Assembly (NCBI GenBank): GCA_000531095.1
Contig: HG799465.1
Span: forward strand, 767,573 to 831,572
From: Gemmata massiliana
Lineage (GTDB): Bacteria; Planctomycetota; Planctomycetia; Gemmatales; Gemmataceae
Length of the DNA: 64,000 bases
Direction: 5' to 3'
The notes below the pieces were generated by a model that did not search any database, was not told the DNA's origin, and was given only the letters and a program-made list of their open reading frames with translations. The position numbers and the translations under genes were made by a program. Positions 1 through 64,000 of this stretch are shown here, in pieces (position 1 is the stretch's first letter; each line of letters begins with the position of its first letter).

Positions 1-7
1 GCGGCTT

Positions 8-427
8 TTAGCCCCTCTCCCTTTGGGGAGGGGTTGGGGAGGGGTTAGCCAGGATCACACCCGCGTCCACGAGCGCCTGCTTCGCCGCGACGAGTCCGAG
101 GAGTTGCGTGGTGTCGGTGGCTTCGATGTCGCGCGGGGCAATGCCGAATTCGAGCGGGTTGAAGTCGACCGCGTTGAGGAACCCGCCGCGGCGCGCGTAG
201 GTCATGTCCGGCGCTTTGGGGTCCGCGTCGAAGTACTCGTCCGGGTTCCAGTGCGTGGCCGGCACCTCGGTGATGCCGTCCACCCCGTGCTTCACGTTCG
301 CCCAGAAAAACCCCGGCCCGGCGGCCTTCGGGAACAGGCACCCGAGGCCGACGATCGCGAGCGGCTCGAACCGCGTTTCGCGCTTCGCACCGGACGTTTC
401 GGGTTGTGCGTCGGCAGTTCGTGTCAT
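8..427 (-). pseudogene. N-terminal fragment of a PUFA/polyketide synthase ketosynthase
   Basis: The 139-residue product starts like the ketosynthase of PfaA/HglE-type multidomain synthases: an AIVGLGCLFP motif near residue 24, then a conserved region ending in DTTQLLGLVAAKQALVDAG near residue 120. The active-site cysteine, normally about 200 residues in, is never reached. From about residue 128 the reading frame runs into a GC-rich palindromic repeat (encoding NPSPTPPQRERG) and stops at base 8. It lies 27 bases after pfaD on the same strand, the usual pairing for PUFA-type synthases. I infer a gene cut by a repeat element. The rest may lie beyond the window edge, so deletion and insertion cannot be told apart here. 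Confidence 0.6.
11..47. repeat. GC-rich palindromic repeat at the end of the ketosynthase fragment
   Basis: A block of C-runs followed by G-runs (CCCCTCTCCC, TTT, GGGGAGGGG) that can fold into a hairpin, followed by a second TTGGGGAGGGG copy. It provides the foreign C-terminus and stop of the ketosynthase fragment. It resembles in style the larger C/G-run element at 36973-37144. Confidence 0.6.
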
Positions 428-454
428 CGTGTCTCTGTCTTCGGGCGTGAAACG

Positions 455-2109
455 TTAAGCACGGAGCCGGGCGGCGACCTCGTCCGTGGCGAGCGGCGCC
501 AGCGGGAAACACCCGTCCGGCAGGTTCACGCCCTGCTGCCGCAGCGCCGCGCGCCGGGTGACGACGCAGGCCCCGTACAGCAAATTCAGAGCGACCCCGA
601 CCACGGTTCGGTTCTTCGGGTGTTCCAGGTGCGAGCCCTTTGCCCACTCGTTGAACGCGCCCATCGCCGGCCCGCACCACACCTGGTAGTCCACCTGGCG
701 CCCGGGTTCGCCCGCGTTCGCCCACCGGCTCGACAGGCCCAGGTACCAGCGGAACACCAGGGCCATCCGGTGCCGCGGGTCCGCTTCGGCCCGTTGTAAC
801 TGCCCGGGTTCGCGCTTGGCCCAGAACTCGCGAGTCAGCGCCCACACGTCCTGGAACGTGGCGCGGAGGTGCGTCTTCTCAACCTGGACGCGCTCGGCCT
901 CCGGGATCGCCTCCCAACTGGTGTACCCGCGGTACAAATCGAACAGCTTCTGTGCCCGCATCGCGAACATGGTGCCGCGCTTGAGCACCTGGAGCTTCAC
1001 CCCCATCTCGAACATGTCCGCGGCCGGGGCCATCGTCACGTCCGCTTGCCCGGCCTCGGCCAGCATCTTCCGCACCGGGTCGGAGCTACCCGATTCGACG
1101 CACGCCTGGTTCACGCTCCCGGTAACGACGAAGGCCGCCCCCATTGCGAACGCGCCGGCTACGCTCGCCGGAGTCGCGATCCCCCGGCCAATCCTACGCG
1201 CGGCGGAATGGCGTATTGAAACTGCGCCTGAAGCCGGTCGCGAAGTGCGAGAATCGTGGGGAGCAGCGTAATTGCGGGGCGATTGTCCGTGTGCCCGCCG
1301 GAATCGGCCTCCACGGTCACGTCGTCCGCGACCGGGAACTGCGCCGCGAGTACAGCTTGTTGCTCGGTGATGTGACCGGCTGCTACCAGTTCGCGGAGGA
1401 TCTTCTCGGGTGGGGGCGAGAGGAACTTCGTCGCGACTTCGACGCGCGAAATCTTCGCAATGACCCGGTTCGTGGGGACCGCGGCCCCGGTTGCGTCCCG
1501 GCGGAACCCGGCCGCGCGGTACCGGACGATCGCGGGTGTGAGATCGAGGTACGCGCTAGCTTCAACGAGCAGTGTGCCCTTCTTCAGCAGCAATTCGGCC
1601 GTGGCCATCTCGTGGGCCGGCTCGTTCGGGCTGTGAATCAGGTTCACGCAGTACGGTGCGGTGCCGAGATTGGCCTTCAACCGGTCGATGGCCGCCCCGA
1701 TGCGTTCGAGCGACTGCCCGGCGGCCCCGAAGCTGCCGAGCATCCCGGCTCGGCTCATCGCTTCCACGATCTCAACGGACGCGATGCCGTTGGCCATCGC
1801 CCCGGTCATGTACGGGTAGCGGAGCGACTGGTCCCGCAGAAACGAGGGGTCGCCGAGTTGTTCCGGCGGCAGTGGTGGGAGATACGCGGCAATCGGGTAG
1901 CCGTCTTTCGCCCCGGGTTGTGCCCCCAGCGCCGCCGAACCGCCCCGCGCAACGGCGAACCCGGTGCCGGCGCGAACAATCACGACCGGCGAACGCAGGT
2001 CGCCGACAGCACTTCGGAAGGCTTCGGGCGTGTCGGATGGAGGCGCGCCGGTCGGAGTCCAATGTCCGATCGCGGGCGGGCTGCCGAAAGTGCCGGCCGA
2101 ATGGGTCAT
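455..2109 (-). pseudogene. pfaD: PfaD-family FMN enoyl reductase, split by a frameshift
   Basis: PfaD is the stand-alone, 2-nitropropane-dioxygenase-like TIM-barrel enoyl reductase that works with PUFA-type synthases. The N-terminal part (2109 down to about 1185) carries the typical opening SPPAIGHW, and later YMTGAMANGIASVEIVEAM and APYCVNLIHSPNEP. The C-terminal part (about 1185 down to 455) continues with GIATPASVAGAFAMGAAFVV, GSVNQACVESG and the DVTMAPAADMFEMGVKLQVL region. The two parts lie in different frames and rejoin exactly if one base is restored in the run of five Cs at 1181-1185 (G-run in the coding sense). Combined length of about 552 residues fits the family. The start at 2109 was chosen because similarity begins there; a longer upstream reading is possible. 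Either a sequencing error or a true frameshift. Confidence 0.85.
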
Positions 2110-2345
2110 CGCGTAGTTGTGCGCGTCACGGGTGCTATGAACGATACACGTTATGGCATATAGCTTTTCGCACGCCGCGAACAGTGGCCGGGGGTGCGGT
2201 GACACGCGCCGGAATGGGGGGATCTTCAATTCCCGCTTCGGGTTCAAGACGGGAACGAATTGATGGTTTTGCGGTTTAAGCGGGATTGCGAGGAACGACT
2301 CTTGAGGAGTTTTACCCTGGCCTCACTTCGATGAAGGGCAATACA

Positions 2346-2830
2346 TCAGAACAGTTCCACGCGGTCACCGAACGTCCGCGTCAAGCGCCGGCGAGCTGCG
2401 GTACTGAAATTCGCGCCCTGAAGGTCCAGGTGTTCGATCGCACTCGTCGGAGCATTCGTGAAGTGATCGGCGCTCGCGTCGGTGAGCGCGTTGTACGACA
2501 AATCGAGCCGCCGGAGCCGGCGCCAGAGCGGGGACGCGACCAGTCGCCCGACGCCTTCATCGCCGACCTCGTTCGCGGGTAAATTCAGTTCAATGAGTGT
2601 GGGTAAATACTCGCTGGACGCCAAAGCTCCCAACCCAAAATTTCCGGCCGCGCTGCCCGGTGCCCACCCGATCATCGCCAGCGACACGAGCGAGGGACAA
2701 GCCGCAAGCGGATGAATTCCGCGCGAATGTTTCGATCGTTTTCGTCGAGCCAATCGGCGAACGCGAGGCGCGGAGTGTCCTCGTCCAGGTGCGCGGAAAT
2801 CGCGGCCAGTAGCGCCTCTTCGTCGCTCAC
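2346..2830 (-). pseudogene. TIGR02996 plus leucine-rich-repeat protein, internally deleted remnant
   Basis: A GTG start at 2828-2830 begins a typical planctomycete TIGR02996 N-terminus (SDEEALLAAISAHLDEDTPR, then LAFADWLDE and AEFIRL). About 45 codons later the frame changes. The remaining frame (to 2346) reads as leucine-rich repeat: LAACPSLVSL, LIELNLPANEVGDEGV, RLRRLDLSYN, IEHLDLQG. Intact family members normally have a long stretch between the TIGR02996 domain and the repeats, so I infer an internal deletion with frame loss. The gene starts 9 bases after the stop of the TPR gene, so it was probably co-transcribed with it. Function of the family is unknown. Confidence 0.7.
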
Positions 2831-2839
2831 GGCGTCACT

Positions 2840-5179
2840 CTAGTCGTCGGCTTTGGGCGGCGGGGTCGGGTTGGGGTACTTCGCCCGCAGGTCGCCCCAC
2901 TGTTCCTGGTTGATGGCGTTGCGGAAGTCCTCGTCCGAGTAGAACCACAGCTTCCCACCCCGCTTGGTGGCGTCCGCGAGCAGGCGCTCCAGTTCGGGCC
3001 GGTTCCCGCTCGCCGCCGCGATCGCCGCACGCAGTGCGGGAGCGATCTCATTCCCGAACTCGGACAGCAACTTCACCGCGTCCGCCGGCTTCACGCGCAG
3101 CGTGGCACGAACATACTCGCTGCGTGCCAACCACCGGTTCTGCGCCTTCTCATCGTTGTCCAAAAGGAACTTCTTGAACAGCACCGTTGCGGTCGCGTAG
3201 TCCCGCTTGCGGAAGCTCAGGTGCCCCTGCCAGTACAACGTTTGCGGGTCGCTCGGGGTGCGTTTGCGGTGGGCGGTGAGGAGCGCGGCCAGTCCGTCGA
3301 AGTCTTCATTCTGGTCGTACAGGCGGGCGAGTTGTTGAAACACGTCCGCGGTCGGCTCGATCTTTTCGTAGGCTTCGAGCCCCTTTTTCGCCTTGAACAG
3401 GCACTCGACCCGGCGCCAGCGGAACGTCTCCTCGTCGCTCGCCTCTTCGTCCTCCGCGTCAGGATCTTTGGCTTTGGGTTTCGGCAAGCGCGAACCACCA
3501 GTGGCGAACGCTTCGGCGGCCTTCTCGTACTCCTTCTCGCGCTCGTAAATCACGCCCTGGTAGAACCAGATCCACGGATCGTTCGGCACGCGCTTCCGGT
3601 GGGCTGAGACGAGTTCCTTCAGGCTCCCGAGTGACTCGACCGGCGTTTCGCCCGTGGGGTCGAACTCGTCGTCATCGAAGCTACTGGCCAGCACGCGGAA
3701 CGCTTCAAGCGCGTGCTCGGTGGGGACGCTCGCATACCCTTTCAGCGGCTTTTTCGCACTCGCCATCGCGAGCAGGTACGAATTGAGTACCTCCACGCGG
3801 TCACGGTGAGTTGCGGCTTTCAACCCGTGCTCCATCAGTGCTTTGGCTTCGTCGAACTTTTCGGCCTTTACCTTGCGGCGAATGTCGTCGGCCAGCCCGC
3901 GTGGGTCGTCGGGCTTGGCCTTCCGCAGCGCGTCGAGTAACACGTCATCGGCGGCCTCGTTGGGCTCGCCTTCGAGTAACACTTCGGCGTAAACCCTGCG
4001 CGGGTCGGACGCCCGCGCCAGGCGATCACCGAGTTCCTTCAATTCTCCGGCCGCCAGCACCCGGCGGAGCGCCCCCAGCGGCTCGACACTGTCCGGATCG
4101 ATGTCGTGCGCCCGGCGGTATGCGGCCTTGGCCTCCGGGAGCCGGTTCAGTCCCTCCAGGGCGCGGCCGCGGAGCACTTCTGCGTCCTCGTCGGTCCCGA
4201 GTTGGGCGATGTAAGATTCGATCGCCTTCAGCGCCTTTTCGTTCTCGCTCATTTCGAGGAAACAGGTCGCGCGCAGGTAGTCCAGGATCGGCATGTCGGG
4301 CGCGAGGCGCGCGGCCCGGTCGATGAACTCGTGCGCCGCGGCCGGCTCGCCGCGATAGAGGCGCAGCATCGCATCGATCAGGCACACGACCGCGGTCAGC
4401 GGTTTCGGGAGTTCGACGTTACGGCACCGAGCGAGTGCCTCCTCGCTCGCCTCAACGTCGCGCCGGACGATCGCAGTCATTGCTTCCCGGAGTGCTTGCA
4501 CCGCCTCCCGAACCTCCGGCAACCGCTCGGCCACCACGTTGTCCGTAAGAAACGTTCCCATGATGGTGGTCACCCGGAGCCCCTGACTCAGCTCCTCGAA
4601 GTCGTACACCCGCCACCCGTCGGCCCCGCGAACGAACCACCAGCGCACCTTGGTTTTCGTGCGCCCGATCAGCTCCAGATCGTTCACGTGGGTCGCGATC
4701 ACGACCGCCTCGTTGCGCCCGGGGGACCAGCGCACGTGGTGCGCGTCGGTGCGCTGCCAGCGGAACAGGGGGTTCGACACGATGCTCGCCCCGGCCTTGC
4801 GGAACCCGCGGACGAACGCTTCCCGCTCACGCGGGCCGCCCCGAACGCCCGCACGCTCGAGCGCGCCCCTTCGATTCACCTCGTCGAACATGCGTTCGGC
4901 ATCGAAGGTTTGTACCACCGCCTCCCCGTCTTCCTTCTGGAGCGCCCGTCCGAGTTCGTCCAATACGGCGACGAACTCGCGCCCCTCGGCCGGTGTGGGG
5001 GCTTGTGGATCTGCGAACACGGCCGCGGCCTCCGCGCGCCCGACCTCGCGTTCGCGGTCCTGCTCCCGCGCCTCTTCCACAGCGCGGCGCGCGTCTCGGC
5101 GCTCGCCCGCGGACTTCACCAACATGATGAGGCCGGTGAAACAAGCCGCACAGAACACCGACGCACCGATAATCAGCAC
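2840..5179 (-). CDS. Membrane-anchored TPR-repeat protein
   Basis: 779 residues from a GTG start; the preceding in-frame stop lies eight codons upstream, leaving little choice. Residues 2-21 form a hydrophobic anchor (LIIGASVFCAACFTGLIMLV), followed by an Arg/Glu-rich stretch and a soluble domain to about residue 240. From there to the C-terminus helical repeat units look like tetratricopeptide repeats, for example ALEGLNRLPEAKAAYRRAHD and WIWFYQGVIYEREKEYEKAA. An acidic/lysine linker lies near residue 555. TPR proteins act as scaffolds; the partner is not evident here. It lies upstream of the broken TIGR02996 gene and after the rplQ terminator. Confidence 0.8.
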   Translation of the reverse strand: MLIIGASVFCAACFTGLIMLVKSAGERRDARRAVEEAREQDREREVGRAEAAAVFADPQAPTPAEGREFVAVLDELGRALQKEDGEAVVQTFDAERMFDEVNRRGALERAGVRGGPREREAFVRGFRKAGASIVSNPLFRWQRTDAHHVRWSPGRNEAVVIATHVNDLELIGRTKTKVRWWFVRGADGWRVYDFEELSQGLRVTTIMGTFLTDNVVAERLPEVREAVQALREAMTAIVRRDVEASEEALARCRNVELPKPLTAVVCLIDAMLRLYRGEPAAAHEFIDRAARLAPDMPILDYLRATCFLEMSENEKALKAIESYIAQLGTDEDAEVLRGRALEGLNRLPEAKAAYRRAHDIDPDSVEPLGALRRVLAAGELKELGDRLARASDPRRVYAEVLLEGEPNEAADDVLLDALRKAKPDDPRGLADDIRRKVKAEKFDEAKALMEHGLKAATHRDRVEVLNSYLLAMASAKKPLKGYASVPTEHALEAFRVLASSFDDDEFDPTGETPVESLGSLKELVSAHRKRVPNDPWIWFYQGVIYEREKEYEKAAEAFATGGSRLPKPKAKDPDAEDEEASDEETFRWRRVECLFKAKKGLEAYEKIEPTADVFQQLARLYDQNEDFDGLAALLTAHRKRTPSDPQTLYWQGHLSFRKRDYATATVLFKKFLLDNDEKAQNRWLARSEYVRATLRVKPADAVKLLSEFGNEIAPALRAAIAAASGNRPELERLLADATKRGGKLWFYSDEDFRNAINQEQWGDLRAKYPNPTPPPKADD

Positions 5180-5264
5180 CGCGACGAGCGCGCTTGCTCA
5201 TAAAACCGCCCCGCCCTGAACGAATGTTGTCAAGTAATTGGACCCGATCCCGCGCGAACGGGCA

Positions 5265-5300
5265 AACAGAAACGAACAAACCCCCGCAAGGTGCGGGGGT
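5265..5300 (-). terminator. Rho-independent terminator after rplQ
   Basis: On the minus strand an 8-base GC stem (arms 5281-5288 and 5292-5299, loop of 3) is followed by TTTGTTCGTTTCTG. It lies about 35 bases past the rplQ stop and marks the end of the ribosomal superoperon. Confidence 0.75.
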
Positions 5301-5333
5301 CGCGTGGTCGTTCGTTCTGCGTCGCAGACCGAA

Positions 5334-5906
5334 TCAGGTGGCCGGGGTCTCGGGAGCGGCCGGGGCCGGTTCCGGAGCGACGGGCGCCGGGGCCGTCGGC
5401 GCGACCGGCTGCTTGGCCTTCAGTTGCACCTTCTTCTCACCGGACTTCAGCAGTTCGATCACCGCCGTCGGGCTGGCGTCGCCGAGGCGCCGGTAGTGCT
5501 GCTTGAGGATGCGGGTGTACCCGCCCGGGCGGTCGGCGAAGCGCGGCCCGATCTCGCGGAACAGCTTCTTCAGCACCGTATCGCCGGTGGTCTCGTCCTT
5601 CTTGTCCCAGATGCCGGTGCCGTGGGTCGGGCCGAGCAGCGCCATCGCCTGACGGCGGTAGTGCAGCGCCTGGACCCGGGCCTTCTTCTCTTCTGCGTCG
5701 CCCTTACCCACCGCCTCTGCGGTGACCGCGTTGGCTTTCTTGGCGAGGGTGATGATCTTCTCGACGATCGGGCGCAGTTCCTTGGCCTTCGGAACCGTGG
5801 TGACGATCTTCTCGTGCGTGATGAGCGCACGGGTCAGGTTGCGGAACAAGCTCCGGCGGTGCGAAGCGTTGCGGTTCAGGTGACGACCGCGCTTACGGTG
5901 GCGCAT
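5334..5906 (-). CDS. rplQ: 50S ribosomal protein L17
   Basis: L17 of the large subunit, at its normal place after rpoA. The N-terminus [18 protein letters not shown] and the stretch [16 protein letters not shown] are diagnostic, as is the later [26 protein letters not shown] split over residues 108-133. At 190 residues it is longer than the usual 115-130. The extra length is an insertion around residues 65-90 and a Pro/Ala-rich tail from about residue 168, of the kind seen on several ribosomal proteins here. Last gene of the superoperon. Confidence 0.97.
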
Positions 5907-6063
5907 GGCATTCCCTCAGCTTTAGGGGGTAAAAAAAGAGCCAGAAGCAAGAACCCCACCCCGTGCCAAGGAAGGTGGAGGTGACAAAACGGCGCCGGCT
6001 CAGTTCCGGTCGCCGTTCTCCGGCCCCTGAAAATCGTCGCGGCACGCGCCGCGACCGTAGCAA

Positions 6064-7071
6064 CTATCCGCGGCGCGGCGGGATTCGCATCCCGAGTGCC
6101 AGGCCGCGTTCTTCGAGCTTGGACTTCACTTCGCGCAGGGTCGTTTCGCCGAAGTTACGGACCTCGAGCAGCTCCTCGGGCGACCGGATCACGAGATCGC
6201 GGACCGTCTGGATACCCTCGGTTTCCAGGCAGTTCGTCGCCCGCACCGACAGGTCGAGTTCGGCGAGGCTCATGTTCAGCTTGCGCTCGAGTTCGGCGTT
6301 GGCCGCGTCCGCGACGGATGCGTTCGGCCCGATCTCGATCGGCTCGTCGAGTTGCAGTTCCGGCCCCGGCTCCGTGTACTGCACGAACGGGTTCAGGTGC
6401 TTGCGGAGGATCTTGGCCGCTTCGACCACCGCCATTTGCGGGGCGAGCGTGCCGTTGGTCCAGATCTCCATCACGAGCCGGTCGTAGTTCGTCTTCTGAC
6501 CGACGCGGGTTTCTTCGATGTCGTACTTCACGCGGACGACCGGCGAGAAGCTCGAGTCGACCGGGATCACCCCGACCTCGCGCTCTTTCCCGGCGTTGTC
6601 GTCGGCGGTGCGGTACCCGCGCCCGTTCTCGACCGTCATCTCCATCACGAACGGAACGTCACTCGTCAACGTCGCGATGTGGTGCTCGGGGTTGATGATC
6701 TGGATCGATTCATCGTGCTGCACGTCGACGCCGCGCACCGAGCCGGCCTCGTGCTTCTGGATGCGGATCGTCTTCGGCTGGTCCGAGAGATTCTTCACCA
6801 CGAGGCTCTTAACGTTCAGGATGATGTCCGTCACGTCTTCCACCACGCCGGTGATGGTCGAGATCTCGTGCTGCACGCCCTGGATCTTCACCCGCGTGAT
6901 CGCACTACCTTCTAGGCTCGAGAGCAGGATGCGGCGGAGGCTGTTCCCGAGGGTCATCCCGAAGCCCTTTTCAAAGGGTTCGGCGTGGAACTTACCGTAG
7001 ACGTCGGTGAGGGTGGAGCGATCGGCCTGAACCCGACTCGGCAGTTCTAGTCCGCGCCAGCGAACGCGCAT
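6064..7071 (-). CDS. rpoA: DNA-directed RNA polymerase subunit alpha
   Basis: 335 residues with both alpha domains. The N-terminal assembly domain shows [20 protein letters not shown] around residues 37-56. The C-terminal domain (from about residue 265) shows [20 protein letters not shown] and [19 protein letters not shown], the region that contacts UP elements and activators. A good ribosome site (AGGAG) precedes the ATG. It sits between rpsD and rplQ as in most bacteria. A perfect 30-base-pair hairpin lies between rpsD and this gene. Confidence 0.98.
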
Positions 7072-7181
7072 AATCCGTTCTCCTGCCGTCGGCTTTCCGC
7101 ACCGCTCCGCGACCGAAGAGAGGGACGAACCAGACGGCGACCTGTCGAAACAAAACCGGTGGTCGCGACCGGGAAGTTTTC

Positions 7182-7256
7182 GGCGAACCCCGCCCGCAAG
7201 GGCGGCGGGTTGCCGAGTTAGAAGTTAACCCGCCGCCCTTGCGGGCGGGGTTCGCC
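7182..7256. repeat. Perfect 30-bp inverted repeat directly after the rpsD stop
   Basis: Arms at 7182-7211 and 7227-7256 are exact reverse complements (ends GGCGAACCCC and GGGGTTCGCC) around a 15-base loop. The right arm abuts the rpsD stop codon (TAA at 7257-7259). No T-run follows in the minus direction, so a simple terminator is unlikely. It may be an mRNA stability/processing hairpin or a palindromic mobile repeat. Confidence 0.9.
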
Positions 7257-7895
7257 TTACCGCGTGGCAATTTCGATGATGAGCTGTTCGCGAATGTCAG
7301 TGATCCGCTCGTCCACGTCCTGGCGGCTCGGGATGCGGGTCATGCGCCCCTCGGGAGCGTCCTGACTGCCGGTCAACTCGAGGAAGTCCGGGATACGGAC
7401 CGAGCCCTTCGCGAGCGTCTCGCGGGCCATCTTCAGGCTAGAATCGCGGGTCTTCACCTTGATGATGTCGCCGGGCTTCACCAGCATGCTGGGGATGTCG
7501 CACTTCACACCGTTCACCAGAACGTGCCCGTGGGCGACCATCTGGCGGCCGGAGTTACGGTTGATCGCGAACCCGAGCCGGTGGACGACGTTATCGAGCC
7601 GGCGCTCCAGAATCGAGAGCAACTGTTCGCCGGTGTTCCCCGTGGCCCGCGTCGCGAGCGTGTAGTACCGGCGGAATTGGGCCTCGAGCACCCCGTAGAA
7701 CCGCTTGAGTTTCTGCTTCTCGCGGAGACGGATGCCGTACTCCGAGGTCTTGCTGCGGCGCGCGCCGTGCATACCGGGCGGCAGCGACTCGCGGTCGATG
7801 GGGCACTTCGGGCTGAAGCACCGGTCGCCCTTGAGGAACAGCTTCATCTGTTCCCGGCGGCACATCTTGCAAACGGGGTCTGTGTTACGGGCCAT
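7257..7895 (-). CDS. rpsD: 30S ribosomal protein S4
   Basis: S4 is a primary 16S-binding protein of the small subunit. The 212-residue product starts at MARNTDPVCKMCRREQMKL; an upstream ATG at 8033 is in frame but reads into non-conserved sequence. Four cysteines (C9, C12, C26, C31) form the zinc site of the zinc-binding S4 type. The S4 RNA-binding domain follows (RLDNVVHRLGFA at about residue 105, and GHVLVNG). The C-terminal part ends in EQLIIEIATR. Between rpsK and rpoA, as expected. Confidence 0.97.
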   Translation of the reverse strand: MARNTDPVCKMCRREQMKLFLKGDRCFSPKCPIDRESLPPGMHGARRSKTSEYGIRLREKQKLKRFYGVLEAQFRRYYTLATRATGNTGEQLLSILERRLDNVVHRLGFAINRNSGRQMVAHGHVLVNGVKCDIPSMLVKPGDIIKVKTRDSSLKMARETLAKGSVRIPDFLELTGSQDAPEGRMTRIPSRQDVDERITDIREQLIIEIATR

Positions 7896-8090
7896 AGTTG
7901 AGGATCTAACAGAAACCAGGGGTCTGAGTCGTCTGATGACGACGGTCAATCGCGCCCCGGTCCAGCGCCCGCTATTAATTCCGTGGCGAACCCCAGCGTC
8001 GAAACACGGAAGGCTAATAACAGACGTGGCCAATGATCCCGCGTTCGAGCAACGAGGGACCAGTGACCACGGACTCGGGAGCGGCGAAAA

Positions 8091-8471
8091 TTACACGCGG
8101 CGTTTCTTGGGCGGGCGACAGCCGTTGTGCGGGAGCGGCGTGACGTCTTCGATGGCCTTGACGTTCAGGCCCGAGGCCTGGAGCGCCGTCACCGCAGATT
8201 CGCGGCCCGCGCCCGGCCCCTTGACGCGTACTTCGACTTCCTTGACGCCGAACTTCGACGCCTTGGACGCGCACTCTTCGGCGGCCCGCTGCGCCGCGAA
8301 CGGCGTGCTCTTGCGACTGCCCTTGAACCCGACCGCACCACCCGACGAGTGACACAGCGTGTCGCCGTTCGTGTCGGTGATGGTAATGATCGTGTTGTTG
8401 AACGTGCTCTGCACGTGCGCGATCCCGCGACTTACGTTGCGACGCGCCTTTTTCTTCTTGGACTTTGCCAT
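8091..8471 (-). CDS. rpsK: 30S ribosomal protein S11
   Basis: 126 residues; S11 helps form the platform of the small subunit. The lysine-rich start [10 protein letters not shown] is followed by [20 protein letters not shown], the conserved S11 opening. The end, [18 protein letters not shown], is the invariant C-terminus. Normal length and position after rpsM. Confidence 0.98.
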
Positions 8472-8597
8472 CTGTAGTGTGGGTGGTCAGTGTGGGTGCG
8501 AGTGAAAACCGAAACCGGAGGGTGGCGGGCACTCGCGAACCGGGGCCGGCCTCCACAGGCCCGCCCCGCACGCTCCGGCACCACCAGGCACGCTCCG

Positions 8598-8981
8598 TTA
8601 CCGCATGTCCTTAACGCCCTTCTTACCGGCAACCGTCTTGCGGATGCCCTTCCGGGTCCGGGCGTTCGTCTTGGATCGCTGGCCGCGGACCGGCAGGTTC
8701 TTGCGGTGCCGTTCCCCGCGGTAGCACTTGATTTCCTTGAGCCGGGCGATGTTCCCGCCCTCGACGCGGCGGAGCGGCCCTTCGACCAGGTATTCCTTAT
8801 CGAGCAACACGGCGATCTCGGCGATCTCCTTGTCGCTCAGCTCCTTGGCCCGGCGCTGCGGGTCGATTTTGAGCTTCTCGCACACTTCCAGCGAGGTGGT
8901 CGGCCCCAGCCCGCGGATGTACCGCAGGGAGATGTGGGTCGGCTTGTCCGGCGGAATGTCAACGCCTTGAATACGGGGCAT
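8598..8981 (-). CDS. rpsM: 30S ribosomal protein S13
   Basis: 127 residues. S13 sits in the head of the 30S subunit and touches P-site tRNA and bridge B1. Diagnostic stretches: MPRIQGVDIPPDKPTHISLR, YIRGLGPTTSLEVCEKL, LPVRGQRSKTNARTRKG and the basic tail. Follows rpmJ and precedes rpsK as usual; infA, often upstream of rpmJ, is not here. Confidence 0.98.
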   Translation of the reverse strand: MPRIQGVDIPPDKPTHISLRYIRGLGPTTSLEVCEKLKIDPQRRAKELSDKEIAEIAVLLDKEYLVEGPLRRVEGGNIARLKEIKCYRGERHRKNLPVRGQRSKTNARTRKGIRKTVAGKKGVKDMR

Positions 8982-8983
8982 AG

Positions 8984-9102
8984 GTAATCTTCAGTGTTCG
9001 GTGTTCGATGTTCAGTTTGAGGCGATCAGTGGCTTCAGTCGCTGCCGCTCGCTCCCACAAAACCGACCGCGCGTCGCACTTTACTTCTACTGAAACCGCG
9101 TA
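8984..9102. repeat. Heptad inverted-repeat element, rpmJ/rpsM spacer
   Basis: Read on the plus strand from about 8995, 7-base units follow each other (TTCAGTG, TTCGGTG, then TTCGATG and TTCAGTT), degenerating toward the middle. The opposite arm near 9072-9100, read on the minus strand, has looser units containing GGTTTCAGTAG. Spacer inside the superoperon. Confidence 0.65.
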
Positions 9103-9216
9103 TCAACCCTGGCGCTGCTTGTGGCGAGGGTCTTCGCAGATCACGCGCACGACGCCCTTGCGCTTAATCAGCTTGCACTTATCGCAGATCCGTCGCACGC
9201 TGGCTCGTACCTTCAT
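9103..9216 (-). CDS. rpmJ: 50S ribosomal protein L36
   Basis: 37 residues starting [15 protein letters not shown]. The zinc ligands C11, C14, C27 and H32 are all present, so this is the zinc-binding L36 form. An upstream in-frame start would add 24 unrelated residues and was not used. Lies between map and rpsM; infA is missing from the usual slot. Confidence 0.96.
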
Positions 9217-9303
9217 GGGACACCCAAAGTCCGAAAAAGCCGCACATCCGGTAAACCTCCAATCTAGGGGAGGCCGGTAAACCGACAAGGGCCGTTCCCC
9301 GAA

Positions 9304-10143
9304 TTATACAGGCGGCGCCGCGACCGGCGCGGGCGCATCGTCATCGAACGCCCCCTCGTCGCTTGTCACGATCAACACGCCGTTGGACGTGAGTGCCAGC
9401 GTGTGTTCGACGTGGACGCTCGCGAGCCGGTCCCGCGTCACGACCGTCCACTGGTCACCGAGCGTGTCCACTTCCGGGCGCCGCATGTTCACCATCGGCT
9501 CGACCGCTAGCGTCAGCCCCGGTTCGAGTTTGAAGTCGGACTTGCGGGTCTCGTGGTCGACGTAGTTCGGCACCTGCGGGTTCTCGTGCATCGTGCGCCC
9601 GATGCCGTGCCCGACGTAGGACGTCACCACGCTAAACCCGGCCTTCTCCACGTGCCGCTGCATCTCGCTGGCGACCTGGCTCCACCACTTTCGGCGCGGG
9701 AGCAGGTCGATCGCGATCTGGAGCGTTTCCTCGCCGATCTTCAGGAGCCGGGCCTTTTCCGGCGAGATAGTCCCAATAGGAACCGTGATCGCGCGATCCG
9801 CGCACCAGCCGTTGAGCTTACAGGCGGTGTCGATCTTCAACAGATCGCCCTCTTTCAGCACACGCTGGCCCGGGATGCCGTGGACCACCTGTTCGTTCAC
9901 GCTCAAACAGGTCACAGCCGGGAACGGCGTCTTGCCGGGGTAACCTTTGAACAGCGGCACCGCCATGTGCTTCGCGTAGAACGCTTCGACCGCCTGATCG
10001 ATCTCGATCGTCTTCACGCCCGGCTTGGCCATCTCGCGGCAAATCTTCAGCGCGCGAGCGACCAACTTGCCCGCTTCGCGCATGAGCGCGACTTCACGGG
10101 CGGATTTCAGTTCCGGCGGGCGGTTGGCGTTGGGTTTGAGCAT
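9304..10143 (-). CDS. map: Methionine aminopeptidase, type I
   Basis: Removes the initiator methionine from nascent proteins in the cytosol. The pita-bread fold is recognisable: NEQVVHGIPG (catalytic His), the two metal aspartates in LKIDTACKLNGWCADRAIT, then SYVGHGIGRTMHENP (metal His), LAVEPMV and VHVEHTLAL (two metal Glu). 279 residues from ATG at 10143; a start 12 codons earlier is possible. An Ala/Pro tail ends the protein. Position between adk and rpmJ is standard for the spc/alpha junction. Confidence 0.96.
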   Translation of the reverse strand: MLKPNANRPPELKSAREVALMREAGKLVARALKICREMAKPGVKTIEIDQAVEAFYAKHMAVPLFKGYPGKTPFPAVTCLSVNEQVVHGIPGQRVLKEGDLLKIDTACKLNGWCADRAITVPIGTISPEKARLLKIGEETLQIAIDLLPRRKWWSQVASEMQRHVEKAGFSVVTSYVGHGIGRTMHENPQVPNYVDHETRKSDFKLEPGLTLAVEPMVNMRRPEVDTLGDQWTVVTRDRLASVHVEHTLALTSNGVLIVTSDEGAFDDDAPAPVAAPPV

Positions 10144-10235
10144 AGGTGTCGAGCGCGGAACGCGGGGTGCGAAACTCATTCGAGCGGGCTACGGTGCCCC
10201 GAATCGGTCCTGTTCTATGGGCGGCCCTATTGAAG

Positions 10236-10913
10236 TCAGAGAGCTTCTTGGGTCTTGGGATTCCGTCGCGTCAGTGCCGCCAGAATGTTTTGGAATATTA
10301 CGTCCGGCGGATCGGTCGCGGCGATGTCGTCGACCAGCTTCTGCTTCCGGTAGTGGGTCAGCAGGTCGTCCGTGTTCTTGTGGAACTCGCCGAGCCGCCG
10401 CCGGATCGTCTCTTCGTTATCGTCGTCGCGCTGGAGCAACGGGTGCCCACAGACGTCGCACTGCCCCGCCACCTTGGGCGGGCGGGCCATCGAGTGGAAG
10501 CACACCCCGCACTCCGGGTTCGAGCAGCACCGCCGCCCACCGATGCGCCGCACCACCTCGTCGTCGTGAATGGCCAGGTTGATGACCGCGTCGAGCGACA
10601 GGTATTCTAAGTGCAAGAGCGCGTCGAACGCAATCGCCTGGGCATACGTTCGCGGGTACCCGTCCATCACGAACCGTTCCGGGCGCGCGGGTCCGCGAAA
10701 CAGTTCGGCCACCACATCGTTGACGATCGGATCGGGGACGAGCAGCCCCTGGTCCATCATCGGCCGCACCTGGCGCCCCATCGTGGTGTCGCGGGTGATC
10801 GCGTCGCGGAACATCGCGCCGGTGCCGATGACGGTGAGGCCGAACCGCTGAACGAGCCGTTCGGCCTGCGTTCCCTTGCCGCTGCCCGGTGGTCCGACGA
10901 GCACCAATCGCAT
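10236..10913 (-). CDS. adk: Adenylate kinase
   Basis: Interconverts ATP, AMP and ADP. The P-loop GPPGSGKGT is at residues 7-15, and the AMP-site stretch DGYPRTYAQA (usually DGFPRT) is near residue 84. The LID has paired cysteines around C130/C135/C138 and C152/C155, suggesting a structural zinc. 225 residues, normal for the long-LID form. Lies between secY and map. A terminator-like hairpin separates it from secY, so adk and the genes after it may be partly uncoupled from the upstream operon. Confidence 0.96.
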   Translation of the reverse strand: MRLVLVGPPGSGKGTQAERLVQRFGLTVIGTGAMFRDAITRDTTMGRQVRPMMDQGLLVPDPIVNDVVAELFRGPARPERFVMDGYPRTYAQAIAFDALLHLEYLSLDAVINLAIHDDEVVRRIGGRRCCSNPECGVCFHSMARPPKVAGQCDVCGHPLLQRDDDNEETIRRRLGEFHKNTDDLLTHYRKQKLVDDIAATDPPDVIFQNILAALTRRNPKTQEAL

Positions 10914-11039
10914 GAACCGCTACCCTGCGAAGTACCGGCTCGGGGCCGGGCGAACGTTGTTGTCGGGAAACGGGCAAGTGGGGACACCGATCCTTCACAA
11001 CCCCCGTATTGTCTCCAGCAGCTTAAACTTCAGCAAGGG

Positions 11040-11079
11040 GACCAGAAAAGAATAAGGCGCGTCTCTAAACGACGCGCCT
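11040..11079 (-). terminator. Rho-independent terminator after secY
   Basis: On the minus strand a perfect 9-base stem (AGGCGCGTC, loop of 7, GACGCGCCT; 11055-11079) is followed by TTATTCTTTTCTGG. It lies about 35 bases past the secY stop and would separate the S10/spc part from adk-map-alpha, at least partly. Confidence 0.7.
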
Positions 11080-11111
11080 CGTGAAACACTTTCTTTGCTC
11101 CCGATCCGATC

Positions 11112-12656
<1,545 letters not shown>

Positions 12657-12791
12657 GTCCGTGGTCCTTACGGCCCTTCTCAGCCGGGATTTCGGGGTGC
12701 CGATTTCGAGTACCGGCTCGAGGTCCGCAACTGACTGAGAAGAAACCGTCCCTGTCCTTCAGTCACGGACCCGAAACCGCGAATCTGGAAC

Positions 12792-13334
12792 TCACGCCTT
12801 GGCAGCTTTGGCCGCGCGAGCAGCGTCCAGCGTCTTCTTCTTCGACCCCATCTTGTTGCGCACCGGCTTCTTCGGCTTGGGGATCAGTTCACAGGTGCCG
12901 CCGGCCTTCTCGATCGCGGCCTTCGCCGACTTCGTGAAGTGGTCCGCACGCACGGTGAGTTTCTTGGTCAGGGCGGTCGCCCCTTCGCCGAGAATGCGCA
13001 GGTGATCGAACGTCCCGACGACGAGCCGGCGCCCCTTGAGGGCGGCCATGTCGACGGTACTGTTCGCATCAAACTGATCGAGGTCGCCGACGTTCACGAC
13101 GGCCGCGGTCTTGTCCCAGGTCGCGTGGCTGAAGCCGCGCTTCGGCCAGCGGCGGAACAGCGGCATCTGACCGCCTTCAAACAACCCGCTGGGGAGCCGG
13201 GCACCGGCGCTGGCGTACTGACCCTTGTGACCGAGTCCGCACGTCTTGCCGTGGCCGGAGCCGATGCCGCGCCCGACGCGCCGCTTGAGCCGGCGCTTTT
13301 CGATACCCGCGGAGGAAACGCTAGTCAGGTCCAT
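12792..13334 (-). CDS. rplO: 50S ribosomal protein L15
   Basis: 180 residues. The typical RRVGRGIGSGHGKTCGLGHK region starts near residue 18, followed by GARLPSGLFEGGQMPLFRR. The C-terminus is Lys/Ala-rich (DAARAAKAAKA). The ATG shares its first base with the rpsE stop codon (TAATG), pointing to translational coupling. The L30 gene (rpmD), which normally separates rpsE and rplO, is not present. Confidence 0.96.
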   Translation of the reverse strand: MDLTSVSSAGIEKRRLKRRVGRGIGSGHGKTCGLGHKGQYASAGARLPSGLFEGGQMPLFRRWPKRGFSHATWDKTAAVVNVGDLDQFDANSTVDMAALKGRRLVVGTFDHLRILGEGATALTKKLTVRADHFTKSAKAAIEKAGGTCELIPKPKKPVRNKMGSKKKTLDAARAAKAAKA

Positions 13335-13849
13335 TAGAGTTGCACCCCTCGGAGTTGGGCAACGTCTTCCTTCGTGCGGAGTTGCGTCAGCCCGGCGAGC
13401 GTGGCCTTCACGAGGTTCAGCGGGTTCGTGCTGCCGTGAACTTTGGTGAGAATGTTGGTGATGCCGCACGCTTGCAGCACCTCGCGGACACCGGGGCCGG
13501 CCTTCACACCGGTACCGGGGCCGGCGGGAACGAGGATCACCTTGCTCGCGCCGTACTTACCGATCACTCGGTGCGGGATCGTGCTGCCGCGAACGGCGAT
13601 CTTCTTGGAGCGTTGGACGTTGCCCTCGCCCTCTTTAATCGCCTTTTCCACGGCCGGCGGCACTTCGTTGGCCTTACCGTAGCCGTAGGAAACCTTGCCC
13701 CGGCGGTCGCCGACGACCACGAGGGCGTTGAAGCTGAACCGCCGGCCGCCCTTGACGACGCAGGCGGACCGCCGGATCTTCACGACGAAATCGACCAGCG
13801 CGTTATCGCGCGAGTCACCTTCGCCCCTATCTCGTCGCTCACGCGCCAT
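13334..13849 (-). CDS. rpsE: 30S ribosomal protein S5
   Basis: 171 residues. S5 helps maintain decoding accuracy and 30S assembly. Diagnostic parts: VKIRRSACVVKGGRRFSFNA, VGDRRGKVSYGYGKANEVP, GSTIPHRVIGKYGASKVILV and GIKNI-like CGITNILTKVHGSTNPLN. Stop codon overlaps the rplO start by one base. Confidence 0.97.
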   Translation of the reverse strand: MARERRDRGEGDSRDNALVDFVVKIRRSACVVKGGRRFSFNALVVVGDRRGKVSYGYGKANEVPPAVEKAIKEGEGNVQRSKKIAVRGSTIPHRVIGKYGASKVILVPAGPGTGVKAGPGVREVLQACGITNILTKVHGSTNPLNLVKATLAGLTQLRTKEDVAQLRGVQL

Positions 13850-13971
13850 TTAGTCGACCCTCTGAGGGGGATGGGACATCCCCCGTGCTGGTTCTCGTTG
13901 AAAAATGGTCGTGGGGAACAAACCACAGCGCCAGTGGCCCGATCCGTCCCCGCTCACCGACCGTGAGTGTT

Positions 13972-14460
13972 CTACTTCTTCGGCTTGCTTTCGCCCTTCG
14001 GCTTGGCCTCGCCCTTCGGCTTGCTTTCCTTTTTCTCGGCGGCGGACGCCTCGCTCGCGGCCTTCGGCGCGAGTTTCGCCTTCATCGATTCGAGGTCGGT
14101 GCAAACCAGGCCGGCTTCGGTCGCCGCGACCGCGAGGGCCGCGATGCGCCCGTGGAACCGGAACGCCCCGCGGTCGAACGCGGCGACGGTGATCCCCTTC
14201 GCCTTGGCCGCTTCCGCGAGCTTCTTACCGACTTCCGCGGCGGCCTTCACGTTCCCGCCGTGTTTCAAGCCGGAGGCTTTGCCCTGGCTCGTTGCCGCGG
14301 CGATCGTGACGCCGTTCAGGTCGTCGATGAGCTGCGCGGAGATGTGCAGGTTGCTCCGGTTCACGCTGAGCCGGGGCTTCGTGGGCGTGCCATAGATGGC
14401 CTTGCGCACGCGGTACCGCCGCCGCTCCGACCGCTTCAATTTGAGTTTTTGTGCGTTCAT
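13972..14460 (-). CDS. rplR: 50S ribosomal protein L18
   Basis: 162 residues; L18 binds 5S rRNA. Typical elements: RRRYRVRKAIYGTPTKPRLS near residue 13, NLHISAQLIDD, then AYDR-like VAAFDRGAFRFHGRIAALA. The body ends near residue 128. A lysine/glutamate/proline-rich tail (repeated KPKGE/SKPKGE) adds about 35 residues, so the protein is longer than the usual 115-125. Confidence 0.95.
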   Translation of the reverse strand: MNAQKLKLKRSERRRYRVRKAIYGTPTKPRLSVNRSNLHISAQLIDDLNGVTIAAATSQGKASGLKHGGNVKAAAEVGKKLAEAAKAKGITVAAFDRGAFRFHGRIAALAVAATEAGLVCTDLESMKAKLAPKAASEASAAEKKESKPKGEAKPKGESKPKK

Positions 14461-14471
14461 TGTTTTGGTCC

Positions 14472-14589
14472 TTAGTCATTGGTCATTTGTCATTTTCCGC
14501 TCGTACCGGCCCATCTTAAAAAGCCGCAGCACAAGGCCGCGACGAACAAGATGAACCAGGAACCCGAGACGAAACGACCAATGACTATT
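14472..14589. repeat. Heptad inverted-repeat element, rplF/rplR spacer
   Basis: Plus-strand arm 14472-14492 is exactly three 7-base units (TTAGTCA, TTGGTCA, then TTTGTCA). The facing arm, read on the minus strand from 14589, opens with TAGTCAT, TGGTCGT and overlaps the rplF stop. TAGTCATTGGTC is identical in both arms. Confidence 0.8.
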
Positions 14590-15130
14590 TGCCCGCGGCG
14601 AACGACTTCCCTTCCTTGCGGCGAACGACTTCGTTATCGTAACGGACACCCTTGCCCTTGTACGGTTCCGGCTTGCGGCTCGCGCGGATCTCCGCGGCGA
14701 ACTGTCCGACACGCTGCTTGTCCGCGCCGCTCACGATGATCGTCGTGGGGTCAGGCACCGCGACGGTGATCCCTTCGGGCGGGTTGTGAACAATACGATT
14801 GGCGTAGCCGACCGTCAGTTCGATCCCCTTGCCCTTGGCCGCCACTTGGAAGCCGACACCCTCGACCTTGAGCTTCTTCTCGTAGCCCTTGGTGACGCCG
14901 ACGACCATGTTATTGATGAGCGCACGGGTGAGACCGTGCAGCGCCCGGTTCTGGCGCACGTCGTCGGGGCGGGTGACTTTGATCACCTTCCCGTCGGACT
15001 CGACTTTCATGTTCGGGTGGGCGGTGATTTCGAGCTTGCCCTTCGGCCCCTCGACCTTCACGTTCCCGCCGGTCACCGCGACCTTCACCCCCGCGGGGAT
15101 GGCAATCGGCTGCTTTCCGATACGCGACAT
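14585..15130 (-). CDS. rplF: 50S ribosomal protein L6
   Basis: 181 residues, normal length. Starts MSRIGKQPIAIPAGVKV, with VEGPKGKLEI at residue 32 and GVGFQVAAKGKGIELTVGYA in the second half. The C-terminus has the KPEPYKGKGVRYDNEVVRRK signature. L6 lies near the factor-binding site of the 50S subunit. Standard position between rpsH and rplR. Confidence 0.98.
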   Translation of the reverse strand: MSRIGKQPIAIPAGVKVAVTGGNVKVEGPKGKLEITAHPNMKVESDGKVIKVTRPDDVRQNRALHGLTRALINNMVVGVTKGYEKKLKVEGVGFQVAAKGKGIELTVGYANRIVHNPPEGITVAVPDPTTIIVSGADKQRVGQFAAEIRASRKPEPYKGKGVRYDNEVVRRKEGKSFAAGK

Positions 15131-15278
15131 CGATCTCTCCTCTGGCTTCGCCGGACATCGTGCTAATAACGAGTCCGAATCGCGGCCTGGTTTTCGTGCT
15201 TGCGGCTGGCACTAACCAACCGCGTTCGTTTCTATTCCAGCCGGTCGGATCATACCGGCCGTTCGCCAGTTCAGGCAA

Positions 15279-15737
15279 TCACCACACGGTGCAGAGCACT
15301 TCGCCGCCGACCTTGGCCTTCTTCGCCTGACGGTCGGACATCACCCCACGGCTCGTCGACAAGATCGCGATGCCGAGGCCGTCGAGGACTCGCTTCACGT
15401 CCTTGTAGCCCTGGTACACGCGGCGACCGGGTTTGGAGTACCGCTCGACGTGGCGGATCACCCGTTCACCGTCCGGGCCGTACTTCAAGAACACTTGCAG
15501 GACAACGTGCGGTTCGCCGAGCTGATCGACTTCCTGGAAGTCCTTCTGCTTGCCGCCGCCTTCGACCTGCGTCTCGCTGTACTTACCGGTACGGTAGCCG
15601 AGGATGAAGCCCTCTTCGAGCAGCACCTTCGCGACGGCGACCTTCAATTTGGTGGCCGGCATTTCGACGAGCGGGCGCTCGATGCTGTTGGCGTTGCGGA
15701 TGCGAGTCAGCATGTCCGCGATCGGGTCGGTCATCAT
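15279..15737 (-). CDS. rpsH: 30S ribosomal protein S8
   Basis: 152 residues; two ATGs in a row at the start. S8 is a primary 16S-binding protein and in other bacteria the spc-operon repressor. Shows TDPIADMLTRIRNANSI at the N-terminus, LLEEGFILGYR, and the C-terminal GLGIAILSTSRGVMSDRQAK. Slightly longer than the usual 130 because of an insertion around residues 50-75. Confidence 0.97.
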   Translation of the reverse strand: MMTDPIADMLTRIRNANSIERPLVEMPATKLKVAVAKVLLEEGFILGYRTGKYSETQVEGGGKQKDFQEVDQLGEPHVVLQVFLKYGPDGERVIRHVERYSKPGRRVYQGYKDVKRVLDGLGIAILSTSRGVMSDRQAKKAKVGGEVLCTVW

Positions 15738-15761
15738 GGTTCGGTTCCTCCCCGTTCGTGG

Positions 15762-16022
15762 TTACCAGGACGCCTTGCGCACGCCGGGGATCAACCCGTC
15801 GCTGGCAAGTTTACGGAAGCAAATACGGCAGCAGCCGAACTTGCGGTACACCGCCCGCGAGCGGCCGCAGAGCTGGCACCGGCGGACGATCTTGACGAGC
15901 GTGCGCCCGGGGAGCACCTTCGCCGCGTCGCGCTGATCGACCGGCTTCTTCAGCTCGGCCTTGTGCTTCACGACCGCGTCGAGTTGACGGCGGTACTTCG
16001 CTTCTTTCGCGTTGGTTGACAT
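15762..16022 (-). CDS. rpsN: 30S ribosomal protein S14
   Basis: 86 residues from ATG at 16022. Carries a zinc motif (C49, C52, C65, C68; [20 protein letters not shown]) and the C-terminal [11 protein letters not shown]. This is a zinc-type motif in a protein of intermediate length between the short zinc form (61) and the long zinc-free form (about 100). Lies between rplE and rpsH as usual. Confidence 0.96.
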
Positions 16023-16058
16023 CGCGTGGGGGTCTCGGTGCGGCGTTCCGACTGGGGC

Positions 16059-16079
16059 CTCGGAGTTACGCACTCCGAG
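16059..16079. repeat. Short hairpin in the rplE/rpsN spacer
   Basis: Perfect 8-base stem CTCGGAGT / ACTCCGAG with a 5-base loop (TACGC). No T-run follows it on the minus strand; possibly an mRNA structure between cistrons. Confidence 0.5.
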
Positions 16080-16136
16080 TAAGTCGGCCGTTCCACTATC
16101 TTGGTGAGCCACAGCTAGTGAGCGCGGCTCGCGAAA

Positions 16137-16721
16137 TTACTTGGAATCGTCGCGAAACGGCATGCCGAAGGCGCGAAGCAGTTCGCGGGCCTCGTCGTCG
16201 TTCCGAGTGGTCGTAACGAAAGTGATATCCATACCCTGCGTGAACGTCACCTTGTCTGGATCAATTTCGGGGAAGACCAGCTGTTCGGTCAGCCCCATGC
16301 TGTAGTTCCCGTTGCCGTCGAAGCTCTTCGGGTTGATCCCGCGGAAGTCGCGGATACGCGGCAGCGCGAGGTTAATGAGGCGGTCGAGGAACTCGTACAT
16401 CCGCTTACCGCGGAGAGTAACCCGACACCCGATCTCGTAACCTTCGCGGAGGCGGAAACCGCTCACGGCCACGCGAGCTTTGGTGATCTGAGCACGCTGA
16501 CCGGCGATCAGTCCGAGTTGCTCGGCCGCAACTTTCATCCGCTCTTTGTCCTGGAGGGCCTTACCAACGCCCATGTTCAGGACGATCTTCGAGAGCTTCG
16601 GCAGGCTCAGGCGGTTCGTGCGACCGAGCTTCTTACCGAGGGTGTCGACAATCTCTTTGTTGTACTTTTCCTGGAGCCGCGGCGAAACGAGTTCGGGAGC
16701 AACTGCCATCTGAGTGTCCAC
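16137..16721 (-). CDS. rplE: 50S ribosomal protein L5
   Basis: 194 residues (190 if the second ATG is used). L5 binds 5S rRNA and contacts P-site tRNA. Diagnostic: LPKLSKIVLNMGVGKA, ITKARVAVSGFRLREGYEIG, LPRIRDFRGINPKSFDGNGN and GMDITFVTTTRNDDEARELL near the end. Between rplX and rpsN. Confidence 0.98.
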   Translation of the reverse strand: MDTQMAVAPELVSPRLQEKYNKEIVDTLGKKLGRTNRLSLPKLSKIVLNMGVGKALQDKERMKVAAEQLGLIAGQRAQITKARVAVSGFRLREGYEIGCRVTLRGKRMYEFLDRLINLALPRIRDFRGINPKSFDGNGNYSMGLTEQLVFPEIDPDKVTFTQGMDITFVTTTRNDDEARELLRAFGMPFRDDSK

Positions 16722-16844
16722 TAGTGCGACCTATGGCGAACCCACGGTAACGGGTCCGGTACGGGTCTCGGTTTAAAGCAGCGTCCGACTCAAACGAGCC
16801 GAGTACCACTGTGAATCAACAACACACGAGAAGAGCGTTTCGGC

Positions 16845-17186
16845 TCACTTCTGCGTGACTTTGGCCTTCTTGAGCACGCGGATCCGGGTGCCGCTCTTCT
16901 TGGCGAAGAGTTCTTTGCTCCCGTCCGGCAAGCTCCGCACCCCGACGCGGGTCGGTACGCCCTGGACCGGGTCGATGAGCATGACGTTCGAGGCGTCGAC
17001 CGGCATCTCCTTGGAGAGCCGCCCGCCCTGCGGGTTCCGGCGCGACGGCTTCAGGTGCCGGTACACGCGGTTCACGCCCTCGACGACGACCTTACCCTCG
17101 GAACGGATGACACGCAGCACCTTCCCGCGCGTGCCCTTGTCGTCCCCGGCGATTACCTGAACCACGTCGTTCTTGCAGATGTACAT
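16845..17186 (-). CDS. rplX: 50S ribosomal protein L24
   Basis: 113 residues with the KOW motif at the N-terminus (VVQVIAGDDKGTRGKVLRV) and VVVEGVNRVYRHLKPSRRNP. L24 starts 50S assembly by binding the 5' part of 23S rRNA. Between rplN and rplE, normal length. Confidence 0.98.
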   Translation of the reverse strand: MYICKNDVVQVIAGDDKGTRGKVLRVIRSEGKVVVEGVNRVYRHLKPSRRNPQGGRLSKEMPVDASNVMLIDPVQGVPTRVGVRSLPDGSKELFAKKSGTRIRVLKKAKVTQK

Positions 17187-17187
17187 T

Positions 17188-17308
17188 TCAGCCTCAATTT
17201 CAGATTTCTGACAGATTTAGATCCAGGATTGATGGCCACGAACCACCCGGTATTGAGGGAGGTGCGGCCACAATGCAATCTCAAATCTCAAATCTGAAAT
17301 CACCAATC
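17188..17308. repeat. Heptad inverted-repeat element, rplN/rplX spacer
   Basis: The plus-strand arm from about 17188 contains units such as TCAGATT and GATTTAG. The facing arm, read on the minus strand from 17313, keeps strict 7-base register (TTTCAGA, TTTGAGA, then another TTTGAGA). The centre (about 17235-17270) is unrelated sequence. Confidence 0.8.
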
Positions 17309-17674
17309 TCAGACGACTTCGGCCGCCAGACTGAGGATCTTATTGAACTTCGCCCGGAGTTCGCGGGGAACCGCCCCGAAAATGCGGGTGCCGCGCGGGT
17401 TATTGTCGTTGTCGAGCAGAACGAGAGCATTGCGGTCGAACCGGACGTAGCTCCCGTCCTCGCGGCGAGTCGCGACGCGGGTCCGGACCACGACGCCCTT
17501 CACCACGTCGCCCTGCTTCACGTCGCCACCGGGCAGCGCCTTCTTCACGCTGGCCCGGATGATGTCCCCCAGGTACGCGACGCGGCGTTTGCTGCCGCCG
17601 AGTACCTGGATGCACATCACTTCCTTCGCCCCGGTGTTGTCGGCCACATCGAGGTAGGTATACATCTGGATCAT
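17309..17674 (-). CDS. rplN: 50S ribosomal protein L14
   Basis: 121 residues, normal length. L14 lies at the subunit interface. Starts [20 protein letters not shown] and has [20 protein letters not shown] and [13 protein letters not shown] near the C-terminus. Between rpsQ and rplX. Confidence 0.98.
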
Positions 17675-17689
17675 GGGTATCCCTCAACG

Positions 17690-17780
17690 GGACTTCAGAT
17701 TGCAGATCTATGATTGGCGATCGCCCGGCAATGTACCGGGCGACCTCGAATCGGAAATCACAAACCTGAAATCGAGTCGG
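17690..17780. repeat. Heptad inverted-repeat element, rpsQ/rplN spacer
   Basis: Plus-strand arm from 17691 has units CAGATTG, CAGATCT, ATGATTG. The facing arm on the minus strand reads TTTCAGG, TTTGTGA, then TTTCCGA in 7-base register. Confidence 0.75.
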
Positions 17781-18137
17781 CTATTTCTTCTCTACGGTCG
17801 GGGCCGCGGCGTCGCTCCCGGCGACAGCACCTTCGAGGTTCGAGAGCGTGCGGCTCGGGGCACGCTTGACGACCTTCACCAGGTTCCAGCGTTTGGTCTT
17901 CGACAGCGGCCGGCTCTCAACGATCTCGACCGTGTCGCCGAGGTGCGAGTCGTTCGCTTCGTCGTGGACGTAGCACACCGTCCGGCGCTTGACGAACTTG
18001 CCGTACTTCGGGTGCCGAACCAGGCGCTCGACCTCGACGCGGCGGGTCTTGGCCATCTTGTCCCGGGTCACGACGCCTTCGAGAACGCGGCGCCCGGTCG
18101 TCTTCTCGTCCGCCGCCGGTGTGTTGGTATCGGCCAT
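17781..18137 (-). CDS. rpsQ: 30S ribosomal protein S17
   Basis: 118 residues. The S17 core runs from about residue 16 (RRVLEGVVTRDKMAKTRRVE) through YVHDEANDSHLGDTVEIVES and RPLSKTKRWNLVKVV to about residue 92. A 26-residue Ala-rich tail follows; family members are usually 80-90 residues. Its ATG shares one base with the rpmC stop (TAATG), so the two are probably translationally coupled. Confidence 0.96.
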   Translation of the reverse strand: MADTNTPAADEKTTGRRVLEGVVTRDKMAKTRRVEVERLVRHPKYGKFVKRRTVCYVHDEANDSHLGDTVEIVESRPLSKTKRWNLVKVVKRAPSRTLSNLEGAVAGSDAAAPTVEKK

Positions 18138-18577
18138 TACTTACCACTCCCCTTCGGCGTACTCTTTTTGGCGTCGGTCTTCTTCTCGCTCGCGGCCGGG
18201 GCAGCGGGTGCCGCCGGAGCGGGCGGCGCGATGGGGAGCGTTCCACCCTTCGCGACGTAGAACCGCTTGAGGCGGGCGCCCTGGCGGTGCGCGGTGCGCT
18301 TGCCGGGCAGCCCTGCGTCTTCCTTCGCTTGGAGCGAGGCGATGCGGACGCTCAGTTGCTCGGTCGACAGGCCGCTGAGCTTGGCCAGTTCCTTTTCCCG
18401 CTGGAGCGTGCGGATGCGAGCGATGTCGCGGCGCGCCTTGCGGATCTCCGACGGCGTTTCGAGCCGGTCGGTTGCCGACTGGAAGCGGAGCTGGAACAAG
18501 TGCTTTTCGGTATCCTTGAGGGCGAGCGACAGTTGTTCGTCGCTCATGCCCCGGAACTCTTTCATGCGGTTCGGCAT
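18137..18577 (-). CDS. rpmC: 50S ribosomal protein L29, long form
   Basis: L29 lies at the polypeptide exit tunnel. Residues 5-70 match L29: MKEFRGMSDEQLSLALKDTE, LFQLRFQSATDRLETPSEIR, KARRDIARIRTLQRE. About 75 further residues follow, with an Ala/Pro-rich segment (APPAPAAPAAPAAS) and a lysine-rich end. Total 146 residues against a usual 60-70. The start at 18577 has AGGTGG 5 bases upstream; ATG 18565 is an alternative. Its stop overlaps rpsQ. Confidence 0.93.
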   Translation of the reverse strand: MPNRMKEFRGMSDEQLSLALKDTEKHLFQLRFQSATDRLETPSEIRKARRDIARIRTLQREKELAKLSGLSTEQLSVRIASLQAKEDAGLPGKRTAHRQGARLKRFYVAKGGTLPIAPPAPAAPAAPAASEKKTDAKKSTPKGSGK

Positions 18578-18585
18578 CACCCACC

Positions 18586-18715
18586 TCGGTGAATTCAAGA
18601 TCGCGGATGTTCGGCTGAAGGCGCCTAGCGGCTCCGGTGTTTCGCGGACCCACGGCCCTCGCGCCGTCCGCCCAATCTCAAATCACGAATCTTCAGTCTC
18701 GAATCTTAGACGTTG
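18586..18715. repeat. Heptad inverted-repeat element, rplP/rpmC spacer
   Basis: The minus-strand arm starting at the rplP stop reads in 7-base register TCTAAGA, TTCGAGA, then CTGAAGA, TTCGTGA. The plus-strand arm near 18590 (AAGATCG, CGGATGT) is more degenerate. Confidence 0.75.
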
Positions 18716-19164
18716 GGGCGCCGGGTCACGAACCGGCACTTGAACGGCATCTTATACGCGACACGGGCCAGGCAGTCCTTGGCCGTGCTCTCGGGCACCC
18801 CGCCCAACTCGAAGAGCACCTGCCCGGGGCGCACAACGGCGGCCCAGTATTCCGGCTCGCCCTTACCCTTACCCATCCGGGTTTCGGCCGGGATGGAGGT
18901 GATCGGCTTGTGCGGAAACACGCGGATGTAGTACCGACCCTCACCGGAGACGAACCGCGTCATGGTAACGCGCCCGCTCTCGATGCACTCGGCCGACAGC
19001 CAGCCGCCCTCGAGTGTTTGCAGCCCGTAGTCGCCGTAGGCCACGTAGTTGCCGCGGTGCGCGTTGCCCTTGATCGGGCCGTTGTACTTTTTCCGGGTCG
19101 TCCGCGCGCGAACAACGCCGCGCTGTGCTTTGCGGTACTTGACCCGTTTGGGCATCTGTGGCAT
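18706..19164 (-). CDS. rplP: 50S ribosomal protein L16
   Basis: 152 residues. L16 organises the A-site region of the 50S subunit. Has the MPKRVKYRKAQRG opening (the canonical ATG may be the second one, at 19155), GDYGLQTLEGGWLSAECIES, VFPHKPITSIPAETRMGKGK and GQVLFELGGVPE. Between rpsC and rpmC. Confidence 0.98.
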   Translation of the reverse strand: MPQMPKRVKYRKAQRGVVRARTTRKKYNGPIKGNAHRGNYVAYGDYGLQTLEGGWLSAECIESGRVTMTRFVSGEGRYYIRVFPHKPITSIPAETRMGKGKGEPEYWAAVVRPGQVLFELGGVPESTAKDCLARVAYKMPFKCRFVTRRPNV

Positions 19165-19208
19165 CGGCCCTGTCTCCCGTCAGATGGTCGCTGAAATCAG
19201 TTGCCCGC

Positions 19209-19949
19209 TTAGCCGTTGTTGCGGGGGGCGCCGCCGCGCCGGGGGCGCCGCCGCTGGTTCTGACCGGCCTGCGCGTCGGTCGTGTCGGCGATGTCGCCGG
19301 TGAGGTAGTCGCCCTGGTTCACCCAGGCCTTGATCCCGATGTTGCCCTGCGGCGTGACCGCCTCGGCGAACCCGTACTCGACCTTGCACCGGAGCGTCGA
19401 CAGCGGGATGGACCCTTCCATCCCCTTCTCGCACCGGGCCATTTCCGCACCGCCGAGGCGCCCGGAGAGCTGGAGCTTGACGCCCTTCGCGCCGCCCTCC
19501 ATCGCCCGCTGCATGGCTTGCTTCATCGTGCGGCGGAAGCTGGCCCGCTTTTCGAGCTGCTCCGCGATGTCCTCAGCGATGAGCTGGGCGTCGATCTCCG
19601 GCCGGGTCACTTCGACGGTCTTCACCTCGATGTGCCGGCGGGTCAACTTCTCCAGCGCCTTCGTGAGCTTGTCGATCTTCTCGCCCTTCTTCCCGATGAT
19701 CGCCCCGACGCGGCTGCTGGTGACGACGACCGTCACGCGCTCGCGGGTGCGCTCGATCCGGATCTCGGCGATCGCGGGCCGCTGCTCTTTGCGGTCTTTC
19801 TTGTTCGTCAGGTACTTCTGGATGAACGCCCGGATCGCGACGTCTTCGAGAAGCAGCTCGGCGAAGTCCTGCTTGCTGGCGTACCACGTGCTCCGCCACG
19901 GCCGCATGATGCCGGTTCGGAACCCTGTCGGTCGAACTTTCTGGCCCAT
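19209..19949 (-). CDS. rpsC: 30S ribosomal protein S3
   Basis: 246 residues from ATG at 19949 (MGQKVRPTGFRTGIMRPWRS). Contains the KH domain (SSRVGAIIGKKGEKIDKLTK, residues 80-99) and the S3 C-terminal domain (GVKLQLSGRLGGAEMARCEK). A basic Arg/Gly/Asn tail of about 20 residues ends it. Part of the mRNA entry channel. Between rplV and rplP. Confidence 0.97.
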   Translation of the reverse strand: MGQKVRPTGFRTGIMRPWRSTWYASKQDFAELLLEDVAIRAFIQKYLTNKKDRKEQRPAIAEIRIERTRERVTVVVTSSRVGAIIGKKGEKIDKLTKALEKLTRRHIEVKTVEVTRPEIDAQLIAEDIAEQLEKRASFRRTMKQAMQRAMEGGAKGVKLQLSGRLGGAEMARCEKGMEGSIPLSTLRCKVEYGFAEAVTPQGNIGIKAWVNQGDYLTGDIADTTDAQAGQNQRRRPRRGGAPRNNG

Positions 19950-20126
19950 GTCTATCCTCGCTCGCTTCGGTACCGCTCCCGTCCTCGCTCGCAGTACCAC
20001 CCGTGTGGCACCACACATTCGGAGGGCGCGGAAGGCGCGCCGCGGCTAATCGTTCGCTGACAAACGTTGAAAACAAGTGAGGGGCCGGCCCCTCTGCCGG
20101 CCCCCGCGCCGCGATCGCGCGAACCG

Positions 20127-20525
20127 TCACGCGGTGGGCGATGGTGCCGTTGCTGCCGGGGCTTCCGTTACCGGGGCCTCGACCGTCTCTTCGAGCGGAT
20201 CGGACAGCGTCACGTGAATGTGCGACATCCGCCGCTTGATCTGGAACGCCGTCCCACGGGCACGCGGTTGGATCCGCTTGAACGTCGGGGCACCGTCCAC
20301 GCGGCACTCCGAGACGATCAGACTGTCCGGGTCCGGACACTCACGATCGTCGGCGTTACCGTAGGCGCTCTGGATCACAGCCAGGAGCAACTTCGCGCTA
20401 CGGTTCGGGTAGAACCGCAACAGTTGCAGCGCTTCGTCCACGTTTTTGCCGCGAACGAGGTCGGCGAACAACCGGATCTTCCGGGGGCCGACGTCCGCGA
20501 ACCGGTGCAGAGCTTTATAGTCCAT
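20127..20525 (-). CDS. rplV: 50S ribosomal protein L22
   Basis: 132 residues. L22 lines the exit tunnel. Shows GPRKIRLFADLVRGKNVDEA at residue 13 and the C-terminal loop FKRIQPRARGTAFQIKRRMS. An acidic Ala/Pro-rich tail of about 20 residues follows the normal end. Between rpsS and rpsC. Confidence 0.97.
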   Translation of the reverse strand: MDYKALHRFADVGPRKIRLFADLVRGKNVDEALQLLRFYPNRSAKLLLAVIQSAYGNADDRECPDPDSLIVSECRVDGAPTFKRIQPRARGTAFQIKRRMSHIHVTLSDPLEETVEAPVTEAPAATAPSPTA

Positions 20526-20527
20526 AG

Positions 20528-20639
20528 CAGTGTTCAGTTTCGGTGTTCAGTTTTCAGCATCCAGTTCGTGGCGTTCGATCAGTTCAAACTCACTTAGCGT
20601 GGCCGACTGAAACCGAACGCTCAAAACCGAACAGTCTCA
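20528..20639. repeat. Heptad inverted-repeat element, rpsS/rplV spacer
   Basis: Plus-strand arm from 20528 shows units CAGTGTT, CAGTTTC, then GGTGTTC, AGTTTTC. The minus-strand arm from 20638 reads TGTTCGG, TTTTGAG, then CGTTCGG, TTTCAGT. Both arms share the GTTCGG/TTTCAG flavour. Confidence 0.8.
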
Positions 20640-20924
20640 CTACTTGCCCGCCGGGGCCGCGGCCTTCTTACCGCCGGAGTGCCCCTTGAACGTCCGCGTC
20701 GGGGAGAACTCACCCAACTTATGGCCGACCATGTCTTCGGTGCAGTACACCTTAACGAAGGTCTTGCCGTTGTGAACGAGGAACGTCGCACCGATGAAGT
20801 CGGGCAGGATCGTGCAGTCCCGTGCCCACGTCTTGATCGGCTCTCTGTTCGCGCCCTGCTGCTTCGTGACCTTGTCGAGGAGACGTTGGTCGAAGTGCGG
20901 GCCTTTCTTTAGCGACCGGCTCAT
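20640..20924 (-). CDS. rpsS: 30S ribosomal protein S19
   Basis: 94 residues, normal length. Starts [19 protein letters not shown] and has [39 protein letters not shown] and [13 protein letters not shown]. Head of the 30S subunit. Between rplB and rplV. Confidence 0.98.
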
Positions 20925-21097
20925 ACTCTACTCTCGCCTCTTGGACGCCTCTCGGACCGACCGCCGGCACAAAACAAAAACCCGGCTCTATCGGACCGGG
21001 ACTATTACATCTATGAACAACTCGTGTGGAAGACCAGTTGTTTTTAGCCAACCGGCCGTTCCGCGTCACGTGGCCCCAGCGAACCACCGCGTCAAAA

Positions 21098-21976
21098 TCA
21101 CGCCGTGTTCTGGAACGGACCCGCGGGCCGACGCCGAATGATCGCCTTGCCACCGGGCTTCCGCTTGTGGCGAGTCTTGCCGCCCTTCGCGGGTACCGAG
21201 GTCGGCGAACACGGGTTACGACCACCAGCCGTCCGCCCTTCACCACCGCCCATCGGGTGGTCGGTCGGATTCATGCTGGTACCGCGGTTGTGGGGCTTGC
21301 GCCCCTTCCACCGCATACGGCCGGCCTTACCGATGCTGATGTTCATGTGCTCGGCGTTCGAGACGGTCCCGATCGTCGCGCGGCACTTATTCGGCACGCG
21401 GCGAATTTCGCCGCTCGGCATCGTGAGCTGTGCCCAGTCCTTTTCACGCGCCGTCAGCACCGCACCGCACCCGGCCGAACGGCAGATCTGACCGCCCTTG
21501 CCCGGCACCATCTCGATGTTGTGGACGGTCATGCCCAGGGGCACCTTCCACAGTGGCATGCAGTTGCCGGGCTTCGGCTCGACCGCGTCAGACTCACCGG
21601 AAATCACCTTGTCGCCGGCCTTCAGACCGTTCGGCGCCAGGATGTAGGTCCGGGAGAACTCGTGCTTGTCGTCGCGCGGGTACTCGACCAGTGCGATGCG
21701 ACTCGTGCGGTTCGGATCGTATTCGATCTGGATCACCGTCGCGGCCACGTTGTCGCGGGTGCGCTTGAAGTCGATCACCCGGTAGCGTTGCTTGTGACCG
21801 CCGCCACGGAACCGCGTGGTGGTGATACCCTGGTTGTTGCGCCCGCCCTTTTTCTTCTTCGGCGCGAGCAACGACTTTTCGGGCTTGTTCTCGCGAGGGA
21901 AGGTGCAGTCCGCGAAGTCGGACACCATCCCGGAGCGGCGGCCCGCGGAAGTCGGCTTGTATTGCTTGATACCCAT
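21098..21976 (-). CDS. rplB: 50S ribosomal protein L2
   Basis: 292 residues. L2 is needed for subunit joining and the peptidyl transferase centre. Shows MGIKQYKPTSAGRRSGMVSD at the start and SAGCGAVLTAREKDWAQLTM in the middle. The conserved GTSMNPTDHPMGGGEGRT lies near residue 233 and contains the functionally important histidine. Slightly longer than typical (about 275). Between rplW and rpsS. Confidence 0.98.
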   Translation of the reverse strand: MGIKQYKPTSAGRRSGMVSDFADCTFPRENKPEKSLLAPKKKKGGRNNQGITTTRFRGGGHKQRYRVIDFKRTRDNVAATVIQIEYDPNRTSRIALVEYPRDDKHEFSRTYILAPNGLKAGDKVISGESDAVEPKPGNCMPLWKVPLGMTVHNIEMVPGKGGQICRSAGCGAVLTAREKDWAQLTMPSGEIRRVPNKCRATIGTVSNAEHMNISIGKAGRMRWKGRKPHNRGTSMNPTDHPMGGGEGRTAGGRNPCSPTSVPAKGGKTRHKRKPGGKAIIRRRPAGPFQNTA

Positions 21977-21984
21977 TGCTTCGC

Positions 21985-22086
21985 CCGTTAATTTCTGATT
22001 GAAGACTTCTGATTGATGATCTCAATCAGGCCGCGACCAACCACGCCTCAGCCGGCAATCGAGAATCGCAACCCCGAAATCTCAGA
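21985..22086. repeat. Heptad inverted-repeat element, rplW/rplB spacer
   Basis: Plus-strand arm repeats CTGATTG twice 14 bases apart with 7-base units between and after (AAGACTT, ATGATCT). The facing minus-strand arm reads TCTGAGA, TTTCGGG, then GTTGCGA, TTCTCGA. Confidence 0.75.
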
Positions 22087-22452
22087 TCAAAAGAACTCAA
22101 TCTTGTCTTCTTCGTTCAGCGTAACGATGGCCTTCTTCCACGTCGGGAGCTGGCCCATCGCCTGACGGAACCGCCGCTTCTTGCCTTCGCGAACCTGGGT
22201 GCGAACGCCCTCGACCCGCACGTTGAACAACTCTTCGATCGCCGCCTTGATCTGCGTCTTGGTGGCGAGCGGGTTCACCTGGAACGTGTAGGCGTTGTAC
22301 CGCGTGCTCTGGTGGGTGCCCTTTTCGGTCACGAGCGGGCGGAGCACCACTTGGTACGAGCGCAGCTCGATACCCGATTCACCGTGGACGCACGGTTGGC
22401 GGAGCGCCAACTTACGCCGGTATTTCTTTGGTTTCGGTCGTGTCGTGGCCAT
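22087..22452 (-). CDS. rplW: 50S ribosomal protein L23
   Basis: 121 residues. The L23 core begins near residue 31 (RSYQVVLRPLVTEKGTHQST) and includes FQVNPLATKTQIKAAIEELF and RTQVREGKKRRFRQ. L23 sits at the tunnel exit and docks trigger factor and SRP. The first 30 residues are a basic extension (TTRPKPKKYRRKLALRQ) not usual in the family. Confidence 0.95.
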   Translation of the reverse strand: MATTRPKPKKYRRKLALRQPCVHGESGIELRSYQVVLRPLVTEKGTHQSTRYNAYTFQVNPLATKTQIKAAIEELFNVRVEGVRTQVREGKKRRFRQAMGQLPTWKKAIVTLNEEDKIEFF

Positions 22453-22459
22453 GACGAAG

Positions 22460-22542
22460 TACCCGGTACCAAGTTCCCGTTCGATGACAACGTTTCAGGC
22501 TCCGCCAACTTGGAACGTGGAGCCCGAAACGACCGGAGCTAC
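22460..22542. repeat. Probable heptad inverted-repeat element, rplD/rplW spacer
   Basis: Weaker example: plus arm has CCGGTAC, CAAGTTC, and the facing minus-strand arm has CGGTCGT, TTCGGGC and TCCAAGT. Confidence 0.5.
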
Positions 22543-23292
22543 TTACTTCTTGCCGGCGGCCCGGAGCGACTCCAACGCGGAGCGGGTCAGCACGAGGCGC
22601 CGTTGCTTCAGCACGGTGTAGCAGTTGAACTCCGCAGCCGGCAGGACTTTCACGCCCTGGATGTTGCGGGCCGACTTGTACACGTTTTGGTCGAGCTTAT
22701 CGGTGCCGATGAGGACGGTTGTGTCCAGCAGCGTCACGTCCTGTTCGCCCTTCTCCGTCGTCTTCTTGCCGATCTTGATGGCCTTCAGGACGCCGGTCAT
22801 TTCCTTCGTCTTCGGCGCCGCCATCGTGAGGTCGTCGATGATGACCGCTTGCTTGTCGAGGAGCTTCGATAGCACGGCCATCCGGGTCGCCGCCTTCACC
22901 GCCTTCTTCGGCAGGTGGTACTCGTAGTCGCGCGGCTTCGGCCCCTTGGCGGTACCACCACCGCGACGCTTGTTCGTGCGCTTCGTACCGGCGCGGGCGT
23001 TACCGGTGCCCTTCTGCCGGAACAGCTTCTTGGTGCTACCTGCCACCTGACCACGACGCAGCGTGTGGTGCGTACCGGCGCGCTGGTTAGCGAGGTACAT
23101 CAGCACCACGTCGTGCATCAGTTGCCGGCTGATCTTCCCGCCGAACTCGGCCGGGTCGATGGTCACCGTGCCGACTTCTTCGCCGGCGCGGTTCACGACC
23201 GGCACCGTGATCGAAGTCGCAACTTCGATGTGACGGGCAACGGGAGCCACGGCCCCGGCTTCCGGGGCTTCCGGTGTGGTACTATCAGCCAT
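22543..23292 (-). CDS. rplD: 50S ribosomal protein L4
   Basis: 249 residues. The L4 core starts near residue 28 (ITVPVVNRAGEEVGTVTIDP). It has NQRAGTHHTLRRGQVAGSTK, then KKLFRQKGTGNARAGTKRTN and RRGGGTAKGPKPRDYEYHLP. L4 lines the exit tunnel and in other bacteria represses the S10 operon. The first 27 residues are an Ala/Pro/Glu extension. rplC (L3), normally just upstream, is absent; rpsJ comes first instead. Confidence 0.96.
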   Translation of the reverse strand: MADSTTPEAPEAGAVAPVARHIEVATSITVPVVNRAGEEVGTVTIDPAEFGGKISRQLMHDVVLMYLANQRAGTHHTLRRGQVAGSTKKLFRQKGTGNARAGTKRTNKRRGGGTAKGPKPRDYEYHLPKKAVKAATRMAVLSKLLDKQAVIIDDLTMAAPKTKEMTGVLKAIKIGKKTTEKGEQDVTLLDTTVLIGTDKLDQNVYKSARNIQGVKVLPAAEFNCYTVLKQRRLVLTRSALESLRAAGKK

Positions 23293-23505
23293 TATTCAGC
23301 CACTCCAAACCCTGCCATCGCCGGTTTGCCCGGCGGAACCGCGGTGTTGACTTCGCCAGAGGCGAGGTCGGCGGTGAAGCGGGGTCGTCTTCTCTCGTGA
23401 AACCGCCCGCTTGGGTCTCCGATCGGAGGGCCGCAGCGGGCGGGAGTTAATCTTTGTACCGCGCGTATCAGCAGAGACAACTCAATTTCTACAGAACCCG
23501 TTTTC
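23293..23505. other. rpsJ/rplD spacer where rplC would normally lie
   Basis: 213 bases, too short for L3 (about 630 bases), and no L3-like sequence is visible in any frame. It contains a CGCCCGCT / AGCGGGCG inverted pair around 23406-23443 that could form a hairpin. No gene seen. Confidence 0.7.
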
Positions 23506-23838
23506 TTACGCGCCCGTGATGACGCGGATCTTGATGTCCACGCCCGGGGGCAGATTGAGGCCCTTGTTCAGCGCCTCGATGGTCTTCTGGTTCGGCTTCA
23601 GGATATCGATGAGCCGCTTGTGGGTGCGGATTTCGAACTGCTCGCGGCTCTTGCGGTCGATGTGCGGCGAGCGCAGCACCGTGTACCGCTCCACGCGGGT
23701 CGGCAGCGGGATCGGCCCGTGGACTTCCGCCTGGTTGTCGCGCGCGGTCTTTACGATCTCCGACGCGGTGCGGTCGAGCACCTCGTGATCGTAGCCTTCC
23801 ATGCGGATGCGAATGAGTTCACCAGTTGGTCCGGCCAC
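23506..23838 (-). CDS. rpsJ: 30S ribosomal protein S10
   Basis: 110 residues from GTG at 23838, which has AGGAG 5 bases upstream; a longer in-frame reading upstream (to 24069) is unlike S10. Shows [40 protein letters not shown] and [15 protein letters not shown]10 is also the NusE antitermination factor. First gene of the superoperon here; the next gene is rplD rather than rplC. Confidence 0.97.
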
Positions 23839-24356
23839 GATTGCTCCTCGGCTCTCTTCGCCGCAGTCCGGCTGTGCAAAATTCAGGAAAGTATAAACGT
23901 AAGGGTTATACGCGCGAGCGTCAAGGGAATGGGAACAATAGGAAGCGCGAGATGGTGCCAATCCGATCGAAGCGGATCGTTCACAGAAAGGCGCAAGGAC
24001 TGCGGGGGAGCCCCCGGAATTACTCGAAGTGGAATGCCGTTTGGCACCCCGAGTCCTCCTTTGTCTCAAACGAGGCGGGCAGACCTCAGCGCCCTTGTTT
24101 TTACTTCGGATTCACTCCGAGCCGATGTTCCTGAGTGAATCTGTTTCCTCCGATCATACCCGCCATCAGCGGAGTGCGGAAAAGCATTTCCGCCCAGGAT
24201 TTTCGCCCCTCGCTCGCACCAGCGCACACGCGAATCACTCAAAATTTCGCCTTCTGTGCACGCTAATCGCGAAGCGCGAGAGTCATGTCAAACGAAACAG
24301 CCCCGTGCCTCGTCTTACTGTTGGCTCCCATTTAGACGCCGCATACGGGTGATTTC
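23839..24356. other. Divergent intergenic region between rpsJ and the response regulator
   Basis: 518 bases, less GC-rich than the genes. It must hold the promoter of the ribosomal superoperon (leftward) and probably that of the two-component operon (rightward). A leftward TTGACG at 23919-23924 is followed by AT-rich TATAAC and TATACT steps (23890-23910). None is at an ideal 17-base spacing, so I only call a promoter region. No gene is supported in it. Confidence 0.5.
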
Positions 24357-25097
24357 ATGCCGAAGGCACGCATCATAGTTGTGGAAGACGAACCAGCTAT
24401 TCGTCGGGGCGTGTCCGACGCTCTCCGCCTGAGCGGTTACGAAGTCACCGAAGCGGCAGATGGAATTGTCGGGTTGCGTGAAGCCACCTCTGCGGGCGTC
24501 GATCTGGTATTGCTCGACATCATGCTCCCGAAGCGCGACGGGCTGGAAGTGCTGAGCGAACTGCGCCGCACCAACCCCACGCGCCCGGTCATTTTGCTCA
24601 CCGCACGCGGCAGCGAAGACGACCGAGTGCGCGGGCTCAAAATGGGGGCCGACGACTACGTTGTTAAGCCGTTTTCCGCGAAGGAACTGATCGCCCGCGT
24701 CGAAGCGATCCTCCGGCGCACTATGCGAGCGGTCCCGGACGTGCGCCTCGTGGAAATGGGCGGGGGAATGATCGACCTCCAGCGCCGCGAGATCCGGTGG
24801 AGCGACACCACCCGGGCAGACCTCTCCGAAACCGAAGCCGCGCTGCTCAAATACTTGGTTTGCAACCGCGAGCGTGCGGTGTCCCGCGAAGAACTGCTCT
24901 CCCGCGTATGGGGGATCGGAACCGCCGGACTGGAAACGCGGGCGGTCGATATGCACGTGGCCCGATTGCGGGCGAAGCTCAAAGACCCACACGGAGGCGA
25001 AGACCAGCCCGAAGCCATCGTCACGGTGCGGGCACACGGGTACATGGCCGGCCCCGCGCTGGCGATTCCAGAAGAAGAATCGGCCCTCAAGTCGTAA
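24357..25097 (+). CDS. OmpR/PhoB-family response regulator
   Basis: 246 residues. The receiver domain has acidic residues E10, D11, E12, phosphoacceptor D54 (VLLDIMLPKRDG), T82 and K104 (DDYVVKPFS). From about residue 130 a winged-helix DNA-binding domain follows (LSETEAALLKYL, REELLSRVWG, RAVDMHVARLRAKL). A complete transcription regulator, presumably phosphorylated by the kinase encoded 61 bases downstream. The target genes are not evident; the two exported proteins after the kinase are candidates. Confidence 0.93.
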   Translation: MPKARIIVVEDEPAIRRGVSDALRLSGYEVTEAADGIVGLREATSAGVDLVLLDIMLPKRDGLEVLSELRRTNPTRPVILLTARGSEDDRVRGLKMGADDYVVKPFSAKELIARVEAILRRTMRAVPDVRLVEMGGGMIDLQRREIRWSDTTRADLSETEAALLKYLVCNRERAVSREELLSRVWGIGTAGLETRAVDMHVARLRAKLKDPHGGEDQPEAIVTVRAHGYMAGPALAIPEEESALKS

Positions 25098-25158
25098 CGT
25101 CGCAAGGTCGAAAGCCTCAAACCGCGCCCGGACCTTGCGGCTCACATCGGAGCGAGAG

Positions 25159-27831
25159 ATGTCGCGGCGATTGCTCGGTCCGGTCGGCGGACCGGTTGTG
25201 TTCTTTCTCATCGCCGCCCTGGTATTCGCCGGGTTGGGTTGGGTTACGATCACAGCTTTGCGCGTCGAGCGCGCCCAACGGGAAGCCGCTGCCCAGGCCG
25301 AACTCGGCAATAACCTCCGAGTTGCACTCTGGCGCCTCGACGGTCGCATGCTCCCGGCTCTGGGCGTCGAAGATAGCCGACCGTTCTACCACTACAGCCC
25401 GGCCGATCCGCTCTCCGGCTCCACGGCCGGTCCTACGCCGCTCCTCGCGGCACCGCTCCCGGACTGGATGAAGCTCCACGTCCAACTCGATCCGTCGACC
25501 GGGTGGGAATCGCCACAAGTTCTTGCTCCCGGCGCCCGCGAGCGCGTGCAGGAAGCCTGGCCCGATCTCCCGCTCCGGAACGACACGCTTGAACGCGCGG
25601 AAGCGCTCCGCGACTTGCGAGCGAACTACCCGGCCACTGCCACATGTGAGCTACTCGCGGCCCGCGAGCGCGCGATCCCGGCCGATTCGCCACCGTTCGC
25701 GGCGCCGCTCTTTGCCAATAACTCGCTCCAGTTGTACCCGAGTGCCCCCAGTTCACCGCCCAAGCCCCCTCCCCCACCAGAGATGGGACCGGTGAGCGGG
25801 CTACCACCGCTTCCCCCGGTACTCGACTCGACGAACACAAACACGAACACGTTCCGCCTCTTCGGATGGGAATTCAAGTCGCGCGAAGCACTCGCGGGCA
25901 ACTCGCGCGATCCCGAGAACAGCCCCGGCCCGAAGAAAGAAGCTCAGCCTCCGGGCGGTGGGTCTCAAGCACCCAACCCACCGGCCCAAGCGCCCGGTGT
26001 TAGCGCCGGGCGCGGCGGGTTCGGACAAGCGCCGGACAAAGATCGCGCGCTGAACGAGTACCTGAATCGCGCACAAACCAGTCAACGCGCGATTCAGGAC
26101 TCGAAGAACGCGGGCGTCGATCCCCTGTACGGCAAGGGCTACACGCAGAACTCGGGGCCGAATCTCGAGTTAAAAAACCCTTCAAACCCAGCTATTCCGC
26201 CTGTGGCCGGCCCCGGTGGGCCGGGTGCGGGCGACCCACCGTCTTCGGGCGTCGCTGGTGCAGGTGGATTCCCGGGAGCGTCCGGAGGCCCGGGAATGCC
26301 AGGAGGGGGAATGCCCGGCGGAGCGCCCCCGGGAGGGTACCTCGGCGATAGGGGCAAAGAAGGTAAATCACTCGTCCCGCCCGTGCCCGCGAAACCGAGC
26401 GCCCCAACTGATCCCGGCAAAAAGGCCGATACGGAAAAGCTGGGTGCCTCGAAAGATTCCGACGCGCTCAAGAAAGCTCAGATCGATTCGCTTTCGGAAC
26501 ACCTGTCGCTTCTGCGCGCAAAACTCGACGGTCGGCTCCCGCTCGATGAATTCCAGGAGCGATTCCGCAAGTCGTCGATCGCGGGCACCCCACCGCTGGT
26601 CGCTGCTGCGTGGAGCATCGCGGGGAGGGTGTACCTTACCGGAAGCCCTCACCCGGTCCCGCCCGCCGAAGAGCGCCCGGCACTAACGAACACCACCGGC
26701 AATACGGTTCAGAATAACCCGTTCAACATGCTCGCGGGTCCGCCGGGTGTCAGTATCCACCTCGGGTCGATGCGGCCCCAGTGGATCACCGCGGCTGACG
26801 GTTCGGAAACGCTCGCTCTCGTGCGGGTTGCGAAGCTCGACAACAAAACCGTCTACCAAGGCGTGATCCTCGATTGGGCGAAACTGGAACCCGTCCTGAA
26901 GGACGAAGTGCGCGACCTGTTCCCGGACGCGAAACTCGTCCCGGTGAAGAACCCGGACGGCGTTTCACTCGACCGCGCGATGACCGCGCTGCCCGTGCAA
27001 CTCGACCCCGCCCTCGCACCCGAATTGCCGCCCACGGGCTGGACTCCTCTGCGCCTCGGGTTGGTGTTGGCGTGGGTCGCGGCGTTCATCGCGTGCGCGG
27101 CGGTCGGGTTGAGCGGATGGTCGCTCATCGACCTCGCAGAGCGCCGAATCCGCTTCGTGTCCGCCGTGACACACGAACTGCGCACGCCACTCACGTCACT
27201 CCGCCTGTACCTCGACCTGCTCACAAGCGGGATGATTCACGACGAAGCGAAACGGCAGGAATACCTGAACACGCTCGCGACCGAGTCCGACCGGCTGCAC
27301 CGGCTCATCGACAACGTGCTGGACTTCGCCAAGCTCGAAAAACGCCGGAAAAACGGCGACTTGAAGCCGATCAAGGCCAGCGAATTGCTCGATCAACTCC
27401 AACAGACGTGGGCGGACCGCGTCGCGGCCGACGGCAAGGAACTGATTGTCGTCTCTACACTCCCGGCGGACCTGGAAGTCTGCACCGATGCGGCGATGGT
27501 CCACCAAATCGTCGGGAACCTGATCGATAACGCGCGGAAGTACACGCGCGACGCAGCCGACCAGCGCATCTGGCTCTGGGCCAAACCCGACGGCCTGAAC
27601 CGCATAATCTTCGAGGTCGAGGACCGCGGCGTTGGGGTGCCGCCGAGCGAGCGCAAGACGATCTTCAAGCCGTTCCGCCGCGGCGCGAGTGCAGACGCCG
27701 CGGCCGGAGGTGCGGGGCTGGGTCTGGCGCTCGCCAAACAATGGGCCGAGGTGCTCGGCGGCACGATCGCGTACCGCCCGGCCGAAGGCGCCCCCGGTTC
27801 GTGCTTCCGACTGGAACTTCCGGCGAAGTAA
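25159..27831 (+). CDS. Sensor histidine kinase with long Pro/Gly-rich extracytoplasmic region
   Basis: 890 residues from ATG at 25159 (an AGCGAGAG ribosome-site-like stretch precedes it). An N-terminal membrane helix at about 11-32 is followed by some 600 extracytoplasmic residues. Residues about 195-430 are low-complexity Pro/Gly/Asn sequence, including MPGGGMPGGAPPGG. The second helix lies at about 632-655 (LVLAWVAAFIACAAVGL). The kinase core follows with no obvious HAMP domain: H672 in VTHELRTPLTSLRLYLDLL, N-box NLIDNARKYT, G1 DRGVGVPPS, G2 GAGLGLALAK. Pairs with the response regulator upstream. The stimulus is unknown. Confidence 0.92.
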   Translation: MSRRLLGPVGGPVVFFLIAALVFAGLGWVTITALRVERAQREAAAQAELGNNLRVALWRLDGRMLPALGVEDSRPFYHYSPADPLSGSTAGPTPLLAAPLPDWMKLHVQLDPSTGWESPQVLAPGARERVQEAWPDLPLRNDTLERAEALRDLRANYPATATCELLAARERAIPADSPPFAAPLFANNSLQLYPSAPSSPPKPPPPPEMGPVSGLPPLPPVLDSTNTNTNTFRLFGWEFKSREALAGNSRDPENSPGPKKEAQPPGGGSQAPNPPAQAPGVSAGRGGFGQAPDKDRALNEYLNRAQTSQRAIQDSKNAGVDPLYGKGYTQNSGPNLELKNPSNPAIPPVAGPGGPGAGDPPSSGVAGAGGFPGASGGPGMPGGGMPGGAPPGGYLGDRGKEGKSLVPPVPAKPSAPTDPGKKADTEKLGASKDSDALKKAQIDSLSEHLSLLRAKLDGRLPLDEFQERFRKSSIAGTPPLVAAAWSIAGRVYLTGSPHPVPPAEERPALTNTTGNTVQNNPFNMLAGPPGVSIHLGSMRPQWITAADGSETLALVRVAKLDNKTVYQGVILDWAKLEPVLKDEVRDLFPDAKLVPVKNPDGVSLDRAMTALPVQLDPALAPELPPTGWTPLRLGLVLAWVAAFIACAAVGLSGWSLIDLAERRIRFVSAVTHELRTPLTSLRLYLDLLTSGMIHDEAKRQEYLNTLATESDRLHRLIDNVLDFAKLEKRRKNGDLKPIKASELLDQLQQTWADRVAADGKELIVVSTLPADLEVCTDAAMVHQIVGNLIDNARKYTRDAADQRIWLWAKPDGLNRIIFEVEDRGVGVPPSERKTIFKPFRRGASADAAAGGAGLGLALAKQWAEVLGGTIAYRPAEGAPGSCFRLELPAK

Positions 27832-27851
27832 CGTCCCCTCGGAGAACGCAC

Positions 27852-28238
27852 ATGAAATTCGGCGCCCTCGTGCTCGTTTGTCTCGCGGCCTTCTTCGCCA
27901 GCCCGTTCGCACCTGCGGCCGACGAACCGAAACGCGAGCCGAAACCGCGCTTCAAGGGCGTCGAGGTTTACAGTTGGAAGAACGACAAGGGCGTCTGGCA
28001 GTTCGCAGTCATGGACGGCACGAACCGAAACAAGACCGAGAACGAGGTGAAGACCGCACCGACCGTTTACGCGGGCGCGGATAAGTTCACCGCCGCGCTG
28101 AAGCTCCTCGCGGAAAACGAGATGGTGTTCTGGACCCACCAAATCAAGGGATTCGAGTTCCCGCCCAAGGACGATTTAAAGAAGATCGACGAGGCCGCAA
28201 AAGCCGCGAAGGTTCAACTCGAACGCGCCGAGAAGTAG
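27852..28238 (+). CDS. Small exported protein of unknown function
   Basis: 128 residues with a clear signal peptide (MKFGALVLVCLAAFFAS, cleavage likely near APAAD). The mature part has charged ends and a central stretch VYSWKNDKGVWQFAVMDGTN. I do not recognise the family. It starts 20 bases after the kinase and 19 bases before the next gene, so it belongs to the two-component operon. Confidence 0.75.
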   Translation: MKFGALVLVCLAAFFASPFAPAADEPKREPKPRFKGVEVYSWKNDKGVWQFAVMDGTNRNKTENEVKTAPTVYAGADKFTAALKLLAENEMVFWTHQIKGFEFPPKDDLKKIDEAAKAAKVQLERAEK

Positions 28239-28257
28239 CCACACCCGAGGTGCCATC

Positions 28258-29274
28258 ATGCGGTACTACGCCCCTCTCGCGTTCGTGCTCCTTTTAACGC
28301 CAGGTTTGCGCGCGGTCGATCCAAAGCTTGATGAACTCGCCCCGCACGCATCGGGCGTAGCACTTGTAGAGGTCGTAAGTGTCGAAGAGTACGACATGCG
28401 CCCGGCCGACGGTGATGCGGGCGTGTGCTTCAAATTCAAGCTCGTGCGCGGATCGGGCGAGTTCCGCAGCGAGGTCCGAGTCACCACCGCGTTCGGCGGC
28501 CTGCGTCCGCCGGGCTTTGTCCCGAAACTGTCTCTGCCGCTGAAACCCGATTCGCTCAAAAAGGGCGAACGGTACTGGCTCGTGTTCGCGTCCCGTTGGG
28601 ATTACGAGAAACACAATCAGGGCGTCATCGACTTCTTGGGAGAGAAAGACCCGAAAGCGAAGGCCCTCGACGACGCGGTAAAAGCCGATACGTTCCGCTG
28701 GCACCCGCAGTACGACCCGAAGACAAAGTTCACCTACGGGCGCGTGAGCGAAAAGGACAAATGGCGCGTGCGCGTCGAGAGGGACGCGAAAATGTTGTGG
28801 GAAAAGGAGATTCCCGGTACGCGCGTGGACGCATACGCATCCTGGGGGTTGTGGAGCGGGATGAGCGACTTCGAGGTAAAGATGCCCGCGTCCGGCGTAT
28901 TGCTCCTCGCCGAAACGCACACGCGATTGGGCAAGGACAACGAGTTCGGTCTCGACGCCGGAGCGTATTACGTCAACACCGGGTTCGATCCCGAAACCGG
29001 GAAGCGGCGCGCGGTGTGCGTCCGACTCCCTCAAGGGCCGTCCGTGGTCCGACTGAACCGCGAGTACGACGCGGACACGGGTTTGGCGACGCACGAGGAC
29101 CGATACGACACGGTTCTCACCGGTGGTAAAGCGATCGGTGCCAAAACCGAGAACTGGTACCGGAAAATTACCCGTACCTTCGCCCCGGCGGGCAAACTGG
29201 CCCGCGAAGATATCTTCTTCTACGACACGGACGCCGTCGAACCGGAAAAGCGCTGGGTCCAGGTCAAGCCGTAG
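28258..29274 (+). CDS. Exported protein of unknown function
   Basis: 338 residues with a short signal peptide (YYAPLAFVLLLTPGLRAV). The first half contains FKFKLVRGSGEFRSEVRV and GERYWLVFASRWDYEKHNQG, a beta-rich pattern. The second half has TGLATHEDRYDTVLTGG and ends in a charged strand. No catalytic motif seen. Last gene of the two-component operon; about 110 bases, with a possible GC stem (29321-29358), separate it from the next gene. Confidence 0.75.
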   Translation: MRYYAPLAFVLLLTPGLRAVDPKLDELAPHASGVALVEVVSVEEYDMRPADGDAGVCFKFKLVRGSGEFRSEVRVTTAFGGLRPPGFVPKLSLPLKPDSLKKGERYWLVFASRWDYEKHNQGVIDFLGEKDPKAKALDDAVKADTFRWHPQYDPKTKFTYGRVSEKDKWRVRVERDAKMLWEKEIPGTRVDAYASWGLWSGMSDFEVKMPASGVLLLAETHTRLGKDNEFGLDAGAYYVNTGFDPETGKRRAVCVRLPQGPSVVRLNREYDADTGLATHEDRYDTVLTGGKAIGAKTENWYRKITRTFAPAGKLAREDIFFYDTDAVEPEKRWVQVKP

Positions 29275-29384
29275 CACAAACACGCGAACCCCTTCCCCGC
29301 TCCGCACGTACCGAATACCGTGCCCGGTGCCGGTCGCGCGCTCGCGCGCTGCCGGGCAGCGCGTTCGGCCGTAGAATCAGGTGC

Positions 29385-29708
29385 GTGACGGAACAACCAG
29401 TACCAATGACCCTCCGCGACGTTCAACACCGCATCCGTGCCCTGTTCGGGGCCAAGGACGGGAAGCGCGGCGTTGAGGGCACGTTCATGTGGTTCATGGA
29501 GGAGGTCGGCGAGCTGTCGGCCGCGCTCCGCGACCCGTCCGCGGACCCGGACAACCTCCGGCTGGAGTTCGCCGACGTGCTGGCGTGGCTCGCGACCCTC
29601 GCGAACATCGCGGGCGTGGACCTCGAAGACGCGATGCGGCAGAAGTACGGCGCCGGCTGTCCGAAGTGCCACGCGACACCCTGTGTGTGCGGCGCCGCCA
29701 AACCGTGA
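29385..29708 (+). CDS. MazG-like nucleotide pyrophosphohydrolase
   Basis: 107 residues from GTG (or 100 from ATG at 29406). The all-alpha NTP pyrophosphatase core is visible: EEVGE (E39, E40, E43) and EFADVLAW with D64, the Mg-binding set. Such enzymes hydrolyse nucleoside triphosphates to monophosphates. The C-terminus carries an unusual cysteine cluster (C92, C95, C100, C102) that could bind a metal. Stands alone ahead of the large membrane protein. Confidence 0.85.
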   Translation: MTEQPVPMTLRDVQHRIRALFGAKDGKRGVEGTFMWFMEEVGELSAALRDPSADPDNLRLEFADVLAWLATLANIAGVDLEDAMRQKYGAGCPKCHATPCVCGAAKP

Positions 29709-29760
29709 GTTTTTGCCCCGCCCTCGCAGCGCGGGGGCAAGAAAGAAGCCGAGACGATTC

Positions 29761-32136
29761 ATGCCAACGGCGGCCACCATCGGGCGCATTCTCGCGGTCG
29801 CGTTCACGTTCCTACTCATCCCCGCGCCCGCCGGCGCTAAAGACAGTGTGAAGATTACCGGCGCCTCGGTCGGGTTACCGACCGGGCGCGATGATGCGCA
29901 CGTGACGAAGTTCGGCGCGTGGGCGCCGGTCCACGTTCAACTCGAACCGCTCCGCGAAGTGACCGAGCCGGCGGAACTCGTGATCGAGTCCCCGGACGCG
30001 GACGAGGTTACGACCACGTTTGCCGTGCCCCTGAATCTCGCGACCGACCGCACGGCGATCGGCTACGTGCGCCCGGGCGGGGCCGCGAGCGAGGTCACCA
30101 TCACCGTGCGGGCCGTGAAGGGGGGAGCGCTCTCCGAACCGTTCCGCGTTCGCGTGCGCCCGCACGAGCCACTGCAATACGTCGTCCTCGCGCTCGGTGG
30201 CGCCCCAGCAGGATTCGAGCTTCCCAAGCCCGCGGGTGCCAGCGCAGAAACGCCCCCCCTTCGTGCGGGCCGCGTCGAACTCACGCACATCGCGAGCGTG
30301 GCCCAGTTGCCGGACCGGTGGTACGGCTACGAGGGCGCGGACCTCGCCGTTCTGAACACCGGCACGGCCCCCGACTTCCTGAAACAACTGTTCGGTGACG
30401 ACGCCACGGCTCAAAACAAGCAGAAGCGCGAGGCACTGATCGAGTGGGTGCGCCGCGGCGGACGTCTGGTCATTTCAGCCGGCTCGAACGCAGCGCTCGT
30501 GGCTCAACTTCCCGCACTGAAGCCGCTCCTCCCGTTCACAGTGAAGCCCGACGCACCAGCGCGCCAGGTCGATATCACTGGTCTCGTGTGGTCCGCGGGG
30601 TCGGGTCAGGCGAACACCGCGAGTGCGGCACTAACCGGGCGCGGGACGCGATTCGCGATGGCGAACTTGGTGCCGCAATCGGACCGGCCCGCGCGAGTGC
30701 TGATCCCGCCGAGTCAGTCCACCGAGGAGCGGCAGCCGATCGTGGCGCAAGCGGCGTTCGGTCTCGGGCGCGTCACGGTGATCGGCTTCGATCTGGACAG
30801 CGCGCCGTTCGCCGAGTTCTCCGCCCGGCCCGATTTCTGGGACTTCGTGCTCCGCGAATGCGGTGCGAACCGGGCCTCCAGTGGCGGCGACGGGAAACCG
30901 CGCCCGCCCGGGGTGGTGACCGAAGAAGAGGACTCGGCCACGGTCGCGATGCGCGTTCACAACGACACGTTCGACGGCGTTCCCGTGGTGTCGTTCGGCT
31001 GGGTCGCGCTGCTCATCGTGCTGTACATCCTGCTCATCGGTCCGGTCGAGTATTACGTTCTGAAGCGGTTCCTGGGCCGGCTCGAACTCACCTGGATCAC
31101 GTTCCCGATCATCGTGCTGACGGTCAGCGTGCTGACATACGTCTCCGCGTCCGCGGTCAAGGGACGTGACCTGAAGGTGAACAAGATCGACGTGGTGGAT
31201 GTGGACGCGCCGTCGAACCGCATTTACGGAACCACATGGTTCACGATCTTCAGCCCGCGGATCGACTCATACACGGTCGGCGTGACCCCGGGTACCGGTT
31301 GGGGAACCGACGAACAACCCGAAGGGACCGCGGTCGAGTCCATCGGCGCGCCACGGAGCGGGCGCGCGGGCATTACCCGCCGCAAGTACGCGGTGGAACC
31401 TACCGGTTTGGAGAACGTGCCCATTCAAATATGGTCCACGAAGGCGTTCTCCGCGAACTGGTCGTCCCCGTTAGACATCCCAGCGTCACAAGCGCCGACG
31501 GGCCAGACGCACCGCCGGCTCGAAGCGAACCTCGTCCACCCGCCGGGCGACCGCGCGAAGGTGCTCGGCAGTTTCGAGCACAACCTCCCGCTCCCGGAAC
31601 TGACGGAGTGCGTCGCGTTCTACGCGGGCCACGCCTACCCGCTCCCGGGCGAGGTAATCGTTCGCGGCGCCCCCGTGCGCCTGGTTCTCGATCAGGGTAC
31701 CCCCGCAACGCAGTGGCTCCAGAAGAACGCCGGACTTGATGCACTGCTCGCCCGCGACCCGGCCTACGCGCAGCGCCCCGTACAGAAGAACGTGCAGCGC
31801 CAGTCGCTGCAACAGACGGCGCTCGGCGGCCCGCTCCCGCTCATGGGGATGCTGTTCCACGAGGGGGCACTGAAGAACGACGAGGGCGTGATCGCGGGGA
31901 ACGCATCACTGCGGCGCCTGGATCAGTCGTGGCGGCTCGCACCCGACAACCGCGACGAAGTAATCGTCGTCGGCCGCGTCGCTCCGCCGCTCGGTTCGGC
32001 AGAAGACGTCCTCACCGGTCCGAACGCGCCCGCGAAACTGTGGCTGAAGGGCCTGCCGGGTTCCGGCGAGCGCCGACCGATCCCCGGCACCGCGCGACAA
32101 GAAACGTGGGTCCGATTTTACATCCCGGTCAAATAG
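29761..32136 (+). CDS. Large membrane protein, GldG/DUF4350-like
   Basis: 791 residues from ATG at 29761. Signal peptide (ILAVAFTFLLIPAPAGA), then a large outside domain. Residues about 195-345 look like a glutamine-amidotransferase-like fold without catalytic residues (LIEWVRRGGRLVISAGSNAA, FGLGRVTVIGFDLDSAPF). Two membrane helices lie at about 412-436 and 445-467 (WVALLIVLYILLIGPVEYY and WITFPIIVLTVSVLTYVSA), followed by a second outside domain. Proteins of this layout often accompany ABC ATPases, and one follows about 550 bases downstream. Exact function unknown. Confidence 0.7.
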   Translation: MPTAATIGRILAVAFTFLLIPAPAGAKDSVKITGASVGLPTGRDDAHVTKFGAWAPVHVQLEPLREVTEPAELVIESPDADEVTTTFAVPLNLATDRTAIGYVRPGGAASEVTITVRAVKGGALSEPFRVRVRPHEPLQYVVLALGGAPAGFELPKPAGASAETPPLRAGRVELTHIASVAQLPDRWYGYEGADLAVLNTGTAPDFLKQLFGDDATAQNKQKREALIEWVRRGGRLVISAGSNAALVAQLPALKPLLPFTVKPDAPARQVDITGLVWSAGSGQANTASAALTGRGTRFAMANLVPQSDRPARVLIPPSQSTEERQPIVAQAAFGLGRVTVIGFDLDSAPFAEFSARPDFWDFVLRECGANRASSGGDGKPRPPGVVTEEEDSATVAMRVHNDTFDGVPVVSFGWVALLIVLYILLIGPVEYYVLKRFLGRLELTWITFPIIVLTVSVLTYVSASAVKGRDLKVNKIDVVDVDAPSNRIYGTTWFTIFSPRIDSYTVGVTPGTGWGTDEQPEGTAVESIGAPRSGRAGITRRKYAVEPTGLENVPIQIWSTKAFSANWSSPLDIPASQAPTGQTHRRLEANLVHPPGDRAKVLGSFEHNLPLPELTECVAFYAGHAYPLPGEVIVRGAPVRLVLDQGTPATQWLQKNAGLDALLARDPAYAQRPVQKNVQRQSLQQTALGGPLPLMGMLFHEGALKNDEGVIAGNASLRRLDQSWRLAPDNRDEVIVVGRVAPPLGSAEDVLTGPNAPAKLWLKGLPGSGERRPIPGTARQETWVRFYIPVK

Positions 32137-32138
32137 TT

Positions 32139-32170
32139 CACTAGTTCTCAAGTTCCATGTTCCAAGTTGA
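32139..32170. repeat. Left heptad arm (GTTCCAA type) before the four-helix-bundle gene
   Basis: Plus-strand 7-base units AGTTCAC, TAGTTCT, then CAAGTTC, CATGTTC and CAAGTTG. Inverted relative to the arm at 32616-32677, so the two arms bracket the four-helix-bundle gene. Confidence 0.8.
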
Positions 32171-32188
32171 AATCACACCGGAGCGATC

Positions 32189-32587
32189 ATGCCCACGATC
32201 CGCCGACTTGAGGACATCGAAGCTTGGAAAAAAGCTCGTGAGTTGAACCGCGAGGTTTACCGAATCACGCGCGGAGAATCGTTCGCTCGTGACTTCGCTC
32301 TCCGCGATCAAATTCGCAGAGCAACAATTTCTGCGATGTCGAACATTGCGGAAGGGTACGAAAGGGACGGGAACGCGGAATTTCGACAGTTCCTTTACAT
32401 TGCAAAAGGGTCGGCGGGCGAGGTTCGCGCACAACTCTACGCGGCCCTCGACGTGGAATACATCGATCAAGAGACGTTCGAGCGCATCACGACACTGGCC
32501 CTCGATACGACGAGGCTTGTCCAGGGGTTCATTCGTTACCTCGACCAATCCGACCTCAAAGGTCGGAAGTTCGCAGAAGACGCCTAA
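32189..32587 (+). CDS. Four-helix-bundle (S23/IVP-type) protein
   Basis: 132 residues of the family first found in intervening sequences of 23S rRNA genes (TIGR02436-like). Hallmarks: EAWKKARELNREVYRITR, DFALRDQIRRATISAMSNIA followed by EGYER, FLYIAKGSAGEVRAQLYAAL and EETFERI-like QETFERITTLALDTTRLVQG. Function unknown; the family tends to appear in mobile or insertion-like settings. Here it lies alone between two facing arms of 7-base repeats, splitting the membrane protein from the ABC ATPase. Confidence 0.9.
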   Translation: MPTIRRLEDIEAWKKARELNREVYRITRGESFARDFALRDQIRRATISAMSNIAEGYERDGNAEFRQFLYIAKGSAGEVRAQLYAALDVEYIDQETFERITTLALDTTRLVQGFIRYLDQSDLKGRKFAEDA

Positions 32588-32615
32588 CCCCGAGCCAGCC
32601 AGAAGAGGCGTGCGG

Positions 32616-32677
32616 ACAGAAACTCGGAACTTGGAACTTTGGAACTCCAGAACTTGGAACTCCAGAACTTGGAACTC
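32616..32677. repeat. Right heptad arm (GTTCCAA type) after the four-helix-bundle gene
   Basis: Read on the minus strand: GAGTTCC, AAGTTCT, then GGAGTTC, CAAGTTC, about eight units in strict 7-base steps. The plus strand shows GGAACTTGGAACT variants. Ends just before the ABC ATPase start. Confidence 0.85.
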
Positions 32678-32682
32678 ACGCC

Positions 32683-33624
32683 ATGATCGAGTGCCGCGAC
32701 CTGACGAAGAAGTACGGCGAGTTGTTCGCGGTGGACCGGCTTTCGCTGAAGCTGGCGCCGGGCGACGTGTACGGGTTCATCGGGCCGAACGGGTCCGGGA
32801 AGACCACCACGATGCGGATGCTCGCCACGCTGCTGAACCCCAGTTGGGGCGAGGCGACCGTGTGCGGGCACTCGATCTACACCGGATCGAAGGAGATCCG
32901 CCGCGCGATCGGGTACATGCCGGACTTCTTCGGCGTGTACGACGACATGAAGGTGACCGAGTACCTGGAGTTCTTCGCCGCCGCGTACCGCATCCAGGGC
33001 GTAGAGCGCAAGAAGAAGGTCGAGCAGGTACTCGACTACGTCGACCTCGGGTACAAACGCGACGCGCTCGTGACGAGTCTGAGCCGCGGGATGACGCAGC
33101 GCCTCGGGCTCGCGCGCGTACTGCTCCACGACCCGCAGGTGCTCCTCCTCGACGAACCCGCGAGCGGCCTCGACCCCCGCGCCCGTATCGAGATGCGGGA
33201 ACTCATCAAGCGCCTGCGCCAGGAACAGAAGACGATTATGCTGTCGTCGCACATCCTCCCGGAGCTGGCCGAGATCTGTAACACGCTCGGCATCATCGAG
33301 CGCGGGAAGCTGATCTTCAACGGCACCGTCGAAGAGGCCGAGAACGAGGTCCGCAAGCTCCGGGGCGGGCGCGCGTTCCTGGTGTCCGTCGGTGAGCGCA
33401 ACGCCGAAGCCGCCAAGAAGTTAATCGCGTTTAAAGAGGTCGCGAGCGCGGAACTCGACCCGAAGGCCGGGGCTGTTCGCGTCGCACTCCGCGGGGACTA
33501 CGACGACGGGAGCTTCATCCCCGAGCGGCTCATCGCCGACCGGTTCAAGCTCCACAGCTTCCGGGAAGAAGAAATCAACATCGAGCACATCTTCCTCACC
33601 ATCACGAAGGGGATCACGAGCTAG
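32683..33624 (+). CDS. ABC transporter ATP-binding protein
   Basis: 313 residues, ABC-2/CcmA-like ATPase. Walker A GPNGSGKTTT (about residue 37), Q-loop replaced by IGYMPDFFGVYDD, signature LSRGMTQRLGLAR, Walker B VLLLDEPASGLDPRA, H-loop MLSSHILPE. A C-terminal domain of about 95 residues follows the nucleotide-binding domain. It energises export or membrane remodelling with a permease. No permease lies directly beside it; the 791-residue membrane protein upstream is the nearest partner. The next gene is galE. Confidence 0.92.
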   Translation: MIECRDLTKKYGELFAVDRLSLKLAPGDVYGFIGPNGSGKTTTMRMLATLLNPSWGEATVCGHSIYTGSKEIRRAIGYMPDFFGVYDDMKVTEYLEFFAAAYRIQGVERKKKVEQVLDYVDLGYKRDALVTSLSRGMTQRLGLARVLLHDPQVLLLDEPASGLDPRARIEMRELIKRLRQEQKTIMLSSHILPELAEICNTLGIIERGKLIFNGTVEEAENEVRKLRGGRAFLVSVGERNAEAAKKLIAFKEVASAELDPKAGAVRVALRGDYDDGSFIPERLIADRFKLHSFREEEINIEHIFLTITKGITS

Positions 33625-33738
33625 TCCGCGCTCGGTACCCGTCCGGAGCAGACGAAGTGTTCCCGCGTCCGCATAACGACAGTGTCAGGGGCGCCCCGCC
33701 CCTGGCTGAACACTGAACACGGACACTCCAAGAGTACC

Positions 33739-34722
33739 ATGCGCATTCTCGTCACCGGTGGGGCCGGGTACATCGGCTCGCACACGGTCCGCCACCTGCT
33801 CGCGAACGGGCACGAAGTCACCGTATTCGACAACCTCGAGTACGGGCACCGACAAGCGGTTCCGGCCGAAGCCCTTGTAGTGGGCAACCTGCGAGACATC
33901 GATCACCTCGACCAACTGCTGGTCGTCAACCGCATCGAGGCGGTCATACACTTCGCGGCGCTCGCTTCTGTGGGCGAGTCCGTCACGAACCCCGCGAAGT
34001 ATTACACGAACAACCTCATCTACTCCCTGCAACTGCTCGACCGGTGCCGGCGCAACGGCATCCAGAAGTTCGTCTTCTCCAGCTCGTGCGCGACCTACGG
34101 CGAACCGACACAGGTACCGATCCCGGAAGACGCGCCGCAAAACCCGGTGAACCCCTACGGTCACACGAAGCTCGCGTTCGAGCGCGCGCTGGCGGATTAC
34201 GCGGCGGCCCACCCGTTCGGGTTCTGCACGCTGCGGTACTTCAATGCGGCCGGCGCCGCCGCGGACGGCTCCATCGGCGAGGACCACACCCCGGAAACGC
34301 ACCTCGTTCCGCTCGCGTTCCGGGCGGCGCAGGGTAAGATCCCGCACGTCACGGTCTTCGGCACCGATTACCCGACCCCGGACGGCACCTGCGTTCGCGA
34401 CTACGTCCACGTGGACGACCTCGCCACGGCCCACGCTCTGGCGCTGGACAAAATCGCCCCCGGCTCGAAGCTCGCGTACAACGTGGGACTCGGGCGCGGG
34501 TACAGTGTGCGCGAGGTGATCGCCGCAGTAGAAGCCGTCACGGGGCTGAAGGTACCCGTAAAAGAAGGCCCGCGGCGCGCCGGCGACCCCCCGGTACTCG
34601 TCGCGAGCGCGGACAAGATCCGGCACGAACTCGGCTGGTCCGCGAAGTACGACAGCCTCCGCGCGATCCTCGACACCGCGTGGCGCTGGCACCAGTCGCA
34701 CCCGAACGGGTTCGGGGAATAA
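33739..34722 (+). CDS. galE: UDP-glucose 4-epimerase
   Basis: 327 residues from ATG at 33739; an in-frame start 19 codons earlier gives a non-conserved leader. Interconverts UDP-glucose and UDP-galactose with bound NAD. Rossmann motif GGAGYIGSH at residues 7-15, active-site SSSCATYGEP, catalytic NPYGHTK (Tyr and Lys), substrate stretch RYFNAAGAAADGSIGEDH, and TCVRDYVHVDDLA. Typical length. Followed by a hairpin terminator. Confidence 0.95.
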   Translation: MRILVTGGAGYIGSHTVRHLLANGHEVTVFDNLEYGHRQAVPAEALVVGNLRDIDHLDQLLVVNRIEAVIHFAALASVGESVTNPAKYYTNNLIYSLQLLDRCRRNGIQKFVFSSSCATYGEPTQVPIPEDAPQNPVNPYGHTKLAFERALADYAAAHPFGFCTLRYFNAAGAAADGSIGEDHTPETHLVPLAFRAAQGKIPHVTVFGTDYPTPDGTCVRDYVHVDDLATAHALALDKIAPGSKLAYNVGLGRGYSVREVIAAVEAVTGLKVPVKEGPRRAGDPPVLVASADKIRHELGWSAKYDSLRAILDTAWRWHQSHPNGFGE

Positions 34723-34747
34723 GTTCCGAACGAACGACGAATCCCAG

Positions 34748-34777
34748 AACCGCGCCGGTCAATGAACCGGCGCGGTT
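34748..34777 (+). terminator. Hairpin terminator after galE
   Basis: Perfect 12-base stem (AACCGCGCCGGT, loop CAATGA, ACCGGCGCGGTT) about 25 bases past the galE stop. No clean T-run follows, so strength is uncertain. It separates galE from the MoxR block. Confidence 0.55.
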
Positions 34778-34951
34778 ACCAATCACGGTTTGAATCAAAT
34801 CGCGCCCCGAACGTTCCTCCATTTCTCGTCGCTACTTTCTGGCGCGAGCGGGGTTTAATCCCTTTGCGTCCGTTCGCCCCGTGTGATTAGATAGATCCTG
34901 ACCTGCCGGCCCCTCTCCCGCCCAATCACCACCAAAACCGATCAACGAACC

Positions 34952-35965
34952 ATGAGCGCCGACCACGCGGACACCGACGTTGCGATGATCGAGAAACTTC
35001 GGGTCGCGCACCAGAAGTTGAAAAAAGAGATCGGCAAGGTCATCGTCGGCCAGGAGAAGGTGGTCGACGAACTGCTGATGGCGATCTTCTGCCGCAGCCA
35101 CGCGCTGCTCATGGGCGTACCGGGGTTGGCGAAGACACTCATGGTTTCGACGCTGGCCCAGGCGCTCGACCTCGGGTTCAAGCGCATCCAGTTCACCCCC
35201 GACCTGATGCCGTCGGACATCACCGGCTCCGAGGTGATCCAGGACGACCCGGTGACGCGCGAGCGCATGTTCAAGTTCATGGCCGGGCCGATCTTCTCGA
35301 ACATCGTGCTGGCGGACGAAATCAACCGGACCCCGCCCAAAACCCAGGCCGCGCTCCTCGAAGCGATGCAGGAGCGCAAGGTGTCCATCGGCGGCACCGA
35401 CCACCCGATGCGCAGCCCGTTCTTCGTGCTCGCGACGCAGAACCCAATCGAGCAAGAAGGGACGTACCCGCTCCCCGAAGCGCAACTCGACCGGTTCCTG
35501 TTCCTCATCAAGGTCGATTACCCGACCGACGAGGAGGAAGAACAGATCATGCGAATGGGCACCTCGGACACCAAAGTGAGCGTCAGCCCGGTGCTCAACG
35601 GCGAGGACATCCTCGGGCTGCAGCAGATCGTGCGCCGCGTGCCGGTGTCCGACAAGGTCTTCCACTTCGCGAAGCGGATCACCCGGCTGTCGCGCCCGGG
35701 CACCCCGGAAGCCGCGGAGTTCGTACAGAAGTGGCTCACATGGGGCGCCGGTCCGCGCGCCAGCATGAACCTGATCCTCGCGGCAAAGGCGCACGCGCTT
35801 CTGCGCGGCTCGAACCACGTGGCTGGTGATGACGTGGTCGCGGTGGCGACGCCGATCCTGCGCCACCGGCTCATTCTCAACTTCGCCGCGCAGAGCGAGG
35901 GCGTTACAATCGACGAGGTGATTCGCCAGCTCGTGAAGAGCGCGGCGAAGGCGGTAGCTGCGTAA
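34952..35965 (+). CDS. MoxR-family AAA+ ATPase
   Basis: 337 residues. Walker A GVPGLAKT (about residue 55), Walker B IVLADEINRTPPKTQAALLE, sensor 1 FVLATQNPIEQEGTYPLPEA and the arginine finger/lid region. MoxR ATPases act as chaperones that, with DUF58 and VWA partners, assemble or activate complexes. First gene of a block holding exactly those partners: DUF58 at 36076, VWA proteins at 38965 and 41243. Confidence 0.95.
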   Translation: MSADHADTDVAMIEKLRVAHQKLKKEIGKVIVGQEKVVDELLMAIFCRSHALLMGVPGLAKTLMVSTLAQALDLGFKRIQFTPDLMPSDITGSEVIQDDPVTRERMFKFMAGPIFSNIVLADEINRTPPKTQAALLEAMQERKVSIGGTDHPMRSPFFVLATQNPIEQEGTYPLPEAQLDRFLFLIKVDYPTDEEEEQIMRMGTSDTKVSVSPVLNGEDILGLQQIVRRVPVSDKVFHFAKRITRLSRPGTPEAAEFVQKWLTWGAGPRASMNLILAAKAHALLRGSNHVAGDDVVAVATPILRHRLILNFAAQSEGVTIDEVIRQLVKSAAKAVAA

Positions 35966-35969
35966 CAAA

Positions 35970-36071
35970 GAGTTCCAAGTTTCAAAGTTCCATGTTCCAA
36001 GTTGAACAACAAGAAGTAGCTACCCACTCGGGCGCTGCACTGAACTCTGAAACGTGGAACGTGGAACACTG
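35970..36071. repeat. Heptad inverted-repeat element (GTTCCAA type), moxR/DUF58 spacer
   Basis: Plus arm: GAGTTCC, AAGTTTC, then AAAGTTC, CATGTTC. Minus-strand arm from 36071: CAGTGTT, CCACGTT, then CCACGTT, TCAGAGT. About 35 bases of unrelated centre. Confidence 0.8.
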
Positions 36072-36075
36072 AGTG

Positions 36076-36966
36076 ATGCCAAGCTACCTCGATCCCCAAA
36101 TCCTGGCCCGCGCCGAAGCCCTGGGCATGAAAGCCCGGCAGGTGGTCGAGGGGCTGCGCGTCGGGGACCACAAGAGCCCCTTCAAGGGTTTCTCCGTCGA
36201 GTTCGTCCAGCACCGCGAGTACGTCCCGGGGGACGACATCCGGCACATCGACTGGAAAAGCTACGGCCGGTCCGAGCGCTACACCATCAAGCAGTACGAA
36301 CAGGAAACCAACTTCCTGTGCCACCTGCTGCTCGACGGCAGCAACTCGATGCGGTACGGGCGCGGCGACACGAACAAGCTCGAGTTCGCGAAGCTCCTGG
36401 CCGCGTCCATCGCGTACATGACGATCCGCCAGCGCGACACCGTGAGCCTGCGGATCTTCAACACCGGGTGGGTCGCGGAACTGCCGGCGAGCAGCTCCCT
36501 GGCCCACATCAACGCGATCACCCACACGCTCGAAGACACGCAGCCCCGCGACCGCACGAACATCGGCCCGCTGCTCGACGAAGTGGCCGACCGCATCAGC
36601 CGGCGCGGGATCGTGTGCCTGATCTCCGATTGCCTCGAAGACCTCGACCCGATCCTCGCCGCGCTCCGGCACCTGCGGTTCCGCGGGCACGAGGTGATCC
36701 TGTTCCACGTCCTCCACCCGGACGAGGTCAAGTTCCCGCTCGACGGCAACATCCGCTTCATCGGGCTGGAAGGGTTCGAGGAGCGGATGACGCGCCCGCA
36801 CCTGCTGCGCCCGGCGTACCTGCGGATCGTAAACAAGTACCTGGCGGATATCCAAAAGGGCTGCGACGGCAGCGGCGTGGACTACGTGCAGATGATGACC
36901 GACCGGCCGCTCGAGGTGGCCCTGTCCGAGTACCTCGTGCGCCGGCTCCAGATGGGACGACGATGA
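36076..36966 (+). CDS. DUF58 domain protein (MoxR partner)
   Basis: 296 residues from ATG at 36076 (a GTG directly before it is possible). The DUF58 signature is EYVPGDDIRHIDWKSYGRSE with RYTIKQYEQET after it. A VWA-like core carries LLLDGSNSMRYG and a hydrophobic strand IVCLISDCLED. No membrane helix seen. Partner of MoxR in Bat-like operons. An ATG at 36963 overlaps its stop (ATGA), the apparent original start of the next gene, now cut by a repeat. Confidence 0.93.
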   Translation: MPSYLDPQILARAEALGMKARQVVEGLRVGDHKSPFKGFSVEFVQHREYVPGDDIRHIDWKSYGRSERYTIKQYEQETNFLCHLLLDGSNSMRYGRGDTNKLEFAKLLAASIAYMTIRQRDTVSLRIFNTGWVAELPASSSLAHINAITHTLEDTQPRDRTNIGPLLDEVADRISRRGIVCLISDCLEDLDPILAALRHLRFRGHEVILFHVLHPDEVKFPLDGNIRFIGLEGFEERMTRPHLLRPAYLRIVNKYLADIQKGCDGSGVDYVQMMTDRPLEVALSEYLVRRLQMGRR

Positions 36967-36972
36967 CTGTGG

Positions 36973-37144
36973 AACCTACCCCCCTTCAGGAGGGGGAAGA
37001 ACAAAGGCAACCTACCCCCCGTCCCCCTCCCTGAAGGGAAGGGGGAGCAGGCGCGTGATAACTCTACGACGGGAAACGCTCTCATTGAGCGCGAAACTTC
37101 TGCCGCCCCCTTCCCTTCAGGGAGGGGGGATGGGGGGGTAGGTT
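36973..37144. mobile_element. MITE-like C/G-run inverted-repeat element in the 5' end of a TIGR03067-like gene
   Basis: Imperfect arms of about 42-45 bases at 37009-37050 and 37100-37144 (outer ends AACCTACCCCCC and GGGGGGTAGGTT) flank a 49-base centre. A partial extra copy of the left end begins at 36973. It lies between the first few codons (ATGACTGTGGAA at 36963) and the membrane-anchor codons of the next gene, shifting the frame. No transposase inside. Confidence 0.7.
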
Positions 37145-37197
37145 CTTCCCGCCGGATCGCAGCTATCGCAGCCGGAGTTGCAGTCGTCGCGTTCGCC

Positions 37198-37608
37198 GTG
37201 TGGTACTTCGCGATCCGCACGCCCGAGCCGCGCGACGACTTCGGCCGGTTCCAGGGCGAATGGAAGCTGACCGTGGCGGACCGCGAGAAGCAAATGCCGA
37301 TCACGGTCCGCGTGTCCGGCGACAAATGGACCTGGTTGGTCGGAGGCACGGACCAGAAGCGCTACGCAATGACGCTCCGACCCGACACGAACCCGAAGGA
37401 AATCGACCTCACGCAGCTCACCGCGGACGACGCCCCGCTCCAGGAACGGCGCGGCGAGAGCACTGGCGCGGTGGTCCTCCGGGGGATTTACACGATCGAG
37501 GGTGACAAAGCGAAACTCGTGACCGCGCCCAACCCGCTTCCGCGCCCGACCACGTTCGACGCGGACGACGGTCCCCCGGTTTGGGTACTGGAACTGCAAG
37601 GGAGGTAA
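37198..37608 (+). pseudogene. TIGR03067-like protein, 5' end disrupted by a repeat
   Basis: 136 residues remain from a GTG inside what should be the membrane anchor. In the same frame the codons just upstream read RRIAAIAAGVAVVAFAVWYF, a normal anchor. Before that comes the C/G-run element, and no start codon is available in frame. The mature part has FGRFQGEWKLTVADREKQMP, the TIGR03067 pattern shared with the next two genes. The true start was probably the ATG at 36963 overlapping the DUF58 stop. Expression without that start is doubtful. Confidence 0.6.
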
Positions 37609-37612
37609 CGCC

Positions 37613-38113
37613 GTGCGTTGCGCTGTACTGGTGCTGCTCGTCGTACTGATCGGCTCCGCGCACGCGGCACCGGTGCCCAAGCACCTCATGAAGGAGGGCG
37701 ACCACCCGGACCTCGCCGCGCTACAGGGGAAGTGGAGGCTCACCGACATCGCGCTCAACGGCACCTCGCTCGGCCCCGGTATCTTGGACCAAGTAGAGGC
37801 CACCACCGAGGTGCTCGATAACACGGTCGCGATCACGCTCTCCAAGCTGAACGCGCGGTTGTCCGGTACGTTCAAGCTCGACACGAACGCGAGTCCGCGG
37901 CGCCTGACCTCGACCGACATGAAGGAGACCGACCTCAACGGCAAACCGTCGGCGACCTTAGACCCCGAGCCGTTCGTGATGATTTACAAGATCGAGGGCG
38001 ATACACTCGTTCTGGCCATCAACACCGGCGACCAAAAGGAAGCCCCCAAGGGCTTCAGCGGCAAGGACGGGGAGAGCACCGCGTCGCTGACCTTTACCCG
38101 CGCCAAAAAGTGA
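37613..38113 (+). CDS. Exported TIGR03067-family protein
   Basis: 166 residues from GTG, 4 bases after the previous stop. Signal peptide CAVLVLLVVLIGSAHAAPVP. The TIGR03067 core follows: LAALQGKWRLTDIALNG, a beta-rich middle, and YKIEGDTLVLAINTG near the end. The family is abundant in planctomycetes and probably has a lipocalin-like fold; its function is not known. Middle of three tandem paralogues in the MoxR block. Confidence 0.8.
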   Translation: MRCAVLVLLVVLIGSAHAAPVPKHLMKEGDHPDLAALQGKWRLTDIALNGTSLGPGILDQVEATTEVLDNTVAITLSKLNARLSGTFKLDTNASPRRLTSTDMKETDLNGKPSATLDPEPFVMIYKIEGDTLVLAINTGDQKEAPKGFSGKDGESTASLTFTRAKK

Positions 38114-38122
38114 GAGACAGTC

Positions 38123-38824
38123 ATGCCCAAGTTCATCGCGCTCGCACTGCTCGTGTCCTGCGCCGCACTCGGCAGCGGGTGCGGCCGGTTGACCGAGCCG
38201 AACGCGCGCTCCGCGGACGTTAGCGCGGATCACAAGAAGCTCCAGGGTTTGTGGCGCATCGACACGTTCGATAACGGCCGACCGAACCGCACGGACGCCG
38301 AGAAAGCCCGCGACAACGAAGACCTGAAGTACGTCCGGTTCCGGTTCGACGGGGACCGGATGGCGATCCTCGACGGCGGGCGCGTGGAGTTCGCTACGCG
38401 GTTCGCGCTCAACGAAAAGCTGAACCCGAAGTTGATGACGCACATCCGCGCTGGCGCAGAAGAGGTGACACTCGCCACCGCCCGGGGGACGCAGCGCGTT
38501 ACCGCTCGCGGGACGGTCCGTAGTACCTCGCGGTCGGGCGACGCCCCCGCTACCCCGCAGGAGGCGAACGGGTGGAGGTGGATCTACAAGTTCGACGGGG
38601 AATCGCTCGTCGTCGCGTTCACCCGGGACGAGAAGAAGGCCCCTCCAACGGAGTTCAAGTCCCGCCCAGACGTATCCGAACCGGGGAAGCCCGATGTACC
38701 CGGCGTCGTTCTCATGGTCCTGAAAAAGGCGAACGAGGAGTCATCGGGATCGTTCAGCGGCACCTCCCGCTCGGGAACGTCGCGCGGCACCTTCCGCGGT
38801 ACGTCCCGCGCGACCTCCAAGTAA
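38123..38824 (+). CDS. TIGR03067-like lipoprotein with RGTS-repeat tail
   Basis: 233 residues. Signal peptide with lipobox LGSGC (Cys20), so probably lipid-anchored. The core has DHKKLQGLWRIDTFDNGRPN and IYKFDGESLVVAFTRD, as in the two genes upstream. Two regions rich in Ser/Thr/Arg/Gly stand out: residues 115-135 and the C-terminal 25 residues, built of four-residue units like SRGT and FRGT. Ends 140 bases before the first VWA gene. Confidence 0.8.
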   Translation: MPKFIALALLVSCAALGSGCGRLTEPNARSADVSADHKKLQGLWRIDTFDNGRPNRTDAEKARDNEDLKYVRFRFDGDRMAILDGGRVEFATRFALNEKLNPKLMTHIRAGAEEVTLATARGTQRVTARGTVRSTSRSGDAPATPQEANGWRWIYKFDGESLVVAFTRDEKKAPPTEFKSRPDVSEPGKPDVPGVVLMVLKKANEESSGSFSGTSRSGTSRGTFRGTSRATSK

Positions 38825-38964
38825 CTGTGCTGCGTGGTCGCGCCACCGAAATAAGCGGCGCGACCACGCGGTTCACAAAATACTCCGGCCTCAGCGTTCA
38901 GTTCCCGAAACCGGTCCGCCCTCCCCAAAGTAGCCCTCCGACCGCCTTTTCAGGTTCCCACGCG

Positions 38965-41187
38965 ATGCAGCTCCTGGCCCCCATGATGTTGCTCGGCGCG
39001 ACCGCGGTGACCGTACCAATCGCGCTGCACTTCTTCTACCGCGCGCGGTACAAGCCGCTGCCGTGGGCGCCGATGAAGTTCATCAAGGAGGCCGTCGAGC
39101 AGACCAGTCGGCGCCTCAAGTTCCAAGAGTGGGTGCTGCTCGCGCTGCGGTGCCTGGCGCTGATCCTGCTCGCCGTCGCCATCGCGCGCCCGGGGCGCGA
39201 GTCCGCGTCGCCGAGCGGGTCCGAAACCATCGACGCGGTGTTCGTGTTTGATACGTCGTACAGCATGGCCGCGCGCGACGGCGAGCGGACGCGCCTCGAG
39301 CGCGCGAAGGAGGCCGCACTCGCCGTTCTCGAAACGCTGCCCAACAAATCGTCGGTCCAGATATACGCCTGCGCCGACCGCGCCAGTCTCCTCGGCCCGG
39401 TCTCGCGCTACAACCGCGACCAGGCGCGACAGGTCATCCAGTCCGTCGAGGTCACGAGCCTCTCGACGGATGTCCTGCCGGGGCTGACCGACGCCCTGAC
39501 CGCGGCCGAGAGCGGCACCGCGCCCGCGAAAGAGATCTACGTCTTCTCCGACATGCAGAAGAGCGGGTTCGAGCGCCAGCAGGGTGCCGTGCGTGCCAAG
39601 TGCGAGGAGATCAAGGCGCGGGCGAACCTCGTTTTCATCCGGTGCGGGAACCCGGAGCGCAAGGTGTCGAACGTTTCCATCACCGACGTAAAACTGCTCG
39701 CCGCGATCCCGCACACCCGGACCCGCGTGCCGTTCGTGGTCACGGTCCGCAACACGGGCCGCGAGGCGGTCCGCGGGGTGAAGGTGGCGCTCGAACTCGA
39801 TGGCAAAGCGGTCGAGCGCGACGTGGTACAGATCGAGCACATCGACCCAGGCACGAACGCGGAAGTGACCCTGACGGGCGGCCTCGACGAGGCCGGCGCG
39901 CGGCTCCTCGCGGTGTTCGTGGACGGCGACGGGGTCGAGGGGGACAACGTGCTGTACAAGATCATCGGCGTGCGCGACAAGGTGCGCGTGCTGCTGGTCG
40001 CGTACCCGTTCGCGGGCCAGCCCGCCACCGACGCGGGCGACTGGTTCGTGCGGAAGGCACTCGTCCCGTTCGACCCGGACCGCGACAAGGACAAGATCGA
40101 GCGGTACTTCATCGAAACGGAATCTGCTCTTCCCCAAGAGGTCGGCCCCGAGAAGCTCGCGGGGAAGGACATCGTTTACCTCCTTAACGCCGCGGCCCGG
40201 ACCGACGACCCGCTCTCGGGCCTGTCGCCCGCGTTCGTGACGAAGCTCACCGAGTTCGTGCGGGCCGGGGGCGGGCTGGTGATCGGGTGCGGCGACCTGG
40301 TTCAGGCGGGCGCGTACAACCGCGTGCTCGGGAGCGCCGGGGCCGGGCTGCTCCCGTTCCCGCTGCGCGACGCGCGCGACACCCCGGACGCGACCCCGTT
40401 CGTCCCGGCCGCGGAGAGCATCGACGCCGCGTCCGTGTTCGGACAGGTGAAGCCCTATACCGACTGGCTGCGCCGCGCGACGGCCACGCGCATGTTCGAC
40501 CTCGACGAATCGGCCCCGAACGGCGGGCGCGTTCTAATGCGCACCACGCAGGGCGCGCCGCTGGTCGCGTCCCGGGTCGGCGGCGAGGGCGAGGTGATCT
40601 TCTTCGCCACGTCGCTCGACGAGACCTGGGGGCGCGTGATGTCCGACGGGCAGCTCGCGGTCCCGATGACGACGTACATCGTCTCGCACCTCACGGGCCG
40701 CAAGGTGCCGGGCGGCACCCGCACGGCCGGGGACACACTGAGCTGGACGCCCCCCATGATCGCGCCGGGTTTCGAGTTGGTGAAGCCGCGCCCGCGCGGC
40801 GCGAAGGCGAGCGACAAAGTGCGTCCGCGCGTGAAACTCGCTGAACCGCGGTCCGAGGTCGGGCAGAAGCTCACTGTGAGCACCGCCGATGCGCTCGTGG
40901 CCGGTGAGTACGCGATCGTACCCGTCGGCGCGCCGGAAACGGACGGCGTCACGTTCGCCGTGAACCCCGATCTGCGCGAAACGGAGAACCTCGACGCGAT
41001 CTCCGACGGCGAGTTGGAAAAGCTGCTCGGGTTCCGCCCCGCGATCATCACGGCCGGGGCCGGGACCGAGACGGCCGTGCGCGAGCGCCGCACCCGCGGC
41101 GAGTGGACCCACTGGTTCCTGCTGGGGCTGCTGGTCCTGCTGGTCGGCGAGGCGACCTGGGCGTGGTTCTGCGGGAAAACGTGGTAA
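38965..41187 (+). CDS. BatA-like membrane protein with VWA domain
   Basis: 740 residues from ATG at 38965. The N-terminal BatA motif (TIGR02226-like) has a membrane helix at 1-24, RYKPLPWAPMKFIKEAVEQ, and a second helix around 55-75. A VWA domain follows with MIDAS-like FVFDTSYSMAARDGE. Later parts include immunoglobulin-like strands and a GATase-like segment (FVRAGGGLVIGCGDLVQAGA). A C-terminal helix (HWFLLGLLVLLVGEATWAW) closes it. In Bat-type operons such proteins work with MoxR and DUF58 at the membrane. Confidence 0.88.
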   Translation: MQLLAPMMLLGATAVTVPIALHFFYRARYKPLPWAPMKFIKEAVEQTSRRLKFQEWVLLALRCLALILLAVAIARPGRESASPSGSETIDAVFVFDTSYSMAARDGERTRLERAKEAALAVLETLPNKSSVQIYACADRASLLGPVSRYNRDQARQVIQSVEVTSLSTDVLPGLTDALTAAESGTAPAKEIYVFSDMQKSGFERQQGAVRAKCEEIKARANLVFIRCGNPERKVSNVSITDVKLLAAIPHTRTRVPFVVTVRNTGREAVRGVKVALELDGKAVERDVVQIEHIDPGTNAEVTLTGGLDEAGARLLAVFVDGDGVEGDNVLYKIIGVRDKVRVLLVAYPFAGQPATDAGDWFVRKALVPFDPDRDKDKIERYFIETESALPQEVGPEKLAGKDIVYLLNAAARTDDPLSGLSPAFVTKLTEFVRAGGGLVIGCGDLVQAGAYNRVLGSAGAGLLPFPLRDARDTPDATPFVPAAESIDAASVFGQVKPYTDWLRRATATRMFDLDESAPNGGRVLMRTTQGAPLVASRVGGEGEVIFFATSLDETWGRVMSDGQLAVPMTTYIVSHLTGRKVPGGTRTAGDTLSWTPPMIAPGFELVKPRPRGAKASDKVRPRVKLAEPRSEVGQKLTVSTADALVAGEYAIVPVGAPETDGVTFAVNPDLRETENLDAISDGELEKLLGFRPAIITAGAGTETAVRERRTRGEWTHWFLLGLLVLLVGEATWAWFCGKTW

Positions 41188-41242
41188 GGGTTCCAGAAGC
41201 CGGGTTCGCAACGGTGGCCGGTCACGACGAGTGTAACGACTT

Positions 41243-43837
41243 ATGAACGCACTGTTCGCACCTACCTCGTTGTTCGCCGATGCCCCCCTCATGGGGCTGT
41301 TTTGGGGACTGTTCAGCGGCGAGCCGCAGGTTCGGGGCGGAATCGTCCCCTGGGCGGCGATCCCACTGGGGCTGATCGCGGTCGCCGCGGTCGTCGTACT
41401 CTACGCGAAAGAAGCCGGGCGCCTGACGACCGGCCAGCGGTTGCTTCTCACCGGCGTGCGCGCGGCGACTTTGGTCGTAGTCGCGTTCCTCCTGATGCGC
41501 CCGGTTTGGGTCAGCGACAAAACCGGCGAGCGCCCCCGGACCGTCGCCGTGCTCATCGACGTGTCGCAGAGCATGGACCAAAAAGACCCGCGCCCGAACG
41601 CCGACGATCAGTGGCGCGCGGCCCTCGCGTTCAACCTCCTCGAACCCGGCAAGCCCTTCCCCGCGGAGTCGCCCCCGGACCGGGGACCGGGGTCCGAGCG
41701 CCCCTCGCGCCTGGAGGTCGCCCGCGCCGCGCTCACCAACCCGCGGCTCGATCTCCTCAACAAGCTCAAAAAGGCCGGCCCGCTCGAGATCTCCACGTTT
41801 GGCCCCAGCCGCACCGGGCGCGATTCCGGCGACACCACGTGGATCAAGACCGTCACCGCGGACCAACCGCGCACCGCACTCGTGAGCGCCGCCCTTGAGC
41901 TACTCAACCGCGATGAGAACGAGCAACCCGCGGCCGTGGTCCTCGTCACCGACGGGCGCGAGAACGCCAGCGACAAGAGCCTCGCCGAACTCGCGGAGCG
42001 GTACCGCGCGCGCCGGATCCCGCTCCACATCTACGGCGTCGGCAGCTCCTCATTCGGCCAACTCCGGCTGCGCGACGCGGGCGTCCCGGAGTCGGTGTTC
42101 ATCGACGACACCGTGGCCATCCCGGTCCGCTACGCGGTTCGAGGCGTTCGCGAGGGGACGGTCGACATCGTGGCGAAGTTCGGCGACCGCGAAGTCGTAG
42201 CCAAGCGCGGCATCCCGGTCCGCGCGGGCGACGACCTGCGCGAGGTGCTCACCTTCGTGCCGACCAAAGAGGACTCGGAGTCCAAGAAGCAAGAAATTAC
42301 CGTCACGATAACAGTAACCCCCGGTGGAGCAGCCGGTGTCGCCACGGACACACTCACCGACTCGACCACCAAGCCCACACAGGTCACCACCAAGAAACTG
42401 AAGGTGCTGGTAGTCGAAGGGCTGCCCCGCAAGGACTTCCAGTTCCTCCAGCGGGCGCTCCTGCGCGACCGCCGCGTGGACGCGCGGTTCTTCCTCACCG
42501 AGGGCGACCGCGAAGCGATGAAGTCCGGCTACCCGTGGTTGCTCGAATTCACGCGCCAACTCAACGGCACGCTCAGTCTGGAGCGCGAGGAGTTCCGCAA
42601 GCTCATCAACGAGTACGATCTACTCATCCTCGGCGACGTACCGGGCAAGTTCTTCTCGCGCGAGCAGCAGCAGGTCATCAAGGAGTTCGTGGCCGAGGGC
42701 GGCGGAATGGTTCACATCGCCGGGAAGTGGAACGGGCCGACCGGGTGGCTCAACGAAGAGAGCGGGCAGGCGACCATCGCCGACGTTCTGCCGGTCGAGT
42801 TGAAGCCGGTCAAGTTCGCGATCCAGCCGCCCCAGGGCCGGTACTACCAGCCGTTCGTCCCGGCGCTCGCGCCGACCGCGACGCGAAACCCACTCGTGAC
42901 CCTCGAAGACGACCCGCTCGACAACGGGGACTTGTGGGGGCGGGTCACACCGGTCGGGATGATCGACACCCCTCCGGCCCCCGATTCGAGCCGCACCGCA
43001 AAGAAACAGCTCCAGCCGATCGAGTGGTACTACCCCGTTACGCGCCTCAAGCCGGGCGCGGAAGCGTTCCTCGTCCACCCGACCGCCCGCACCCCCGAAC
43101 CGGACAACCGGGCGATGCCGTTGCTCGCGGGGCACTACTACGGCAAGGGCTACGTCCTGTTCTGTGCGTTCGATGACACGTGGCGGTGGCGGTTCAACGA
43201 GGCGGACCGGTATTTCGGCCGATTCTGGAGTCAGTGCGTGTACCTGGCCGGCGTACCCCGCGCGCTCGGGACCAAGTTAACACAGGTGTCACTCGATACG
43301 CTTGAACCGATACAGGGCAAGAGCGGCCAGATTTACGCCCGCGTGCTCGACGAGAACTTCAAACCGTACACCGCCGAGGAGATCGACGCGACCCTGGAGA
43401 AACTCGACCCGGACCCAAACGACCAAGCCCCTATCTCGGCGATCAAACTGCGGAAACTCCACGGACAAGACGGCGAGTTCGTGGCCCCGCTGCCGTTCAA
43501 CCAGTCCGGGCGTTTCAAGCTCACGGTGACGCCGAACAACAAGTCCCCAGCGAACCTGGAGTATCGCGTCAACCTGTCGCCCGACCACGAGCAGGCGCCC
43601 GGCGGGCTGGCGGAACTCGAAATGATGAAACTCGCGGCCGATAGCGGTGCGGTCGAGCAGCCCGGCAAGTTCTACCACGAGGAAGACTTGTTCAAGTTGC
43701 CGAACGAAGTGAAGCCACAGTACACGAAGTTCACCCGGCGCGACGAAATCGTCCTGTGGAACAAGTGGTGGATGGGGCTCCTGATCTGCTTGCTGTCGCT
43801 CGAATGGTTCTTGCGTAAATTCTGCGGACTGAGTTGA
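41243..43837 (+). CDS. Large VWA-domain membrane protein
   Basis: 864 residues. Two N-terminal membrane helices (about 37-54 and 70-87). A VWA domain with VAVLIDVSQSMDQKD and VVLVTDGRENASD comes next. A GATase-like domain follows near residues 380-500 (LKVLVVEGLPRKDFQFLQRA, IKEFVAEGGGMVHIAGKWNG), then a beta-rich segment and a C-terminal helix (WMGLLICLLSLEWFL). Architecture parallels the BatA-like gene 55 bases upstream, with which it is probably co-translated. Confidence 0.88.
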   Translation: MNALFAPTSLFADAPLMGLFWGLFSGEPQVRGGIVPWAAIPLGLIAVAAVVVLYAKEAGRLTTGQRLLLTGVRAATLVVVAFLLMRPVWVSDKTGERPRTVAVLIDVSQSMDQKDPRPNADDQWRAALAFNLLEPGKPFPAESPPDRGPGSERPSRLEVARAALTNPRLDLLNKLKKAGPLEISTFGPSRTGRDSGDTTWIKTVTADQPRTALVSAALELLNRDENEQPAAVVLVTDGRENASDKSLAELAERYRARRIPLHIYGVGSSSFGQLRLRDAGVPESVFIDDTVAIPVRYAVRGVREGTVDIVAKFGDREVVAKRGIPVRAGDDLREVLTFVPTKEDSESKKQEITVTITVTPGGAAGVATDTLTDSTTKPTQVTTKKLKVLVVEGLPRKDFQFLQRALLRDRRVDARFFLTEGDREAMKSGYPWLLEFTRQLNGTLSLEREEFRKLINEYDLLILGDVPGKFFSREQQQVIKEFVAEGGGMVHIAGKWNGPTGWLNEESGQATIADVLPVELKPVKFAIQPPQGRYYQPFVPALAPTATRNPLVTLEDDPLDNGDLWGRVTPVGMIDTPPAPDSSRTAKKQLQPIEWYYPVTRLKPGAEAFLVHPTARTPEPDNRAMPLLAGHYYGKGYVLFCAFDDTWRWRFNEADRYFGRFWSQCVYLAGVPRALGTKLTQVSLDTLEPIQGKSGQIYARVLDENFKPYTAEEIDATLEKLDPDPNDQAPISAIKLRKLHGQDGEFVAPLPFNQSGRFKLTVTPNNKSPANLEYRVNLSPDHEQAPGGLAELEMMKLAADSGAVEQPGKFYHEEDLFKLPNEVKPQYTKFTRRDEIVLWNKWWMGLLICLLSLEWFLRKFCGLS

Positions 43838-43855
43838 GGGCGATTCTCGGTACTC

Positions 43856-44055
43856 AGCCCCGGAGGGGCGTGGGCGTGTAGCCGGGGGTGAAACCCCTGG
43901 CGGGCTACCCGAGCCGACCGGAGCCGTATTCGTGTTGGAGACCGCGGGCGCGTAGATCTGACGCGCCGGCACAACGTAAATGGGCGCGTGCCCCGACCGG
44001 TATTGCCCCGCCAGGGGTTTCACCCCTGGCTACGCGCCTACGCCCCTCCGGGGCT
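43856..44055. repeat. 200-base inverted-repeat element with 49-base arms
   Basis: Arms 43856-43904 and 44007-44055 differ at only 3 of 49 positions when one is reverse-complemented. Outer ends AGCCCCGGAGGGGCG and CGCCCCTCCGGGGCT; inner end AAACCCCTGGCGGG. The roughly 100-base centre has no gene. It starts 18 bases after the VWA gene stop and resembles a MITE. Confidence 0.85.
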
Positions 44056-44087
44056 AAATCTAAAACCCCTGCTTCGCGCCGTTGCAC

Positions 44088-46352
44088 ATGACTCACATAC
44101 TCGGACAACTCCAGCACTGGCGGTTCACGGAGCGACTGGTCCGGCTCGCGTGGGGCGGCGCGCGGTGGGGGGCCGCCGTCGGCGCCGTGCTCGCGGTCGC
44201 GTGCCTCATCGACTGGACCGCCGACCGTTACCTCGGTTCCGAGTCGTGGCGCCAGTTTCTCAAAGACACCTGGGTCTTCGCCCCCGCCTCGGCGCCCACG
44301 GCCGAAGAGCGCTGGCTCACCGAACACCTCCGGCTCCACCACGGGTTCCGGCCCCCGGCCGCGGCCGTTATCGACGACTCCCCCCAATGGCTCCGGGTCT
44401 GTATGACCTGCGGGCAAGTACTCTTCGCGCTCGTACTCGCGTACTACTTGCTCGTCCGCCCGTGGCGCAGAACGCCCTCGGTGGACGAACTCGCGGGCCG
44501 GGCCGAAGAAGCGATCCCCGAGTTCGGGCACCGGCTCGTAACCGCGCTCCAACTGAACCGCCCGACGGCCCGCACACAGGGCATGTCCCCGTCACTGATC
44601 GCGGACGTCACGCGCGAAGCGGGCGAGATCGCGGTGCGCCACAATCTCCTCAAGCTGATCGACTACCGGCGCCTCGCGTTCGCGGCACTGGTCGCGGGTC
44701 CGATACTGTGCGGGTGGGCGGCTTACGCGGCCGCGAAGCCCGCGCTGGCCAGCGTACTGGTGAAGCGCCAGTTGCTCCAGAGCGTGGAAATCCCTCGCAC
44801 AATTCACCTGCAAAACGTTTCGCAAGAAGTGTGGCCGACCGGCGCGGAAGTCGAAGTGCGGTACAAGGTTACCGGTGATTACCCGCGCCCGTGGTTCACC
44901 GAGTGGCTCCGTGCGGAGCACGGGTTCACGCTCCCCCCATCCACGGGCGGGTTCTCCGGGCGACTGCGAGTCGAACCGGACGGGCAACCGGAAGAGAGCT
45001 ACGACCTCGTCTACGAGAAGGCCATTGAGGGCGAGGACGGGGCCGCGTACTTCGTGGCGAAGCTCCCCGCGTCGTCGCTCGATTTCAGTTTCACCGCGCG
45101 CCTGGACAACGGGCGGACGCGCGAATCGGGGCGCATCCGGTTCGAGCCGCCGCCACAACTGAGCAGCGACAGCGACGCGATCACCGCCGAGCAGTGGCTC
45201 CCGAAGTACCTGGGCACTCAACCCACCGGCGCGCCTTACGTCCGCAAGAGCGACGGCGGAGTGCGCGGAGAGGTGACGGACGCCCTGCCACTGTCCCAGA
45301 TCCTCGTCGAAGCGAAGTTCAACAAACCCGTGCAGAAAGCGCGGTTGATCCCCATCGTGCGCGACGGCGTGCGAGAAAAAGACTACCCGGACGGCCCCGC
45401 CGACTTCCACGCGCCGCGCGACGTTGGCGCGGATCGCAAGTCCGCGGTGTGGCTGTTCCCCACCACCGGCAAAACCATCGGGTACCGGATCGAGTTGACC
45501 GACGACCGCGGATTCGTGAACTCGGTCCCGATCAGGCGCAACGTGCGCATGCTGGAAGACCGCCCCCCGACCGTCGCGTTCATGCCCGAATCGATGCGCC
45601 ACCCGGACTCGACCGACTACGACGGCAGCCCGGACGCGAAAATCGCGCACGAGTGGGGTGACAAATTCCCGCTGGCCGAGGGCGGTCGGGTCATGGTGAT
45701 TTATCACGCCCGGTCCGAACAGGGAATCAGTCGGGCGAACATCGCGTACCGGGTGATCCCTAAAGGCGTCGCACCGGACGCCTACCCGAAAGAGCTTCAG
45801 GACATCCAGCACCCGCGACAAGACCCCGAGAACAAGGTGTTCACCCGGCTGACGCTGAAACCGGTCACCGCGGACCTCAAAACGGTCGGCAAGTACGTCC
45901 CGGATCTGGGCCTGTTCGAGAAGTCCTGGCAGGGGTTGAGCAAGCTGGACCGGTTCCGCGTGAACGTCGAATTTTACTCGTTCCCCTCACCCGATCCGAG
46001 CACCGAACCGGGTGGGCTGGAGGCAGGCGGGCGATACATGTTCGAGATCGACGGACTCATTAAAAAGGTGCCCGACAGCGGCGGCGGATTCACCACCGCG
46101 AAACTCGAACTGGGCGACACGGTTGAATTGTTCATGGAGGTGTTCGATAAGAACCCCACGCCCGGGCGCGCGCCCGGGTACACGAAAGAGGCGCGTCGAA
46201 AAACGCTCGTGAGTGCCGAGGACGCGATGCTGGCCCTGAAGATGCGGGACGAACAGAACCGCCGGCTCCAGGACAAGTTGCGCGATCTCGCCGCGGACCA
46301 AGCGAACGTCTTCCGCGAAACCGTGACTCCGCCGAAAGAGCCGAAAAAGTAA
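44088..46352 (+). CDS. Large membrane protein, DUF4175-like N-terminus
   Basis: 754 residues from ATG at 44088. Membrane helices at about 27-45, 105-125 and 200-220, with a cytoplasmic stretch SVDELAGRAEEAIPEFGHRL between the last two. The long outside part is beta-rich with no catalytic motif, and the end is charged (EEQNRRL-like DEQNRRLQDKLRDLAAD). This layout recalls DUF4175 proteins that accompany MoxR/VWA genes. I do not claim more. Confidence 0.65.
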   Translation: MTHILGQLQHWRFTERLVRLAWGGARWGAAVGAVLAVACLIDWTADRYLGSESWRQFLKDTWVFAPASAPTAEERWLTEHLRLHHGFRPPAAAVIDDSPQWLRVCMTCGQVLFALVLAYYLLVRPWRRTPSVDELAGRAEEAIPEFGHRLVTALQLNRPTARTQGMSPSLIADVTREAGEIAVRHNLLKLIDYRRLAFAALVAGPILCGWAAYAAAKPALASVLVKRQLLQSVEIPRTIHLQNVSQEVWPTGAEVEVRYKVTGDYPRPWFTEWLRAEHGFTLPPSTGGFSGRLRVEPDGQPEESYDLVYEKAIEGEDGAAYFVAKLPASSLDFSFTARLDNGRTRESGRIRFEPPPQLSSDSDAITAEQWLPKYLGTQPTGAPYVRKSDGGVRGEVTDALPLSQILVEAKFNKPVQKARLIPIVRDGVREKDYPDGPADFHAPRDVGADRKSAVWLFPTTGKTIGYRIELTDDRGFVNSVPIRRNVRMLEDRPPTVAFMPESMRHPDSTDYDGSPDAKIAHEWGDKFPLAEGGRVMVIYHARSEQGISRANIAYRVIPKGVAPDAYPKELQDIQHPRQDPENKVFTRLTLKPVTADLKTVGKYVPDLGLFEKSWQGLSKLDRFRVNVEFYSFPSPDPSTEPGGLEAGGRYMFEIDGLIKKVPDSGGGFTTAKLELGDTVELFMEVFDKNPTPGRAPGYTKEARRKTLVSAEDAMLALKMRDEQNRRLQDKLRDLAADQANVFRETVTPPKEPKK

Positions 46353-46575
46353 CCCCGGTGTCTGACCCGCGCCGGGAACGGGTATTAGTTACTGGGGATT
46401 TTCGGGCGCCCGGCGAGTCATTTGCATGCCTTGCCGCCGGGGCGCGTTTTCCGAAACGTTCGCGTAACAGAGCGAATGCTTTCCGATTGAATTCCGTCTA
46501 CTGCGATTGGATACTGGAAAGACTTCTCACCGGGCCGCCGCTCTCCGCGTCCCAACCGCCTCAAGGAGGCCGCCG

Positions 46576-49500
46576 ATGACCGCTCGCCGTGGTTGGTTCG
46601 TGGCCGCTCTGGTGCTGGTCGGGACGGTCGTCCCGATGGCCATTTCCCAAGACCCCGAAGCGATCAAGCAGCGGGACGAGCAAAAGAAGGTCAAGGCCCG
46701 CGTGGACGAAGCCGCCCGGCGCACGTCGTCCACGCTCGACGCCATGATGTTCCAGCGACTCGCCCCCAACGCCGAGCAGAAGATGCTCCGCGGCGTCGCC
46801 GACGACCTCCGCGGGCTGAGCCAGGAACAAATGGCCCAGGTACTCGCGCACCTGGAAAAAGCCGTGAACGCGCCGAACCCGGTGGCCGCGACCCAGGAAC
46901 AAAAAGAGGCCTACGCGAAGCACCTGCGGATCGTGCAGCAGCTCAAGGTCATGCTCGGCCAACTCGACGTCATCAAGAACCTCGACGAAGCCGCCGAGCG
47001 GTTGGAACTTGCCGCCGAGAAGCAAATCAAACTCGTCACCGCGGCGCACACCAACAGCACGCTGCCGGCGCGTTCCGGTTTCCGCATGGACGACCGCGAA
47101 GAACTCGCCATCGAGCAAGCCGACCTCCGCGCGGAGGTGCTCGCGGTGTTCAAGCAGGTGAAACGCTTCATCGACGAGAAGCAACTCACCCCGGAACAAC
47201 TCGCCCGCGTCGAAAAGGCCGAAGCCCACGCTCGCGGGATCAAACTCGCGGCCGATATGGGCAACACCGTGCCGGCCCTTCGCGCGGGCAACTTCATCGG
47301 CGAGGGCGGAGCGGTCGAGCGCCAGCGCCGGCACGCGAAGGAACTCAAAGACCTCGCCGCCGCGCTCCGCAACCCGCCCGGCAACCGCATGGAGGCCCTG
47401 AAAGAAGCTCAGAAGCAGGTCGCGAAGGCCATCGACGCCCAAACCAAGGTGAACAAGGACACCGCCGAACAGCCCGAGCGCGTCGAGATGGAACGGCCGC
47501 GCCGCCCCGGGACCGATCCGAAGACCGTCCGCGCCAACGAACTCGCGAACGCGCAGACCAAGGCCGAGTTCGCCACACGCGACGCGCGCAAGGCCGCCGA
47601 GAAAGCGGCCCCGGAAGTTGCCGACGCCCTCAAACCGGCCGAAACGCAACAGTGGAAGGCCGAGGACAAGCTCCGCGACCGCGACATCCCCGGCGCCCAG
47701 GAGCCGCAGGAAAAGGCCCTCGAGGCACTGAAGGCCGCGAAGGACGAACTCGACCGCCAGATCGCCGCCGCGGAACTCGCGAAGGTCGATCCGCTGGCCG
47801 CGACCAAACAGGCCATCGAGCAGGTCGAGCAGATCATCAAGGAACAGAAGGACACGAACGCCAAGACCGAAAAGGCCGCGGAGCAGCCGAACCGCACCCC
47901 GGACGCGGCCAACGCCCAAAAGGACGTGGCCAAGAAGACCGACGACCTGCGCAACACCCCGCTCCCGCCGAACACCGACGCCAAGAAAGCGCTCGACAAG
48001 GCCGTGGACGCACAAAAGCAGGCCAGCAACAAGCTCGACAACAAGAAGCCGGCCGACGCCCAGCCGAATCAAAAAGAGGCCCTCAAAGCACTGCAAGACG
48101 CCAAGGACGAACTCGAAAAGCAGGCGAAGGCCATCGAAGAGCGCCGCGCCGAGATCGCCAAACTGGACGAACTCAAGAACAAACTCGAAGAACTCGCCAA
48201 GAACGAAAAGGAACTGGCGAAGGCCGCGGACAAGGCCGCTTCGGACCCGAAGAAGCCCGAAACGGGCGACCTCGCCAAGAAGCAGGACGACCTCACGCCG
48301 CCGACGAAGGACGTGGGGATGGAACTCAAGGAACTCGCCCCGGACGCGGCCAAGAAGGTCGACGAGGCCACCACGAAGCAAGAGGGCGCGAAGAACGACC
48401 TCGCCATGAACATGCCGATGATGGGCGGCGAGAAGGCGATGGAAGCGGCCGACAAACTGGCCGACGCCGCGAAAGAGGTTCAAAAGAAGCTCGACGAAAA
48501 GAAGAGCCAGGAAGCCGTGGACCAGGCCGCGCTGCAACCGAACAAGGTGGACCCGCAACAAGCAGCTCAGCAACTCGCCAAGGCCATCGAGCAAGCGAAC
48601 ATGGCCGCCGACAAAGCGAACATGGCCGACATCCCCATTGTTAACCCGATGATGGGCGACAAGGGCATGATGGACGACATGAACGACATGATGAACAAGA
48701 AGAAGCTGAGCATCCTGAAGCTTCAGAAGTACATCGCGAAGAAAGCGGCCGAACAAAAACTCCTTGATTCCGCGAAGGCCGCAGACTTGGCCGCCCAAGC
48801 GCTCGAAAAGGGCGATCTGCCAAAGGCCGTCGAGCACGGGTACAAGGCGCTCGACGAATTGAAAAAGGTCTGCGAAGCGAAGGAGAAAAATAAGAAGGCC
48901 CAACCGGACGAGAAAGGGCAGCCAGACGAGAAGCGCTTGCAAAAGGACGAGAAGGGGGCAAACGACAAAGAGTTGCAACCCGAAGACAAGAAGCTGTTTG
49001 AAGAACTGGACGAAGACGGGTTGCCCGTGAATCCCACGCCCGAGTTCCTCGCCGAGCTGCAGCAGAAAATTCTCGAAGCAGCGAAGGCGCTCCAGCAGTC
49101 GCAGCAAGCAAACGCCGCGGCGCAAGCCGCGCTGCAACAAGCCCAGGCGAACGCGCCGATGGCCGTGCAGAACCAGTTGCAAAAGGCCGGTGAGCAACTC
49201 GGCAAGGCCAACGACCAGCTCCAACAGGGGCAACCCGGTCAGGCCGGGATGAACCAACAGCAAGCCGCCCAGGGGCTTCAACAGGCACTCGAAGCTCTCA
49301 ACCAAGCAGCAATGGCCCAGGGCATGCAGGGTGCCCAACCCGGTATGGGGATGATGGCCCAGGCCGGCATGGGTATGAACATGGGAATGATGGGGATGGG
49401 GATGCAGCCCGGAATGGGCATGCAGCCCGGAATGCAACCCGGCATGGGCATGAACATGGGCCAGCCGATGAACATGGGGGCGAGCGAAGGCGACGTGAAT

Positions 49501-49716
49501 GGCAGCGACAAACTGAAGAACACCGGGTCCGCCGGGAACAATGCGACCGGTGACAGCAACTTCATCAAGTTGCGCAACAAGGACCGCGACAAGGTCCAGC
49601 AAACCGCCGATACTCAGTTCCCGGCCGAGTTCCGCGAGTTGATTAAGCAGTACAACATCAACATCAAGAACGGGAAACCGGCCGGGATGCCCCCCGCTCC
49701 GGGAAGCGGGAAGTGA
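46576..49716 (+). CDS. Very large exported coiled-coil protein with Met/Gly-rich tail
   Basis: 1046 residues from ATG at 46576, preceded by AAGGAGG. Signal peptide RGWFVAALVLVGTVVPMA. The mature protein is almost all Ala, Lys, Glu, Gln and Asp in long predicted helices (KALEALKAAKDELDRQI, KLEELAKNEKELAKAADK). Near residues 930-975 comes a Met/Gly/Gln/Pro-rich run (GMGMQPGMGMQPGM), then a charged end with a short conserved-looking tail (FPAEFRELIKQYNINIKNGK). Such tails recur in planctomycete proteins of MoxR blocks. Probably a structural or scaffold protein outside the inner membrane. Confidence 0.8.
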   Translation: MTARRGWFVAALVLVGTVVPMAISQDPEAIKQRDEQKKVKARVDEAARRTSSTLDAMMFQRLAPNAEQKMLRGVADDLRGLSQEQMAQVLAHLEKAVNAPNPVAATQEQKEAYAKHLRIVQQLKVMLGQLDVIKNLDEAAERLELAAEKQIKLVTAAHTNSTLPARSGFRMDDREELAIEQADLRAEVLAVFKQVKRFIDEKQLTPEQLARVEKAEAHARGIKLAADMGNTVPALRAGNFIGEGGAVERQRRHAKELKDLAAALRNPPGNRMEALKEAQKQVAKAIDAQTKVNKDTAEQPERVEMERPRRPGTDPKTVRANELANAQTKAEFATRDARKAAEKAAPEVADALKPAETQQWKAEDKLRDRDIPGAQEPQEKALEALKAAKDELDRQIAAAELAKVDPLAATKQAIEQVEQIIKEQKDTNAKTEKAAEQPNRTPDAANAQKDVAKKTDDLRNTPLPPNTDAKKALDKAVDAQKQASNKLDNKKPADAQPNQKEALKALQDAKDELEKQAKAIEERRAEIAKLDELKNKLEELAKNEKELAKAADKAASDPKKPETGDLAKKQDDLTPPTKDVGMELKELAPDAAKKVDEATTKQEGAKNDLAMNMPMMGGEKAMEAADKLADAAKEVQKKLDEKKSQEAVDQAALQPNKVDPQQAAQQLAKAIEQANMAADKANMADIPIVNPMMGDKGMMDDMNDMMNKKKLSILKLQKYIAKKAAEQKLLDSAKAADLAAQALEKGDLPKAVEHGYKALDELKKVCEAKEKNKKAQPDEKGQPDEKRLQKDEKGANDKELQPEDKKLFEELDEDGLPVNPTPEFLAELQQKILEAAKALQQSQQANAAAQAALQQAQANAPMAVQNQLQKAGEQLGKANDQLQQGQPGQAGMNQQQAAQGLQQALEALNQAAMAQGMQGAQPGMGMMAQAGMGMNMGMMGMGMQPGMGMQPGMQPGMGMNMGQPMNMGASEGDVNGSDKLKNTGSAGNNATGDSNFIKLRNKDRDKVQQTADTQFPAEFRELIKQYNINIKNGKPAGMPPAPGSGK

Positions 49717-49749
49717 CCCACAAGCCCCACGACCTGTAACGACCTTGAG

Positions 49750-49781
49750 GGCCGGGAACCGAACGTGTCGGTTCGCCGGCC
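49750..49781 (+). terminator. Hairpin after the coiled-coil gene
   Basis: Stem GGCCGGGAACCGA / TCGGTTC(G)CCGGCC with one bulged base and a 5-base loop, followed by TTCCGTCTC. Lies between the coiled-coil gene and the cyclase-like gene; could terminate or attenuate. Confidence 0.5.
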
Positions 49782-49909
49782 TTCCGTCTCAATGACTCTT
49801 CGCGGAAAGCGCTGGTGTCCCGTCCCTGGCAACCGTTCGAGCCAATCGACCGGTTCCGCTAAGCGACAGAATGCAAGTGCCCTCCGGATCTCGTTCGCGG
49901 GAGCTTTCT

Positions 49910-50947
49910 ATGCGCCGAACCGTCCTCGCGACCGTGCTCGCCGCTGCCCTCGGCGGCGTGTTCGCGGCCCCGGCCGCCACTCAACCGCCCGCGGCCGACG
50001 AGAAGCCGATGAGCGTTGTCCCCAAAGACAACGTGAAGATGGACGACGACACCAAGAAAGCGGTCGACAAGGCGCTCAAGTACCTCGCCGACAAACAGGA
50101 GTCCGACGGCTCCTGGGGGAACACGGCGATCACTGGGTTCGTGCTCCTCGCGTTCATGTCGAACGGGCACATGCCGACCCAGGGCGACCACGCCCGGGCG
50201 GTCGCGAAGGGCATCCGGAACCTGTGCTCCGTCGCGCGCGAGGACGGCTACCTGGTCGGCGCACGCGGCGGCAACATGTACTGCCACGGCATGGCCACGC
50301 TCGCGCTCACACAGGCCTACGGCACGACCGGCGACGAGGACGTGAAGAAGGTCACCAAGCGCGCCATCGACCTCATCAACAAGACGCAGAACAACGAGGG
50401 CGGGTGGCGCTACGACCCGGCCCCCACGGGCGCGGACATCTCGGTCACGATCATGCAGGTGATGGCGCTCCGCGGCGCGCAGGACGCGGGCATCCACGTC
50501 CCGGACCGGGTGATGAAGGACGCCATCAAGTACGTGAACCGCTGTTACGACCGGCGCACCGGGGGCTACAAGTACCAGCCCTTTTCGGCCGGCGCGGGCT
50601 ACGCGCGGACCGCCGCCGGGGTGTGCGTGCTCCAACTGTGCGGCCAGTACGACGCGGACGAGATCAAGCAGGCGGTGGAGTACCTGGAAAAGGTGAGCGA
50701 CGACCGCGCGCACTACTGGTACGGCCACTACTACGCCTGCCACGCGATGAACCAGATTGGCGGCGAGTTGTGGGAGAAGTACTACAAGCGGATGCGCGAC
50801 AAGCTGCTCTCGCCGGGCTACCAGAAGGGCAACGGTGAGTGGTACGACTCGCGCCTCGAAGCGGCCTACGGCGCCTCGTACCAGACCGCCATCGCGGTGC
50901 TGATCCTCAGCGTGCCGACGCACTACTTACCGATCTACCAGAAGTAA
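49910..50947 (+). CDS. Exported prenyltransferase/squalene-cyclase-like repeat protein
   Basis: 345 residues from ATG at 49910 (a start 13 codons earlier would spoil the signal peptide). Signal peptide RRTVLATVLAAALGGVFAA. The rest is an alpha/alpha-barrel of the terpene-cyclase/prenyltransferase superfamily, with repeats such as ALKYLADKQESDGSWG, DLINKTQNNEGGWRYDP and YVNRCYDRRTGGYKYQP. The DXDD catalytic motif of true squalene-hopene cyclases is not seen, so a binding or structural role is more likely. Last gene of the MoxR block. Confidence 0.85.
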   Translation: MRRTVLATVLAAALGGVFAAPAATQPPAADEKPMSVVPKDNVKMDDDTKKAVDKALKYLADKQESDGSWGNTAITGFVLLAFMSNGHMPTQGDHARAVAKGIRNLCSVAREDGYLVGARGGNMYCHGMATLALTQAYGTTGDEDVKKVTKRAIDLINKTQNNEGGWRYDPAPTGADISVTIMQVMALRGAQDAGIHVPDRVMKDAIKYVNRCYDRRTGGYKYQPFSAGAGYARTAAGVCVLQLCGQYDADEIKQAVEYLEKVSDDRAHYWYGHYYACHAMNQIGGELWEKYYKRMRDKLLSPGYQKGNGEWYDSRLEAAYGASYQTAIAVLILSVPTHYLPIYQK

Positions 50948-50961
50948 CCTACTGTGAAACG

Positions 50962-50993
50962 GCGGGCCGATTGGATTCATCCAATCGGCCCGC
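50962..50993. terminator. Bidirectional hairpin between convergent genes
   Basis: Perfect 13-base stem (GCGGGCCGATTGG, loop ATTCAT, CCAATCGGCCCGC) between the cyclase-like gene (rightward) and nadE (leftward). Position favours a shared terminator; T-runs are weak. Confidence 0.65.
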
Positions 50994-51026
50994 TGGCGTT
51001 TCGTGATTCACGATTCGTTTAAAAGC

Positions 51027-53039
51027 CTACTCGCTCCGCTCCACCGCATCGAGCCACACGCGGGCCGCGGCGTCACTGGGCATGCGCCAGTCGCCACGAG
51101 GCGAGACGCTCACCGACCCCACCTTCGGGCCGTCGGGCAGGCAGCTCCGTTTGAACTGGTTCGCGAAGAACCGCCTGAGAAACACCCGGAGCCAGTGGCG
51201 CAAGGTGTCCGTGGTGTACTCGCGCGAGAACTTCGCGTGCCCTGCCAGAAACAGGATCTTCTCGGGTTCCGCACCGAACCGGAGGAAATGGTAGAGGAAG
51301 AAGTCCACCAACTCATACGGGCCGACCGTCGATTCGGTCGATTGCGCGATCTCGCCGCTCGCGGTCGTGGGCAATAGTTCCGGCGAAATCTCCGTGTTCA
51401 CGATCTTGAGCAGCGTGTCTCGGGCGGGTCCGTCGAACTCGTTGTGCGCGGCCCACTCTACCAGGAACTTCACCAGCGTCTTCGGGATGCTCACGTTCGG
51501 GTTGTACATGCTCATGTGGTCGGCGTTGTAAGTGCACCACCCGAGCGCCAGTTCCGAGAGGTCGCCGGTACCGATCACGAACCCGGCGTTCATCAGGAGA
51601 GCGGTACGCACGCGGGCCTGCACGTTCTCGAATGTGAGGTCGCTGCGGTTGTCCGGCGCCAGCCGGAGCAGCCGTTCCGAGAGCGAGACCACGGTTTCGT
51701 TCTCGAGCCGGATGCCGAACGGGGCGTGCCCGAGCGCCCGCATCTGGTCCAGGCACATCGAGCGGATGTCGATCTCGCGCAACTGGATGTTGAGCGCCCG
51801 GGCGAGGTCGTGTGCGTTCGTCCGCGTGCCCGCGCTCGTGCCGAACCCGGGCATCGTGAGCGCGTGAACGCCGTCGCGCGGCACCCCCAGTTCGTCCATC
51901 GTCTTGCACACGACGAGCAGCGCGAGCGTGGAGTCCAGCCCGCCCGACACGCCGATGGAAACGGTCGGCAGCCCGACGTGCGAGAGCCGGCGCCCGAGCG
52001 CTGCGACCTGCGTCTGGAAGATGTCGCGGCAGCGGTCGTCGAGAGTGGCCGGGTCGGACGGGATGAAGGGGCTCGCGTCCACCGCCCGCACCAGTTTCGG
52101 CTCGCGCGCGGTAGCCTCCAAATCGAACGACAGTGTGCGATACTTCCCCAGGCCCAAGTCCGCGACGCGGTTGGCATCGTGGAACGTGTTCGTTTGAATG
52201 CGGTCGTGCAGGAGCCGGTCGAGATCGAGGTCGGTGACGAGCAACTGTTGACCGTGGCGGAACCGCTCGGACTCGGCGAGGATCACGCCGTTCTCGGCCA
52301 CCATGCAGTGCCCGCCGAACACGATGTCGGTCGTCGATTCGCCCTCACCGCAGCAAGCGTACACGTACCCGCTGATGCACCGGGCCGACTGCGAGCTGAC
52401 CAACTGGCGCCGGTACCCAGCCTTACCGATCACCTCGTTGCTCGCGGACAGGTTCGCGAACACGGTCGCACCCATCAGCGCCTGGAGAGCGCTGGGAGCA
52501 ACCGGCATCCAGAGATCCTCGCAGATCTCGACACCGAGCGTGAACCCGTTCATCGTGCGACAATCGAACAGTAAGTTCGTGCCGAACGGGACGCTCTGGC
52601 CGGCACACGACGCGGCGGAGAAGTTCGCGTTGTCGGCCGGGCAGAAGTACCGGGCGTCGTAGAACTCTTTGTAATTCGGCAGGTACGTCTTCGGGACGAT
52701 CCCGAGCACCTTGCCCGCGTGGATGACCGCGGCGCAGTTGAAGAGCTGCCCCTCGATCGCGAGCGGCAGCCCCACCACCGCGACCCCGCGGAACACGGTT
52801 GCACCCTTCTCCACCACCTTCGCGAGCGCCTCCTCCGCGGCGCGCTGGAGCGACGCCAGGTGGAACAGGTCGTGACAGGTGTAGCCGGTCAGCCCGCACT
52901 CCGGGAACACGAGCAGGTTGACCCCCTGCCCCTCGGCCCGCGCCATGAGCGCGAGCGTGCGGTCCGCGTTGAACGGGCAATCGGCGACCCGCAGTTCCGG
53001 GCTGGCCGCCGCGACGCGAAGGAAACCGTTTATCTTCAT
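51027..53039 (-). CDS. nadE: Glutamine-dependent NAD+ synthetase
   Basis: 670 residues from ATG at 53039. Converts nicotinate adenine dinucleotide to NAD using ammonia from glutamine. The N-terminal nitrilase-type glutaminase has the triad E47 (LLVFPECGLTGY), K117 (VPKTYLPNYKEFYDARYF) and C173 (GVEICEDLW). The C-terminal synthetase has the P-loop SGGLDST at 365-371 and GTGDLSELALGWCTYNADH. Full length. A nicotinate phosphoribosyltransferase-like gene lies just upstream, so the two cover neighbouring steps of NAD supply. Confidence 0.96.
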   Translation of the reverse strand: MKINGFLRVAAASPELRVADCPFNADRTLALMARAEGQGVNLLVFPECGLTGYTCHDLFHLASLQRAAEEALAKVVEKGATVFRGVAVVGLPLAIEGQLFNCAAVIHAGKVLGIVPKTYLPNYKEFYDARYFCPADNANFSAASCAGQSVPFGTNLLFDCRTMNGFTLGVEICEDLWMPVAPSALQALMGATVFANLSASNEVIGKAGYRRQLVSSQSARCISGYVYACCGEGESTTDIVFGGHCMVAENGVILAESERFRHGQQLLVTDLDLDRLLHDRIQTNTFHDANRVADLGLGKYRTLSFDLEATAREPKLVRAVDASPFIPSDPATLDDRCRDIFQTQVAALGRRLSHVGLPTVSIGVSGGLDSTLALLVVCKTMDELGVPRDGVHALTMPGFGTSAGTRTNAHDLARALNIQLREIDIRSMCLDQMRALGHAPFGIRLENETVVSLSERLLRLAPDNRSDLTFENVQARVRTALLMNAGFVIGTGDLSELALGWCTYNADHMSMYNPNVSIPKTLVKFLVEWAAHNEFDGPARDTLLKIVNTEISPELLPTTASGEIAQSTESTVGPYELVDFFLYHFLRFGAEPEKILFLAGHAKFSREYTTDTLRHWLRVFLRRFFANQFKRSCLPDGPKVGSVSVSPRGDWRMPSDAAARVWLDAVERSE

Positions 53040-53093
53040 GGCCACAAGGCACCAAGGGCGTTGATCCACCGGGCACCGAATCGGCCGTTACGA

Positions 53094-53411
53094 CTACTGC
53101 CGGTCCAGTACCGCGAGATGTTCTAGCGGAATCGGGAACGGGTGATGAGGCACATACGCAACACCGGCGGCATCGAGATCCGCCCAGCACCCAATTTGTT
53201 CCGTGAGGTACACGAGGCCGAGCGCCCGATCAGGGGTAACCGTACCGGCGCCCCAACGTTGAGCGCGACCGGACTCGGCGGCCCGGCGGCACAGTTCCGG
53301 AACGTGATATTCGGTTCCGCCGAGCCACCCAGCGGCCCAGCAGTCTTCCGAAATGTCACTCATCGCGTTACCGAGCAATTGCAGTACCGAACGTCGGACC
53401 CCGTCGTCCAT
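53094..53411 (-). CDS. Small unknown protein between NAD genes
   Basis: 105 residues; ATG at 53411 has GGAGG about 7 bases upstream, which favours it over the ATG at 53363. Central stretch ISEDCWAAGWLGGTEYHVPE and ALGLVYLTEQIGCWADLDA; rich in Trp and Cys. No signal peptide or membrane segment. I do not recognise the family. Same strand and close spacing suggest an operon with nadE. Confidence 0.65.
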   Translation of the reverse strand: MDDGVRRSVLQLLGNAMSDISEDCWAAGWLGGTEYHVPELCRRAAESGRAQRWGAGTVTPDRALGLVYLTEQIGCWADLDAAGVAYVPHHPFPIPLEHLAVLDRQ

Positions 53412-53483
53412 CGCTCGCCCTCCACCAACATTCTACCAAGTGCGCCCCCGTGCGCAGCGACCAGCGATGTGGCGAACGGGCAA

Positions 53484-54989
53484 TTATTCCGTAGTCCCCA
53501 CCGACAACCTCGCGCGGGCCTCCGCGACTTCAGCCGTGCGCATCGCGTTGAAGCGGCTCAGATGTTCAGCTACCAACGGCGACGGCTCCCACCGCGTGTA
53601 CCGCGCCCAGGTGCGTTCCGCGCGAGCCGCTTGAGTGCGGAAATCCTCCGAGTACACCACACGGCCCTGCTCGACTAGCTTCACGAACAGCGGTTCGCCG
53701 TCGATGTCCTCGCTCTTGTCCGCGACGACGAGCGTATCGCCGCGTGCGTACACGCGGACGTACCCCGGAATCGTTTCTTTACCCGGCGAATTAGAAAACT
53801 TCACGTTCGGCCGGTCCGCCGTCGCGGTGCGCTTGAACACCGCGCTCACGGTGTCGCGATGAACAAACTTCCACCAGTATCCGCCCGCCCCCGGGAACAG
53901 CATCGTCGGCTCGATACCGGTCTGCGTGCGGAACACGTCGTAGACGCGGCGCACGCCGTCGGGGGTGACTTCGTCCTCGAAGACGATCACGCGCGGCGGG
54001 ATACCGAGCGCCTTCATGCGCTGGAAGTACAGTACGCACTGCGCCGCGATGTCGCCGCTATCGACACGCACGCCCACGCGGTCGGTTTCTGGGTGCGTGC
54101 GAATCACCCGAAGTGCGTTCTCTAAGCCGACAGTTTCCGCGTCCACGAGGTCACAGAGCAGCGACGCGGTGCCCATCTTCGATACGAACCGGTCCATCAT
54201 CTCATACTCGCTCGCCGCGAGTGTCTTATCGAACGACTGCGCGGCACACATCATTTCGTGACCGATCGTGCCGATCGATTTGAACAGCTCCGGCCACACG
54301 AACTCGGCCGTGTCGTTTGAAGTGAGTTGCGCGCCCCCCGATGTCCCGGCCCCGCCGACGAACCGCGCGAGGAGCAGAACGAGGTTGCACACCTCGACCG
54401 GCGCGGAGCGCAGCCCGAACTCGGCGTCGCGCGGGGTCGCTTCGCTCATGAGGCGGGCCTTGGTCGCCTGGATGATCGGCGCGAAGTAGCGGCACATCGC
54501 GGGTTCGAGGTAGGAAATCAGCCCGCCCGCGCCTTCAAAGGTGATACTCGGTACGCCGGCGAGGAACGTCTGCCCGCCGGGGAAGCCCCAAATGTCGATG
54601 GGTAACGTGAGGTCTTCACCCGGTTGCTGGAGTACCGCGTCCCACACTTCGGTCGGAAACGCTTTCGTTGCAGATTGGGTCGCATACCACGCGCGTGACA
54701 GTTCGATGTCGGCTCGCTTGAGCGGCCGGTGGAACCACTGCGCGAGCATGGCTTCGTGCCCGGCCATGACGAGCCGATTGTTCGCGCCGACCTCGGGCAA
54801 ACCCTTACGGAACGTGAGGGTGTACGCCGCGCGCTGGAGCGCGATTTCGGGCACCGCGGTCCACATCGTGCGCTTGTACGTATCGGTCCCACCGAGCCAC
54901 CCGCCGAGTAGGAACAACTTGGCGAAGAACTCGTCGCGCATCTCCTGGCGCTTCACGGCGAACGGGTCGGTGGACATTCGGGGTTCCAT
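53484..54989 (-). CDS. Nicotinate phosphoribosyltransferase-like protein
   Basis: 501 residues (497 if the second ATG is used). Nicotinate phosphoribosyltransferases make nicotinate mononucleotide from nicotinate and PRPP. Family marks: DTYKRTMWTAVP near the N-terminus, FVGGAGTSGGAQLTSNDTAE, and the phosphate-binding VGVRVDSGDIAAQCVLYF followed by RVIVFEDEVTPDGVRRVYD. Together with nadE two genes downstream it suggests a nicotinate salvage route. The function is inferred from these motifs; an uncharacterised subfamily is possible. Confidence 0.8.
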   Translation of the reverse strand: MEPRMSTDPFAVKRQEMRDEFFAKLFLLGGWLGGTDTYKRTMWTAVPEIALQRAAYTLTFRKGLPEVGANNRLVMAGHEAMLAQWFHRPLKRADIELSRAWYATQSATKAFPTEVWDAVLQQPGEDLTLPIDIWGFPGGQTFLAGVPSITFEGAGGLISYLEPAMCRYFAPIIQATKARLMSEATPRDAEFGLRSAPVEVCNLVLLLARFVGGAGTSGGAQLTSNDTAEFVWPELFKSIGTIGHEMMCAAQSFDKTLAASEYEMMDRFVSKMGTASLLCDLVDAETVGLENALRVIRTHPETDRVGVRVDSGDIAAQCVLYFQRMKALGIPPRVIVFEDEVTPDGVRRVYDVFRTQTGIEPTMLFPGAGGYWWKFVHRDTVSAVFKRTATADRPNVKFSNSPGKETIPGYVRVYARGDTLVVADKSEDIDGEPLFVKLVEQGRVVYSEDFRTQAARAERTWARYTRWEPSPLVAEHLSRFNAMRTAEVAEARARLSVGTTE

Positions 54990-55045
54990 CGGGAGCAGTC
55001 GGTGTCAACATCCTACCGACCGCCACCCCGGAACGCGACCCGCCG

Positions 55046-55891
55046 TCACTCGTTCGGCGCCACGTCGCCCGCGGCCCGGCTGTACAACGCGACGAACGCG
55101 GCCCCGGACATGTTCTGGCGGAAGAACCGCACGGCCCCGTCGCCCAAGAGAAAGTTCGCCCCGCCCGAGTGGAACGAATAGATCTCGTTCCCATTGTGGC
55201 AATTGATCGGGCTGGTCCCGTTGCACACCACCTCGATCGTGATCCGATTCTCGGAATCGGCCCAGCGCTCGTTCCCGTTCATGATCCCACCGGAAATGCG
55301 CTTCCCATTCGCCCACGATTCCGGGCGCCCGCCGTCCTCGAACACCATAAACGTGTTCGACAGCCCGTCACTGACCGCGCTCACGCGCACCGGCTCGTTG
55401 CTCGCGCGGAAAAAACCGGTCCTCCAACTCGTGTCGGTCGTGGTCGGTATCCCGAACTCGCTCTGCGTCACAGAAACCGATTCAGAAATGGGGTAATCGC
55501 ACGCGAACATCCGGGACCGGGCCGGTGCGGACGGGCACACCAGAATCGTGATGTCATTTTCGACCGCGGGGACGTTCGAGGCGTGCGTGTACGGCAGGTT
55601 CAGATCGTACCGCGCCGCGACCGCGGTCTGCTCGATGTACGGCAACAGCCACACCACGTAGTTGTGGTAGTCCGCGCGCCAGCCGGGCGGGAACGTGTCG
55701 TGCGCGGAGAGATAGTTGTGGAACGCGAGCCCGACCTGTTTCATGTTGTTCGCGCACTTGATCCGGGCCGCGGCTTCACGAACTTTCTGCACGGCGGGGA
55801 GTAAAAGCCCGATCAGGATCGCGACAATCGCAATCACCACCAGCAGTTCGATCAGCGTGAACGCGCAACGATTGCGAGAAGGTGGGCGCAT
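55046..55891 (-). CDS. DUF1559 pilin-like protein
   Basis: 281 residues. Type IV pilin/pseudopilin N-terminus [20 protein letters not shown] at residues 11-30, preceded by a short basic leader, then the DUF1559 domain: [25 protein letters not shown], and the C-terminal [19 protein letters not shown] motif. Very common in planctomycetes; probably exported and processed by a prepilin peptidase. A GAGGGG ribosome site precedes the ATG. Monocistronic. Confidence 0.95.
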
Positions 55892-56007
55892 GGCAGCCCC
55901 TCAAAGGGGTCAGGGCCAACGAACAAAAAGACAACTATCAGTGAAACGAACCGACGCGCGGCACGCAACGGTGAAATGAGAAAATCGCTGTCAGTGTTAC
56001 ACAGGAG

Positions 56008-56229
56008 TCACGCCCACAGCACGAGTGCCGCGACCAACCCGCAGCACAACGCGAGCAACGATACCAGTCCCGCAAAAACGCACCCGAACTGCGACACGAT
56101 CACCTCGCCTCGCGCCGCGGCCTCTTTGCGCATCTGCCGGTGCAACACCCACACAATGCTGAGCAGCACAACAATTGCGATCAAATCGAGCGCGGCACAG
56201 CCCAGCAGAACGAGAAACGCGGTACGCAT
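56008..56229 (-). CDS. Small membrane protein
   Basis: 73 residues from ATG at 56229, which shares a base with the stop of the upstream gene (TGATG); a GTG one codon earlier is possible. Two hydrophobic segments (AFLVLLGCAALDLIAIVVLL and GLVSLLALCCGLVAALVLW) separated by a charged loop RQMRKEAAARGE. Function unknown; translationally coupled to the 143-residue protein upstream. Confidence 0.7.
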   Translation of the reverse strand: MRTAFLVLLGCAALDLIAIVVLLSIVWVLHRQMRKEAAARGEVIVSQFGCVFAGLVSLLALCCGLVAALVLWA

Positions 56230-56660
56230 CACTCGGCATCGACATTGAGCGACTTGATGATGGCGTTCAGCACGGGTTCGTTTTGCTCGCGGTCGTACTC
56301 GCTCACCTGTGTGAGTAGTAACAGCGGCCCGGCGAACGTGTCCATGCAGCGTACCCGGCAGTTCGTAGCCGTGTCGACCGTGAGGAAGTCCGCGTTGAAA
56401 CCGATGGCCGGCTGACCGCAGATCGTTTCCATCACTTCTTCCGAGTCCAGTTCCTTGTACTCGCCCTTCAGCGCGTCGAGCGTCTGGTCCGCGAGGTCAC
56501 CCGGATCGCGGGCGTCGGGCTGAAGCGACATCATGAAGAACGCGGTATCCGGGCTGGACACGGTCACGGTCCAGCCGCCGCTTTCGGGGTCTTCGGCCTC
56601 GTCCACGGTCCAGTTCGTTGGGTAGCGAATGACGATACGGTCGCGCTCAAATGTGTTCAT
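56229..56660 (-). CDS. Unknown soluble protein
   Basis: 143 residues from ATG at 56660. Begins FERDRIVIRYPTNWTVDEAE, continues with TVTVSSPDTAFFMMSLQPDA and ends EYDREQNEPVLNAIIKSLNV. The pattern of a strand-rich domain with a final helix resembles the PsbP/DUF1795-like fold, but I cannot prove it. No signal peptide. Overlaps the small membrane protein by one base; a palindromic repeat follows its promoter side. Confidence 0.7.
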   Translation of the reverse strand: MNTFERDRIVIRYPTNWTVDEAEDPESGGWTVTVSSPDTAFFMMSLQPDARDPGDLADQTLDALKGEYKELDSEEVMETICGQPAIGFNADFLTVDTATNCRVRCMDTFAGPLLLLTQVSEYDREQNEPVLNAIIKSLNVDAE

Positions 56661-56670
56661 GCTCGTCTCC

Positions 56671-56753
56671 GAGCGAACGGCCGGTGTGAGCCGGTTGGTA
56701 GGCCCTCGTGCAACAGGCACGCTCCCACCAGCCGGCTCACGCCGGCCGTTCGC
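56671..56753. repeat. Palindromic repeat, GCGAACGGCCGG family, at the ligase stop codon
   Basis: Arms 56673-56699 and 56727-56753 match at 25 of 27 positions (GCGAACGGCCGG / AGCCGGCTCACG). The right arm directly adjoins the stop codon of the carboxylate-amine ligase. Same family as 59329-59483. Confidence 0.85.
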
Positions 56754-57862
56754 CTAAGAAATCCCCTCCTGCGTCTCCCGCACCAACTGGTCGACCACTG
56801 ACCGCGTCGTGCCGGTTTGAGTGTACGTCTTCAGTTGGCGGTCGGCGCTGGAACCGCTTTCCAGAATCTTATACGCATACTCGATCTCCTTGCGCGTGCC
56901 GAGTTCGTCGATCACGTCGCGCAGGAACCAGTCGATCAGCTCGTGAATCAGCTCGCGGACCGGCACTTCTTTCTGTTTGCCGAGATCGAGCAACTTACCG
57001 TCCAGGCCGTACCGCACCGCGCGCCACTTGTTCTCCTCGATCAACTCGGTCGGGTACACGCGGAACGTCATGTTGTCGCGCCGGAGCTTCCACAGTTTCG
57101 CGATGATCGCCTGGAACAGCGCCGCGATGCACACCGCCTCATCCACTTTTGTGCAGACGTCGCAGATGCGGAATTCGAGAGTCGGGTAGCGGTGGTTCGG
57201 GCGCACGTCGTACCAGATTTTGGACCCGTCCGGGATGCACCCGGTTCGCGTCATCGTGTCCACCATGCCGCTGTACTCGCTCCAGTCAGTAAACAGCGGT
57301 GGGACGCCGGATCGAGGGAAGTGGCGGAAGATGATCGAGCGGTAGCTCTTCAGACCGGTGTTGCGCCCGGTCCAGAACGGCGACGACGTGCTGAGACACA
57401 AGATGTGCGGCGCGAAGTACCGGGCCACGTTCATCGCATCAATCAGGAAGTCGCGGTCCTCGATCCCGATGTGAACGTGCGTGCCGAAGATGAGCAACTG
57501 GCGCGCGAGATCCTGCATGTCGTTCTGAACGCCGAGGTAGCGCTCGAACGGCGTGATCTCTTGCTTCTCCCAATTCGAGAACGGGTGCGTACCGGCGGCC
57601 GCGATCACCAGCCCGTGCCGCCCCGCCAGTTCGCTAATGCTCCGGCGTAGCTTCACCAGTTCGTTGCGAGCGTCGTTCGGCGTCTGACAGATCTCGGTGC
57701 CCACTTCCACCATCGACTGGTGCAACTCGGCCTTGATCTGCTCCTTCAGGGTGACCTTTCCTTCGTCCAAGATCTGCGTGATGTACGATCTCAGTTCCCC
57801 GTCGCGGGGTCGATGATCTGGTACTCCTCCTCGATGCCGAGCGTGAGCGACGGGGCTTTCAT
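56754..57862 (-). pseudogene. YbdK-type carboxylate-amine ligase (GCS2 family), frameshifted
   Basis: The GCS2/YbdK family joins an amino acid carboxylate to an amine using ATP. The start (ATG at 57862) gives APSLTLGIEEEYQIIDPATG, the expected N-terminus. The frame then fails, and the remaining 345 residues (ELRSYITQILDEGKVTLKEQ onward) lie in another frame. Restoring one base in the run of four Cs at 57797-57800 rejoins them perfectly. Later motifs are intact: THVHIGIEDRDF, HILCLSTSSPFWTGRNTGLK, NHRYPTLEFRICDVCT. About 369 residues in total, family length. Probably a sequencing error or a recent loss. The two following gene products are ATP-grasp-like, a meaningful context. Confidence 0.85.
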
Positions 57863-57865
57863 AAA

Positions 57866-57957
57866 GAAGTTCCAAGTTCCAAGTTTCCGAGTTCCGAGCC
57901 AGAGAGGTACCGTGTTGTAACTCGGAACTTGGAACTTTGGAACTTGGAACTTCGCGG
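57866..57957. repeat. Heptad inverted-repeat element (GTTCCAA type) before the ligase
   Basis: Plus arm: GAAGTTC, CAAGTTC, then CAAGTTT, CCGAGTT. Minus arm from 57957: GAAGTTC, CAAGTTC, then CAAAGTT, CCAAGTT. The arms are nearly identical and close, giving a strong potential hairpin. Confidence 0.85.
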
Positions 57958-57963
57958 TTCGCG

Positions 57964-59316
57964 TCAGCGCGGCTCGACGAGGAACGTCGGCACCGTGGAC
58001 CCGCCGCCCGCGGTGACGTTGACGAGTTCCTCGGTCGAAATGCGCGTGAGGCACCCGTGCATGAACGCCCCGAACGCGACGTAGGGGTTCGTGTCCAGCA
58101 TCCGGTCGAGGACGTGGAGCGAATTGTTCTCGAAGCTCGGGAACGCCTCGTAGGGGAGTTTCACCTTCTGCTGGACGACGTAAGGCAGCGCGAGCGCGGT
58201 CTGGATCGCGTCGTCCCACGCGCGCTGGTCGACGAGCCAGCCGAGCACGATTCCCTTCCCGCCATAGTCGTCGTTCGGCTTCAGTACGAGCCGGTCCTTG
58301 TTCGCCGACGCCCACGGCACGAGGTCGATCTCCGCGCCGTCGATAGTGGTCTTTCGCGCCTCCATGACGCGCGTCCACGGAATGTGACGTGCGATCGCGG
58401 CTAGTTGTGACGGCGTGAACAGCGCTGCGTTCCGCTCATCGGACAGCACCGCGAGCGACGCCTTCTTGAACAGGATCTTGCACCGGAACGAGTTCACCAT
58501 GCAGACCGCGCGGTCGCGCACCGCCTGCACAACGGGGTGATCGATCCCGCCGCGCTCGACCAGCTCGCTGATGAGTACGCGCTTGTAAATGAGCGTGATG
58601 TGGTAGTCGCCGGCCATGAGCTTGCCGTCGCGGTACTCCACCTCGCGCGGGTCCACGATCCGGGCCTCGATGCCCATCGCCTTGAAGTAATCGTAAAAGA
58701 GCACGAACTCGCTGAACGTGGGCACCTCGCGCCAGTCCAGGATCGCGATCCGCGGTGCGTCGGATACGTGCCCCTGCCACTGTTTGAACGAGTCCGTGAG
58801 CGCGTGCAACACACCGGGTTTCGCGGGGATCGGGTTCACGCGGAACCGGCGCTGGAACTCCTGGAACACTGGTACGCCGTAGAAAAGCTCGGCGAGCGCG
58901 TCGGAGTACCCGGCACCGGCGGGGGTTTCGGTGTTGAACTCGGTGAACAGCAACTCGTCGTCCGACGCGAAGAACGTGTCGAAGCGGCTCGTCGGGCTGG
59001 GGTCGGGGAACCCGGGGTCGATCCCGAGCAGTTGCTCTTCCCAGTCGAGCACGCGGAACTGCTGGCGAAAGGTTGGATCGGCCAGCGCGCGGTCGTACAT
59101 CGTCTGGAACGCGGGGAGCAGCGTGCTTACCGTGTCGTGCAGTAGCCGGTACTGGGCCGGCGTCAAGAACCGCGGGCGCAACACGGTACACACGGGGCGC
59201 GTCCCGAAAAGCAGCCCGCGGAGCTGCTGCACCTTCTCCAGCGCGGCCTGCGAATCGGCCGCGAGCGCCGACCCGGACGCGAGCAGGTCGTGGTAGCAGG
59301 AAATGGCGTCGGACAT
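57964..59316 (-). CDS. ATP-grasp-like protein (glutathionylspermidine-synthase-like)
   Basis: 450 residues from ATG at 59316. N-terminal half has LLFTEFNTETPAGAGYSDAL and FQEFQRRFRV; the C-terminal half shows the ATP-grasp-like lysine/glycine loop RLVLKPNDDYGGKGIVLGW and VVQQKVKLP. The order fits the circularly permuted ATP-grasp type found beside amidoligases. Such enzymes form peptide-like bonds through an acyl-phosphate. Lies between the YbdK-like ligase and a second ATP-grasp gene. Substrate unknown. Confidence 0.7.
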   Translation of the reverse strand: MSDAISCYHDLLASGSALAADSQAALEKVQQLRGLLFGTRPVCTVLRPRFLTPAQYRLLHDTVSTLLPAFQTMYDRALADPTFRQQFRVLDWEEQLLGIDPGFPDPSPTSRFDTFFASDDELLFTEFNTETPAGAGYSDALAELFYGVPVFQEFQRRFRVNPIPAKPGVLHALTDSFKQWQGHVSDAPRIAILDWREVPTFSEFVLFYDYFKAMGIEARIVDPREVEYRDGKLMAGDYHITLIYKRVLISELVERGGIDHPVVQAVRDRAVCMVNSFRCKILFKKASLAVLSDERNAALFTPSQLAAIARHIPWTRVMEARKTTIDGAEIDLVPWASANKDRLVLKPNDDYGGKGIVLGWLVDQRAWDDAIQTALALPYVVQQKVKLPYEAFPSFENNSLHVLDRMLDTNPYVAFGAFMHGCLTRISTEELVNVTAGGGSTVPTFLVEPR

Positions 59317-59328
59317 GGCAACTCTCCG

Positions 59329-59483
59329 GGCGAACGGCCGGCGTGAGCCGGCTGGTGCCTCTCTGCGCGCTGAATTGGCGAACGGCGCGGCGTAAGCCCG
59401 CCGGTGGTGCCTTAAAAAACCGGCGGGCTTACGCCACGCCGCTCGCAACACAGTAACCAGCCGGCTCACACCGGCCGTTCGCC
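59329..59483. repeat. Nested palindromic repeats between the two ATP-grasp genes
   Basis: Outer arms 59329-59356 and 59456-59483 match at 27 of 28 positions and belong to the GCGAACGGCCGG family. Inside them lies a second inverted repeat (59387-59405 / 59419-59437, core GGCGTAAGCCCGCCGGT). This looks like one element inserted into another. The outer right arm adjoins the stop codon of the gene at 59483. Confidence 0.85.
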
Positions 59484-60400
59484 TAAAAGAGTTTGCCCCA
59501 CTTCAATTCCGCCAACTGCGGGCGCGGGTTGAGTGCCTGGTCGATGACCAGATCGGCCATGTGCTTCACCACCCACTCGAAGTATTCGGGGGTGAGCGAG
59601 TTCACGTCCATGTCGGGCGCCGGGTTCATGAAGTCGATCGCGTAGGGCACGCCGTCCTTGATCGCCCACTCCACCGTGTTCATGTCGTAACCGAGCGCGT
59701 CGACGAGCTTCAGCGAGTCGTCGATCACGCGGTTCCGGAGCGCGGGCGTGAGGTAATTCTGGTCGGGAACGTACCGGCGATTGTTGGTGTCGTAGGGCAT
59801 CGGGAGCACGAGGTTCCGGCCCAGGCACATGCACCGGACGTACTGGTCCCACTGGATGAACTCCTGGGCGATCATCGTGAGCAGCCCGGAGCTGTCGTAG
59901 TAGCGGATCAGTTCCTCGACGCTGTGGCACACGTACACCCCACGCCAGCCCCCGCCGTGGGCGTCCTTGAGGATGCACGGCAGCCCGACGTAGTCCGCGA
60001 TCCCCTGCCAGTTAATGGGGTACTCGAGGTTCCGCAAGCTCTCCGTCTTCACGATGCCGGGAACGTAGTCCTTGTTCGGCAGCGCCATCGTCTTGGGGTG
60101 CGCGAGGCCGAGTTTCGCGCACAGCGACGCGCCGAAGAACTTGTCATCGGCCGTCCACATGAACGGGTTATTGATGACCGTTACGCCTTCGAGAACGGCG
60201 TGCTTCAGGTAGCTCCGGTAGTACGGCACCTCGTGTGAGATGCGGTCCACGAGCACACTGTACGGCACCGGCTCGTCCATCCGGGTGCCGCCGAGCTTGG
60301 CGAACTCCGCGACGACGCCCGCGTTCCGCCCGTTCACCTCGTCGATGAACCGCGGTGGGAACGACCACTCGCGCCCCACGATCACGCCGACACGTTTCAC
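59483..60400 (-). CDS. ATP-grasp ligase (RimK/D-Ala-D-Ala-like)
   Basis: 305 residues from GTG at 60400, with GAGG about 10 bases upstream; the nearby ATG runs straight into a stop. N-terminal domain GVIVGREWSFPPRFIDEVNG. ATP-grasp core: CILKDAHGGGWRGVYVCHS (Lys and glycine loop), MIAQEFIQWDQYVRCMCLG, and the metal-binding YAIDFMNPAPDMDVNSL. Probably ligates an amine to a carboxylate. Conserved in order with the YbdK-like ligase, the other ATP-grasp-like gene and the esterase. Confidence 0.85.
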   Translation of the reverse strand: MKRVGVIVGREWSFPPRFIDEVNGRNAGVVAEFAKLGGTRMDEPVPYSVLVDRISHEVPYYRSYLKHAVLEGVTVINNPFMWTADDKFFGASLCAKLGLAHPKTMALPNKDYVPGIVKTESLRNLEYPINWQGIADYVGLPCILKDAHGGGWRGVYVCHSVEELIRYYDSSGLLTMIAQEFIQWDQYVRCMCLGRNLVLPMPYDTNNRRYVPDQNYLTPALRNRVIDDSLKLVDALGYDMNTVEWAIKDGVPYAIDFMNPAPDMDVNSLTPEYFEWVVKHMADLVIDQALNPRPQLAELKWGKLF

Positions 60401-60404
60401 GTCA

Positions 60405-60500
60405 TGCCCTCGGTGAATCAAGATTTTCGATCGCAGATTGCTGATTGCAAAACGGAGAAACGATCCGCGCCGAGTGCCTTCCAATCCGCGATCAAAAAAC
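60405..60500. repeat. Heptad inverted-repeat element, esterase/ATP-grasp spacer
   Basis: Plus arm: CGATCGC, AGATTGC, TGATTGC. Minus arm from 60514: CGATTGA, TTGCGGT, then TCGCGGA. The esterase stop lies in the right arm. Confidence 0.7.
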
Positions 60501-60505
60501 CGCAA

Positions 60506-61225
60506 TCAATCGTGCCCACCAATATACATCCGAACCATGTCGTGCCACACGGGCCAATCGTGGGCCATGCCGTCCCACTCGCGCAGGGCGTTCCCGATTC
60601 CCTTGTCCCACAGTTTACCCGACAGTTCCCGGTTCTGGTTCAGTAAGCGGTCCTCGCGCCCCACCGCGAGAATGAGTTCCTGCTCGCGGAGCCGGTCCAG
60701 GCGCCAGGGGTCGTGTTCGTTCGGGATAAAGTCTACCGGGTTCTGCGAGTAAACGGTTTCGTTGTGGTATCCGCCCATGAACATCTTAATGTCGGTCAGC
60801 CCGCTCATGCTCAGAATGCGGTTTACCCGGTCCGGGTACCGCAGCCCCATCGACAGCGCGTGGAACGCCCCGAAACTCGCCCCGGCGAAGATCGTAAACG
60901 GGTGGTCGTTCCGCCATCGCGCCCACGGGAGCGCCTCGTTCATGACGTAGTTTGTGTACTGCTCGTGGCGCCACGCCCGGGCGCCGGGGTGCTCGTGGTA
61001 GGCGTACCAGCTCTCGGCGTCCACCGCGTCCAGGCACACGAGGTGCAGCCACCCGTTTTCGAGCGCGTGCCCCAGTGCGTGAACCAGCCCGCGGTTCTCC
61101 CACTCGAAGAAGCGCCCGCGCGACGTGGGGAACGCGATCACCCGCGCCCCGCCGTGCCCGAATTCAAGCAGTTCCATATCGCGGTGGAGCGCTGGACTCC
61201 ACCAGCGGTGATACGCCCGGTGCAT
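60506..61225 (-). CDS. Alpha/beta-hydrolase esterase
   Basis: 239 residues; the family typically starts at this HRAYHRWWSP motif, supporting ATG at 61225. Nucleophile elbow GASFGA with S117, acid D192 (VGREDRLL) and H222 (WDGMAHDWPVW) form the triad. Related to the esterase/EstD and S-formylglutathione-hydrolase group. First gene of the ligase cluster. Two ATP-grasp genes and an amidoligase follow, so it may release or edit the product, or hydrolyse an ester substrate. Confidence 0.88.
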   Translation of the reverse strand: MHRAYHRWWSPALHRDMELLEFGHGGARVIAFPTSRGRFFEWENRGLVHALGHALENGWLHLVCLDAVDAESWYAYHEHPGARAWRHEQYTNYVMNEALPWARWRNDHPFTIFAGASFGAFHALSMGLRYPDRVNRILSMSGLTDIKMFMGGYHNETVYSQNPVDFIPNEHDPWRLDRLREQELILAVGREDRLLNQNRELSGKLWDKGIGNALREWDGMAHDWPVWHDMVRMYIGGHD

Positions 61226-61347
61226 GAAGGCCCGAATCGCGGTGTGAAGAGAGGGGAGTTAGAGCGAGTATGCGAACCCGCGCGCCCTTCGGCAACGGCG
61301 GGACCGCTCAAACGCACGAGCGAATTGGTCAGCAGGGGCGCACAGCC

Positions 61348-62004
61348 TTACCGCGGCTTTTTCTTCTTGCGCTTCGGCGCCGCGAACAACTCCGCGAGCG
61401 CGAGGCTGAACCCCGGCAACACCTTTCCGCCACTGAGAATACCGGCCTCGTCCAGTTCCTTAAACTTCTTCGCCGAGGTGTACACTCGCGCCGTCTTCGC
61501 ACGCGGGTCGATGGTCCACGCGAGCTTGCACCCGACCGCGAAAAACTCCGCGAGCTTCCGATCGATCTCGGCGACCGTGTTCGACGGGCTGAGAACCTCG
61601 ACGACCAAGCCCGGTGCGACCGTCCAGAACGCTTCGTCTGCGGGAATCTCGTCGTTCGGGAACTCGGACCACGGAATGAACGTCACATCGGGCGCGCGGA
61701 CCTGATCGGGACCGAGCCGGATGAAACCGGCCTCACCGGTCACGACGCCGAGGTCGTTCGCCACGACGTGGTTCACAATTAGCCGCGCGATGTGGAGCCC
61801 CAAAAACGATTCGAGGATCCCCATCGGTTTCTCCACGAGGACGCCATCGATCAGCTCGCAGATCGGCTTCGGGGCCTTCTCCAAGTCGGCTTCTGTTGCG
61901 CTCCCGGGCGCCGGACGAATACGAATACGGCTCAGGGGAATACCGCCGAGTTTGGCGTGCAGATCCGCGAACGTCTTCAGTTCCAGTTCGGTCGCCGTCG
62001 CCAT
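61348..62004 (-). CDS. Uma2-family endonuclease-like protein
   Basis: 218 residues. Uma2 proteins have a PD-(D/E)XK nuclease fold and are numerous in planctomycetes and cyanobacteria; their role is not known. Seen here: ICELIDGVLVEKPMG, RAPDVTFIPWSEFPNDE with the metal aspartate, and VVEVLSPSNTVAEIDRKLAE with glutamate and lysine. A basic tail KRKKKKPR ends it. No close operon partner. Confidence 0.9.
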   Translation of the reverse strand: MATATELELKTFADLHAKLGGIPLSRIRIRPAPGSATEADLEKAPKPICELIDGVLVEKPMGILESFLGLHIARLIVNHVVANDLGVVTGEAGFIRLGPDQVRAPDVTFIPWSEFPNDEIPADEAFWTVAPGLVVEVLSPSNTVAEIDRKLAEFFAVGCKLAWTIDPRAKTARVYTSAKKFKELDEAGILSGGKVLPGFSLALAELFAAPKRKKKKPR

Positions 62005-62068
62005 CCTTCGGCCCTCGTGGGAAAGCAGCGGGGAGGCTCATACCTCCCGCTCGCCAGCCCCGATTGTA

Positions 62069-63007
62069 TCACGCTGCGGCGAACTTATCGCGGAGCTTGT
62101 CGAGGTACTTCTTGCTCTGTGCGGTCACGTCCCAGGCGTGCGGCCAGAAGCACAGGTCCACGCACCACCAGTCGTGCGGTACCTCGGCCTTCAGGAGCGC
62201 CGGGGCGAGCTTGTCGAAGTCGAGTTTGCCGGTGCCGAACGGGTTGTGCGTCGAGGTGTTGTGCTCGTTCAGGCTGCCGTCACTGTCGATCACGTGGACG
62301 TGGGTGATCTTACCCTTCAGTTTCTCAAGCAACTCCAGTTCACCGCCCGGGAGCGTTTCCTTCGCGCCGGTCTGATTCGCCGCGACCGCGGCGCACATGT
62401 GCGCGTGGCAGGTGTCGTAGAGCACGCCGAAGTTGTTATTCCCCTTCGCACGCACCATGTCGACCAGGCGCACAATTTCCGAGGGCTTGTTGAACGCGAA
62501 GCCCGGCTCGAACTCCCAGCAGATGTTCATGCCGTAGTCCGCAGCCATCTTGCTCGCCTTGTCCCACGCGGACGCGATCCGCTCCATCCCCTTTTCCGCG
62601 CCGAGTTCTTTTCCTTCTTTTTCAAAATAATCCGGCGCAATCACTGTATCGACCCGGATCGTCTTAACATCGAGGTCCGCGGCGAACGCGCACCACCCGA
62701 GGAACGCCGTTAGGTACGCGGCCGGGTTCTCGTCAACAATGGAGGTACCAGGATTCTTAAAGGCCCACAGGTCCACCGCGATCCCCGAGAGCGCTAACCC
62801 GTGATCGGCGATCTCTTTACGGAGTTTTTGGCGGCTGGCCTTTGTCGGGTGCGACACGGGGCTGGGGTGCGGGCCGAAGCTGCCCAGTTCCACGCCGTCG
62901 TAACCGAGATCCTGAAGCTTGTGCAGAATGACGTGGAAGTCGTTCGTCGGTTGTTCCTGGTTAAATAAATACGCCCACGTGCCGATCGAGATGCGAGCCT
63001 TCGCCAT
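62069..63007 (-). CDS. Sugar phosphate isomerase/epimerase family (AP-endonuclease-2 TIM barrel)
   Basis: 312 residues. TIM-barrel pattern with ISIGTWAYLFNQ at the start, LGYDGVELGSFGPHP, and metal-site motifs ICWEFEPGFAF, GVLYDTCHAH and ITHVHVIDSDGSLNEHN. These give the Glu/Asp/His metal ligands of xylose-isomerase-like enzymes. Likely acts on a sugar or inositol derivative; substrate not predictable. Alone on its strand, followed by Uma2 62 bases after its stop. Confidence 0.85.
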   Translation of the reverse strand: MAKARISIGTWAYLFNQEQPTNDFHVILHKLQDLGYDGVELGSFGPHPSPVSHPTKASRQKLRKEIADHGLALSGIAVDLWAFKNPGTSIVDENPAAYLTAFLGWCAFAADLDVKTIRVDTVIAPDYFEKEGKELGAEKGMERIASAWDKASKMAADYGMNICWEFEPGFAFNKPSEIVRLVDMVRAKGNNNFGVLYDTCHAHMCAAVAANQTGAKETLPGGELELLEKLKGKITHVHVIDSDGSLNEHNTSTHNPFGTGKLDFDKLAPALLKAEVPHDWWCVDLCFWPHAWDVTAQSKKYLDKLRDKFAAA

Positions 63008-63473
63008 GACGGAACCTCTGGTGACATTGGGAGAAGCGTAACGGCGGTCCGGTGCAAGTGATTATAGCGAGCGTCCCTCAAACCATCCGACCTCGACTCG
63101 CTCCACCGCACCCACTATGTTCCTCATTCCCTCGGCGCGGGACTCTGTTCTATGCTGGTGCATTCGACAGAAGATCGCGCCGGGATCAGGGCGCCGGAAG
63201 TTCGGTTCTAGCCGCGACTTTCGGCGCTGGCAAGAAGTATCCGGAGCGCGCACGCCGATTTCACGCCCGAGCGCCCGACGGCAGCAACCCAGACGAAGAA
63301 ATGCCAAATTTTGGCCTTCCCTTCAACTCGTGCTCGGTGAGCACATAGACCGTGCGCAGCAACCCAGACGAAGAAATGCCAAATTTTGGCCGTCGGGCGC
63401 AAGTTAATCCCCCCGGACGCGAACTATTGGGAAACTACCGTGTCTGTCTGGTGGGAGTCGGTAGGAAAGGAAA
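63008..63473. other. Intergenic region with two 36-base direct repeats
   Basis: 466 bases between divergent genes, no gene supported. Two identical 36-base copies (63281-63316 and 63356-63391), each ending in palindromic GCCAAATTTTGGC, are separated by 39 bases. The pair is itself bracketed by GCGCCCGACGGC (63271) and its reverse complement (63389-63400). The stretch ends with GGAAAGGAAA, the ribosome site of the next gene. Confidence 0.75.
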
Positions 63474-63872
63474 ATGAGGATCATGACTATCACCGGTAGC
63501 AAATGCACCGCGACACTTACCCCGCAACGGACCGCCAAGCGGGTCGTTCTGGCCGGCCGGTTCGCGCTCGGAGCGAACGTGGCCGACCACTTCCGCAAGC
63601 TGGGCTGGGAGGTTCACACGGTTAACGCCGATCACGACGTTCACGCCACCGCCGCGGAGACCGATCCGCACGCGGTTCTGCTCCCCGAAAACACCGGGGA
63701 AGAGAGCGGGTACCTCGCCTGCGTCAAACTGCGCCAGACGCTGCCCGACTTGAAAGTCGTGGTGGTCGGTTCGGAGCGCACCGCGGGCCGCGAGAAGTTC
63801 GCCGAGTTCGTCGGCGCGAAGTTCGTGACCGAGGCCGACGGCGTGGGCCGATTCGTCACCGCGATGTCGTAA
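63474..63872 (+). CDS. Receiver-like domain protein lacking the phospho-aspartate
   Basis: 132 residues (129 from the second ATG at 63483). Alternating strands and helices as in CheY: RVVLAGRFALGANVADHFRK, AVLLPENTGEESGYLACVKL, KVVVVGSERTAG, AKFVTEADGVGRFV. The place of the phosphoacceptor aspartate is taken by LLPEN, and the acidic pair after strand 1 is missing. A pseudo-receiver with a protein-binding role is my inference. A 43-base inverted repeat starts at its stop codon. Confidence 0.7.
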   Translation: MRIMTITGSKCTATLTPQRTAKRVVLAGRFALGANVADHFRKLGWEVHTVNADHDVHATAAETDPHAVLLPENTGEESGYLACVKLRQTLPDLKVVVVGSERTAGREKFAEFVGAKFVTEADGVGRFVTAMS

Positions 63873-63985
63873 ATTGTCTGCAAAAAGTCGTCGGCCGGTT
63901 CGCACCGGCTGATGAAAACTCCGCGCCCAGCGCAACGAGTTCTCATCAGCCGGCGCGAACCGGCCGACGACTTTTTGCAGACAAT
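63873..63985. repeat. Inverted repeat with 43-base arms after the receiver-like gene
   Basis: Arms 63873-63915 and 63943-63985 differ at one position (outer ends ATTGTCTGCAAAAAG and CTTTTTGCAGACAAT; inner GGCCGGTTCGCACCGGC) around a 27-base loop. It begins right after the TAA. The outer T-run could also serve in termination. Confidence 0.9.
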
Positions 63986-64000
63986 TACGCTTCCACTTCA

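Follow-up and report, generated by a model that had tools for sequence, protein, structure and literature searches.

Facing heptad arrays around S23/IVP genes: a probable intervening-sequence-type mobile cassette in spacers between protein genes

An S23/IVP gene between facing arms

The stretch of 64,000 nucleotides analysed here (the window) is part of contig C4 of genome G000 (9.27 Mb) and raises the question why a gene for a small four-helix-bundle protein should be framed, in the spacer between two protein genes, by facing arrays of heptanucleotides. The gene (positions 32189–32587, forward strand) encodes 132 amino acids and was assigned to the S23/IVP (23S rRNA-intervening sequence protein) family by its matches to PF05635 (113.7 bits, cut-off 33.8) and TIGR02436 (111.7, cut-off 24) and by an AlphaFold model. 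This model of the monomer (mean pLDDT 92.2) matches the four-helix-bundle fold of 2gsc and 2rld, with Z 18.8 and 1.2 Å over 114 residues for 2gsc_D and Z 16.4 for 2rld_B. We presume 2gsc to be the Xanthomonas S23 structure that is called a homopentameric toroid in the paper on the Coxiella intervening sequence (IVS) considered below.

The 5′ arm (32137–32169, forward strand) consists of AGTTCxx units, the first one directly after the upstream stop codon, and contains a single exact GTTCCAA (32159–32165). Facing units form the 3′ arm (32621–32677, reverse strand) with four exact copies of TTGGAAC (at 32631, 32639, 32654 and 32669). The spacing of the units alternates between 7 and 8 bp and is not strictly 7, and these arms are among the more degraded ones, falling below the strict periodicity cut-off. 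Alignment of one arm to the other nevertheless gave a score of 36, as compared with 33 for the 99th percentile of control pairs, which confirmed the two-armed, inward-facing heptad structure that a preliminary description of this DNA had reported around the S23/IVP gene. Exact GTTCCAA occurs 15 times in the window against 6.7 expected, a number attained in none of 100 shuffles.

The whole spacer, from the upstream stop to the downstream start, comprises 546 bases (32137–32682, forward strand). In its predicted RNA fold the arms are paired around the open reading frame (ORF), with a minimum free energy of −201.1 kcal/mol (z −3.87), and none of 100 shuffles equalled the native fold in stability. 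Both neighbours are co-directional with the S23 gene: the upstream host gene (29437–32136, forward strand; start uncertain), the C-terminal part of which served as site marker, and a downstream reading frame (32683–33624, forward strand), which we take from its sequence to encode an ABC-transporter-type ATPase.

Facing arrays around S23/IVP genes in other genomes

As a rule, S23/IVP genes are flanked by two arrays that face each other and consist of units of about 7 bp. A PF05635 profile search of 59 related genomes yielded 91 matches in 36 of them; a match at a contig end (G003:C370) was left out and two pieces on G022:C213 were merged, so that 89 loci were analysed. To obtain the arm score, the strip in front of each gene was locally aligned with the reverse-complemented strip behind it; as this score is symmetric, the scores of these 89 loci are unaffected by minus-strand loci that had not been turned. 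At 69 of the 89 loci the facing arms matched with a score that exceeded the 99th percentile of the controls (33). The median score was 45. Strips paired across different loci had a median of 18 (890 pairs, highest value 62), and 89 control positions taken within these loci one of 19 (highest value 35). A 7-bp period was detected at 58 loci versus 0–8 for each other lag from 4 to 12.

A wider set consisted of the best 80 of 374 relatives of the window protein in a collection of named genomes; most members belong to other phyla, one Planctomycetia-named record (L168) being included, and 79 of the 80 were used for arm scores. A score of at least 34 was reached by 51 of these 79 loci and by none of the 79 control positions; 44 of 790 mismatched pairs also reached it, the members sharing a unit near RGTTYNR (61 arrays). 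Period 7 was present in 50 of 79 loci as against 0–12 for each other lag from 4 to 13, and period 8 or 9 in some loci. When a stricter array score was applied to 167 of the 169 loci, a periodic array was recognised in at least one arm at 81 and in both arms at 27. Among these strict arrays, period 7 accounted for 37 of the 49 found upstream and for 45 of the 59 found downstream, with period 6, 8 or 9 in some sets. Loci dropped from the arm, array, Mantel or neighbour counts had short flanks, weak arrays or an unclear neighbour. Chance or low complexity as the source of the arms was ruled out by the mismatched-arm, elsewhere and lag controls.

Copies of the gene without heptad flanks, which according to the preliminary description would speak against a link of gene and arms, are not the rule, yet 20 of 89 loci in the related genomes and 28 of 79 in the wider set, about a quarter to a third, lie below the arm cut-offs. 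The score of locus L094 was 43 when cut at the profile match and 20 when cut at the open frame, the low value probably arising because the open frame continues into the 3′ arm. At a few loci (e.g. L155 and L309) the S23 gene lies between direct rather than facing heptad arrays. Array length varies broadly (medians 6.3 and 5.1 units), and this distribution is too broad for five units per arm to be used as proof of reading by a pentamer.

S23 genes with arms are also present on cyanobacterial plasmids; in a plasmid sample of 20 records, from which 11 loci were read, 7 of the 11 had matching arms with a score of at least 34. Three S23 genes on cyanobacterial plasmids (L309, L312 and L314) are located inside CRISPR-Cas operons, twice between cas6 and cas4 and once between cas10 and a Cmr3-family gene. 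A search of a phage collection gave no S23 match.

Matching facing arms also bound loci of a second cargo, GxxExxY (PDDEXK_3, PF13366), for which the best 30 of 71 matches (L318–L347) were analysed. Within these best 30 of 71, 23 scored at least 34, compared with 46 of 870 mismatched pairs. Their arm units are longer and less regular, about 9–12 bp as judged by eye (e.g. CGCAGAGGG and CACGGATGAA), and the commonest strict period was 9, passing in only 3 of the 30. With strands assigned heuristically, the gene reads in the sense of both neighbours at 20 of 28 of these loci, against both at one and with mixed orientation at seven.

Arm sequence, gene content and orientation

The heptad unit varies by locus (AGTGGGC, AGTTTTC, AGTTGTT, AAGGATG, GGGGACA and others). 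Its relation to the S23 protein was evaluated at 115 of 167 loci by a permutation (Mantel) test of arm 5-mer similarity, from which the window locus was left out as its arms are too worn. Arm similarity increased with S23 protein similarity (rho 0.367, 0 of 999 permutations), and the correlation held without same-site pairs when permutation was confined to within the planctomycete and wider sets (0 of 999). For pairs composed of one planctomycete and one wider-set member, arm overlap rose from 0.036 at low to 0.165 at high S23 similarity. The unit thus differs between loci, is common to both arms of a locus and follows the S23 protein rather than the host genome; planctomycete S23 pairs from the same genome share no extra motif (0.038, 58 pairs) when compared with pairs from different genomes (0.053, 1712 pairs). 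The two arms of one locus were more alike than the same arm between species in 8 of 13 pairs only, and no strong claim is made for concerted arm evolution.

Orthologous sites with an S23 gene in at least two species numbered 13, and two of them illustrate exchange. At the first, G015 and G016 have AGTGGGC arms and G013 and G009 have TTGG-type arms; the S23 proteins of these two pairs are 26–29% identical, and the flanking DNA is 69–85% identical throughout. At the second, the arms are CGTTTCG in G013 and G015, GTTCCAA in G028 and of an ATTTGCG type in G027; here the S23 protein of G028 is 47–48% identical to those of G013 and G015, and that of G027 is 19–23% identical to the others. All eight loci at these two sites possess matching arms (scores 36–60). 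The comparison of orthologous loci proposed in the preliminary description also revealed gene-less versions: at a site occupied by S23 in G008 and G002, the aligned flanks are only 29 bp apart in G004 and 36 bp in G001. The same site harbours an unrelated hairpin in G000 and G012 and longer unrelated inserts in G015 and G016. Another copy, on contig C12 of G000, seems to have taken the place of the leader and the initial codons that the downstream gene has in G008, G012, G001, G004 and G002, with gene starts as assigned by us.

The window site was compared in 19 genomes of the genus, and hairpins were sorted by eye. Gene and arms are present in G000, G002 and G016; heptad-like hairpins with differing units and without the gene occupy the site in G008, G012, G001, G006, G007, G009 and G013, and hairpins of other kinds in G003, G005, G015 and G018. 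Neither gene nor hairpin was found at this site in G011 and G017, and it was unreadable across in G004, G010 and G014. In G008, where the upstream protein segment is 98% identical to that of the window, AGTTCC arms occur without the gene; the outer bases of both arms are common to G000 and G008, and the inside is different. That the interior in G008 and G012 is a remnant of an S23 gene was considered and is not supported, with alignment scores of 31 for G012 (shuffle mean 25.5, maximum 44) and 33 for G008 (shuffle maximum 40). Hairpin families in the spacer 32137–32682 and its orthologues differ by species (CCCAGGGCAACGCCCTGGG type, GTTTAGCACCAGTCCCAACGGGGC type and CACGGATAAACACGGAT-like type), and this spacer is a hot spot for unrelated inserts. 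What differs at the compared sites is the whole spacer, which is swapped, sometimes together with edge codons of a host gene; these sites revealed neither an insertion event nor a target duplication nor an excised form.

At orthologous sites the gene and its arms vary jointly, and both gene-less sites and arm-only versions exist. Because the arms track S23, and unrelated or distant S23 genes at one site each come with their own matching arms, gene and arms behave as one cassette, the arms also occurring alone. The preliminary description had suggested that the heptad element is either a landing site or a mobile cassette. The latter proposal is supported, as arms surround other copies, are locus-specific and differ together with the gene. 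The data do not support a landing site for a single fixed heptad, since the heptads vary by locus and follow the S23 protein.

Arms without a gene are found in the window and beyond. The window contains two gene-less AGTTCCA hairpins, at 57866–57953 (loop of 22 bp) and at 35971–36067, and G008 has an unrelated hairpin in the same spacer as the latter. Worn 7-bp arrays without a gene are located at 14465–14494, 17277–17311 and 20528–20557 (TTGGTCA, AATCTCA and CAGTGTT) and are kept in G008. Twelve heptad sites of G000 were sought in G008, of which five were comparable; three are conserved and two differ, namely the window site and that at 35971. Outside the genus, AAGTTCCAAGTTC was detected in 7 of 40 other genomes, with more than one match only in G028, whose S23 locus L038 has GTTCCAA arms. 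AGTTCCA arrays are abundant in G004, G006 and G010 (19, 22 and 24 matches); in G006 and G010 the S23 matches are associated with arms of another type or with none. Such arrays persist in genus members without the matching S23 clade, and a pairing of arm type with the resident gene inside the genus consequently fails.

Arms independent of the gene, named beforehand as an observation that would count against a cassette, therefore do occur, at the window site of G008 and in G004, which has 19 matches to AAGTTCCAAGTTC and zero to PF05635. They fit non-autonomous copies and also leave room for the explanation that heptad hairpins are independent intergenic repeats, similar to the STRRs of cyanobacteria, into which S23 genes merely insert. 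Arm-only hairpins are indeed common (AAGTTCCAAGTTC was found in 15 of the 19 genus genomes), and the shared outer bases around different interiors in G000 and G008 are as expected for a landing site of this kind. We nevertheless regard it as unlikely: the arms follow S23 similarity, also across the planctomycete and wider sets, where one site contains unrelated S23 genes their matching arms are unrelated too, and inverted repeats of other kinds rarely have periodic arms (9 of 48 in 400 kb of genome).

At 154 of 169 loci the strands of neighbouring genes were assigned not from annotation but by a reading-frame heuristic based on purine bias or on GC content at the codon positions. Both neighbours point in the same direction at 133 of the 154, and S23 is co-directional with them in 132 of these cases and runs against them in one. 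In annotated plasmid records it is in sense at 8 of 9 loci with both neighbours annotated; the exception (L316) is without arms. As unbiased DNA transposition would give about half sense, a bias of 132 to 1 implies that the element either inserts as or with RNA, or needs to be read from host transcripts to persist.

Such a bias would suit a retroelement in which S23 acts like the Avd protein of diversity-generating retroelements and the cassette RNA is copied by a reverse transcriptase in trans. The model of the window protein has an Avd-like fold as well (4dwl, Z 13.5 and 1.8 Å over 107 residues; 8ub8, Z 13.6), but a Z of about 13 does not decide the matter where helical bundles are concerned. 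Among the 59 related genomes, RVT_1 is about equally frequent in those with S23 (28 of 36) and those without (17 of 23), and G027, with five S23 matches, has none to RVT_1. In G000 the six RVT_1 matches are located on contigs C2, C5, C7 and C8, none of them on C4, the contig of the window. As S23 and RVT_1 do not co-occur, the reverse-transcriptase partner was rejected, and we consider an Avd-like retroelement quite unlikely.

The sense orientation within operon-like gene runs and the pairing of the arms in predicted RNA could likewise point to regulatory hairpins, attenuators or mRNA-stability elements, which S23 uses to control itself or its neighbours without being mobile. The sporadic distribution, the whole-spacer differences between close relatives and the presence, in many phyla, of S23 clade members sharing one arm type make this explanation very doubtful. 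A REPIN-like system, in which a RAYT-kind transposase moves the hairpins in trans with S23 as a passenger, would account for short hairpins with and without the gene and for several hairpin families in the same spacers, but is highly improbable, given that the structures listed as matches of the S23 model include S23 and Avd proteins and no transposase, and that the arm motifs follow S23.

A candidate cassette and its relation to known systems

We conclude that the feature is probably a small IVS-type mobile cassette in the spacer between protein genes, the S23 protein of which reads its own heptad arrays. After transcription, the arms would pair into a stem around the ORF, and RNase III could cut the insert from the host mRNA in the way published for the IVSs of 23S rRNA. 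The S23 protein would help its own cassette, and perhaps arm-only copies as well, to spread or to be maintained, and the host probably supplies the joining chemistry. S23 subunits arranged in a ring may bind their own arrays with about one subunit per unit; a loose analogy is the TRAP ring, which binds spaced triplets. Recognition of the arrays by such a ring, which we infer from the co-variation of unit and protein, would be the simplest reason for this co-variation.

The recurrence of the gene-arm arrangement around relatives in many phyla points to a mobile element of a kind that has received little notice and is related to the inserts of rRNA genes. More tentatively, S23/IVP proteins may define a very widespread class of sense-inserted, array-bounded elements, with 23S IVSs as the special case of rRNA genes, in which a ring protein reads a heptad "address" in both of its own arms and co-diversifies with it; nuclease-like cargo (GxxExxY, PF13366) would define a parallel class with longer, less regular units. 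We consider this generalisation possible rather than probable. S23/IVP proteins are widespread and, to our knowledge, have no known function, and we know of no maker for the tandem heptamers of bacterial spacers; the tracking of S23 by the arms across phyla offers both a common explanation that can be tested, in which a recognition code would link a ring protein to its own repeats. If this is true, 23S rRNA intervening sequences would be one of the habitats of a general class of elements.

REPs are palindromes on which a transposase acts, and the cyanobacterial STRR heptanucleotide repeats are, as here, tandem 7-bp units in spacers, for which we know of no gene partner. The present elements resemble REPIN/RAYT systems as short inverted-repeat elements of spacers with copies lacking the gene (PMC3116915), and differ from them by tandem short units that would be served by a bundle protein without known catalysis. 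The S23 protein has a four-helix-bundle fold similar to that of Avd (4dwl, 8ub7 and 8ub8), at a Z of about 13.5, which is near the level common for helical bundles; the identity is 11%, and no RVT_1 match lies on the window's contig. Marine Beggiatoaceae contain intergenic tandem TAACTGA heptamers, with 169 sets in one draft genome, which in contrast to the arms here are described as direct repeats, with one indirect repeat, and with a possible regulatory role (PMC4679880). No mention of repeats at the four helix bundle genes of Flavobacterium was found in PMC5524665, and a 16S insert is reported in PMC5041132. A published link of S23 genes with facing heptads was not found in the open-licence literature, which is weak evidence; the nearest report concerns heptamers beside S23p (PMC4990558).

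This report describes the IVS in the 23S rRNA of Coxiella burnetii, which contains an S23p ORF, has a 28-bp terminal stem and is excised by RNase III; three tandem GACAGAT heptamers, the number of which varies between strains, precede the ORF (PMC4990558). According to the same source, S23p is probably not expressed in Coxiella, the Xanthomonas S23 structure is a homopentameric toroid, a mobile origin was proposed by Ralph and McClelland in 1993 (cited in PMC4990558), and an older proposal, also cited there, is that the ORF serves mobility. The window element and the IVS have in common the S23 ORF, complementary ends, tandem heptamers and a sporadic distribution (PMC4990558), the window ORF being closed by its ends as in the IVS according to the predicted arm pairing and the arm alignment (score 36). 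They differ in location: known IVSs reside in rRNA genes, whereas the S23 loci described here lie between protein genes in many phyla, and the window element is not inside an rRNA gene and is flanked by two protein genes. Facing arrays, locus-specific units or a link of unit and protein were not found in the Coxiella IVS account of PMC4990558. On the basis of the shared features, we take the window feature to be an intergenic form of the kind of element represented by the Coxiella IVS.
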